Program-made: the position numbers and the translations under genes
In this document: piece after piece, positions 1 through 38,325 of the stretch
How the letters are laid out: each line of letters begins with the position of its first letter
Position numbering within the stretch: position 1 is the first letter of the stretch
The notes under the pieces: generated by a model
The model's database searches: none
Told to the model about the DNA's origin: nothing
The model's input: only the letters and a program-made list of their open reading frames with translations
NCBI GenBank assembly: GCA_016744615.1
Contig: JADGEA010000013.1
Coordinates: forward strand, 1-38,325
Direction: 5' to 3'
DNA from: Flavobacteriaceae bacterium
GTDB lineage: Bacteria > Bacteroidota > Bacteroidia > Flavobacteriales > Flavobacteriaceae
Length of the DNA: 38,325 nucleotides

Positions 1-1
1 C

Positions 2-196
2 GATGAGGTTATTGAAAATTACTATTTACATTCATTGGAAGGCCGCTTTACTGGCGAAGCACATTATGGAGATTCCATAAGATCTATGACGGAGAAGGAT
101 CTGAATGAAAACTCTTTTGTTCATACGATCAAAGCTCAAAATAATGCTCAGGTTTGTGTTACGGCAAAATCACTTTGGAAAAGGAGATTGAATTAA
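2..196 (+). CDS. C-terminal end of an acyl-ACP thioesterase-like (hot-dog fold) protein, partial
   Basis: Only the last 64 codons are inside the window, in a frame open from base 2 to the TAA at 194-196. The translation contains LEGRFTGEAHYGDSI followed by a strand pattern ending VCVTAKSLWKRR, which resembles the second hot-dog half of bacterial acyl-ACP thioesterases, where a phrase like 'NFLGEAHYGD' precedes the last strands. Such enzymes release fatty acids from acyl carrier protein in the cytoplasm. Recognition rests on a short stretch and the N-terminal catalytic part is not visible, so another hot-dog thioesterase is possible. Confidence 0.5.
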   Translation, partial: DEVIENYYLHSLEGRFTGEAHYGDSIRSMTEKDLNENSFVHTIKAQNNAQVCVTAKSLWKRRLN

Positions 197-262
197 TATT
201 GGAAACTGTCAGGTCAAGTACTATTGATAGAAATAGATACAAAAATAGTAAAAATTTACATG

Positions 263-292
263 GAGGTCTCGACTGCGCTCAATCTGACATTT
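263..292. repeat. Degenerate short intergenic repeat, copy 1
   Basis: The core TCTCGACTGCGCTC followed by a GACATT end is repeated in decayed form at 31673-31695. The GC-rich, partly self-complementary core stands out from the AT-rich surroundings. Similar 'ctcgactgcgctcgac' strings recur between genes in flavobacterial genomes as far as I recall; that part is memory, not shown by this window. Confidence 0.4.
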
Positions 293-308
293 ATCATTTA
301 ATTACCCA

Positions 309-545
309 TTATTTAGCAACTTCTCCTCTATGAGGTTTTAAAGCATCCCGAAAGGTAATCATATCCTTTTCATCAACAGTAATATAAGCAGTACAATACA
401 TTTTGGATACAGAATTACTTGATATTTCGTAATATGGCAACTTTTCTTTAACAGCAAATTCCTCTAAATGAATACAATGATGTTTGGCAATTTCCAAAGC
501 TTCCAAACCACGAAAATCCCAAATCAATTTTATTTTTCTATCCAT
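309..545 (-). CDS. Small conserved hypothetical protein (78 aa)
   Basis: The protein begins MDRKIKLIWDFRG and is soluble, mixed alpha/beta in character, with no signal peptide or membrane segment. It has HH and H residues near positions 22-26 and a C-terminal HRGE. I recognise it only as the kind of small protein often conserved in Bacteroidetes; no function can be given. A TATCTTTG -7 box lies 13-20 bases upstream of the ATG (558-565), inside a long inverted repeat, and supports this start and an independent transcript. Confidence 0.6.
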   Translation of the reverse strand: MDRKIKLIWDFRGLEALEIAKHHCIHLEEFAVKEKLPYYEISSNSVSKMYCTAYITVDEKDMITFRDALKPHRGEVAK

Positions 546-557
546 TTCTTTTTAGAA

Positions 558-565
558 CAAAGATA
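558..565 (-). promoter_or_regulatory. -7 box for the 309-545 gene
   Basis: Minus-strand TATCTTTG matches the Bacteroidetes TAnnTTTG element exactly. No well-spaced TTTG -33 element is seen. The box overlaps one arm of the inverted repeat at 560-592. Confidence 0.4.
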
Positions 566-592
566 TTCATTTCGAAACAAAATGAATATCTT
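560..592. terminator. 13-bp perfect inverted repeat, possible terminator or operator
   Basis: Arms AAGATATTCATTT (560-572) and AAATGAATATCTT (580-592) are perfectly complementary around a 7-base loop. It lies 26 bases beyond the stop of the minus-strand ExbB-like gene, so it may end that transcript, but the following T-run is poor and it overlaps the -7 box of the next gene, which would also suit an operator. Confidence 0.4.
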
Positions 593-617
593 AAATTTTA
601 AAATTGATTTTAAGTCT

Positions 618-968
618 TTAATCTTTTTGCATCCATGTAAGAATGATAATTCCCAGTCTTCCAATTAAAAATATAAACGAGCCAAAAACAGGAACTAAAA
701 GACTTATTTTAATTCCTGCAGCCATTATTGCCGGAGAAATATCACCAACTGCTTCTATAGAATCAAAGGCTCCTATCATTCCAATTATATGGCCTAAAAA
801 ACCCCATACTAACGCAAATAAAGTAATAGAGCTAATTAAACTAATTGTTTTACCAACAGTTTCTTTTTTAAGAAAACCCTTAACAATTAAAAGTAATACA
901 ATAATTAAAATTACTACCAAAGGATACATGAAAAATGGTCCACCATCATTTAAAAGTCTGAAAAACAT
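618..968 (-). CDS. MotA/TolQ/ExbB proton channel family-like membrane protein
   Basis: This 116-residue protein has about three membrane spans: residues 14-32, 40-65 and 85-112. The pattern of the last two, with small residues (GxxGMIGAFDSIEAVGDISPAIMAAGIK split across them) and a conserved-looking 'GAF...ISPA(I)MAAGI' block, is that of the TolQ/ExbB/MotA family, which forms proton channels in the inner membrane. It is much shorter than classical ExbB (over 200 residues), and no ExbD/TolR partner is adjacent, so it may be a stand-alone flavobacterial variant. Family assignment is fairly sure; the role is unknown. Confidence 0.65.
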   Translation of the reverse strand: MFFRLLNDGGPFFMYPLVVILIIVLLLIVKGFLKKETVGKTISLISSITLFALVWGFLGHIIGMIGAFDSIEAVGDISPAIMAAGIKISLLVPVFGSFIFLIGRLGIIILTWMQKD

Positions 969-1178
969 AATATATAGATTTAAAGTTAAACTACCTCAAA
1001 AGTAAAGCAACACTTCTTTGCAGAAATCAATTTGCGTTAGATGAATAATTATCTCTGCTATATGACCAATTTAAAGTATTAAATGCGTTTTGCTTACAAT
1101 TCTGGTAAAAAAGAAACCTAAATTAGTTATTCATCTTTAAACTCATGTCAACTCAATTTAAATTGGGATATTTGATAA

Positions 1179-2240
1179 ATGAATTTATCACAGATCCATA
1201 AAACAAAATTTATTCCGCTACACCTTTTATTTTGGGTAGCTGTTTGGTTCTTCTTTGTTTACTTTTTTAGCTACAATTCAAACAATACCAATTATATAAC
1301 CTGGTTTTCCAGTTTTTTATTACCTATAACCATGATTACCACTTATTTTGTGGTTTACTACCTAATTCCTAATTATTTGCTCACTAAAAAATATAAGCAC
1401 TTTGCTTTGTATAGTGCTTATACTTTGGTTTTTTCCACATATTTAATTCTGATTGCAATTTTTGGAAGCTTTGTATTTCTTTCTAATATGGAATTACAAA
1501 ATATGCCTCCCATGAGTCGGAATTATATTTTCATATTGATCCTGGTTTATTTGGTAGTTTTCATTGTGAGTTTTATAAGTTTATTGAGTCATAATTTTAA
1601 AACGATAGCTAAAAACAAGGAATTACAAAATAAAATTTTAGAAACACAACTGGAAATAAAAAGTCAGGAACTAAACTATTTAAAAAAGCAGATCCACCCT
1701 CATTTTTTGTTCAATACTTTGAATACTATTTATGGATTTGCTCTAAAACAATCAAAAGATACTCCTGAAATTATCTTGAAACTTTCCAATCTATTAGACT
1801 ATATTTTATACCAGGTTAACAAACCTCAGGTGAGCTTAAAAGAAGAAATTTTACATATCAAAGAATATATTGATCTGGAAAAGATACGGTTTCAGGATAC
1901 ATTGGTCGTGTCTTTTAAATCAGATGATATTCCTGATCAAAAACAAATTGCACCTATGTTACTCATTCCATTTGTTGAAAATGCATTTAAACATGGTAAT
2001 TTAATTAATGGCTTTTTAAAAATAGATATCAATGTATATTTGAGAGAAGACACATTACATTTCGAAATTAAAAACACATTTTTAAATGATGATATCCCAG
2101 AAAATAAAGAAGGTATCGGACTGGTAAATATTAAAAAAAGATTAAATTTATTGTATAAAAATAATCATCAATTGCAAATTAAGAATAGCGATAATTGTTT
2201 TTATGTAAATCTGACCATTAGTAACCTAAACAAGAACTAA
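1179..2240 (+). CDS. LytS/YehU-type sensor histidine kinase
   Basis: The protein has four hydrophobic segments in the first 135 residues (about 11-31, 43-62, 77-101, 116-137), a short coiled-coil linker (about 140-168), then a His_kinase domain. The phosphoacceptor motif KQIHPHFLFNTLN puts the histidine near residue 173, and the ATP-binding N-box is seen as PFVENAFKHG (about 265-275), followed by a glycine-rich EGIGLVNIKKR. It senses an unknown signal at the inner membrane and phosphorylates the response regulator encoded immediately downstream (stop TAA directly followed by ATG), so the two genes form one transcription unit. Confidence 0.92.
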   Translation: MNLSQIHKTKFIPLHLLFWVAVWFFFVYFFSYNSNNTNYITWFSSFLLPITMITTYFVVYYLIPNYLLTKKYKHFALYSAYTLVFSTYLILIAIFGSFVFLSNMELQNMPPMSRNYIFILILVYLVVFIVSFISLLSHNFKTIAKNKELQNKILETQLEIKSQELNYLKKQIHPHFLFNTLNTIYGFALKQSKDTPEIILKLSNLLDYILYQVNKPQVSLKEEILHIKEYIDLEKIRFQDTLVVSFKSDDIPDQKQIAPMLLIPFVENAFKHGNLINGFLKIDINVYLREDTLHFEIKNTFLNDDIPENKEGIGLVNIKKRLNLLYKNNHQLQIKNSDNCFYVNLTISNLNKN

Positions 2241-2957
2241 ATGTCTAAAACCATACATTGTATCATTGTTGATGATGAGCCTATTGCACGTGAGATCTTA
2301 GAAAACCATTTGAACAAGATAGAAACTATCAAAATCATTGCCAGTTGTAAAAATGCAATGGAAGCTTTTAATGTTATAAATTCTAATAGAATAGATGTCA
2401 TATTTTTAGATATCAATATGCCCGAGATATCTGGTTTATCATTCGCAAAGTCCATCAATAAAAATATCAAAATAATATTCACTACAGCTTATAGAGAATA
2501 CGCGGTAGATGGGTTTGACCTGAAAGCGGTTGATTATTTGTTAAAACCTATTTCATTTGAAAGATTGTTACAGGCTGTAAATAAATTTTTAAATGAAAAC
2601 AACTCTGTTTATACGGAATCAAAGAATGAATTAACAATAGAAAAAAGTGATTTTATCTTTGTGCGTTCTGACAGGAAAATGATCAAAATAAATTTCTCTG
2701 ATATCAATTATATTGAAAGTCTTGGTGATTATTTAAAAATTCATCTACTAAACAAAACCATCATTACACGTGAAACTATAAGCAATATGGAGGTGAAACT
2801 TTCAAAAAAGGAATTTATTCGAATTCACAGATCTTTTATTCTATCCATTTCAAAAATTGTATCTTTTACCAATGAATTTGTAGAAGTTAGTAAAAAAGCA
2901 ATTCCGATAAGTAGAAGCTATAAAAAGGATGTATTGCATAAATTACAGGATATTTAA
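2241..2957 (+). CDS. LytTR-family response regulator
   Basis: Residues 1-120 form a receiver domain: acidic pair in IIVDDEP, phosphoacceptor Asp57 in VIFLDINMP, and the conserved Lys in YLLKPISFERL. Residues about 135-238 form a LytTR DNA-binding domain (FVRSDRKMIKI, YIESLGDYLKIH, FIRIHRSFILS). It is the partner of the kinase whose stop codon it abuts. Target genes are not shown, but the ompA-like gene 246 bp downstream is a natural candidate. A truncated, decayed copy of its 3' end occurs at 5461-5541, beyond ompA. Confidence 0.93.
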   Translation: MSKTIHCIIVDDEPIAREILENHLNKIETIKIIASCKNAMEAFNVINSNRIDVIFLDINMPEISGLSFAKSINKNIKIIFTTAYREYAVDGFDLKAVDYLLKPISFERLLQAVNKFLNENNSVYTESKNELTIEKSDFIFVRSDRKMIKINFSDINYIESLGDYLKIHLLNKTIITRETISNMEVKLSKKEFIRIHRSFILSISKIVSFTNEFVEVSKKAIPISRSYKKDVLHKLQDI

Positions 2958-3212
2958 GCAACTTTTAAATGTAAGTCCATTATTAAATACTACCATTCTT
3001 TAAAATATTAATATATTTTTCATTTGTAATAATTTAGATTGTTTTTTGAGTTTTACAATAAAATTTTATAAGTATAAAAATAATAGCTAAAGTACTAAAT
3101 ATCAATAGTAATTATTTTGATAAGTATTTTATAAACTTTTATGGTGTTTCAATATTTCTTTATACATTTTTATTAAATTTATCTGCTATATATCATTTTT
3201 AACATGATTTTT

Positions 3213-5438
3213 ATGAAAAAACATATAACTCTAGTTTTATTATTTGTTTCTGTTATTTTTTATTCTCAAAATACACCAGGAATATATACAGTAGAAAATA
3301 TCAAAATTAATACAAGACATTCTGATTTTGGTACTGCCTTTTTTGGAAAAGATAAGGTCATTTTCGCAGCTCCAAAAAAAGGTTTTAAAAAAGCCAAAAC
3401 CGTTTGGGAATTTAATGATCAATCCTTTTTAGATTTATTTATAGGAGAAATCAATGAAGAAGGAGAAATTGTAAAAAAACGTAAAATGCCAGGAGAAATT
3501 AATTCAAAATATAATGAAGGTGTTGTTGCGTTTACTAAAGATTTAAAAACTATTTATTTTAGTGCAAATAATCATGTGAAGAAAAAGCACATAACCGATT
3601 CAACTGGCACTAACAATATACAAATATTCAAGGCAACCATTAACGAAAATGGTGATTGGTCTAATTTAAAGCTCTTACCTTTTAATGGTATTGATTTTTC
3701 TACAGGTCATCCCGCCTTAAATAATGACGATACAAAATTATATTTTAGTTCTGATCGCCCAGAATCTTTGGGAAAAACAGATATTTTTGTAGTTGATATA
3801 CTAGAAAAAGGCGCTTCTTATAGCAAACCAAGAAATTTGGGTTCTAAAATCAATACCAAAGAACGTGAAATGTTTCCGTTTATTAGTGATAATAACATTC
3901 TATATTTCTCATCAGATGGGCATCCAGGAAATGGAGAATTAGATGTTTTTGCTAGTAAAATTTTTGATAATACAGTTTCAAATCCCATTAGTTTAGAATC
4001 TCCCGTTAATGGCAAAAAAGATGATTTTGCATATATCATAGATGATACTAAACACAAAGGGTACTTTTCTTCAAATAGAGAAGGAGGCAAAGGAGATGAT
4101 GATATTTATAGTTTTTCTGTTTCCCCTCCAATACATATTGAATGTAATCAAACTATTTCATGTGTTGTTAAAGATATAAATACGCAAAAAATATTACCCG
4201 GAGTTCAAATCGTATTGTTTGATGAGCAAAATAATGAGTTAAACTCTTTTATATCAAAATTAGATGATGCAACCTTTAGTTTTGAACAACCTTGTAATGC
4301 TTCCTATAAGATTGTTGGAACATTAGAAGGGTATTTACCAGAAGTAATCAAAATAAAAGCTCTAAATGATTTAGATCTACCTCTGCTTGAAATATCCTTG
4401 TTATTACGTCGTGATGAAGCAATGATAGTTGATAAGAAAATTGAACAAAATAAAGTAATTTCAGGTGTTATTAGAGATCAAAATACGCAAAAAATAATAC
4501 CAGGGGCAATTGTTAAATTACTTGATGAAAAAGACAATGAATTGCAAACGGTAGTTTCCAATAAAGATGACGCATCTTTTAGTTTTAATCAACCCTATGA
4601 TAAGTCATACAGAATTGTAGTATCCTCAAAAGGCTATTTAGATGAAGAAATGGAGATAAAAATGTTAAATGGTGCAGAAAATCAAACTCCTTTTAAAATA
4701 GCTATGAATTTATCTCCTGATGAATCAATACTGATTGATAAAGAAAATACGATAAACATCAATTCAATTTATTTTGATTTTAATAAGTACAACATACGAT
4801 ATGATGCTGAATTTGAATTAGATAAAATTGCTAAAATCATGAAACAATATCCCAACATTACCATTGATGTGGGTTCGCATACAGATAGCCGTGGCACAAA
4901 AACTTATAATACAAAACTGTCAAAAAAACGCGCTAATTCAACCATTGAATACTTGGTTAATAAAGGCATCACTTTCAATAGAATTTCAGGAAATGGGTAT
5001 GGAGAAGAGCAATTAGCTGAAAACTGCTCAAATGGAATAATTTGCACAGAATTTCAACACCAATTGAACAGAAGGTCACAATTTTTATTTGATAATACCC
5101 CAAAACATATCACCATCAAATCTAACAATAAAATAAATACAGTTGATTTTGATAAAAGAAAATCTTTAGCTAATTCAGGAGCATTTATTAATTATAATTT
5201 TGATGGTACTACTACAATATACACTGTTCAAATTGGAGCATTTCAAGGTAATGTGCAATCTAATAAATATAATAAACTAACCAATTTATTTAATCATAGA
5301 TATGATGATGGGTTTATTAGATACTTTGCCGGTAAATTTAAAACTACCAATGATGCTAGAGCTTATGCCAAACTTCTTAAAGAAAAAGGTTTTAAAGGAG
5401 CATTTCTTGTTGGTTTAAAAGGCAATAACAGGTTCTAA
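3213..5438 (+). CDS. OmpA-family outer membrane/periplasmic protein with PD40, two CarboxypepD_reg-like repeats and SPOR domain
   Basis: A signal peptide starts MKKHITLVLLFVSVIF; an in-frame ATG three codons upstream (3204) is the alternative start. Counting from 3204, residues about 100-310 hold PD40-type beta-propeller repeats (LYFSSDRP, LYFSSDGHPG, GYFSSNREGGKGDDDIY). Two similar carboxypeptidase-regulatory-like domains follow (about 313-400 and 415-505). Next is an OmpA C-terminal peptidoglycan-binding domain (about 516-627, with DVGSHTDSRG and NRRSQF) and finally a SPOR-like domain (about 672-740, YTVQIGAF). The usual OmpA/PD40 proteins of this phylum end at the OmpA domain; the added SPOR domain suggests binding to glycan strands at division or remodelling sites. 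It probably anchors the outer membrane to the wall. Confidence 0.85.
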   Translation: MKKHITLVLLFVSVIFYSQNTPGIYTVENIKINTRHSDFGTAFFGKDKVIFAAPKKGFKKAKTVWEFNDQSFLDLFIGEINEEGEIVKKRKMPGEINSKYNEGVVAFTKDLKTIYFSANNHVKKKHITDSTGTNNIQIFKATINENGDWSNLKLLPFNGIDFSTGHPALNNDDTKLYFSSDRPESLGKTDIFVVDILEKGASYSKPRNLGSKINTKEREMFPFISDNNILYFSSDGHPGNGELDVFASKIFDNTVSNPISLESPVNGKKDDFAYIIDDTKHKGYFSSNREGGKGDDDIYSFSVSPPIHIECNQTISCVVKDINTQKILPGVQIVLFDEQNNELNSFISKLDDATFSFEQPCNASYKIVGTLEGYLPEVIKIKALNDLDLPLLEISLLLRRDEAMIVDKKIEQNKVISGVIRDQNTQKIIPGAIVKLLDEKDNELQTVVSNKDDASFSFNQPYDKSYRIVVSSKGYLDEEMEIKMLNGAENQTPFKIAMNLSPDESILIDKENTININSIYFDFNKYNIRYDAEFELDKIAKIMKQYPNITIDVGSHTDSRGTKTYNTKLSKKRANSTIEYLVNKGITFNRISGNGYGEEQLAENCSNGIICTEFQHQLNRRSQFLFDNTPKHITIKSNNKINTVDFDKRKSLANSGAFINYNFDGTTTIYTVQIGAFQGNVQSNKYNKLTNLFNHRYDDGFIRYFAGKFKTTNDARAYAKLLKEKGFKGAFLVGLKGNNRF

Positions 5439-5460
5439 AAATAGACCACTGATAATTTAA

Positions 5461-5541
5461 ATGCCTAAAATTAAATCCATTACCAATAAATTTGTAAAAA
5501 TTAGTAAAAAAGAAATTTTGCAAACACTGGAAAATATGTAA
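5461..5541 (+). pseudogene. Remnant of the 3' end of a LytTR response-regulator gene
   Basis: A 26-codon open stretch ends in TAA. Bases 5467-5517 match 2853-2903 of the intact LytTR gene at 43 of 51 positions by hand alignment, in the same reading frame (SITNKFVKISKK against SFTNEFVEVSKK). The last 24 bases then align with the last 24 bases of the intact gene, 16 of 24, after a gap that corresponds to a clean 30-base (10-codon) deletion. Both end at TAA. It is far too short to encode a working DNA-binding domain. Confidence 0.75.
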
Positions 5542-5545
5542 ATAA

Positions 5546-6087
5546 ATGGATCTCTATTTTATTGCCTTACTTCCGCACATTGCCTTGAGAAACGAAATTC
5601 ATGTGTTAAAAGAAGAGATCTTCATAAATACAGGTGCTAGGCAATGAATTCACCCGCCCATATAACCATTCAAAGACCGTTTAGAAGAGGTGATTCTTTT
5701 GAGAATAAATTGTTTTCACCCTTAAAACAATTTGCAGAAAAACAAAAATTATTTACAATAAGTTTATCTGGGTTTGGTTGTTTTGAGTCAAGAACTATTT
5801 TTGTAGATGTGCTTGACTCACAAGAATTAATAAAACTGCATCAGGAGCTTAATACTTTTCTCTTTGGTCAACTAAACATTGAAAAGAAAGAGTTAAATGA
5901 TAATATTACTCCCCACATTACTATTGCAAACAGAGATTTAAATGAAAAAGAATTTCACAGAGTTTGGTCAACGTATAAAAATAAATCATTTGAAGCAGAA
6001 TTTAAGGTAAAAAGTATTTTTTTACTTAAACACAAAGGAGGTGGAGGAAACTGGGATACTATCCAAGAATTTTTATTTAAAAACTGA
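5546..6087 (+). pseudogene. 2'-5' RNA ligase-like (2H phosphoesterase, LigT-like) gene broken by a frameshift
   Basis: An ATG at 5546 opens a frame encoding MDLYFIALLPHIALRNEI and ending at TGA 5645-5647 after 33 codons. The -1 frame then continues from ATG 5644 for 147 codons. Joined, the pieces make about 180 residues, the normal length of this family: the N-terminal strand is in the first piece and both catalytic HxT motifs in the second (SPAHITI and TPHITI). A four-base deletion near 5642-5646 would explain the break. Intact homologues act on RNA 2',3'-cyclic ends or related phosphoesters. Stop and start overlap as ATGA, so coupled translation of two pieces is conceivable; a sequencing error is also possible. 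Confidence 0.75.
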
Positions 6088-6123
6088 TGGTATTTCATTT
6101 ATCTTTACCAAAAATTCACAATT

Positions 6124-7212
6124 TTGACCGAAGAAGATTTTATCCTTAAGAATCCCAAAAATACTAATTTAGAAAAAGGAAGTTTTACATGGCAAAGTCC
6201 GAGTAATATTGCCTTGGTAAAATACTGGGGGAAAAGTGATCCCCAAATTCCGAGAAACGCTTCTATTAGTTTTACTTTAAACAATTGCCATACTATAACA
6301 ACTTTAGAGTATTTAAAAAAGAGAACTCCTTCAAGTGAATACAGTATCCAAGTTATTTTTGAAGGGAAGGCCAATGAGGATTTTAAACCAAAGATCATCC
6401 ATTTTTTTAAGAGGGTTGAAAAATATATTCCGTTTATCACGGAATTTGATTTTGTGATCAAAACAGAGAATTCTTTTCCACACAGTAGCGGAATTGCCTC
6501 CTCAGCAAGTGGTATGAGTGCTTTGGCTTTGTGTTTCATGCATATGGAAAAGGAATTGAATCCCCAAATTTCTGATCATTATTTTAAACAAAAAGCATCT
6601 TTTTTAGCACGTTTAGGATCTGGCAGTGCAGCTAGAAGTGTAGAAGGACCACTGGTTGTATGGGGAGAGCATAATAAAATATCAGAAAGCTCGAATCTTT
6701 ACGGAATAAAATTCCCATATAAAGTTCACAAGAATTTCACTAATTATCAAGATGCCATTTTATTGGTTGACAAAGGTGAAAAACAGGTTTCCAGTACGGT
6801 TGGTCATCAACTTATGATAGATCATCCCTTTGCTAAACAACGATTTATTCAGGCAAACGAAAACATAAATAAATTAAGTAATATTCTTCAAAATGGCGAT
6901 TTAAACGCATTTGTAAATCTTGTAGAAAGTGAAGCATTAACACTACATGCAATGATGATGACATCCAATCCTTATTTTATTTTGATAAAACCAAACACAT
7001 TAAAAATTATCGAAAAAATATGGGAATATCGCAAAAATACAGTATCAAATATTTGCTTTACCTTAGATGCAGGTGCTAATGTACACGTCCTATTTCCCGA
7101 AAAGGAAAAAGAAAAAGTCAATGCTTTTATAACAAATAATTTAATAGCATTTTGCCAAAATAATCAGTATATTTGTGATGATGTCGGTTTTGGCGCTATG
7201 AACTTAGAATAA
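6124..7212 (+). CDS. mvaD: Diphosphomevalonate decarboxylase
   Basis: The enzyme converts mevalonate 5-diphosphate to isopentenyl diphosphate with ATP, the last step of the mevalonate pathway in the cytosol. Family marks: SPSNIALVKYWGK near the N-terminus, the GHMP ATP-binding loop FPHSSGIASSASG, the active-site stretch GSGSAARSVEGP, and LDAGANVHVLFP near the end. At 362 aa it has the usual length. The only start that keeps the family N-terminus is TTG 6124; no ATG lies in frame nearby upstream of the conserved block. A near-consensus TATCTTTA sits at 6100-6107. It opens the isoprenoid cluster that continues with mevalonate kinase and a UbiA prenyltransferase. Confidence 0.93.
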   Translation: MTEEDFILKNPKNTNLEKGSFTWQSPSNIALVKYWGKSDPQIPRNASISFTLNNCHTITTLEYLKKRTPSSEYSIQVIFEGKANEDFKPKIIHFFKRVEKYIPFITEFDFVIKTENSFPHSSGIASSASGMSALALCFMHMEKELNPQISDHYFKQKASFLARLGSGSAARSVEGPLVVWGEHNKISESSNLYGIKFPYKVHKNFTNYQDAILLVDKGEKQVSSTVGHQLMIDHPFAKQRFIQANENINKLSNILQNGDLNAFVNLVESEALTLHAMMMTSNPYFILIKPNTLKIIEKIWEYRKNTVSNICFTLDAGANVHVLFPEKEKEKVNAFITNNLIAFCQNNQYICDDVGFGAMNLE

Positions 7213-7254
7213 TACTAGAAGCTTATTATTTAATTAGAGAATAACAAACCATCA

Positions 7255-7262
7255 TATTTTTG
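7255..7262 (+). promoter_or_regulatory. -7 box for the MORN-repeat gene
   Basis: TATTTTTG matches TAnnTTTG exactly, 48 bases before ATG 7311. No good -33 element is seen. It decides the start of the MORN gene, since the longer frame would begin inside it. Confidence 0.4.
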
Positions 7263-7310
7263 TTTAACCCAATCGGGCGAAAGGGAAAATATGTTTTAAA
7301 TTCTCTAATT

Positions 7311-7883
7311 ATGAAAAAAGCAACTCTCTTCACATTTACAGTATTGTATTTATCTTCTTTTACTCTATTTGCTCAAAAGGATACTATTTGGTTTGATAGC
7401 AATTGGAAAAAAACAACTAAAAAAAATGCAAGTTATTTTAGATGTCATTGTATAGAAAAGGAAAATGGCTACTGGTTTACAGATTATTATATCTCTGGAG
7501 CTAAGCAAATGGAAGGTCTTTCAATGGAAGAAAATACCGAAGTTTTTCATGGTACGGTAAATTGGTATTTTGAAAATGGAAATGTATTTCAAATTGTAAA
7601 TTATAAAAATGGTATTTTATTTGGTACCCGGGAAGCATTCTATGAAAACGGGAAACTTAAAAGTGAGACCACCTATAAGAATGGCAAAAAGGATGGTAAA
7701 TGGAAAGCATATTTTGAAAATGGCAAAATGGAAGAATCCGGCAACTTTGAACATGGAGAAAAGGAAGGCTTATGGAAAATTTACTATAAAAACGGGAAAC
7801 TAAAAGACGAAGGGAAGTATGTCTTTGACCGAAAAATTGATATCTGGAAGACCTATTATTATGATGGAACTAATCAGGAATAA
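7311..7883 (+). CDS. Secreted MORN-repeat (YwqK-like) protein
   Basis: A signal peptide starts MKKATLFTFTVLYLSSF and ends at LFAQ, leaving a mature protein of about 170 residues. About five to six repeats follow of the form W/YYxNGKLxxExxYKNGKKxG (AFYENGKLKSE, AYFENGKMEES, IYYKNGKLKDE), the antitoxin-like YwqK/MORN_2 type common in secreted Bacteroidetes proteins. The longer frame from 7260 is rejected because a TATTTTTG -7 box overlaps its start (7255-7262). The gene lies between two mevalonate-pathway genes, but nothing in its sequence links it to isoprenoids; function unknown. Confidence 0.8.
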   Translation: MKKATLFTFTVLYLSSFTLFAQKDTIWFDSNWKKTTKKNASYFRCHCIEKENGYWFTDYYISGAKQMEGLSMEENTEVFHGTVNWYFENGNVFQIVNYKNGILFGTREAFYENGKLKSETTYKNGKKDGKWKAYFENGKMEESGNFEHGEKEGLWKIYYKNGKLKDEGKYVFDRKIDIWKTYYYDGTNQE

Positions 7884-7920
7884 AAATTCTAATAATTAAA
7901 AGTTGAATAAAAGTATTATT

Positions 7921-8063
7921 AAAAATTCATGGTCTTATCTCTTTACCAAAGGGTGATTATGAATTTTTTTCTTTGGTTATGAAAGCTTTCGGAAGAGGTC
8001 ATAGGAGACAATTTAGCTTATTACTTGAAATGTTTCAACACGTGCTTTGCACTCATTCGAAAC
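7921..8063. other. Structured intergenic segment with several inverted repeats
   Basis: Perfect 10-bp inverted repeat AAAAATTCAT/ATGAATTTTT at 7921-7930 and 7959-7968, which could end the MORN transcript. Further on are a perfect palindrome TTGAAATGTTTCAA (8025-8038) and an overlapping hairpin with outer arms GTTTC/GAAAC (8032-8036, 8059-8063) and inner arms GTGC/GCAC around TTT (8042-8052). The GC content around 8039-8060 is above its surroundings. It may be a decayed interspersed repeat. Confidence 0.35.
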
Positions 8064-8136
8064 CCATCAGTAATCGAAAAATAATGACCAAATTATTTTT
8101 AAGCTCCACATTGAAATAGAGTTTGATATTTTACGT

Positions 8137-8144
8137 TATATTTG
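8137..8144 (+). promoter_or_regulatory. -7 box for mevalonate kinase gene
   Basis: TATATTTG matches TAnnTTTG exactly, 33 bases before ATG 8178. A TTG 23 bases upstream (8111-8113) is a weak -33 candidate. Its position rules out the longer reading frame that would start with TTG at 8142. Confidence 0.5.
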
Positions 8145-8177
8145 CAACGTAATTTATTACAAGTCAAATTATTCAAT

Positions 8178-9104
8178 ATGAAAGGTCCTTTATTTTATGC
8201 CAAAATATTACTGTTTGGTGAATATGGAATCATTAAAGATTCCAAAGGCTTGGCAATACCTTATAATTTTTATCAGGGTGCTTTAAAGATTAGCAATAAT
8301 CTGGATGAAAAATCAAAACTTTCCAATAAAAAATTACTTGAATTTTATATTTATTTAGAATCCGTAAACAATTCCCTATTGCAATTAAATTTATCAAATT
8401 TTAAAAAGGACATTGAAAATGGAATGTATTTTGATTCCAGTATTCCTCAGGGATATGGCGTAGGGAGTTCAGGTGCTTTGGTTGCGGCTATATATGATAA
8501 ATACGCTGAAAATAAGATTACAGTATTAGAAAACCTTACACGTAATAAATTATTAAAACTGAAAGAGATCTTTTCAACTATGGAATCATTCTTTCATGGA
8601 AAAAGTTCGGGTTTAGATCCGTTAAACTCCTATTTGAGTTTGCCTATTTTAATCAATTCAAAAGACAATCTGGAAGCAACAGGTATTCCTTCTCAAAAAG
8701 AAGGGAAAGGAGCAGTTTTTCTTTTAGATTCTGAAATGGTTGGAGAAACCGAACCAATGGTGAATATCTTTATGAATAAAATGAAAAATGAAGGTTTTCG
8801 TAAAATGTTAGATGAGGATTTTGCCCATTATACAGATGCCTGTATCGATAACTTTTTACATGGTGAAATACACTTCCTTTTTGGCAATGTAAAAAGCCTT
8901 TCAAAAGTTGTTTTAAAACATTTTAAACCAATGATTCCTGAATCATTTCATCACCTTTGGCAAAAAGGAATTGACACGGATGACTATTACTTAAAACTTT
9001 GCGGATCAGGTGGTGGAGGTTATATTTTAGGTTTTACCGAAGATTACGACAAAACAAAAAAAATCCTTCAAAAATATAAATTAGAATTGGTTTATAGATT
9101 TTAA
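8178..9104 (+). CDS. GHMP-family mevalonate kinase
   Basis: The product is 308 residues. GHMP kinase motifs occur in order: the N-terminal KILLFGEYGII (motif 1), the ATP loop PQGYGVGSSGALVAAIYD (motif 2), FFHGKSSGLDPLNS, which matches the HGxxSGxD stretch of mevalonate kinases, and the C-terminal CGSGGGGYILGF (motif 3). It should phosphorylate mevalonate (or phosphomevalonate) upstream of the decarboxylase encoded at 6124. The ATG at 8178 is chosen because the -7 box covers any earlier start. The prenyltransferase gene follows after 15 bp, probably in the same transcript. Mevalonate versus phosphomevalonate as substrate is not decided by the sequence alone. Confidence 0.8.
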   Translation: MKGPLFYAKILLFGEYGIIKDSKGLAIPYNFYQGALKISNNLDEKSKLSNKKLLEFYIYLESVNNSLLQLNLSNFKKDIENGMYFDSSIPQGYGVGSSGALVAAIYDKYAENKITVLENLTRNKLLKLKEIFSTMESFFHGKSSGLDPLNSYLSLPILINSKDNLEATGIPSQKEGKGAVFLLDSEMVGETEPMVNIFMNKMKNEGFRKMLDEDFAHYTDACIDNFLHGEIHFLFGNVKSLSKVVLKHFKPMIPESFHHLWQKGIDTDDYYLKLCGSGGGGYILGFTEDYDKTKKILQKYKLELVYRF

Positions 9105-9119
9105 ATCCATTGAACTTAT

Positions 9120-10070
9120 ATGGATTTACTCAAAATGTCAGAAGAAAATTCACCTAAGAAAAAAAAAGAATATTCTTTTTTTTTCAAATTTCTTAGCATG
9201 TTCTCTGTAGTAAGAGGTTATAATATTTTTATCATTATACTTGCACAGTATTTAGCTGCTATTTTTATTTTTTCTCCTGATAAATCCTTAAAAGAAATAC
9301 TTTTTAATCTCGACCTTTACTTTATTGTTTTGGCAACAGCCTGTGTGATTGCAGCGGGATATATCATCAATAATTTTTACGATGCTGAAAAAGATCTGAT
9401 CAACAAACCTATCAAATCGAAAATTGATAGTATTGTTGGGCAGAAAACTAAGCTAAAGATCTATTTCCTGCTGAATTTCATCGGAGTTGGATTTGCTTTT
9501 TTAGTCTCCTGGCGTGCTGCACTATTCTTTTCTGTGTACATCTTTTTAATCTGGATCTACTGTCATAAATTGAAGAAACACCCTCTTACCGGATTATTTT
9601 CAGCAGCGATATTAGCTCTTTTACCATTTTTTGCCATTTTTATTTATTACAGAAATTTTTCTACCATTATTTTTACACATGCTGCATTTTTATTCTTTGT
9701 TTTAATGATACGAGGATTAACCAAAGACCTTGAAAATATCAAAGGTGATATAGCTCAGGATTATCAAACTATACCTGTAAAATATGGTGAGTATTTCACC
9801 AAATTATTGATTACCATATTGGTTGTATTCACGATAGATCCAATCTATTTTATCTGGAAATATCCTGAAATTGGAATGATGAAATATTACTTTTATTTTA
9901 TTGGAATTGTTTTTTCTTTTTTTCTTTTTTTATTATGGAAAGCCAATTCAAAAAAGGATTATGTCATTTTGCATAATATCATCAAATTAATCATTGTAAT
10001 AGGCGTATTAAGTTTAATGTTGATAGATACTTCTGTTATCATTCAAAGAATATTAAACACTCGAATTTAG
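9120..10070 (+). CDS. UbiA-family prenyltransferase (geranylgeranylglycerol-phosphate geranylgeranyltransferase-like)
   Basis: This integral membrane protein has about eight to nine hydrophobic segments. The two Asp-rich prenyl-diphosphate/Mg sites of the UbiA family are visible: NNFYDAEKDLINKP (about 85-98) and KDLENIKGDIAQDYQTIP (about 200-217). An internal ATG at 9135 is an alternative start. Bacteroidetes members next to mevalonate genes are often annotated as geranylgeranylglycerol-phosphate geranylgeranyltransferases, but the acceptor cannot be read from the sequence; menaquinone or another aromatic is possible. It follows the mevalonate kinase by 15 bp, consistent with using the pathway's end product. 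Confidence 0.82.
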   Translation: MDLLKMSEENSPKKKKEYSFFFKFLSMFSVVRGYNIFIIILAQYLAAIFIFSPDKSLKEILFNLDLYFIVLATACVIAAGYIINNFYDAEKDLINKPIKSKIDSIVGQKTKLKIYFLLNFIGVGFAFLVSWRAALFFSVYIFLIWIYCHKLKKHPLTGLFSAAILALLPFFAIFIYYRNFSTIIFTHAAFLFFVLMIRGLTKDLENIKGDIAQDYQTIPVKYGEYFTKLLITILVVFTIDPIYFIWKYPEIGMMKYYFYFIGIVFSFFLFLLWKANSKKDYVILHNIIKLIIVIGVLSLMLIDTSVIIQRILNTRI

Positions 10071-10084
10071 GATTCATTTAACCT

Positions 10085-10113
10085 TTTGGTTTTGAATGGA
10101 TTTTGTATTTTTG
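10085..10113 (+). promoter_or_regulatory. Promoter of the pseudouridine synthase gene
   Basis: TTTG (10085-10088), 17 bases, then TATTTTTG (10106-10113), a good Bacteroidetes promoter. Transcription would begin about 10120, so translation must start at ATG 10138 and not at the in-frame ATG 10096, which lies inside the promoter. Confidence 0.6.
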
Positions 10114-10137
10114 CAAATAATTATAATTATAACAATA

Positions 10138-11040
10138 ATGACTACAAAAAGTAACTCGTCGAGAGGACGACAATCAAGTTCAGAAAATAAAGATTCAAAA
10201 AAAGGAAAATCATTTTCTCATAATTCTAAAAAACCTCACGAAAAATCTAAGGATAAAAATTTCAGACCTCACCCACAAAAAATAAAAGACTTTAAGAAAA
10301 AAAGTGGATCACCTTCAAAGGTAAATGAATCAAATGAAATTCGTTTAAACAAATATATTGCTAATGCTGGTATTTGTTCACGTAGAGAGGCGGACACTTT
10401 TATCAAATCAGGCTCTGCAACCGTAAACGGAAAGATCATAACCGAAATGGGTTTTAAGGTAACACTGGATGATGAGGTAAGATTTGATGGAGCTTTAATT
10501 TCACCTGAAGCTAAACGATATGTTTTATTGAATAAGCCTAAGAATTACATCACCACAATGGATGATGAAAGAGGAAGGAAAACCGTGATGGAATTGATGC
10601 ACACCGCTGCCAAAGAACGCATTTACCCTGTTGGCAGATTAGATCGCCAAACAACAGGTTTATTGCTTTTTACCAATGATGGTGAGCTTGCCAAAAAATT
10701 AACACACCCAAAGCATCAAGTTAAAAAATTATACCAAGTTACTCTTGATAAAAAATTAACAATGAGTGATTTAACTAAAATATCGAAAAATTTTGTTTTG
10801 GAAGGAAAAATGGTATTTGTTGATGCTATTTCTTATATAGAAAACAAACCTAAACACGAAATTGGAATTGAAATTCACTCTGGAAGAAACAGAATCGTTC
10901 GTAGGATCTTTGAACATTTTGGGTATAAAGTTTCTAAACTGGATAGAGTAATTTTTGCCGGACTTACAAAAAAGAATTTATCTCGTGGAGTATGGAGGCA
11001 CCTTACCCAGCAAGAGATTAATAATTTGAAAATGATTTAA
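10138..11040 (+). CDS. RluB/RsuA-family 23S/16S rRNA pseudouridine synthase
   Basis: A Lys/Ser-rich disordered N-terminal tail (about 60 residues, rich in KKP, KDK) leads into an S4 RNA-binding domain (IRLNKYIANAGICSRREAD). The catalytic domain follows, with the family Asp in YPVGRLDRQTTGLLLFTNDG and the C-terminal GRNRIVRRIFEHFGY block. It isomerises uridine in rRNA to pseudouridine. The basic tail is usual for Flavobacteriaceae members of the family. The oxidoreductase gene follows after 9 bp, probably co-transcribed. RluB is the closest guess, RluF/RsuA the alternatives. Confidence 0.9.
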   Translation: MTTKSNSSRGRQSSSENKDSKKGKSFSHNSKKPHEKSKDKNFRPHPQKIKDFKKKSGSPSKVNESNEIRLNKYIANAGICSRREADTFIKSGSATVNGKIITEMGFKVTLDDEVRFDGALISPEAKRYVLLNKPKNYITTMDDERGRKTVMELMHTAAKERIYPVGRLDRQTTGLLLFTNDGELAKKLTHPKHQVKKLYQVTLDKKLTMSDLTKISKNFVLEGKMVFVDAISYIENKPKHEIGIEIHSGRNRIVRRIFEHFGYKVSKLDRVIFAGLTKKNLSRGVWRHLTQQEINNLKMI

Positions 11041-11049
11041 TTTGAAGTC

Positions 11050-12033
11050 ATGGATAGATCAAAAAAAATAAAATGGGGGATAATAGGATGTGGTAATATT
11101 GCACATAAATTCGCTTCTGATCTTTCCATTATTGAAGATGCTGAATTATATGCTGTAGCATCAAGAAGTATAGAAAAAGCAAAAGATTTTCAAATAAAAC
11201 ACTCTGCTAAAAAAAGTTACAGCAGCTATGATCAACTTATGGAAGATGAGGAAATTGATATTGTTTACATCGCAACTCCTCATATTTCACATGCGGCATT
11301 AAGTATCAAGGCAATGGAACACAATAAACATGTTTTGTGTGAAAAACCATTAGCTATTAATAAAAAAGAAACTATAGAAATTATTGCAACTTCAAAAAGA
11401 AATCATAAATTCTTTATGGAAGCTCTATGGACACGTTTTAATCCAAGTTTTGTTGCAATAAAAAAAATGATCGATGATGGCGTTATTGGAGATATTAAAT
11501 ATATCAACGCTGATTTTTCATTTAAAACAGATAAGCCTTTAAACAGTAGGGTTTTAAATTTAGAACTTGGAGGAGGAGCAATTTTAGATATTGGCATCTA
11601 CCCTGCTTTTTTAACTTACTCTCTTTTAGGAATTCCTGATGAGATCTTGGCTAAATCTATTTTTCATGATATTACCAAATGTGATATGCAAACATCTATG
11701 ATCTTTCATTACCCAAATGCACAGGCTGTTTTATATAGCAGTTTTGCATCTAAATCGGATATGACAGCAAAAATAAGCGGTACGGATGGGCAAATTCATA
11801 TATCCGATCCTTGGCATGTACCACAGGGATTTTCATTGATAAAGAATCATAAAAAGGAATACTTTGACTTACCAACAACAGGTATTGGTTTTAGCCATGA
11901 AATTATGGAATGTCATTATTGTATTCGTAAAAATCAAATCGAAAGCAAGATTTGGTCACATCAAAATAGTTTAGATCTAATAAGTATTTTAGACAAGGTA
12001 AGAGAACAGGTGGGATTAAAATATCCTACCTAA
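11050..12033 (+). CDS. Gfo/Idh/MocA-family oxidoreductase
   Basis: An N-terminal Rossmann fold (KWGIIGCGNIAHKFASDL, about 8-25) binds NAD(P). The family EKP motif is seen in LCEKPLAIN (about 97-105), and the C-terminal alpha/beta domain starts near LNLELGGGAILDIGIY. At 327 aa the length is normal. Members oxidise or reduce sugars, inositol or dihydrodiols; the closest architecture is trans-1,2-dihydrobenzenediol dehydrogenase-like, but the substrate cannot be deduced. The gene ends at the strong bidirectional terminator shared with mscL. Confidence 0.88.
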   Translation: MDRSKKIKWGIIGCGNIAHKFASDLSIIEDAELYAVASRSIEKAKDFQIKHSAKKSYSSYDQLMEDEEIDIVYIATPHISHAALSIKAMEHNKHVLCEKPLAINKKETIEIIATSKRNHKFFMEALWTRFNPSFVAIKKMIDDGVIGDIKYINADFSFKTDKPLNSRVLNLELGGGAILDIGIYPAFLTYSLLGIPDEILAKSIFHDITKCDMQTSMIFHYPNAQAVLYSSFASKSDMTAKISGTDGQIHISDPWHVPQGFSLIKNHKKEYFDLPTTGIGFSHEIMECHYCIRKNQIESKIWSHQNSLDLISILDKVREQVGLKYPT

Positions 12034-12035
12034 AA

Positions 12036-12072
12036 AAAATCAGGGTTTGACTTAAAGTAAAACCCTGATTTT
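12036..12072. terminator. Bidirectional terminator between oxidoreductase and mscL
   Basis: Perfect 13-bp stem, AAAATCAGGGTTT (12036-12048) with AAACCCTGATTTT (12060-12072), 11-base loop, A-run on one side and T-rich on the other. It lies between two convergent genes and serves both. Confidence 0.9.
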
Positions 12073-12088
12073 ATTTTAAAAAAACACT

Positions 12089-12490
12089 TTACTTTTTTAG
12101 CAAGTCTCTAATTTCAACCAGTAATTCTTCCTGGGTTGGCCCTTTAGGAGCTGCAGGAGCCTCTTCTTCTTTTCTTTTCATACTGTTTACTGCTTTAACA
12201 ATTAAAAACATTACAAAAGCAACAATAATAAAGTCGATTATTGTAGTCATAAATTCACCGTACAATACAGCGATAGTTCCTTCTACTTTTCCTTCAGCAT
12301 TAGCAACACCTTCTTTTACAATCCATTTAAGGTCTTTTAAATCAGCATTAAACAACAAACCTATTAACGGAGAAACAATACCTGCTGTAAATGAAGTTAC
12401 CACACTTTTAAATGCAGCACCCATTACAAAACCTACTGCAATATCCAATAAACTACCCTTTAGGGCAAACTCTTTAAATTCTTTTAACAT
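12089..12490 (-). CDS. mscL: Large-conductance mechanosensitive channel MscL
   Basis: The 133-residue protein starts MLKEFKEFALKGSLLDIAVG, the amphipathic N-helix and the start of TM1 typical of MscL. The pore helix continues VGFVMGAAFKSVVTSF. TM2 lies near residues 80-102 (FMTTIIDFIIVAFVMFLIVKA), followed by the charged cytoplasmic bundle ending EEILLVEIRDLL-like. It opens under membrane tension to release solutes on osmotic downshock. It is monocistronic: terminator after it and its own TATATTTG box before it. Confidence 0.97.
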   Translation of the reverse strand: MLKEFKEFALKGSLLDIAVGFVMGAAFKSVVTSFTAGIVSPLIGLLFNADLKDLKWIVKEGVANAEGKVEGTIAVLYGEFMTTIIDFIIVAFVMFLIVKAVNSMKRKEEEAPAAPKGPTQEELLVEIRDLLKK

Positions 12491-12513
12491 AATATAATTT
12501 GATTAGTGAAGAG

Positions 12514-12521
12514 CAAATATA
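12514..12521 (-). promoter_or_regulatory. -7 box for mscL
   Basis: Minus-strand TATATTTG matches TAnnTTTG exactly, 24 bases before the mscL start. No clear -33 element. The rest of the gap to 12724 is AT-rich and holds nothing else I can identify. Confidence 0.45.
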
Positions 12522-12724
12522 ATAAAAAATCATTGAGTTAGTCAGTTAGTTCCCGTATAGTTTTAAATTGATAATCAGATAATTACAAGTAGTTTTCTTG
12601 CAAAAATGAATAAACATATTGATAGACCCTATAAATAGTTATAGCGAATTAACATAACTAACTTAAAATTAGACGAAAACAAAATTTAATTATGTTTCTT
12701 AAGTGTATAACTCAAAAAAATCAA

Positions 12725-13825
12725 TTACACTAATATTCGATTTACCCTCTGAGAAATTGAAGTAAGGATCTCATAAGGTATGGTGGTAGTTGTTTTTGCT
12801 TGATAAAGAATATGATCTTGGTGATTAAAAATTACCACTTCATCCCCTTCTTTACATTTCACATCAGTTATATCTATCATCATCATATCCATACAAATAG
12901 TTCCTACTATAGATACCCTTTGATTATTTATAAATACCGATGCCAAACCATTACCTAAATTTCGATTGATACCATCTGCATATCCAATGGATAAAATTGC
13001 AATTTTAGTTGGCTTTTTTGCAGTAAATATACGATTATAACTAACTGTTTCTCCAATAGCTATATGTTGAATCTGAGAAACCTTAGTCTTTAAATTGCAT
13101 ACATTTTTGAGTCTGGATGTTTCAATTTTATCATTCCCAAAACCGTATAAACCAATTCCAAGTCTCACCATATCAAATTGTGCCTCAGGATAATTGATAA
13201 TACCTGAAGTATTTGAAATATGCTTTAACGGAGAGTAAGAAAGAACCTTGTTCAATTCAGTACATATTTTATTAAAAAGATCGATTTGCTGTTTTGTAAA
13301 ATCTTTTTCATTTGGATCTTCACTAGCAGCAAAATGAGAATAAAAAGAGATAATATTCAAATTAGAATATTCTTGAATACTGGATTTTAATTGTGGAATA
13401 TCAGCTTCCTGAAATCCGAGTCTGTTCATCCCGGAATTGATCTTGACATGAACAGGATAATTTTTTAATCCGGCTCTTTTAACCGCCGAATAAAAATTAC
13501 TCAGTGTTCTAAAATTATATAAGTTAGGTTCTAAATTATAAGCAATAATTCTATCAAAATTTTCTATTTGAGGATGCAAAACAAGGATAGGTAACCTGAT
13601 ATTTGCATTTCGAAGAGTAACACCTTCATCTGTGTAAGCAACTGCTAAATAATCAATATTTTGTTGCTCAAGTAATTTGCCAATAAGAATTGGATCACTA
13701 CCATACGCAAATGCTTTTATAACAACTAATAGCTTGGTTGTATCTTTTAATTTTGACCTAAAATAACGAATATTATGTTTAACTGCTTTAGCATCAATTT
13801 CTAAAACCGTAGGATTATTGTTCAT
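12725..13825 (-). CDS. alr: Alanine racemase
   Basis: This PLP enzyme interconverts L- and D-alanine for peptidoglycan. The PLP lysine is Lys37 in [11 protein letters not shown] (the textbook version is KANAYGHG; the FAYGS variant is seen in Bacteroidetes). The second base is Tyr263 in [10 protein letters not shown], and the substrate/PLP contacts NRLGF and [11 protein letters not shown] are present. The length, 366 aa, is normal and there is no MurF fusion. Its ATG lies inside the 3' end of tdk (11-base overlap), so the two are translationally coupled in a tdk-alr operon. Confidence 0.95.
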
Positions 13826-14429
13826 TTTTTTCTGATTCTTTCTTTTCTTTTTCCATTTGTATTGCCTTATAATAAGCTGCTCTGCTTAAAGGTTCATATT
13901 CCTGAACTTCACCCAGCAAAACCAGTTTATCATCAGGTACAGTTCTATGGCTAAAATGAGCCAGATTACCAGTTTTGGTACAAACAGCATGTACTTTTGT
14001 AACGTATTCGGCTGTTGCCATCAATGCTGGCATTGGTCCGAAAGGATTCCCTTGAAAATCCATATCTAGTCCTGCAACAATAACACGAACTCCCCTATTT
14101 GCCAGATCATTACAAATATGAACGATTTCATCATCAAAAAACTGAGCTTCATCAATACCAACAACATCAATATCATTTGCTAATAGACTAATATTTGCAG
14201 AAGAAGGAACTGGTGTGCAACGAATTTCAGATTCATCATGCGAAACCACCATATCATCCGAATAACGAGTATCAACCGCGGGTTTAAATATTTCTACCTT
14301 TTGTTTGGCAAACTGGGCACGTTTAAGACGGCGGATCAATTCTTCGGTTTTCCCAGAGAACATAGAGCCACAAATTACTTCTATCCATCCAAACTTTTCG
14401 ATATGATTTACTGTGTTTTCAAGAAACAT
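13815..14429 (-). CDS. tdk: Thymidine kinase, type II
   Basis: The P-loop is at [15 protein letters not shown] (about 21-35), the Walker B/DEAQ motif at GIDEAQFF (about 93-100), and the lasso/substrate region near [15 protein letters not shown] and [11 protein letters not shown]. It phosphorylates thymidine in the salvage pathway. The family's C-terminal zinc site normally uses four Cys (two CxxC pairs); here only the first Cys is kept, the second is replaced in AVCTKT and the last pair in PLSRAAYY. A charged Lys/Glu tail ends the protein. It is co-transcribed with alr, from a promoter within a palindrome at 14491-14520. Confidence 0.94.
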
Positions 14430-14490
14430 ATTAATATTTAAAGATCAAATCTTTTTATATTTAAATTTAAGGTCAAATTGTTGAGAAAAT

Positions 14491-14520
14491 ATTACTTTTA
14501 TTTTGTAAAACAAAAGTAAT
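14491..14520. promoter_or_regulatory. 30-bp near-perfect palindrome covering the tdk -7 box, possible operator
   Basis: Outer arms ATTACTTTT (14491-14499) and AAAAGTAAT (14512-14520), with inner TTTT/AAAA; 13 of 14 arm positions pair. The minus-strand box TACTTTTG (14511-14518) for tdk-alr lies within it, and the plus-strand mirror, TACTTTTA, differs by one base. Its symmetry over a start region suits a dimeric repressor; a hairpin is the alternative. Confidence 0.45.
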
Positions 14521-14554
14521 GAATTTCTTTAGTAGAATATTCTTTTGAAAATGT

Positions 14555-14562
14555 TAATTTTG
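14555..14562 (+). promoter_or_regulatory. -7 box for the 14604 gene
   Basis: TAATTTTG matches TAnnTTTG exactly, 41 bases before ATG 14604. No -33 element at proper spacing. Confidence 0.4.
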
Positions 14563-14603
14563 TGTTTTTACAAAAAGAAAGGATTTGAATTAATTTTTTG
14601 TGT

Positions 14604-15326
14604 ATGCCTAAGAGTTTGATAGATGATTTAAAGAATTTGGCTCAAGAAATTCTTCTGTTAGATGAAGATATTGACGCCAATATTTTACGTGAGAAAACAT
14701 TGATTCTTTTTGAAAAATTGACAATATTAGATTACCAAAATAAATTAAAAGTATTGTCGGAGACTAAAAAAACAGAAGATTCTAATTCAGAAAAATCAGA
14801 TTCAATTCAGGAATTAGAAAAAGAAGAATCTAATATTGTTACAGAAACTGAAAATATTGATATCCCTGAAAAGGAATTAGAAACTGAACATACTATTGAT
14901 ATAGAAAATTTATTTATTCCCACATTTGATTCCATAAAGGAAGACATGAGTCAAAAAGAAGAGTTTAAAGACACTGTTACCATAGAAGAGACAGAAAGAT
15001 TCTTTGAAAGGAAAAAAATAGAGGAAATTCAGAAAAAAGCTACAGTAAAACAAGTTGAAAAAGAATCAAAACAGCTTTCCTTACACGACAAACTTCTTAG
15101 TAATACCATACAAATTGGCTTAAATGATAGAATAGCATTTGTAAATAATTTGTTTAATTTTAGTCAGGCAGATTTCAACAAAGTATTGAGTACTTTAAAT
15201 GATTTTAATAACAGAAAAGAAGCTTTTGATTTCATTAATTATACTGTAAAATCAAAATACAACTGGAATGGTAAAGAAGATCTTGTTGAAAGATTTTTAA
15301 CTATAATCGAAAGAAAATATTTATAA
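14604..15326 (+). CDS. Acidic conserved hypothetical protein (240 aa)
   Basis: No known enzyme family is recognised. Residues 1-55 look helical (SLIDDLKNLAQEILLLDEDI), residues 60-150 are a Glu/Lys/Ser-rich, probably disordered linker, and the C-terminal 80 residues form a compact helical block beginning LNDRIAFVNNLFNFS and ending RFLTIIERKYL. I recall this C-terminal block, 'IGLNDRIAFVKNLF', from other Bacteroidetes proteins of unknown function. There is no signal peptide, so it should be cytoplasmic. ATG 14604 is chosen over the in-frame TTG at 14598. It converges on the AsmA-like gene with 19 bp between stops. Confidence 0.7.
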   Translation: MPKSLIDDLKNLAQEILLLDEDIDANILREKTLILFEKLTILDYQNKLKVLSETKKTEDSNSEKSDSIQELEKEESNIVTETENIDIPEKELETEHTIDIENLFIPTFDSIKEDMSQKEEFKDTVTIEETERFFERKKIEEIQKKATVKQVEKESKQLSLHDKLLSNTIQIGLNDRIAFVNNLFNFSQADFNKVLSTLNDFNNRKEAFDFINYTVKSKYNWNGKEDLVERFLTIIERKYL

Positions 15327-15333
15327 TGATTGC

Positions 15334-15362
15334 AAAAGGAGTAAATTATTTTCTCTCCTTTT
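15334..15362. terminator. Probable bidirectional terminator
   Basis: AAAAGGAG (15334-15341) pairs with CTCCTTTT (15355-15362) over a 13-base loop, followed by further T and A. It sits between the convergent stops of the 14604 gene and the AsmA-like gene; the second arm lies inside the latter's last codons. Confidence 0.55.
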
Positions 15363-17031
15363 TTAATTTTCTCTTCTCTATCATTTTGTCTGCTTTTTTT
15401 GAAGTTTTATTCCCTAACGGAGATAGGGTGTTTACAATCCCACTTTGAAGAATTTTCCATAGATAACCACCAAATCCCATAAATTTTTCATGTTTGTGAT
15501 ACATTTTAGCAATTCTAACCTCTTTGTTTTTAATTGGATTTGAATTATGTAGAACTTGGGCAAGAGCCCAACTTAAAAATTTATTCCTATCATGTGTTTC
15601 CTTTTTGTAAACAAGAGCGTCTAGATCATGATAAAGCATTTTCATTGTGCCACTACCTGAATAATTATTTGCTTTAGCCTTAAAAGTTAAATGATCTAGA
15701 TTTCCTTTTAATATTTTTAGCCCTAACACCGGATAAATTATTTTATCATAGTAGCTAAATTTTGAAGAACCCAAACTTCCATCAAAATAAAATGTGTTTT
15801 TGTCGTCATTTAATGGTATTACAAAATTTATATTCATATGTCCTTGATTCATCAATTTTGCACTCGCATTTAGTGTCATTGGTATATTTGTATATTCCTT
15901 TATATTTGTGATATTCTTTAATTTACCATAAACACTATTGATGGATAATTTCATCTTCATACCCTTGTTGGAAAATTGATTCTCAGCAATCAAAAGGCAA
16001 TCATCTAATGCAATATTATCAATGAAAATAGGCGTTTTCATCTCTTTAAGAAGTTGTTGCGGTAGTTTTTTAACTACCTTTTCGTTAAAAGGTTTTCGTT
16101 TATCTTTATAAAATTCAAATAATCCTTTAGAAATAAGGAGACTATCAATAAAAATATCTTGTTTTTTTAATAGCCTGGCCAGATCAAAATGGTATAATTG
16201 AATTAATTCAACATCAAAATTTAAAACCGGATCATTATATTTAACTGTATTTGCCAAAGCAATTTTTCCTTTAAAGGGTTCTAATTTTAAACCTTTTATT
16301 TGGATATCAAATGTTTTGGTATTTAAATTAAATTCTTCAATGTCAAGATTATAATTTTCATTTGATACACTTAATTCGATATCATTTATCTTATAAATAT
16401 TATCAATCAATTCAATTTTAAAAATCTGATCATGAACTTTCTTAAGTTGAAATCCATCAAGATTAAAACTGGCAGACTTATGCTGAAAAATGGGTTTATA
16501 ACTAATTGAATCAACAACTGTATAATGAATATTATTAAAATTGAATCTATTAATTTCAAAACCGGAAATTCCTTCGATATAAATAGAATCTAAATCTATT
16601 GAGTGATTATCCTGTTTCGAATTTTGAGTATTACCATCCTTTTTATTCGTTTTTTTGATAAAAACGTCATTGATATCAATTTTACCAAATCTAATATACT
16701 TACCTCTAAGATAGTCTAAATAATGAATGTCATACAGTTTTACAGAGGCTATAGTGATTTTTTCAATACTATCATTTTCTGTATTTGGCGATAAAGAATC
16801 TAAACTGGTATCTGATCTTAATCCAATAAAAATATTGCTAAGAGTAATAGATCTGTTAAGTAATTTAAATCTCACATTACTGACATTTGCTGTATACCGA
16901 ACTGACTTATTATTGTTTATCAATTCTGCTATTCGATCTTCAACAAAGTTTGAAATAAATATTTTAGCAAAAAAAAGAACTAACCCAATTAGGAAAACTA
17001 CAATTAGACTAATCTTTAAAATTCTTTTCAT
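15346..17031 (-). CDS. AsmA-like/DUF748-type membrane-anchored protein
   Basis: The 561-residue protein has one N-terminal membrane anchor (ISLIVVFLIGLVLFFAKIFI, about 8-27), followed by a long, beta-rich extracytoplasmic part with repeated short hydrophobic strands (YTANVSNVRFKLLNRSITL, IEGISGFEINRFNF) and a basic C-terminus (KKADKMIEKRKLKKERK). This architecture is that of AsmA/TamB-like proteins that bridge the periplasm and are linked to phospholipid transport to the outer membrane in other bacteria. The family call is by architecture; the exact role is unknown. A TAAATTTG -7 box at 17069-17076 precedes it. Confidence 0.6.
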   Translation of the reverse strand: MKRILKISLIVVFLIGLVLFFAKIFISNFVEDRIAELINNNKSVRYTANVSNVRFKLLNRSITLSNIFIGLRSDTSLDSLSPNTENDSIEKITIASVKLYDIHYLDYLRGKYIRFGKIDINDVFIKKTNKKDGNTQNSKQDNHSIDLDSIYIEGISGFEINRFNFNNIHYTVVDSISYKPIFQHKSASFNLDGFQLKKVHDQIFKIELIDNIYKINDIELSVSNENYNLDIEEFNLNTKTFDIQIKGLKLEPFKGKIALANTVKYNDPVLNFDVELIQLYHFDLARLLKKQDIFIDSLLISKGLFEFYKDKRKPFNEKVVKKLPQQLLKEMKTPIFIDNIALDDCLLIAENQFSNKGMKMKLSINSVYGKLKNITNIKEYTNIPMTLNASAKLMNQGHMNINFVIPLNDDKNTFYFDGSLGSSKFSYYDKIIYPVLGLKILKGNLDHLTFKAKANNYSGSGTMKMLYHDLDALVYKKETHDRNKFLSWALAQVLHNSNPIKNKEVRIAKMYHKHEKFMGFGGYLWKILQSGIVNTLSPLGNKTSKKADKMIEKRKLKKERK

Positions 17032-17068
17032 TGTTACAATTAAAGGAATAAATATAAATAGAATTTTC

Positions 17069-17076
17069 CAAATTTA
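17069..17076 (-). promoter_or_regulatory. -7 box for the AsmA-like gene
   Basis: Minus-strand TAAATTTG matches TAnnTTTG exactly, 37 bases before the ATG and directly after the stop of the ArsC-like gene. No clear -33 element. Confidence 0.4.
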
Positions 17077-17077
17077 G

Positions 17078-17443
17078 CTATTGGATCTTATAATGTCTAT
17101 CAAAATATACAGATAATTGTTCCAGATTCTTTTTACCATTCCCAATAAAAATTTGATTATCAACAATTACTACTGGCCGTTTTAAAAAAGTATACTCATC
17201 TAAAATCAAATGCTTATAATCTTTTTCTGATAAAGTTTCATTTTTAAGATCCATTGCTTTGTACTTTTTAGCTCTTTTACTAAACAAGGATTCATAGCTT
17301 CCTGATAGTTCTTTCATTTCCTCCAGCTGACTTACCGTAATAGCTTCTGTTTTAATTTCTTGCAAGGTAAATCCATCGAGTGGAATACTTTTTAATATTC
17401 TTTTGCAGGTGTCACAAGTTTTTAAAAAATAGATTTTTTTCAT
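17078..17443 (-). CDS. ArsC/Spx-family protein (arsenate reductase-like)
   Basis: The 121-residue protein has a thioredoxin-like fold: KIYFLKTCDTCKRIL carries a CxxC pair at residues 10-13, and the cis-Pro/Arg stretch RPVVIVDNQIFIGNG lies near residue 92. This fits the ArsC family, which includes glutaredoxin-coupled arsenate reductases and Spx-type regulators. No ars operon genes are nearby, so arsenate reduction is not supported by context. The frame is open upstream to 17509, but that extension would overlap the divergent DinB gene and contain the TATTTTTG -7 box, so ATG 17443 is chosen. Confidence 0.82.
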   Translation of the reverse strand: MKKIYFLKTCDTCKRILKSIPLDGFTLQEIKTEAITVSQLEEMKELSGSYESLFSKRAKKYKAMDLKNETLSEKDYKHLILDEYTFLKRPVVIVDNQIFIGNGKKNLEQLSVYFDRHYKIQ

Positions 17444-17470
17444 TATATACTTATAATTGGTTATTTTTAA

Positions 17471-17478
17471 CAAAAATA
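17471..17478 (-). promoter_or_regulatory. -7 box for the ArsC-like gene
   Basis: Minus-strand TATTTTTG matches TAnnTTTG exactly, 28 bases before ATG 17443, in the 41-base gap between two divergent genes. It fixes the ArsC-like start. Confidence 0.45.
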
Positions 17479-17484
17479 CAAAAG

Positions 17485-17943
17485 ATGAATTTAATATTTG
17501 AAACAGCATTTTTTAACAGAAAATTTTTAAGAGATTTATTAGAAGAATTAAGCTATGATGAGCTGACAATGATACCTAAAAAATTTAATAATTCCATTTT
17601 TTGGAATATTGCTCATATATTGGTTACACAACAATTGTTAATGTATGAGTTTTCCAGATTACCAAAGACTATTGATGATAAAATAATAGAAAAATTTAGA
17701 AAAGGGACAAAAGCTACAACAAATATTTCCTTGGAAGAAATTGAATATGTAAAAAAACATTTGATCCCTGTAATTGAAAAAACCCAAGATGATTATAAAA
17801 ATGGTATGTTTAAAAAATACACACCATACCATACCAGTGTCAATATCTCTTTAAATAATATTGATGATGCTCTAAAATTTAATGCATTTCATGATGGAAT
17901 TCATTTAGGAGTAATCTTATCCTTAAAAAAAATAGTACTATAA
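17485..17943 (+). CDS. DinB-like protein (DinB_2 four-helix bundle)
   Basis: The 152-residue, all-helical protein has His residues at the places where DinB/YfiT proteins bind a metal: WNIAHILVTQ (about 45) and the C-terminal FHDGIHLG (about 138-143). Members include thiol-S-transferases such as bacillithiol transferases and many of unknown function; the reaction here is unknown. ATG 17485 is chosen because the longer frame from 17380 runs through the divergent ArsC-like gene. It is followed after 41 bp by the cystathionine enzyme gene. Confidence 0.75.
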   Translation: MNLIFETAFFNRKFLRDLLEELSYDELTMIPKKFNNSIFWNIAHILVTQQLLMYEFSRLPKTIDDKIIEKFRKGTKATTNISLEEIEYVKKHLIPVIEKTQDDYKNGMFKKYTPYHTSVNISLNNIDDALKFNAFHDGIHLGVILSLKKIVL

Positions 17944-17984
17944 AGCATTGTATGCATGAATAACAAACAATTTACAAATTGAAT

Positions 17985-19130
17985 ATGGACTTTAATACAA
18001 AAGTAATTCATGGAGGTCAGGAGCCTGACCCAAGTACAGGAGCAATAATGACTCCTATTTATCAAACTTCAACCTTTGCTCAATCATCACCCGGGATTGA
18101 TAAAGGGTATGAATATTCAAGAACAGCAAACCCAACCCGTACCGCTTTAGAAAATTCTTTGGCAAGTATTGAAAATGGTAATTATGGTTTGGCTTTTGCA
18201 TCTGGTGTTGCTGCAATTGATGCCGTGCTTAAAATGTTGAATCCTGGAGATGAAGTTATTTCAACCAATGATCTGTATGGTGGGACATTCAGGCTTTTTA
18301 CAAAGATATTTCAAAAATACGGAATCAAATTTCATTTTGTAGGAATGGGGAAACCTGACAAAATTAAAGAATTTATCAATAAACACACCAAAATGATTTG
18401 GGTGGAAACACCAACAAATCCAATGTTAAATATTATTGATATTGAAAAAGTTTCTGAAATTGCAAAGAATCACGATAGTTTACTGATAGTTGATAATACT
18501 TTTGCCACTCCCTATTTACAAAATCCATTAGATCTTGGTGCAGATATTGTTATGCATTCTGCAACAAAATATTTAGGAGGTCATTCTGATCTTGTTGCCG
18601 GAGCATTAGTGGTGAAAAACAAAAACTTAGCTGATGAATTGTATTTTATTCAAAATTCTACAGGTGCAATTTGCGGGCCTATGGATAGTTTTTTAGTTTT
18701 ACGTGGTATAAAAACTTTGCATTTACGTATGCAACGGCATTGTGAAAACGGTAGAGCTATTGCTGAGTTTTTATCTTCACATCCTAAAGTAGATAACGTT
18801 TACTGGCCGGGGTTTAAAACCCATCCAAATCATAATATTGCTGTAAAACAAATGAAAAATTTTGGCGGTATGGTCTCTTTTACATTGAAGGATAATAATT
18901 ATAAAAAAGCTGTTAAAGTTTTAGAAAATTTAAGAATTTTTACTTTAGCAGAATCTTTGGGTGGTGTAGAATCTTTATCTGGTCATCCTGCAAGTATGAG
19001 TCACGGAGCCATTCCTAAAAAAGAAAGAGAAAAAATAGGAATTATCGATTCACTTATTCGATTAAGTGTTGGTGTTGAAAGTAAAAAAGATTTAATTAAG
19101 GATTTAGAAAAAGCTTTAAAATTAATTTAA
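17985..19130 (+). CDS. Trans-sulfuration PLP enzyme (cystathionine gamma-synthase / beta- or gamma-lyase)
   Basis: The 381-residue Cys/Met-metabolism PLP enzyme starts FNTKVIHGGQEPDPSTGA. Other marks are YEYSRTANPTRTALE, the PLP phosphate-binding and Asp region (LLIVDNTFATPYLQNPL), the Schiff-base Lys in HSATKYLGGHSDLVAG, and SLGGVESLSGHPASMSH near the end. It makes or splits cystathionine in methionine/cysteine metabolism; synthase and lyase cannot be told apart by eye. ATG 17985 is preferred to the TTG at 17979. Its last four bases overlap those of the convergent outer membrane protein gene. Confidence 0.9.
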   Translation: MDFNTKVIHGGQEPDPSTGAIMTPIYQTSTFAQSSPGIDKGYEYSRTANPTRTALENSLASIENGNYGLAFASGVAAIDAVLKMLNPGDEVISTNDLYGGTFRLFTKIFQKYGIKFHFVGMGKPDKIKEFINKHTKMIWVETPTNPMLNIIDIEKVSEIAKNHDSLLIVDNTFATPYLQNPLDLGADIVMHSATKYLGGHSDLVAGALVVKNKNLADELYFIQNSTGAICGPMDSFLVLRGIKTLHLRMQRHCENGRAIAEFLSSHPKVDNVYWPGFKTHPNHNIAVKQMKNFGGMVSFTLKDNNYKKAVKVLENLRIFTLAESLGGVESLSGHPASMSHGAIPKKEREKIGIIDSLIRLSVGVESKKDLIKDLEKALKLI

Positions 19131-19927
19131 TATTTACCAAAAACATAAACAATACCCATATTAACAATCACCATTGTGTCGTTATAATCACTTCCCGAAG
19201 CAGGTGTAGTGTCGTCCAAACCATCCACATTATCAGAAAAGAAGTGTTGCCATCTTCCTTCTAATACTAAATCTACATCGGATATACTATATCTAATCCC
19301 TGCTCCTACTGAGGCTGCAAATGTTGCATCTTTTTCTAAATAAATTGACTCAGGGTCTGCCCAACTTGGCTTCAAGTCAGCCAATTGATAATAATAACCA
19401 TTATCATCAATTAATAAATCTTTATCATTAAATAATATATTAGGGTCATAAAAACTATAATGAATACCCACATTGATAAAAGGATTTAATTTATTCTCGT
19501 TTTGATAAAAAGAAGAATAATCTTCCATATCAAAGAAGTAAAATTCAAGATTGGTCCCAATATTATACATTGTAATCTCACCTGTCATTTGTTGAAATAA
19601 TGGATTGTCCTTTAGGTTACCCTCATGCTGAACAGTTTTATTATTCATATAATTGAATTCTGTTTTCAATTTAAAATGGGTGGAAAAAAAACTGGAACCA
19701 GATCTCCAACTATACTGAGATCCAAAAAATTTCAAATAATGAGTAATACCAAACACCATTGTTGCTGCGTTTGCACTAGGAAAATCATTTCGTTGTCCAA
19801 AATCAGTTTGATAAGATGCCATACCAAATGTAACTCCAGCTTCATGACTAAAACTTGATTGAGAAAAAGAATACTCAGAGTACAATAAAGAAATAAAGAC
19901 TATTATTAATGGTAATACTTTCTTCAT
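19127..19927 (-). CDS. Outer membrane beta-barrel protein (THC0290_0291-like family)
   Basis: A signal peptide starts MKKVLPLIIVFISLLYSEY and cleaves near FSQ. The mature protein begins SSFSHEAGVTFGMASYQTDFG and shows alternating aromatic and polar residues, ending VNMGIVYVFGKY, as outer membrane barrels do. The 'HEAGV..G...YQ(S/T)D(Y/F)G' start resembles proteins named THC0290_0291 family in flavobacteria, from memory. The barrel of about 240 residues could have eight to ten strands. Function unknown. A TTG-N17-TATATTTG promoter precedes it. Confidence 0.65.
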   Translation of the reverse strand: MKKVLPLIIVFISLLYSEYSFSQSSFSHEAGVTFGMASYQTDFGQRNDFPSANAATMVFGITHYLKFFGSQYSWRSGSSFFSTHFKLKTEFNYMNNKTVQHEGNLKDNPLFQQMTGEITMYNIGTNLEFYFFDMEDYSSFYQNENKLNPFINVGIHYSFYDPNILFNDKDLLIDDNGYYYQLADLKPSWADPESIYLEKDATFAASVGAGIRYSISDVDLVLEGRWQHFFSDNVDGLDDTTPASGSDYNDTMVIVNMGIVYVFGKY

Positions 19928-19961
19928 AAGAATTCAGATATTTATAGAATACAATTATTTA

Positions 19962-19989
19962 CAAATATAAAAAAGATATGTTTAAACAA
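19962..19989 (-). promoter_or_regulatory. Promoter of the outer membrane protein gene
   Basis: On the minus strand TTG (19987-19989), 17 bases, TATATTTG (19962-19969), the latter an exact TAnnTTTG match 34 bases before the ATG. Confidence 0.5.
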
Positions 19990-20023
19990 CCTATTTTAAA
20001 CTAAAAACTTAAAAAATTGTAAT

Positions 20024-20362
20024 TTATTGTGACCTCAACTCTTTTAATGGATTCCAAATCTTATTTTCAAAATCAATAATTTGATTGTTTGAAACCATAA
20101 TATCTTCATTCTCGAGTAGTTGCTTCATTAAATTTGTTCCATTAAAATGATGTTTTCCTGTCAAAATACCATTTTTATTTACAACCCGGTGCGCTGGAAC
20201 AGTATTATCTATTCTTGAAGCATTTAATGCCCAACCAACCATTCTTGCTGATCTTGGAGTCCCTAAATAATTTGCAATAATACCATAAGTAGTAACTTTA
20301 CCATAAGGAATTTGTTTTACGATTTTATAAACCTTTTCAAAAAAACCTTCCTCATTCATCAT
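20024..20362 (-). CDS. MGMT-family alkyltransferase-like (ATL) protein
   Basis: The 112-residue protein matches the DNA-binding domain of O6-alkylguanine alkyltransferases: VYKIVKQIPYGKVTTYGIIA, the helix-turn-helix SARMVGWALNAS, and the active-site motif, here PAHRVV. The alkyl-accepting Cys of PCHRV is Ala, so it cannot transfer alkyl groups to itself. ATL proteins bind alkylated guanine and hand it to nucleotide excision repair, usually with Trp at this place; Ala variants are less studied. It follows trmB by 21 bp and is probably the last gene of a DUF6341-trmB-ATL transcript. Confidence 0.85.
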   Translation of the reverse strand: MMNEEGFFEKVYKIVKQIPYGKVTTYGIIANYLGTPRSARMVGWALNASRIDNTVPAHRVVNKNGILTGKHHFNGTNLMKQLLENEDIMVSNNQIIDFENKIWNPLKELRSQ

Positions 20363-20383
20363 GTAAAATTTAAATTTAAAACC

Positions 20384-21055
20384 TTAGTAATTTATTTTAA
20401 ATTTTATATATGTAATTGGCTTGTTGCGCTTTAAATACTGATTTTCATAAAAAGTTTTAATGGATGTAGCTTCTTCTGGCGGACTGCTGCTATTGTAAAT
20501 ATCATGATTAGCATACAAAACCTCATGTTCTCCTTCATGTAAAAGTCCGAGTAAATACCCATGCAAAAATTCACTATCTGTCTTTAAGTGTACAATCCCA
20601 TCTGGAGATAAAACGGATTGGTATTTTTTAAGAAAAGATTGATTAAGCAAACGATGTTTTGTTCTTTTGTATTTAATTTGAGGATCAGGAAAAGTAATCC
20701 AGATCTCAGAAACTTCATTCTCAGCAAAACAAAGGTCTATCAGTTCTATCTGTGTTCTTAAAAAAGCTACATTGTTTAAATTATCTTCTAAGGCAGATTT
20801 AGCCCCTCTCCAAAATCGGGCTCCTTTTATATCAATACCTATAAAATTTTTATCTGGAAATTTTTCTGCAAGAGCTACGGAATATTCTCCTTTGCCACAA
20901 CCAAGTTCTAAGACAATTGGATTACTATTCTTAAAAAATGTGCTCCATTTTCCTTTTAAATAAAATCCATTAAAAACATCTTCTCGGGTAGGTTGAATTA
21001 CATTTTCAAATGCTTCGTTCTCACGAAATCTTTTCAGTTTGTTCTTGCTACCCAC
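20384..21055 (-). CDS. trmB: tRNA (guanine-N7-)-methyltransferase
   Basis: The 223-residue SAM enzyme methylates G46 of tRNA. It has the SAM-binding motif VLELGCGKGEYSVALA (about 48-63), FIGIDIKGARFWRGAKSA, and the catalytic/substrate motif ISEIWITFPDPQIKYKRTKHR-like block (ITFPDPQ near residue 123), then LKTDSEFLHGYL. All are characteristic of TrmB. It lies 14 bp downstream of the small membrane protein gene and upstream of the ATL gene on the same strand. Confidence 0.95.
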   Translation of the reverse strand: MGSKNKLKRFRENEAFENVIQPTREDVFNGFYLKGKWSTFFKNSNPIVLELGCGKGEYSVALAEKFPDKNFIGIDIKGARFWRGAKSALEDNLNNVAFLRTQIELIDLCFAENEVSEIWITFPDPQIKYKRTKHRLLNQSFLKKYQSVLSPDGIVHLKTDSEFLHGYLLGLLHEGEHEVLYANHDIYNSSSPPEEATSIKTFYENQYLKRNKPITYIKFKINY

Positions 21056-21069
21056 TTTGCTTAGTTTTT

Positions 21070-21267
21070 TTATTCGTTTACGGTATTTCTATAGGAAACC
21101 AAACGACCAATCCAATACATCAATAAAAGAATGATAATTGAAATAAAAATGGTGTTTACAAGGTTAGAGTTCCACCAACCTTCCGTAAATCGAAAAACAT
21201 CATATGGCAGAAACAAAATATCAGTACAAAAATCTCCAATTGCTCTGAAAATATTAGTTGAAATCAT
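21070..21267 (-). CDS. Small membrane protein (DUF6341-like)
   Basis: The 65-residue protein has one clear membrane helix at about 38-55 (NTIFISIIILLLMYWIG) and an amphipathic N-terminal half with FLPYDVFRFTEGWW. From memory, short flavobacterial proteins of this pattern next to upp are called DUF6341; function unknown. A TTG-N20/21-TATTTTTG promoter (21369-21400) upstream would give a leader of about 95 bases. Confidence 0.6.
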   Translation of the reverse strand: MISTNIFRAIGDFCTDILFLPYDVFRFTEGWWNSNLVNTIFISIIILLLMYWIGRLVSYRNTVNE

Positions 21268-21368
21268 ATCTTTTAATTTAAAATCTAGTTAAACATTTAG
21301 GCTACTGTTATAAAGTTTTTTAAATTCGCTAAACCTTGTACTTCGTAGTTATAAAATCTTCAACGAAG

Positions 21369-21400
21369 CAAAAATAGAAAAATAACTTTATGATTGCCAA
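21369..21400 (-). promoter_or_regulatory. Promoter for the DUF6341-trmB-ATL operon
   Basis: On the minus strand TTG (21398-21400) and TATTTTTG (21369-21376), spaced 21 bases. It overlaps the start of the divergent membrane protein gene at 21390, so the two genes may compete for this region. Confidence 0.4.
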
Positions 21401-22313
21401 TTTTTTTAATAAAACAAAGCCAATTAATTTTATATTCTTATCTATATTAATAACAATTGTTTATATAATTGGAAATCAGGCAATCTTAATCAATGATATT
21501 ACTTTCAATTTTATCCTCAAAAAAATCTTTTTTTTATTTTTATTGATCCTAAGCATCTTTATCATTAATTTTATTATTAGAAAGAATATCCTGACAGATG
21601 ATAATTCTTTTGCTATTCTTTTTTACATTTTACTATTTGGAATTTTTCCGTTCTCTTTCTCAGATGGAAATATCTTAGTCTCAAATTTAATTTTACTATT
21701 TGCTTATAGAAGAATCTATAGCTTGAGATCTGCACTTAAGCCAAAAGAAAAGATATTTGACTCTGCTTTTTGGATAGGGTTAGCAAGTTTATTTTATGTA
21801 TGGAGTTTTTTATACTTGTTTCTTTTGTTCTTTGCTATATTTATATTTAATAAACTAAGCTGGAAAAATATTTTAATACCATTTATTGGATGGATAACTC
21901 CAATTTTCCTTTTTTACACTTATCTATTACTAATTGGTGATCTTTCTTTTTTTGATGATTACTGGAAACTACAATTTAATTTTGAGTATTATATTTATTT
22001 GAATTACAGACTGTTAGTACCAATATCCTTTCTTATATTTTTTGGCCTTTTTGCCATCCCTCCAATTACCCAAAAGAATTTACTCGCAAAAATAGATTTT
22101 AAATCAACATGGTTTGTTTTGTTAGCTCATATTATTACAGCCCTAATAATTGTTTTGATAGCACCAAAAAAAAATGGGTCTGAATTCTCCTTTTTATTTT
22201 TCCCTCTGAGTATTCTATATGCAAACTATCTACAAATCACTGAAAAATACTGGCTTAAAGAATTGGTTTTATTCAACTTTTTTATATTATTAATCGTCGT
22301 GTATTTTTTATAG
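21390..22313 (+). CDS. DUF6427-like polytopic membrane protein
   Basis: The 307-residue, very hydrophobic protein has about nine to ten membrane spans and starts MIANFFNKTKPINFIFLSI. Short charged loops include SLRSALKPKEKIFDSAFW and AIPPITQKNLLAKIDF. The start MIxxFFxKxKPIN and the location beside upp match what I recall as DUF6427 of flavobacteria. No catalytic motif is evident; the topology resembles lipid-linked glycan polymerases or flippases only in a general way. The stop lies 4 bp before the convergent upp stop. Confidence 0.6.
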   Translation: MIANFFNKTKPINFIFLSILITIVYIIGNQAILINDITFNFILKKIFFLFLLILSIFIINFIIRKNILTDDNSFAILFYILLFGIFPFSFSDGNILVSNLILLFAYRRIYSLRSALKPKEKIFDSAFWIGLASLFYVWSFLYLFLLFFAIFIFNKLSWKNILIPFIGWITPIFLFYTYLLLIGDLSFFDDYWKLQFNFEYYIYLNYRLLVPISFLIFFGLFAIPPITQKNLLAKIDFKSTWFVLLAHIITALIIVLIAPKKNGSEFSFLFFPLSILYANYLQITEKYWLKELVLFNFFILLIVVYFL

Positions 22314-22317
22314 AAGA

Positions 22318-22968
22318 TCATAATTTTGATCCAAATGCCAAATCTCCCGCATCTCCTAGTCCGGGAACTATATATCCTTTTTCATTAAGGAATTGATCAA
22401 TAGTCGCAACCCAAAGTGTTGTATTTTTTGGAAAATGTTTTTCTATAAAATCTATTCCTTCTTGTGATGCAATTACTGATACAATATGTATTTGTAGAAT
22501 ATTTCCTAATTCTTTTAAAGAATCATAAACAGCTGCTAATGAACTACCAGTTGCTAACATAGGATCAGCTAAAATTAATATTTTACCGTCAAGATGAGGT
22601 GTTGCAAGATATTCCACATGAATCTTAAATTGATCTTCATTTATATGATGTCTGTATGCAGAAATAAATGCGTTTTCAATGGTATCAAAATAATTCAATA
22701 TACCTCTATGTAATGGTAATCCAGCTCTTAAAACAGAACACAAAACTAGATTACTCTGACTTTTATTAATTATTTTTTTACCAAGTGGAGTAATCACTTT
22801 TACAGGATCATATGTTATGGTTTTACTTAATTCATAACTTAAAATTTCACCAATTCGTTCTATATTTCTTCTAAAACGCATCGAATCTTTTTGAATATAT
22901 ACATCCCTGATTTCTGCAATAAAATTATTTAAAACAGAATTTTCTAAATCAAAACGAATTACTTTCAT
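22318..22968 (-). CDS. upp: Uracil phosphoribosyltransferase
   Basis: The 216-residue enzyme makes UMP from uracil and PRPP. The PRPP-binding motif is ILADPMLATGSSLAAVYD (about 128-145), with the upstream LCSVLRAGLPLHRGIL and the C-terminal uracil-binding ..YIVPGLGDAGDLAFGS, all typical of Upp. A TATCTTTG -7 box at 22984-22991 lies 16 bases before the ATG. Confidence 0.96.
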   Translation of the reverse strand: MKVIRFDLENSVLNNFIAEIRDVYIQKDSMRFRRNIERIGEILSYELSKTITYDPVKVITPLGKKIINKSQSNLVLCSVLRAGLPLHRGILNYFDTIENAFISAYRHHINEDQFKIHVEYLATPHLDGKILILADPMLATGSSLAAVYDSLKELGNILQIHIVSVIASQEGIDFIEKHFPKNTTLWVATIDQFLNEKGYIVPGLGDAGDLAFGSKL

Positions 22969-22983
22969 TCCTTAAATTTTAAA

Positions 22984-22991
22984 CAAAGATA
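22984..22991 (-). promoter_or_regulatory. -7 box for upp
   Basis: Minus-strand TATCTTTG matches TAnnTTTG exactly, close to the upp start; no good -33 element. Confidence 0.4.
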
Positions 22992-23042
22992 TAAATTTTA
23001 TATAGGAATATTAAATCTCCTGATTATTTCAACATCTAAGAA

Positions 23043-23050
23043 TATTTTTG
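23043..23050 (+). promoter_or_regulatory. -7 box for the BON-LysM gene
   Basis: TATTTTTG matches TAnnTTTG exactly, 38 bases before ATG 23089; no clear -33 element. Confidence 0.4.
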
Positions 23051-23088
23051 TAATTTCACGGTCATTAACCAATAAAAAAATATAAAAT

Positions 23089-23526
23089 ATGGGACTTTTT
23101 TCATTTTTAAAAGGAGCAGGTGATAATTCAATTGATTCAGCTGCTGAAAACAAAACAAATGCTGCAAGTTTAGTAAATGTTATTCAATCAAATGGTTTTG
23201 ATGTTACTGATCTTGACGTCGAAATTGATGGTGATACTGCTAAAGTTTGGGGTACAGCTTCTGATCAGGCTACACGAGAAAAAGTATTATTAGCTCTTGG
23301 GAATACAAAAGGAATTGCTAATGTTGAAGATAACATGACAACAGCAGTTCCAGCACCAGAGGCTAAATTTCATACTGTTCAAAGTGGTGAATCATTAAGT
23401 TTAATTGCTAAAAAATATTATGGTAATGCCATGAAGTACAATGATATTTTTGAAGCCAATCAACCACTATTAAAAGATGTGAATAAGATCTATCCGGGTC
23501 AGGTATTACGAATTCCGAATTTGTAG
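23089..23526 (+). CDS. BON-LysM protein, Kbp (YgaU)-like
   Basis: The 145-residue protein starts MGLFSFLKGAG. A BON domain is at about 25-85 (VIQSNGFDVTDLDVEIDGDTAKVWG, split here as VIQSNGFDV and VEIDGDTAKVWG) and a LysM domain at about 95-143 (FHTVQSGESLSLIAKKYYGN ... YPGQVLRIP). Order and length equal those of E. coli Kbp, a cytoplasmic potassium-binding protein. There is no signal peptide, consistent with that. The gene stands alone and ends in a strong terminator. Confidence 0.9.
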   Translation: MGLFSFLKGAGDNSIDSAAENKTNAASLVNVIQSNGFDVTDLDVEIDGDTAKVWGTASDQATREKVLLALGNTKGIANVEDNMTTAVPAPEAKFHTVQSGESLSLIAKKYYGNAMKYNDIFEANQPLLKDVNKIYPGQVLRIPNL

Positions 23527-23547
23527 ATCACAACATTGTTTAAAAAA

Positions 23548-23575
23548 ATAAAAGCCTCTTTGCAGAGGCTTTTAT
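23548..23575 (+). terminator. Rho-independent terminator after the BON-LysM gene
   Basis: 12-bp perfect stem, ATAAAAGCCTCT (23548-23559) with AGAGGCTTTTAT (23564-23575), TTGC loop, followed by TTTT. It lies 22 bases after the stop and may also serve the convergent glycosyltransferase gene. Confidence 0.92.
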
Positions 23576-23581
23576 TTTTGG

Positions 23582-24310
23582 TTATTTCCAATAATCAGCA
23601 ACCCAAGGTGCTGCTCTCACATATCGATACCACTTTCCTCTCCCTCCTTTAATTGCTTTATGAGGATTTATTTCTCCGTGAAATATTATTATTTTTGATC
23701 CTTTTGGTATTATTGGTTTTTTCCAAAATGCTAATGGAAAACGCGAAACACAATCATATTTAAAACTTGGACACCACTCCTTATCCCAATACTTCAGTTT
23801 ACCCTTGTCATAAATTTCGTGTGTTAGAAACTCTTGTTCATTGCGGTGAATTTTAATAACCTCATCAAAATTTTCTATGAAATCATCAAAAACATATCCG
23901 TGTTTACCAATATCAAATCTATAAACAGAGGAATTTCCGGTGATTCTCCAAGTTCTCCAGCTGTGATCCTTGATAATTCTGAACTCACCATCAACATCGA
24001 AAAAACAATCAATATTATCAACAATAACGATATCAAGATCTAAAAATAATGCACGACCCTTTAATCCGTATAAATCTGATTTTAAAGTAGTAAGCTTTTT
24101 CCACATGCGTTCAGGAAGATTAGAAGGAATATCTATTTCCGGAATTGGATAACACTGAATATCTTTATCAATTCCCTTTTCATCATCCGTAAAGCAAACC
24201 ATTTTAAATTCATACGTTAAATTTTTCTTAACCATTGCATATAACCTGTTTACATATTCGGAACCATATAAAGTTCCCCACTTCATGCAAAAAATATATT
24301 TGTCTGTCAT
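23582..24310 (-). CDS. Glycosyltransferase (GT8-like)
   Basis: The 242-residue protein has a nucleotide-sugar-transferase-like start (YIFCMKWGTLYGSEYVNRLY), the metal-binding DxD motif in ALFLDLDIVIVDN (about 95-107), and a late IIIFHGEINPHKA that resembles the HxGxxKPW-type metal site of GT8 enzymes. No membrane segment is seen, so it should act in the cytoplasm. Donor and acceptor are unknown; no polysaccharide cluster is adjacent. A TAACTTTG -7 box at 24348-24355 precedes it, so it is separate from the aromatic operon. Confidence 0.72.
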   Translation of the reverse strand: MTDKYIFCMKWGTLYGSEYVNRLYAMVKKNLTYEFKMVCFTDDEKGIDKDIQCYPIPEIDIPSNLPERMWKKLTTLKSDLYGLKGRALFLDLDIVIVDNIDCFFDVDGEFRIIKDHSWRTWRITGNSSVYRFDIGKHGYVFDDFIENFDEVIKIHRNEQEFLTHEIYDKGKLKYWDKEWCPSFKYDCVSRFPLAFWKKPIIPKGSKIIIFHGEINPHKAIKGGRGKWYRYVRAAPWVADYWK

Positions 24311-24347
24311 AATTTATTTATATGAATTAAATAATAAAAAGAAAAAA

Positions 24348-24355
24348 CAAAGTTA
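24348..24355 (-). promoter_or_regulatory. -7 box for the glycosyltransferase gene
   Basis: Minus-strand TAACTTTG matches TAnnTTTG exactly, 38 bases before the ATG, in the gap after the aroG-like gene. Confidence 0.4.
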
Positions 24356-24386
24356 ACAATTCAATTTCACTTTATGAATATTTAAG

Positions 24387-25466
24387 TTATCCGTTGATAA
24401 TTTTCTCTTGATGTGCAATTGATTCCTGATGAATTGCCTTAAATATTTTTTCAATAAATCCTTGGGTCAAACCCTGCTCTTCTCCTTTTTCAACCACTTT
24501 TTGTAAAATTTCGTTCCAACGTGTATTTTGTAGTACAGCTACATTACTTTCTTTTTTTGCCTTTCCAATATTCGCAACTATTTGCATTCTTTCTGCCAAA
24601 ATTTCCAATAATTGATCATCTTTTTCATTGATCTCTTTACGAAATGCATTCAATTTTGAAACAGATTCTTCTCTTTCAAAACGTGGTTTTCTCACTTTCA
24701 ATTCTTCCATGATTTCAACCAGACGTACAGGTTTTATTTGCTGACTAGCATCACTCCAGGCATCATCCGGATGACAATGGGTTTCAATCATCAAACCATC
24801 AAATTTAAGATTTAAAGCAGTTTGTGAAACTTCAAAAATCCCTTCTCTATTACCACAAATATGCGATGGATCATTGATAATTGGCAATAAAGGATATTGA
24901 GTTTTCAAATCAATTGGGATTTGCCAACTTGGAATATTTCTGTATTTAGATTTTCTAAAAGATGAAAAACCTCTATGAATCGCACCTAAATTAGTTACTC
25001 CCATTTTATAAAAACGCTCAATAGCACCAATCCATAATGCAGGATCTGGATTAATTGGGTTTTTTACCAAAACAATTTTATCAGTTCCCTGAATTGCATC
25101 TGCAATCTCCTGAACAGCAAAAGGGTTTACAGATGTACGAGCACCAATCCATAAAACATCTACATCAAATTCTAATGCCAGTTTTGCATGTTGTGCATTT
25201 GCAATTTCTACTGCAGTTAACATACCTGTTTCTTCTTTTACTTTTAATAGCCATGGTAAAGCTTTTGCACCATTCCCTTCAAAAGTTCCAGGTCTGGTTC
25301 TAGGCTTCCAAACACCTGCTCTAAAAATTGTGGTATCTGTATTTTTTAATTCATGAGCCACTTCTAATACCTGTTTTTCACTTTCTGCACTACATGGACC
25401 GGCAATTACCAACGGATGATTCAATTCCATCTTATCCAACCATATTCTAAAATTTGTGTTTTCCAT
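24387..25466 (-). CDS. Bifunctional DAHP synthase / chorismate mutase
   Basis: Residues about 15-260 form a type I-beta (KDO8P-synthase-like) DAHP synthase: PLVIAGPCSAESEKQV, FRAGVWKPRTRPGTFEGNG, and metal ligands in IETHCHPDDAWSD. Residues about 268-359 form an AroQ-type chorismate mutase: LNAFRKEINEKDDQLLEILAERM, then IGKAKKE and the helix EKIFKAIHQESI. It catalyses the first shikimate step and the first step towards Phe/Tyr, a fusion that lets prephenate or chorismate feed back on DAHP synthase. It is the last gene of the pheA operon, 4 bp after tyrA. Confidence 0.95.
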   Translation of the reverse strand: MENTNFRIWLDKMELNHPLVIAGPCSAESEKQVLEVAHELKNTDTTIFRAGVWKPRTRPGTFEGNGAKALPWLLKVKEETGMLTAVEIANAQHAKLALEFDVDVLWIGARTSVNPFAVQEIADAIQGTDKIVLVKNPINPDPALWIGAIERFYKMGVTNLGAIHRGFSSFRKSKYRNIPSWQIPIDLKTQYPLLPIINDPSHICGNREGIFEVSQTALNLKFDGLMIETHCHPDDAWSDASQQIKPVRLVEIMEELKVRKPRFEREESVSKLNAFRKEINEKDDQLLEILAERMQIVANIGKAKKESNVAVLQNTRWNEILQKVVEKGEEQGLTQGFIEKIFKAIHQESIAHQEKIING

Positions 25467-25470
25467 CTTT

Positions 25471-26328
25471 CTAATTTGTTTTAATTCCAGCTAAAACCTC
25501 CTTTATGCGATTTGTATTTTCCATCATGGCATAAACATCTTCAACTGATTCGTTTTCAATTATTTGTTTAAATTCGTTTAAATTTTTTATATACTCGTTC
25601 AATGATTTTAATATGGATTCTTTGTTTTGTAAAAATATGGGGGTCCAAGTTGCCGGGTTACTTTTTGCAAGTCTTACCGTAGATGCAAAACCACTACCTG
25701 CCATATTAAAGATACTTTTTTCATCCTTTTCAATTTCTAAAACAGTTTTTCCAAGCATAAAGGAACTGATATGTGATAAATGTGAGACATAGGCAATGTG
25801 TGTATCATGCTGTTTAGCCGATTCCATATACACATTTCTCATTTTCAGATCTTCAAATAAACTACTTGCCCTTTCTACCATTGCTGCACTACTCAAATGT
25901 TGTTCACAAATGATATTTACTTTATCCGTAAAAAGATCATAAATAGCAGCTTCTGGCCCTGAAAATTCAGTACCTGCAATTGGGTGTAATGCTACGAAAT
26001 TTTTCCTTTTCGGATGATCTTTTACTGCCTTGCAAATTCCAACCTTGGTAGATCCAACATCAAATACCAAAGTATTTTCATTGACCAGATCCAACACCTG
26101 GTTTGCTATTATTGGCGCAATATTAACTGGAACAGCAATAATCACTACATCCATATCTTTAACAATATTAATAGTAGCTTTTTTATAGATAATCCCAAGA
26201 TCCAATGCTTTTTGTAAATGCTCTGAGTTTTTATCAATTCCATAAATAGTTGCCCACGAAGTCTTTTTTAACTCTAAAGCCAAAGAACCTCCAATCAATC
26301 CTAATCCGATAACTGCAATTTTTTTCAT
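25471..26328 (-). CDS. tyrA: Prephenate dehydrogenase
   Basis: The 285-residue protein has an N-terminal NAD(P)-binding motif, VIGLGLIGGSLALELKK (about 5-21), and the TyrA block ALHPIAGTEFSGPEAA (about 117-132), where the His is catalytic, then DTHIAYVSHLSHISSFML and MAGSGFASTVRLAKSNP. It oxidatively decarboxylates prephenate to 4-hydroxyphenylpyruvate. Start and preceding stop overlap (ATGA, four bases) with the aminotransferase gene, so translation is coupled. Confidence 0.95.
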   Translation of the reverse strand: MKKIAVIGLGLIGGSLALELKKTSWATIYGIDKNSEHLQKALDLGIIYKKATINIVKDMDVVIIAVPVNIAPIIANQVLDLVNENTLVFDVGSTKVGICKAVKDHPKRKNFVALHPIAGTEFSGPEAAIYDLFTDKVNIICEQHLSSAAMVERASSLFEDLKMRNVYMESAKQHDTHIAYVSHLSHISSFMLGKTVLEIEKDEKSIFNMAGSGFASTVRLAKSNPATWTPIFLQNKESILKSLNEYIKNLNEFKQIIENESVEDVYAMMENTNRIKEVLAGIKTN

Positions 26329-27473
26329 GAGATACGTTTTAATACTTCCTTAATTTTATCTTCTTTTACACAAAGTGAAAACCTAATATAATTATCGCCA
26401 TTACTCCCGAAAATCATGCCCGGTGTAATAAAAACATCTTTATTATATAAAAGGTCATCTGTTAATTCAGTTGCTGATCTCCCTTCAGGGACTTTTGCCC
26501 AAACAAACAAACCAACACTATTTTTATCGTAAACACAATTTAAAACATCACATATTTCCCATACAATTTTACGACGTTCTTTATAAACAGCATTCATCTT
26601 TTCAAACCAATCATTTGACAAATTTAATGCTGCAATTGCCCCCTGCTGAATTCCATAATACATCCCGGAATCCATGTTGCTTTTCACCTGTAAAATATTG
26701 TTGATGTTCTCTTTGCTCCCTAAAACCATACCAACTCTCCAGCCTGCCATATTAAATGTTTTACTTAAAGAATTTAATTCAATAGCAACATCTTTTGCCC
26801 CTTTGTATGCCAAAATACTTTTCGGATTATCATTCAAAACGAAACTATACGGGTTATCATTCACAATCAATATATTGTGTGTTTTTCCAAAAGCAATCAA
26901 CCTTTTGAATAATGCATCCGTTGGAGTTGCTCCTGTTGGCATATGCGGATAATTTACCCACATAATTTTTACTTTCGTTAGATCTGATTTTTCTAATGCT
27001 TCAAAATCAGGAAACCAGTTATTATCTTCATTTAAATCATAAAAAACAGGTTTAGCTTCTACCAAATTGGTAACTGAAGTATAGGTTGGATATCCTGGAT
27101 TCGGAATTAAAACTTCATCTCCAGCATTAAGATATGCCATGGATATATGTAATATTCCTTCTTTTGATCCCATTAATGGAAGGATTTCCGAATTAATATC
27201 AAGATCAGCAACAGTATAATATTTCTTATAAAAATCAGCAATAGACTGTCGGAGTTCAGGCACCCCCTGATAACTTTGGTAACCGTGATTTTGAGTCTGT
27301 TTGGAAGCATTTGCTATTGCATCAATTACCTCCTTGGGAGGAGCCATATCTGGGCTTCCAATACCTAAATTAATGATAGGTTTACCCTGAGCAATCAATT
27401 CTCTAACCTCTCTTAATTTTATTGAAAAGTAGTACTCTTTTACATTATTTAATCTATTTGCTTTCATCCTCAT
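26325..27473 (-). CDS. Class I/II aminotransferase of the aromatic operon
   Basis: The PLP enzyme has about 382 residues. Recognisable are INLGIGSPDMAPP, GYQSYQGVPELRQSIADF, the Asn/Asp/Tyr region IMWVNYPHMPTGATPT and NDNPYSFVL, the PLP Lys in LNSLSKTFNMAGWRVGM, and the C-terminal Arg region NYIRFSLCV. By context it should transaminate phenylpyruvate and 4-hydroxyphenylpyruvate (or arogenate). The longer frame from a TTG at 27503 would overlap pheA by 26 bases; ATG 27473, four bases after the pheA stop, or ATG 27467 fits better. Confidence 0.9.
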   Translation of the reverse strand: MRMKANRLNNVKEYYFSIKLREVRELIAQGKPIINLGIGSPDMAPPKEVIDAIANASKQTQNHGYQSYQGVPELRQSIADFYKKYYTVADLDINSEILPLMGSKEGILHISMAYLNAGDEVLIPNPGYPTYTSVTNLVEAKPVFYDLNEDNNWFPDFEALEKSDLTKVKIMWVNYPHMPTGATPTDALFKRLIAFGKTHNILIVNDNPYSFVLNDNPKSILAYKGAKDVAIELNSLSKTFNMAGWRVGMVLGSKENINNILQVKSNMDSGMYYGIQQGAIAALNLSNDWFEKMNAVYKERRKIVWEICDVLNCVYDKNSVGLFVWAKVPEGRSATELTDDLLYNKDVFITPGMIFGSNGDNYIRFSLCVKEDKIKEVLKRIS

Positions 27474-27477
27474 TTTC

Positions 27478-28311
27478 CTACTTATTTCGTTGGTATTCAC
27501 CAATAATTTTTAAATGTTTTACCTTTTTTTTGATCAAATGCAAAGCATTTTTATACAATTTATAATCATCAATAAGCAAGTCAATAAAAAAAGCATAACT
27601 CCATTTCTTTTTAATAATGGGCATAGATTGTATTTTAGTCATGCTAATTTCATGCTTTGCAAAAATATCTAAAACTTCTGCTAAACTACCTGTCTTGTGT
27701 TTTGTTATAAATTTAATGGACGCCTTATTTTTTACCTGTCCTTTTTTATTCTTAGGCTTCTGAGAGCTTTTTTCTCTGTTTAAAACAAAGAACCTTGTAG
27801 AGTTTTGTTTAATCGTTTGTATATCATCACGAATCACTTCCAGATCATAAATTTCAGCGGCTCTTTTGCTGGCAATTGCTGCTATACCTTTAATTTGTTG
27901 CTCCTGAATTCTTTTAGCAACTTCTGCAGTATCACTTTCTTCTACTAATTTAATATTCGGGTGATCTCTAAAGAATTTTCTACATTGTAAAATAGCCATA
28001 GGGTGCGACCAAACCTCTTTGATATCTTCCAATTTTTGTCCTTTTAAAGCCATTAAATGGTGATGAATATTTAAATAAACCTCTCCTTTTATAGATAGAT
28101 CATATTCATCAATCAAAGCATAGTTGGGTAAAATAGCCCCAGCTATAGAATTTTCAATCGCCATTACCGCACTGTCAACTTCTTTATTTTTAAGCAAAAC
28201 AGGTATTTCAGTAAAAGATAAACACTCACTTAAAGTAATATCTTTTCCAAAAAAATCTTCTGCCACTATATGGTGGAATGAACCTTTTATACCTTGAATT
28301 GCAATTTTCAT
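27478..28311 (-). CDS. pheA: Prephenate dehydratase
   Basis: The 277-residue protein has a catalytic PDT domain (about 1-180) with KIAIQGIKGSFHHIVAEDFF, the ENSIAGAI substrate stretch, and the catalytic TRF motif in NSTRFFVLNR. An ACT regulatory domain (about 195-270) starts SIKFITKHKTGSLAEVLDIF; its GSLAEVL and the IESRP-equivalent IQSMP bind Phe in homologues, giving feedback inhibition. No chorismate mutase is fused here; that activity is in the last gene of the operon. Transcription is predicted to be controlled by the leader peptide and attenuator just upstream (28324-28508). Confidence 0.95.
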   Translation of the reverse strand: MKIAIQGIKGSFHHIVAEDFFGKDITLSECLSFTEIPVLLKNKEVDSAVMAIENSIAGAILPNYALIDEYDLSIKGEVYLNIHHHLMALKGQKLEDIKEVWSHPMAILQCRKFFRDHPNIKLVEESDTAEVAKRIQEQQIKGIAAIASKRAAEIYDLEVIRDDIQTIKQNSTRFFVLNREKSSQKPKNKKGQVKNKASIKFITKHKTGSLAEVLDIFAKHEISMTKIQSMPIIKKKWSYAFFIDLLIDDYKLYKNALHLIKKKVKHLKIIGEYQRNK

Positions 28312-28323
28312 TTTATTTTATTC

Positions 28324-28356
28324 AAAAAAAAAGTCCCGAATTTCTTCGAGACTTTT
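28324..28356 (-). terminator. Attenuator (rho-independent terminator) in the pheA leader
   Basis: On the minus strand AAAAGTCTCGAA (28356-28345), loop GAAA, TTCGGGACTTTT (28340-28329): 12 paired positions, one of them T-G, followed without a break by T to 28324 (nine T after the last C). The pheA ATG is only 12 bases further on, so a terminator here can only serve to stop transcripts before pheA. Its 5' arm is complementary to 28390-28396. Confidence 0.85.
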
Positions 28357-28396
28357 AGGTTATATTTTATTATAATTTTAAATATACACAGTCTCG
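28347..28396 (-). promoter_or_regulatory. Antiterminator stem of the pheA leader
   Basis: Minus-strand CGAGACT (28396-28390) pairs perfectly with AGTCTCG (28353-28347), the 5' arm of the terminator. A second stem inside it, TATATTT (28386-28380) with AAATATA (28367-28361), adds 7 bp. CGAGACT lies within codons 21-23 of the leader ORF and TATATTT at its stop codon, so a ribosome reaching the stop would block both. This is seen in the sequence; the switching is inferred. Confidence 0.75.
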
Positions 28397-28458
28397 CCTT
28401 TATTTGTAAAATAAAAGAAAAAGAAATAACGAGTATAAAAATTATTTGTATTAATCAC
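28378..28458 (-). CDS. Phe/Tyr-rich leader peptide (26 aa) of the pheA operon
   Basis: A GTG start at 28458 opens 26 codons ending in TAA 28378-28380. Six codons are Phe and four Tyr; the centre reads R-Y-F-F-F-F-Y-F, codons 10-17. The ORF begins about 13 bases after the expected transcription start and ends just after the antiterminator's 5' half. When charged Phe or Tyr tRNA is short, a ribosome should stall at codons 11-17, leaving the antiterminator free to form. There is no clear Shine-Dalgarno sequence, as is usual in this phylum, and GTG is the only plausible start because the frame is closed by TAG upstream. Confidence 0.75.
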   Translation of the reverse strand: MINTNNFYTRYFFFFYFTNKGETVYI

Positions 28459-28477
28459 TTTTTTTAATTTATGGCAG

Positions 28478-28508
28478 CAAATCTATACATAAATTTTATA
28501 TTTCCAAA
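28478..28508 (-). promoter_or_regulatory. Promoter of the pheA operon
   Basis: Minus-strand TTTG (28508-28505), exactly 19 bases, TAGATTTG (28485-28478): a full match to the Bacteroidetes TTTG/TAnnTTTG promoter. The predicted transcription start is near 28471, 13 bases before the leader GTG. The rest of the 350-base gap, 28509-28661, is AT-rich and holds two palindromes in front of gldA. Confidence 0.75.
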
Positions 28509-28591
28509 TATTTTTATAGAAATATTGGATTTTTATTTGAATTTTATTTGTTTTAGTGTGAAACTCTTAACAGAATATGCTTAATCATCAA

Positions 28592-28635
28592 TTTAGTTTG
28601 CCAAAACTAAACAATCTTTAAACAAAATTTTGTTT
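28592..28635. promoter_or_regulatory. Two palindromes upstream of gldA
   Basis: TTTAGTTT/AAACTAAA (28592-28599 and 28604-28611, 4-base spacer) and the perfect 16-mer AAACAAAATTTTGTTT (28620-28635). They lie 27-70 bases before the gldA ATG, where a regulator could bind. No exact TAnnTTTG box is found for gldA; TTTCTTTG at 28633-28640 is the nearest. Confidence 0.35.
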
Positions 28636-28661
28636 CTTTGTCATGTCAAAATTAATTGCAA

Positions 28662-29555
28662 ATGTCGATTCTTGTAGAGAATACAACGAAATTATATGGT
28701 AAACAAAAAGCATTAAATAATGTGAGTTTTGAAATTCCATCTGGTGAAATTGTTGGTTTTTTAGGCCCAAATGGGGCAGGAAAATCAACCATGATGAAAA
28801 TTATTACTGCTTATATTCCAAAAACAGAAGGGAAAGTTTCCGTTAATGGTTTTGATGTTGATAAAGATCCTTTAGAAGTTAAAAGGTCAGTAGGTTATTT
28901 ACCTGAACACAATCCTCTTTACTTGGATCTTTATATTAAAGAATATTTGAAATTTCATGCCTATATTCACAAAGTTACCAAAGAAAGAATTGAAGAAATT
29001 ATTGAACTGGTTGGGCTTACACCCGAGCAACATAAAAAAATAAGTCAGTTATCAAAAGGGTACAGGCAAAGAGTTGGTCTGGCAGCAGCACTTTTGCATG
29101 ATCCCGAGGTTTTAATCTTAGATGAACCAACAACTGGACTAGATCCAAATCAACTGGCAGATATCAGAAACCTTATCAAAGAAATTGGAAAAACAAAAAC
29201 GGTTCTACTTTCTACACACATTATGCAGGAAGTGGAAGCCATGTGTGACAGAGTGATCATCATCAATAAAGGAGAAATAGTTGCCGATAAAAAATTAGAA
29301 GATCTGCTAAAAAATCAGGAGCAGATTATTGAAGTTGAATTTGATCTACTTGTGGAAAAACAATTGTTGCAAAAAATCCCCAATATCAAAACCATTGAAA
29401 ATATTTTTGACAATAAATGGAATTTGACTTTTGACACCAAAAAAGATATGAGGGCTCAAATTTTTGATTTTTCAAAAGATAATGGACTGAGAACATTACT
29501 CTTACATCAAAAAATAAATAGTCTTGAAAATCTATTTTATAACCTAACAAAATAA
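28662..29555 (+). CDS. gldA: Gliding-motility ABC transporter ATP-binding protein GldA
   Basis: The 297-residue ATPase has Walker A GFLGPNGAGKSTMMK (about 33-47), Q-loop YLPEHNPLY, signature LSKGYRQRVGL, Walker B VLILDEPTTGLDP and the switch His in LLSTHIMQEVE. The start SILVENTTKLYGKQKALNN and the whole length match GldA of gliding flavobacteria, which works with the membrane subunits GldF and GldG; these are not in the window. ATG 28662 is chosen over the TTG at 28656. A porin gene follows 7 bp later. A generic ABC exporter ATPase is the alternative. Confidence 0.88.
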   Translation: MSILVENTTKLYGKQKALNNVSFEIPSGEIVGFLGPNGAGKSTMMKIITAYIPKTEGKVSVNGFDVDKDPLEVKRSVGYLPEHNPLYLDLYIKEYLKFHAYIHKVTKERIEEIIELVGLTPEQHKKISQLSKGYRQRVGLAAALLHDPEVLILDEPTTGLDPNQLADIRNLIKEIGKTKTVLLSTHIMQEVEAMCDRVIIINKGEIVADKKLEDLLKNQEQIIEVEFDLLVEKQLLQKIPNIKTIENIFDNKWNLTFDTKKDMRAQIFDFSKDNGLRTLLLHQKINSLENLFYNLTK

Positions 29556-29562
29556 ATATAAC

Positions 29563-30744
29563 TTGACTAAAAGGAACCTTTTATTCTTATCCTGGTTTTT
29601 ATTTTCTTCTATTTTATTTGCTCAGGAAGATAAAAAAGACTTTTATATCACCAAAGGAAAAGGTTTTGAATTTCATTTTTTTGAAGATCAATATTTACTT
29701 CAAGTTGATTTTAGAGGTCAGTTTAGAGCAAATTATTTACACAATGAATTTCCAATATTAGGCGAGGGCTTTACAGAAGAAAATACCAACTTTAAAATAA
29801 ATAGAGCCAGAATAAAAATTGGTGGCCATATTTATAAACCGTATTATAAGTTTTATTTTGAACAAGACCTAGTTGGAGGTAATTTGTTGGATTTTAGAGT
29901 GATGATTGAAAAATATTCTTTTTTAAAATTGAAAGTAGGGCAATGGAAAGCCAGATATTCAAGAGAGAGAATCATATCTTCAGGAAATCAACAAGATGTT
30001 GAAAGATCAATAATCAATAGTGTTTTTACAATTGACAGACAACAAGGAGTTTCACTTTATGGAAATTTAAAAGGGAATGGATCTGCAAATTTTAATTATT
30101 GGGTATCCGTTTTTTCAGGTACCGGCAGAGGTGGAACTTCTAATGATAATAGTACTTTAATGTATTTGTTGCGACTACAATGGAATCCAAATGGAGAAAT
30201 ATTAAAATTTTCGGGTTCAGATATAGAAAATCATCAAAAATTTATTTCATCATTTGCTATTGCAGGAGTTACCAACACTAGTAAATACACACAATTTTCA
30301 ACAAGTGGTGGAGGACAATTACCTGGTTTTGAAGATGGAATTGACGGACAATATAAAGTCGATCAGTTTTTGTTCGAAACAGCTTTTAAATATAAAGGAA
30401 TATCATGGCAGCAAGAATTACATTATAAAAATGTGGATGACAAGGTTAATTTAGAACAAACTTCTTTGATAGGTAACTATTTTCAATTGGGCTATTTTTT
30501 TAACTCTAGTTTTAAAAAATTCCCAAAAGAATTAGAAATCTTTGCGCGCCAGGCATTTTATAATCCAAACTTAGATATTTCTGGTAATAATCATTACGAA
30601 TATACAATTGGCTGTAACTGGTTTTTTAAAGGACATAAAAACAAATTAACATTTGACTATTCTTATTTACAAACCGATGAAACAGAGTTGGTCTATAATA
30701 AGGGGAATAGATTTAGATTACAATGGGATATTTCTATTTTTTAA
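29563..30744 (+). CDS. OprO/OprP-type (phosphate-selective family) porin
   Basis: A signal peptide (KRNLLFLSWFLFSSILFAQ) follows a TTG start codon at 29563; the frame is closed by TAA upstream and no ATG fits. The mature barrel of about 370 residues shows FKINRARIKIGGHIYKPYY and FYFEQDLVGGNLLDF near the N-terminus, LKVGQWKARYSRERI, and an aromatic C-terminus LQWDISIF, all typical of the porin O/P family in Bacteroidetes. It is likely a trimeric outer membrane porin for anions such as phosphate, though specificity is not visible. It lies 7 bp after gldA, so they are probably co-transcribed. Confidence 0.82.
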   Translation: MTKRNLLFLSWFLFSSILFAQEDKKDFYITKGKGFEFHFFEDQYLLQVDFRGQFRANYLHNEFPILGEGFTEENTNFKINRARIKIGGHIYKPYYKFYFEQDLVGGNLLDFRVMIEKYSFLKLKVGQWKARYSRERIISSGNQQDVERSIINSVFTIDRQQGVSLYGNLKGNGSANFNYWVSVFSGTGRGGTSNDNSTLMYLLRLQWNPNGEILKFSGSDIENHQKFISSFAIAGVTNTSKYTQFSTSGGGQLPGFEDGIDGQYKVDQFLFETAFKYKGISWQQELHYKNVDDKVNLEQTSLIGNYFQLGYFFNSSFKKFPKELEIFARQAFYNPNLDISGNNHYEYTIGCNWFFKGHKNKLTFDYSYLQTDETELVYNKGNRFRLQWDISIF

Positions 30745-30761
30745 AGGAGAATCTTAAATTG

Positions 30762-30769
30762 TATCTTTG
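30762..30769 (+). promoter_or_regulatory. -7 box for kdsA
   Basis: TATCTTTG matches TAnnTTTG exactly, 15 bases before ATG 30785; no clear -33 element. Confidence 0.45.
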
Positions 30770-30784
30770 TGAAAAAATAAAACT

Positions 30785-31603
30785 ATGGATCTTTCTAAAA
30801 TTTCTAACATCAAAAACCTTGATAGTAACAACTTTTTTTTACTTGCCGGACCTTGTGCCATTGAAAGTGAAAAGATGGCAATGCAAATTGCTGAAAAATG
30901 CGTAGAGATTACTAACAAACTGCAAATTCCATATATTTTTAAAGGAAGTTTTAAAAAAGCAAATCGCTCACGAATTGATAGTTTTACCGGAATTGGTGAT
31001 AAAAAAGCCCTAGAAATTCTTCAAAAAGTTAGTAAAGAGTTCCATATCCCAACAGTTACCGATATTCATACGGAGAATGATGCTGTAAAAGCAGCCGAAT
31101 ACGTAGATGTTTTACAAATTCCAGCTTTTTTAGTTCGCCAAACCGATTTGATAGTTACTGCGGCAAAAACGGGTAAAGTGGTTAATTTAAAAAAAGGACA
31201 ATTTATGAGTCCGGAAGCCATGAGACATGCCATTAAAAAAATCCACGACAGTGGTAATCAACTAGCCATGATCACAGATAGAGGCACCATGTTTGGTTAT
31301 CAGGATATGGTAGTTGATTTTAGAGGAATTCCGATAATGCAACAATATGCACCAACCATTTTGGATATTACACATTCATTACAACAACCCAATCAGGCAA
31401 GTGGAGTAACTGGCGGTAAACCCGAATTAATTGAAACCATTGCCAAAGCAGGAATTGCTGTTGGTGTGGATGGTATATTTTTAGAAACACATTTTGATCC
31501 AAGTATTGCTAAATCGGATGGTGCAAATATGCTAAAACTGGATTATTTGGAAGATTTGTTGACCAAGTTGGTGGCTATTCGTAAAACAGTAAATCAGTTT
31601 TAA
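30785..31603 (+). CDS. kdsA: 3-deoxy-8-phosphooctulonate (KDO8P) synthase
   Basis: The 272-residue enzyme condenses arabinose 5-phosphate with PEP for the KDO core of lipopolysaccharide. Marks: LLAGPCAIESEKMAMQIAE, FKGSFKKANRSRIDSFTGIG, TDIHTENDAVKAAEYVDVLQ (split region), QIPAFLVRQTDLIVTAA, ITDRGTMFGYQDMVVDFRG, and the C-terminal FLETHFDPSIAKSDGANML. The KANRS and DFRG motifs tell KdsA from the related DAHP synthase encoded at 24387. It appears monocistronic; a short hairpin (31603-31619) without T-run covers its stop. Confidence 0.96.
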   Translation: MDLSKISNIKNLDSNNFFLLAGPCAIESEKMAMQIAEKCVEITNKLQIPYIFKGSFKKANRSRIDSFTGIGDKKALEILQKVSKEFHIPTVTDIHTENDAVKAAEYVDVLQIPAFLVRQTDLIVTAAKTGKVVNLKKGQFMSPEAMRHAIKKIHDSGNQLAMITDRGTMFGYQDMVVDFRGIPIMQQYAPTILDITHSLQQPNQASGVTGGKPELIETIAKAGIAVGVDGIFLETHFDPSIAKSDGANMLKLDYLEDLLTKLVAIRKTVNQF

Positions 31604-31672
31604 TTCCATTTTATGGAATGCTATAAAGGATAAAAGTAATCTTTTAACTTTATCAAAAGGATCTTATATGAG

Positions 31673-31695
31673 TTCTCGACTGCTCTATCGACATT
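31673..31695. repeat. Degenerate short intergenic repeat, copy 2
   Basis: TTCTCGACTGCTCTATCGACATT aligns, shortened by two bases, with the copy at 265-292 (shared TCTCGACTGC and GACATT). It lies in the gap between kdsA and the RNA methyltransferase gene. Confidence 0.4.
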
Positions 31696-31709
31696 GAAGT
31701 TCTTTTTAT

Positions 31710-32432
31710 CTAACGTCTAAATTCACTTAACAATATTGCAGTTGCAGTTGCAACATTCAAACTTTCAGTTCTTTGATTTTTACCAAATTGCAGAATAGTT
31801 ATTGGCTTGTTGATTAATTTTTCTATATCATTACTTATTCCATTTGCCTCATTACCCATAACTAAAACTGCATTATTTGGCAACGTTGATTTATACACAT
31901 TTTCACCTTTCAATAATGCGCCATAAATAGGCCTAACTTCATTTTTAAGAAATAAAATTAAATCACTATAAACTATAGACACTCTGCTCAAAGACCCCAT
32001 ACTTGCCTGCACTACCTTAGGGTTATAACTATCAACTGTATTTAAAGAGCAAACCAATTGATCAACACCAAACCAGTCACAAAGCCGGATAATCGTTCCT
32101 AAATTTCCCGGATCATTAATCTCATCTAAAACCAAGGTAAACCCTGTGTCCTTAATTTCTTCCCTTTCGGGAATTTTAAAAATGGCAAAAACCTGATTTG
32201 GGTTGCTAAACTCACTGATACTTTTTAATTCTTTATCAGAAATTATGTGTAGATTCTCTATATTAAATTTATTGAAATAGGCCTCTGTGGCATATAAACC
32301 ATTTAGTTGAAAATCAGATTGAATAAGCTCTTCTACAACTTTTACACCTTCAGCAATAAAGAGTCTATTTTGTAATCTGAACTTTTTTTTCTTTAAACTG
32401 TTTATTAATTTAACTTGATTTTTGCTTAACAT
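31710..32432 (-). CDS. TrmH/SpoU-family RNA 2'-O-methyltransferase
   Basis: The 240-residue protein has an N-terminal SpoU substrate-binding domain (KKKKFRLQNRLFIAEGVKVVEEL, in parts) and a SPOUT methyltransferase knot domain with its three motifs: DEINDPGNLGTIIRLCDW (Asn/Arg), VLVMGNEANGIS (SAM loop) and the C-terminal TESLNVATATAILLSEF. Members 2'-O-methylate rRNA or tRNA; RlmB is the usual annotation, but the target site cannot be told. It is divergent from tamL, whose promoter overlaps its 5' end. Confidence 0.9.
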   Translation of the reverse strand: MLSKNQVKLINSLKKKKFRLQNRLFIAEGVKVVEELIQSDFQLNGLYATEAYFNKFNIENLHIISDKELKSISEFSNPNQVFAIFKIPEREEIKDTGFTLVLDEINDPGNLGTIIRLCDWFGVDQLVCSLNTVDSYNPKVVQASMGSLSRVSIVYSDLILFLKNEVRPIYGALLKGENVYKSTLPNNAVLVMGNEANGISNDIEKLINKPITILQFGKNQRTESLNVATATAILLSEFRR

Positions 32433-32451
32433 CTAAATAGTATTACTTTTG
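32421..32451 (+). promoter_or_regulatory. Promoter of tamL
   Basis: TTTG (32421-32424), exactly 19 bases, TACTTTTG (32444-32451). Transcription would start near 32458, 18 bases before the TTG start codon at 32476, which supports that start. It overlaps the 5' end of the divergent methyltransferase gene. Confidence 0.7.
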
Positions 32452-32475
32452 AAATAGATTTAAAATATTGCTAAA

Positions 32476-34995
32476 TTGTCTCGGATTTTTACAAAAATAC
32501 TATTCTTTATCTTAATATTTACATTTGCAAGCTCATGTAATAGTGTTAAATATGTTCCGGAAGGCAAAAATATGCTTATTGAAAATACGATCCTTGTCAA
32601 TGAAAAAAAGGATAGAAAAGTAGATCTTGATAAATTTCTTGTTCAAAAGGCAAATCAAACTATAGTCGGAATACCATTATCCTTACATTTTTACAATTTA
32701 GGAAATCCTGAATTTGCAAAAACATTTGAAGAATGGATGATCAACCACCCTAAAAAAACACAGAGATACGATCGTATTTTTTCAAACAAGCAAACAAGAA
32801 TTGTTTACAATACCAATAAAAGTTTTAACAACTGGTTTATGAATAAAGGTCAGGCTCCTATACTTTATGATGAGAAAAAAACTTTAAAAACAATGAAGTC
32901 ATTAAAAAATTATTTTATATCAAATGGGTTTTTTGATGCAAATGTTGCGTTTGAAAGTAAACACCCAAAAGAAAAAGAAATAGAGATCAAATATAATATC
33001 ACAACCAATCAGCAATATAATATTGATTCACTTACTGCTGAAATTGAATCAACAACGTTAGATTCAATTTACCAATTACAAAAAGAGAAATCTATTGTAA
33101 AAAAAGGAAGTCCATTTGTTTTTACCGATTTTGAAAATGAAGAGAAACGTTTGATTAGTCTTTTCCGAAATTCAGGAATTTATCAGTTTAAGAACAATAG
33201 TATGGATTTTTGGACCGATTCGATCAAAGGAGATTACCAAAAAGATGTTTTACTTAAAATTCCGGATAGGGTTGTTAAAGTTGGAGATAGTGTTTATAAA
33301 AAACCATATAAAGTCCAGAATATTACAAAAGTTAATATTTACACAGATTTTAGCATAAAGAATCGAAATAAAAATTTTAAAGATTCTGTAAATTACAATG
33401 ACTATAATTTTTATAGTTATGACAAAATGAAATCAAAACCAAAGCATTTAGTTAATTCTATTTTTATAACACCCAATAGTTATTTTAAGGATGCCGAAAG
33501 GACTTTGACCAGAAATTATTTACGAAATCTAAAAACATTTGCCTCTGCAGAAATAAATTATACCGAAAATGATGATGAATCTTTAACCGCTGATATCTAT
33601 CTAACCCCACTAAAAAAATATGCTATTGCTTTTGATTTGGATGCAACAACCTCAAATATCAAACCATTTGGTATTCTTGGTAAAACCTCTTTGATAGGAA
33701 GGAATATGTTTAAAAGCTCTGAAATTATTGAATTATCATTTCAAGGATCCTTTTTAAATGTAGCAAACGATGCTTCAAATAGTTCTTCTTTTTTTAATGC
33801 ATGGGAACTATTGACAAGTGCTTCCATAAAATATCCAAGAATTATTTTCCCTTTAAATACATCTTCTATCATCCCTAAACATATGGTTCCTCATACCGAT
33901 ATAAATGTTAGTTTAAGCTTTCAAAAAAATATTGGTTTAGATCGGCAAACAATTACCGGAGGAGTTAACTATACATGGAAAAGCTCAAAATCAACCGGAC
34001 ATAGGCTCGATATTTTTAATTTACAATTTATTGAAAATAAAAATATTGATAATTACTTTATTATTTACAATTCAGAATATGAAAAATTAAATGATGTTTA
34101 TATGGATCATGATCTTGGTGGTGGAGATCCGTTACCAAAAAATAATGAAGATATTGAGACCTTTGTAGAATTTACTTTAGATCCTGCAAACGATTTTGAA
34201 AACAAATATCCGGAGGATTACAATACTGTTGCAGATGTAGATGAAAGGTTCAATATTTTAACTGAAAATGTTATGGTACCTGTAATTTCCTACTCATTTG
34301 CATATAATTCGAGAAAAAATATAAATGATAATAATTTTTCATACTTCACCGCACGGTTTGTCTCTTCAGGAACTTTATCAACTTTAGTAGCTCCAAATGA
34401 AAATGAAGATAATCAAAAATTAATGTTTGGTTTACCCATAGCTCAGTTTTTTAAAGTTCAATTTGAATATAAAAAATACTGGGAATTGAAAAAAGATAAT
34501 ATTTTGGTTTTTAGAAGTTTTATTGGGGCTGCTTTCCCATATGGCAATTCCAGCAGCATACCTTTTAGTAGAAGTTACAGCGCAGGGGGAAGTAACGAAA
34601 TGAGAGCATGGAGAACTTTTGATCTAGGACCAGGTGCCGAAAAAACCACATTAGAATACAATGTAGCAACATTCAAAATGGTAAGTAATTTAGAATATCG
34701 TTTTAAACTAACAGACAAAATTTATAGTGCCTTATTTATTGATGCAGGAAATATTTGGGATATCACAGATTCTAATTTAGTTTCGGAAGAAGGGAAACTA
34801 ACAAGTTTTAGTTCTTTAAAAAACACCGCCGTAGGATCAGGAATTGGTTTACGTTATAATTTTGGTTTTTTGGTTTTTAGATTTGATACCGGTTTTAAAA
34901 CGTATGAACCACATCTCCCAGATGGGCATCAATGGTTTGTTAATTATAATTTTGGTAATGCTGTATATAATATTGGCATCAATTACCCTTTCTAA
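32476..34995 (+). CDS. tamL: TamL-type outer membrane lipoprotein of the BamA/TamA (Omp85) family
   Basis: The 839-residue protein has a lipoprotein signal peptide with a clear lipobox (FTFASSC, Cys21), then CNSVKYVPEGKNMLIEN, the standard TamL start. POTRA-like domains occupy about 30-390 and a C-terminal 16-stranded Omp85 barrel about 390-839, with the family motif region RSYSAGGSNEMRAWRTFDLG (the RGF-like stretch) and an aromatic C-terminus YNIGINYPF. In Bacteroidetes TamL is the lipoprotein form of TamA, thought to work with TamB in outer membrane biogenesis; no tamB is next to it. The start codon is TTG, supported by the promoter 25 bases upstream. Confidence 0.85.
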   Translation: MSRIFTKILFFILIFTFASSCNSVKYVPEGKNMLIENTILVNEKKDRKVDLDKFLVQKANQTIVGIPLSLHFYNLGNPEFAKTFEEWMINHPKKTQRYDRIFSNKQTRIVYNTNKSFNNWFMNKGQAPILYDEKKTLKTMKSLKNYFISNGFFDANVAFESKHPKEKEIEIKYNITTNQQYNIDSLTAEIESTTLDSIYQLQKEKSIVKKGSPFVFTDFENEEKRLISLFRNSGIYQFKNNSMDFWTDSIKGDYQKDVLLKIPDRVVKVGDSVYKKPYKVQNITKVNIYTDFSIKNRNKNFKDSVNYNDYNFYSYDKMKSKPKHLVNSIFITPNSYFKDAERTLTRNYLRNLKTFASAEINYTENDDESLTADIYLTPLKKYAIAFDLDATTSNIKPFGILGKTSLIGRNMFKSSEIIELSFQGSFLNVANDASNSSSFFNAWELLTSASIKYPRIIFPLNTSSIIPKHMVPHTDINVSLSFQKNIGLDRQTITGGVNYTWKSSKSTGHRLDIFNLQFIENKNIDNYFIIYNSEYEKLNDVYMDHDLGGGDPLPKNNEDIETFVEFTLDPANDFENKYPEDYNTVADVDERFNILTENVMVPVISYSFAYNSRKNINDNNFSYFTARFVSSGTLSTLVAPNENEDNQKLMFGLPIAQFFKVQFEYKKYWELKKDNILVFRSFIGAAFPYGNSSSIPFSRSYSAGGSNEMRAWRTFDLGPGAEKTTLEYNVATFKMVSNLEYRFKLTDKIYSALFIDAGNIWDITDSNLVSEEGKLTSFSSLKNTAVGSGIGLRYNFGFLVFRFDTGFKTYEPHLPDGHQWFVNYNFGNAVYNIGINYPF

Positions 34996-35009
34996 TTCGT
35001 AATATTTCG

Positions 35010-35017
35010 TATTTTTG
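35010..35017 (+). promoter_or_regulatory. -7 box for fba
   Basis: TATTTTTG matches TAnnTTTG exactly, 32 bases before ATG 35050; no clear -33 element. Confidence 0.45.
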
Positions 35018-35049
35018 TTTTTTCATTTTTTTACTTAAATATATATAAT

Positions 35050-36117
35050 ATGTCAAACACAATTAAACCCGGTGTAGCCTCAGGCGATGCTGTACAGGAA
35101 ATTTTTAAATTAGCCAAAGAGAAAAACTTTGCATTACCAGCAGCAAATGTTATTGGTTCAAGTACTATCAATGCAATTTTGGAAACAGCTAAAGAATTAA
35201 ATGCCCCTGTTATTATACAATTTTCAAACGGAGGAGCACATTTTAACGCAGGTAAAGGACTGAGCAATGAAAACCAAAAAGCTGCTGTTGCAGGCGCTGT
35301 TGCTGGAGCAAAACACGTTCACACTATGGCAAAAGAATACGGTGTTCCTGTAATCATGCATACGGATCACTGTGCAAAAAAATTATTGCCTTGGATTGAT
35401 GGGCTTTTAGATGCAGGTGAGGTATTCTACAAAGAGCATGGTGTACCACTTTACAGTTCACATATGCTTGACCTTTCTGAAGAATCTTTAGAAGAGAATA
35501 TTGAGATATCTAAAAAATATCTAGAGCGTATGAGCAAAATGGGAATGACACTTGAAATTGAATTGGGTATAACTGGTGGTGAAGAAGATGGAGTTGACAA
35601 CTCAGATGTTGATGTATCTAAACTATACACCCAGCCAGAAGAAGTGGCTTATGCATATGAAGAATTGTTAAAAGTAAGTGATAAATTCACTATAGCAGCT
35701 TCATTTGGAAATGTACATGGTGTTTACAAACCCGGAAATGTAAAATTAACTCCAAAAATATTAGACAATTCTCAAAAGTTTATTGAGGCAAAATACAATA
35801 CTGCCAAAAATCCGGTTGATTTTGTTTTTCACGGTGGATCTGGATCTAGTCTTGAAGAAATAAGAGAAGCTATTGGTTACGGTGTTATCAAAATGAATAT
35901 TGATACTGACCTACAATATGCTTATTTGGCAGGTATTAGAGATTATATGGCTGAAAAAACAGATTATTTACAAGGTCAGATTGGTAATCCTGACGGAGAT
36001 GATTCTCCTAACAAAAAATATTATGATCCAAGAAAATGGGTTCGTGAAGGTGAACTTACTTTTAAAGCAAGATTAAAACAAGCTTTTGAAGACCTGAATA
36101 ATATTGATACTTTATAG
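35050..36117 (+). CDS. fbaA: Class II fructose-bisphosphate aldolase
   Basis: The 355-residue zinc enzyme of glycolysis/gluconeogenesis has metal ligands in VIMHTDHCAKKLLPW (about 97-111), GMTLEIELGITGGEEDG, IAASFGNVHGVYKPG and FVFHGGSGSSLEEI (second Zn His and phosphate loop), then IKMNIDTDLQYAY. The long form with KYYDPRKWVREGE near the C-terminus is the FbaA (class IIa) type of E. coli. It ends at a strong terminator. Confidence 0.96.
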   Translation: MSNTIKPGVASGDAVQEIFKLAKEKNFALPAANVIGSSTINAILETAKELNAPVIIQFSNGGAHFNAGKGLSNENQKAAVAGAVAGAKHVHTMAKEYGVPVIMHTDHCAKKLLPWIDGLLDAGEVFYKEHGVPLYSSHMLDLSEESLEENIEISKKYLERMSKMGMTLEIELGITGGEEDGVDNSDVDVSKLYTQPEEVAYAYEELLKVSDKFTIAASFGNVHGVYKPGNVKLTPKILDNSQKFIEAKYNTAKNPVDFVFHGGSGSSLEEIREAIGYGVIKMNIDTDLQYAYLAGIRDYMAEKTDYLQGQIGNPDGDDSPNKKYYDPRKWVREGELTFKARLKQAFEDLNNIDTL

Positions 36118-36132
36118 TATTCAAAATTTTAT

Positions 36133-36170
36133 ATGGAGAGTCAATATATAATTGATTCTCCATTTTTTTT
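36133..36170 (+). terminator. Rho-independent terminator after fbaA
   Basis: 13-bp stem, ATGGAGAGTCAAT (36133-36145) with ATTGATTCTCCAT (36151-36163), one G-T pair, 5-base loop, followed by eight T. It lies 15 bases after the stop codon and separates fbaA from accD. Confidence 0.9.
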
Positions 36171-36242
36171 ATATCTTGCCACTCCCTTTCAAAATTAAAA
36201 ATTATGGCCGTCATGAATGATGACCCTACAAATGATGACAAT

Positions 36243-37103
36243 ATGAGTTTTTGGTTCAAAAGAAAAGATAAAGGGATTCAAACATCCACTGAAGATAAAA
36301 AAGATATTCCTAAAGGTTTATGGTATAAAACACCAAGCGGAAAAATAATTGATTCCGACGGCCTAAAAGCACATTTATATGTGAGCCCCGAAGATGGCTA
36401 TCACGTTCGTATTGGAAGTGCAGAGTATTTTGAAATATTATTTGATAACAATAAATTTAAAGAACTAAATGCAAAACTAACATCTAAGGATCCTTTAAAA
36501 TTTACAGATACTAAAAAATATACTGATCGATTAAAAGAGGCGAAGGAAAAGACCAATTTAAATGATGCGGTTCGTACTGCAGTAGGAAAATCATTAGGTA
36601 AAGATCTAGTTATTGCTGCAATGGATTTTAGTTTTATTGGTGGGTCTATGGGAAGTGTTGTAGGAGAAAAAATTACTCGAGCAATTAGTTATTCAATTAA
36701 GAAAAAAGTTCCATTTTTAATGATCTCTAAATCGGGTGGTGCAAGAATGCAGGAAGCTTCTCTTGCTTTAATGCAGCTGGTAAAAACATCTGTAAAACTA
36801 GCCGAGTTAGCAGAGGCTCAAATTCCTTATATTTCATTAAGTACTGATCCAACTACTGGAGGTACAACTGCCTCATATGCAATGCTTGGCGACATCAATA
36901 TAGCCGAGCCCAATGCATTAGTTGCTTTTGCCGGACCAAGGGTTGTAAAAGATACTACAGGTAAAGATTTACCTGAAGGCTTTCAAAGATCAGAGTTTTT
37001 ACTGGAACATGGTTTTTTAGATAAGATCATTGAAAGAAAAAATTTGAAGACACAAATCAATTTATATATAGACCTTATTCAGAATAATCCAATTAGAAAA
37101 TAA
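36243..37103 (+). CDS. accD: Acetyl-CoA carboxylase carboxyltransferase subunit beta
   Basis: The 286-residue protein starts [13 protein letters not shown] and has the crotonase-like carboxyltransferase core: [56 protein letters not shown] and [18 protein letters not shown]. It forms malonyl-CoA with AccA for fatty acid synthesis. The four-Cys zinc ribbon that normally opens AccD is present only as a shape: [13 protein letters not shown] and [14 protein letters not shown] have no Cys at all. An earlier in-frame ATG at 36204 would add 13 polar residues not seen in homologues; either start is possible. Confidence 0.93.
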
Positions 37104-37112
37104 GAAGATTCA

Positions 37113-37129
37113 TCCTTAATGATTAAGGA
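37113..37129. repeat. 17-bp palindrome after accD
   Basis: TCCTTAAT-G-ATTAAGGA, perfect 8-base arms around one base, 10 bases after the accD stop and 157 before the GntP gene. No T-run follows, so an operator is as likely as a terminator. The rest of the gap to 37285 shows only a possible TAATTTTG -7 box at 37144-37151. Confidence 0.35.
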
Positions 37130-37285
37130 GGTTGTTTCATAAGTAATTTTGTATTTTAAAAATGTTTGCTTGACATATTAAAATCACAAACCCTTCTTTT
37201 GTTACTTCCTGTTTATCTGTTCTGCTATTATTAATATTGTTTTGGTCATAAAACCTAAGTTTTAAATGATCTTAAAAAGAATAAA

Positions 37286-38325
37286 ATGGAAATAATAATT
37301 GCACTGATCATTGTGGTGATTCTTATGGTAATCGCTGCTTCAAAATTTAACTTCCACCCCTTTTTGTCTTTGTTATTATCTGCAATTGTCATGGGGTTTG
37401 TAGGTGGATTAAATGAATCAGAAGTTACCAGTACATTGATGAATGGATTTGGTAAAACACTTGGCAGTATTGGTATTATTATAGCATTTGGAACAATAAT
37501 AGGTGCTTATCTTGAAAAAAGTGGAGGTGCGAAAACTCTTGCAAAATGGATTCTAAGAATCATTGGTAAAAAGAGATCAGCATTAGCAATGAATATTACC
37601 GGATTTTTTGTTTCTATACCAGTTTATTGTGACTCAGGATTTATAATTCTATCGCCATTGAACAAAGCGATCAGTAAATCAACCAAGATCCCATTGGTCG
37701 TTTTAGGAGTGTCATTGGCAGCCGGACTTTATGTAACCCATGTTTTTGTTCCTCCTACTCCAGGACCTTTGGCTGCAACTGCTGCTTTAGATGCTGACCT
37801 GGGATTGGTAATAATGCTAGGGATAATAGTTGCAATTCCGGTATCACTAGTAGGTTTGGCCTGGGCAAAATATATTGGTAGAAAAATAAAATATAAAGAA
37901 TTAGATATAGAATCTGATATAAAAGAACCAGAAATACCTCCAAGAACATCTTTGGCATTTGCTCCTATATTGATTCCTATAATTCTTATTGCTCTAAAAT
38001 CGATAGCAGGATATCCTACTCATCCTTTTGGGGAGAACTCATTTACAGGTTTTATTAATTTTATAGGTAATCCGATCATAGCATTATTCATAGGTGTATT
38101 CCTATCTTTCAAGTTAAAAGGCAGAAATGTAAAAGAGACCCATTTTAATTGGGTTTCCAGTGGATTAAAAGAAGCCGGTATCATAATTTTGATCACAGGA
38201 GCCGGAGGCGCATTTGGGGCTATCTTACGTGCCACAGGAATTGGAGATATCATTGGAGATGCTTTTTCCGGTTATAATTTAGGTTTATTTTTACCTTTTT
38301 TAATTGCAGCAATTTTAAAATCAGC
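37286..38325 (+). CDS. GntP-family gluconate permease-like transporter, 3' end beyond window
   Basis: An ATG at 37286 opens 346 codons without a stop to the window end. The protein is very hydrophobic, starts MEIIIALIIVVILMVIAASK, and has the GntP-family stretches GFGKTLGSIGIIIAFGTIIG, TGFFVSIPVYCDSGFIIL and YVTHVFVPPTPGPLAATAAL, the last being the conserved substrate-region motif. GntP members import gluconate or related sugar acids by proton symport (some take serine or glycerate). About 90-100 residues appear to be missing. The gene downstream is not visible, so the substrate is undetermined. Confidence 0.88.
   Translation, partial: MEIIIALIIVVILMVIAASKFNFHPFLSLLLSAIVMGFVGGLNESEVTSTLMNGFGKTLGSIGIIIAFGTIIGAYLEKSGGAKTLAKWILRIIGKKRSALAMNITGFFVSIPVYCDSGFIILSPLNKAISKSTKIPLVVLGVSLAAGLYVTHVFVPPTPGPLAATAALDADLGLVIMLGIIVAIPVSLVGLAWAKYIGRKIKYKELDIESDIKEPEIPPRTSLAFAPILIPIILIALKSIAGYPTHPFGENSFTGFINFIGNPIIALFIGVFLSFKLKGRNVKETHFNWVSSGLKEAGIIILITGAGGAFGAILRATGIGDIIGDAFSGYNLGLFLPFLIAAILKS

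Follow-up and report, generated by a model that had tools for sequence, protein, structure and literature searches.

A candidate leader-peptide attenuator of the pheA operon in a Flavobacteriaceae bacterium and its relatives

In enterobacteria, pheA is preceded by a leader region comprising a short Phe-rich open reading frame (ORF) and a terminator with a competing pairing, and the leader attenuators of the Escherichia coli trp, his, thr, and ilv operons share the mechanistic principle of this pheA leader. Among the Bacteroidetes, Bacteroid-trp RNA (RF01692) has been described as a leader of the trp operon (PMC2864571, PMC6414381), and the long 5′ UTRs of Bacteroides thetaiotaomicron have been reported to contain short ORFs resembling leader peptides (PMC7366714). 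A 2021 transcriptome of Flavobacterium psychrophilum identified structured 5′ elements in front of pheA and hisG, which occur in other Flavobacteriaceae genera and have no Rfam hits, and its main text speaks of ‘strong clues’ that amino-acid operons of this species are subject to leader-peptide attenuation (PMC9723704). The same study gives a promoter consensus of TAnnTTTG at −12 to −5 and describes a translation initiation that differs from that based on the Shine-Dalgarno sequence (PMC9723704).

The pheA operon studied here lies on the minus strand of a 38,325-nucleotide stretch of Flavobacteriaceae DNA, which was analysed as a whole and is hereafter called the window. Upstream of the operon is a promoter of the Bacteroidota primary-sigma type, in which TTTG (28508–28505) is followed, after 19 nt, by TAGATTTG (28485–28478); given its position, transcription would be expected to start at about 28473. 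The leader ORF (28458–28378) has 26 codons and a GTG start, and its product, VINTNNFYTRYFFFFYFTNKGETVYI, is encoded with six Phe and four Tyr codons and contains no Trp. Segment 2 (CGAGACT, 28396–28390), the 5′ arm of the antiterminator, is located within the 3′ end of this ORF. Segment 3 (AGTCTCG, 28353–28347) is common to the antiterminator, in which it pairs with segment 2, and to the terminator, in which it pairs with segment 4. An extra antiterminator stem is predicted to form between segment 2b (TATATTT, 28386–28380) and segment 3b (AAATATA, 28367–28361). The intrinsic terminator (28356–28324) consists of a 12-bp stem (28356–28329) and nine T (28332–28324), and 12 nt separate the end of the T-run (28324) from the ATG of pheA (28311). 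It is the only terminator-like site found between 28200 and 28700 (shuffled sequences, mean 0.0). The first-pass annotation had placed the promoter, the leader ORF, both antiterminator stems, the terminator, and the T-run at these coordinates, and all of them match base for base; its count of six Phe and four Tyr codons agrees with the sequence, and the CGAGACT/AGTCTCG complementarity and the extra 7-bp stem that it proposed are present, both stems appearing in the predicted fold.

The predicted structures are those of two mutually exclusive states. For the 56 nt that lack the 3′ arm of the terminator, the predicted fold is exactly the 2:3 helix plus the extra 7-bp stem, with an energy of −10.8 kcal/mol (z = −3.5), and none of 200 shuffled sequences folded as well. 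The terminator piece alone has a predicted energy of −14.3 kcal/mol, which was equaled by one of 200 shuffles, and the predicted fold of the full 80 nt contains the terminator (−15.8 kcal/mol). The features typical of the attenuator class can be compared with this region: a run of end-product codons lies in a short ORF, a terminator lies between this ORF and the first gene, and an antiterminator that excludes the terminator has its 5′ arm inside the ORF, the last according to the fold and to covariation, with the reservations given below for the swap test and the sequence alignment.

Behind the leader, four genes follow on the minus strand. The first, pheA (27478–28311), encodes a prephenate dehydratase recognized by the Pfam PDT domain, with the ACT domain and the best NCBIfam model each just under the cut-off. 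It is followed by genes for a class I/II aminotransferase (26325–27503), a prephenate dehydrogenase (tyrA, 25471–26328; above the NCBIfam cut-off), and a DAHP synthase fused to a type II chorismate mutase (24387–25466; domain search). As listed, the four genes overlap or sit 4 nt apart, with the start of the aminotransferase gene being uncertain: the listed start is TTG, and the true one may be further in. Downstream of the operon, a 242-residue ORF (23582–24310, minus strand) has no Pfam match at E ≤ 0.001. It might be co-read with the operon, since the minus-strand interval that separates it from the DAHP synthase gene contains no terminator-like site. On the other side, the gene of the gliding-motility ABC ATPase GldA (28656–29555, plus strand; above the NCBIfam cut-off) diverges from the pheA leader; its listed start is TTG, and a Met codon lies two codons in.

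To examine relatives, pheA was sought in 60 related genomes (44 matches), 296 genomes of the phylum (258 matches), and 119 genomes of the family (108 matches), and the upstream regions of 200 of the matches were taken for counting. An aromatic leader followed by a terminator is present upstream of pheA in 179 of the 200 Bacteroidota loci, in line with the short Phe/Tyr-rich ORF that the first-pass annotation expected in relatives. Within the genus the count is 17 of 18, the single miss (L017) being a contig end with 44 nt of upstream sequence; it is 127 of 133 in the rest of the family, 7 of 9 in the rest of the order, and 25 of 31 in the rest of the class, which we take to be the Bacteroidia of the GTDB. 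A pheA match was obtained in 33 genomes of the class that lie outside the order, and 31 of these were covered; one family of the order (f5) is represented by one of its six matches (L160, without a leader). Overall, 176 of 191 regions within the class have the leader and the terminator. For other classes, the figure is 3 of 9 in the main set and 3 of 28 with further regions, in a sample hand-picked from 189 matches for a high score or an open frame of ordinary length. In the 19 further regions no aromatic leader was found, the best stretch having 4 aromatic codons of 10, and the pheA start is less sure there. One arbitrary stretch that was no pheA upstream region (L316) was excluded.

The strict leader counts are low because three of the misses (L106, L142, and L191) have an aromatic ORF and match the model R1. 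Another (L192) has an aromatic ORF and no terminator that passes the test. The class loci without a leader include four of the 31, all in one family (f22), in which L057, L058, L161, and L163 lack a leader whereas L174, L175, and L186 have one. These mixed loci offer a case of natural loss and would be useful for comparing other regulation of pheA. A similar test for leader and terminator was passed by 77 of 80 named loci from Lutimonas, Aureibaculum, Tenacibaculum, Polaribacter, Dokdonia, Kordia, Algibacter, Leeuwenhoekiella, and other genera, whose genomes partly overlap the main set; the misses are L216 (44 nt of upstream sequence), L234, and L265. The four operon genes are collinear on one strand and in the same order in 65 of these 80 loci; 12 of the remaining 15 have the first two or three operon genes and 3 have pheA alone.

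Two of the loci examined have unusual arrangements. L265 (JABHSO010000210.1) is filed under a Gammaproteobacteria metagenome-assembled genome and carries, without a leader, a Flavobacteriaceae-like pheA with 55% identity to that of the window; the other three operon genes gave no tblastn match on its contig of 7,689 bases, which is possibly mis-binned. In L159 (G059:C25, approximately 117–383), a single pheA is preceded by two aromatic leaders in tandem (model matches at 139–243 and 274–380), both equipped with a segment 2 and a terminator of their own, and they could perhaps act as a serial attenuator.

A search of the genome of the window with model R1, in which 123 of 7507 first-look candidates were scored, gave one strong match, the pheA leader (E = 2.4e-11), followed by matches with E values of 8.7 and 9.1. 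A blind search across the class with stricter filters gave matches at E ≤ 0.01 in 6 of 148 genomes. Model R1 is too narrow for such a search, and the distribution was therefore drawn from the pheA-anchored regions.

The codons of the leader were compared in the 179 leaders over the ten codons that end with the last aromatic codon. In frame 0, TTT occurs 579 times and TTC 249 times, with TTA at 2 and TTG at 0; TAT, TAC, and TGG occur 342, 145, and 87 times, respectively, and there is no stop among the 1790 codons. In the other two frames of the same stretch, TTA occurs 185 and 299 times and stops occur 3 and 197 times. Selection of the loci required five or more aromatic codons in ten, a criterion that favors frame 0 but would not on its own eliminate TTA. 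As judged from these counts, the leader reading frame is kept by evolution. The start codon is ATG in 174 of the detected leaders and GTG in 5, with a detection that prefers ATG among equal choices, and the GTG of the window’s leader is aligned with the ATG of its relatives in the genus alignment. The last aromatic codon is followed by segment 2 at a median distance of 10 nt (5–95% range, 7–14; 162 loci), and the median distance to the end of the stop codon is 27 nt (179 loci). Farther upstream, 161 of 179 loci, vs. 8 of 173 control stretches, have the box TAnnTT[TAC]G no more than 55 nt before the start of the leader, and its median distance from the start is 18 nt.

Near-identical leaders were compared among L001–L080, using pairs that differ by 1–3 nt in the last eight codons. 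Of 235 base differences, 169 are nonsynonymous. The 178 codon changes comprise 66 synonymous ones, 60 between aromatic residues (48 Phe-Tyr and 12 Phe-Trp), 25 from an aromatic to another residue, and 27 between other residues. Since so many codon changes are nonsynonymous, amino acid identity appears to be only loosely kept in the leader.

Covariation was evaluated separately for the two competing helices. Alignment A1 (MAFFT) contains 149 of the 179 leaders; of the 30 dropped, 24 are near-duplicates, and L172, L175, L178, L179, L188, and L193 were left out for insertions, as judged by eye. In these 149 rows, 98.2% of the cells of the 3:4 terminator helix are paired and all 7 pairs show two-sided changes. 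The number of two-sided cells is 93, vs. 22.1 in shuffled alignments and at most 17 when the helix is slid, so the covarying 3:4 stem predicted in the first-pass annotation is indeed found in relatives. A1 was tried for the 2:3 helix and set aside: segment 2 is misplaced by one base in many rows (69.6% of cells paired in register and 62.4% when shifted by one column), and A1 was used for the 3:4 helix only.

For the 2:3 antiterminator helix, alignment A4 drew on 100 of the 200 upstream loci, disjoint from the 26 loci used for the model; 91 of these loci gave matches at E ≤ 0.09 and contributed 92 rows (L159 twice). In A4, 90.7% of the cells of this helix are paired and all seven pairs show two-sided changes. 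There are 97 two-sided cells, vs. 23.8 in shuffled and at most 28 in slid versions, and the covariation score is 0.516, vs. at most 0.137 when slid; this strong count was obtained on an alignment that had been fitted to the model and is biased in its favor. In a sequence alignment of 26 relatives, pairing at 2:3 is also high (92.3%, vs. at most 39.6% when slid) and the covariation signal is weak, with 3 two-sided cells and two slid versions having 6. All of these cell counts refer to sequences and not to independent events. An alignment-free swap test compared the pairing of each segment 2 with its own segment 3 and with the segments 3 of loci differing at 3 or more of the 8 bases. The own partner is better than the mean swap in 159 of 178 loci and exceeds 95% of these distant swaps in only 61 of them, the modest latter figure being perhaps due to many segments being alike and to G-U pairs being allowed. 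The covarying 2:3 stem expected from the first-pass annotation is thus found on the model-fitted alignment and is backed by the swap test. Segment 3 thus shows covariation with two alternative partners, a hallmark of a switch. The swaps favor a classical 1:2 protector stem only weakly: its own pairing is stronger than the mean swap in 109 of 162 loci and beats 95% of swaps in 31. A hairpin between the aromatic codons and the purine-rich spacer is weakly favored (94 of 151 by swaps).

Collectively, the conserved ORF, the covarying terminator, and the covarying antiterminator support the attenuator proposed in the first-pass annotation. Very probably, this region would act as a leader-peptide transcription attenuator of the pheA operon that senses the supply of charged tRNA-Phe and tRNA-Tyr. 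From the promoter, the ORF, the two exclusive helices, their conservation, and the operon as read in the DNA, we infer the start site, ribosome occupancy, stalling, termination, and read-through as follows. Transcription would begin near 28473, and a ribosome would follow the polymerase into the leader ORF. With ample Phe and Tyr, the ribosome would reach the end of the ORF and cover segment 2, which lies inside the ORF and would be within the usual footprint of a ribosome at the stop codon. Segment 3 would then pair with segment 4, and the polymerase would stop at 28324, yielding an RNA of approximately 150 nt. When Phe- or Tyr-tRNA is scarce, the ribosome would stall in the aromatic codons, leaving segment 2, about 10 nt downstream, open to pair with segment 3 with the help of the second 7-bp stem; no terminator would form, and the operon would be transcribed. 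This scheme assumes ribosome-polymerase coupling in this phylum, and none of the entries listed by the literature search on such coupling was specific to Bacteroidota.

Identical RNA parts would be employed by an arrest peptide, in which a ligand such as free Phe, free Tyr, or an aromatic metabolite stalls the ribosome through the nascent chain in the tunnel and so frees segment 2. The constant distance of the aromatic stretch from segment 2 fits such a peptide as well. No residue, however, is fixed: F and Y are both found at every offset of the stretch, F-Y and F-W exchanges make up 60 of the 178 codon changes, and the N-terminal part of the leaders is variable. The loose identity among aromatic residues therefore fits a joint aromatic sensor better than a fixed-residue arrest peptide, which is considered improbable. 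Still less probable is a constitutive or non-peptide attenuator that answers to a small molecule, a protein, or polymerase speed, with the ORF being incidental. A terminator and an antiterminator alone would allow this, and 5′ elements without leader peptides exist, but the ORF accompanies the terminator in 179 of 200 loci, vs. 0 of 597 Markov-shuffled pheA upstream regions that pass the same test, and the codon bias is specific to the leader frame. Moreover, the window contains no match at gathering score to any Rfam family, including riboswitches and the T-box.

The leader could also be a chance product, i.e., a U-rich tract of an AT-rich intergenic region that reads as Phe and Tyr by accident, next to the ordinary terminator of an upstream transcript, given that TTT and TAT codons arise readily where DNA is AT-rich. 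A survey of 10–45-residue ORF readings of the window, with each start codon counted (n = 697 on the plus and 829 on the minus strand), showed that at least five aromatic codons in ten occur in 40 plus-strand and 34 minus-strand readings. Yet the pheA leader is the sole reading with a terminator 15–120 nt after the aromatic stretch, and chance is excluded by the conservation of leader and terminator and by the covariation across the class, its residual probability being negligible.

The tRNA-sensing attenuator may extend beyond Phe and Tyr in relatives. Of the 179 leaders, 102 contain at least one Trp, and so do 99 of the 174 distinct peptides; the leaders were detected with a density test that treats W as aromatic and is biased towards finding it. 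Of 104 Trp residues, 103 lie within the aromatic block, at offsets of −12 to 0, and Trp is placed differently in the leaders of different families. With Trp in 102 leaders, relatives may sense all three aromatic amino acids; this is put forward as a suggestion, because the detection of the stretch already treated W as aromatic and genomes of relatives are not independent samples. Such a three-aromatic readout would make sense, since the operon encodes the first enzyme of the common aromatic pathway. Tentatively, a single class-wide leader, with Phe and Tyr codons in almost all of its members, might read Phe, Tyr, and Trp jointly, with read-through as its default when the leader is not translated, a reading that we hold to be possible and rather doubtful. 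This default, proposed because a 1:2 stem is only weakly favored, would be opposite to that of the enterobacterial leaders. If this reading were true, its wide presence would imply close ribosome-polymerase coupling in a phylum without Shine-Dalgarno-based initiation.

Other amino acid operons of the same genome were inspected. A Bacteroid-trp leader scores above the Rfam cut-off at G000:C260:12549–12663 on the minus strand (L294), with the peptide MKIQKLNTWWWSLRNSNS and a terminator. Upstream of hisG (G000:C194; L297, 1195–1313), an ORF at 1195–1263, translated by eye as MTKIKLHHHHFHTCTQARVDDM, is followed by the inverted repeat AAACCCGTTTGA...TCAAACGGGTTT and then a T-run before hisG. No leader was seen in the region upstream of ilvD. 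Together with the trp and his leaders, the pheA leader adds evidence for general leader-peptide attenuation in a phylum whose promoters and start-site recognition are unusual. For an element on most of the class pheA operons examined, it provides a model at sequence level in which both helices covary, and it points to a means by which these bacteria may adjust their synthesis of aromatic amino acids. It could also serve as a natural reporter to probe transcription-translation coupling in the phylum.

The structured 5′ element reported upstream of pheA in F. psychrophilum (PMC9723704) is most likely the element described here. The first-pass annotation knew of no description of such attenuation for this operon in Flavobacteriia; that holds for the leader sequence and the helices, which do not appear in the main-text section of that paper, and not for the element itself, which had already been named there. 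The same section gives neither covariation nor a wider range, which its supplement may contain. A fuller description was not found in a literature search that lay mostly outside subscription papers.

When the window was compared with the Rfam leader families, as the first-pass annotation had advised, none reached its gathering score, and all matches of a loose search were sub-threshold. Among the latter, the enterobacterial Phe_leader (RF01859) scored 26.3 bits (E = 0.017), vs. a gathering score of 55. Like Phe_leader, the flavobacterial element is located upstream of pheA and has a short Phe-rich ORF and a terminator with a competing pairing. Unlike Phe_leader, it mixes Phe and Tyr, with Trp in many relatives, it heads a four-gene operon with tyrA and DAHP synthase, and its 1:2 stem is only weakly favored by the swaps. 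With Bacteroid-trp RNA it shares the phylum and a leader with a terminator; however, that RNA precedes the trp operon, and it gives no match at the pheA site (gathering score, 49 bits). From the E. coli leaders, whose mechanistic principle it would share, the flavobacterial element differs in lineage, sequence, promoter type, and start-site recognition. The principle of attenuation has thus long been known, and its pheA version is common to most of the related genomes examined and lies outside the Rfam families.
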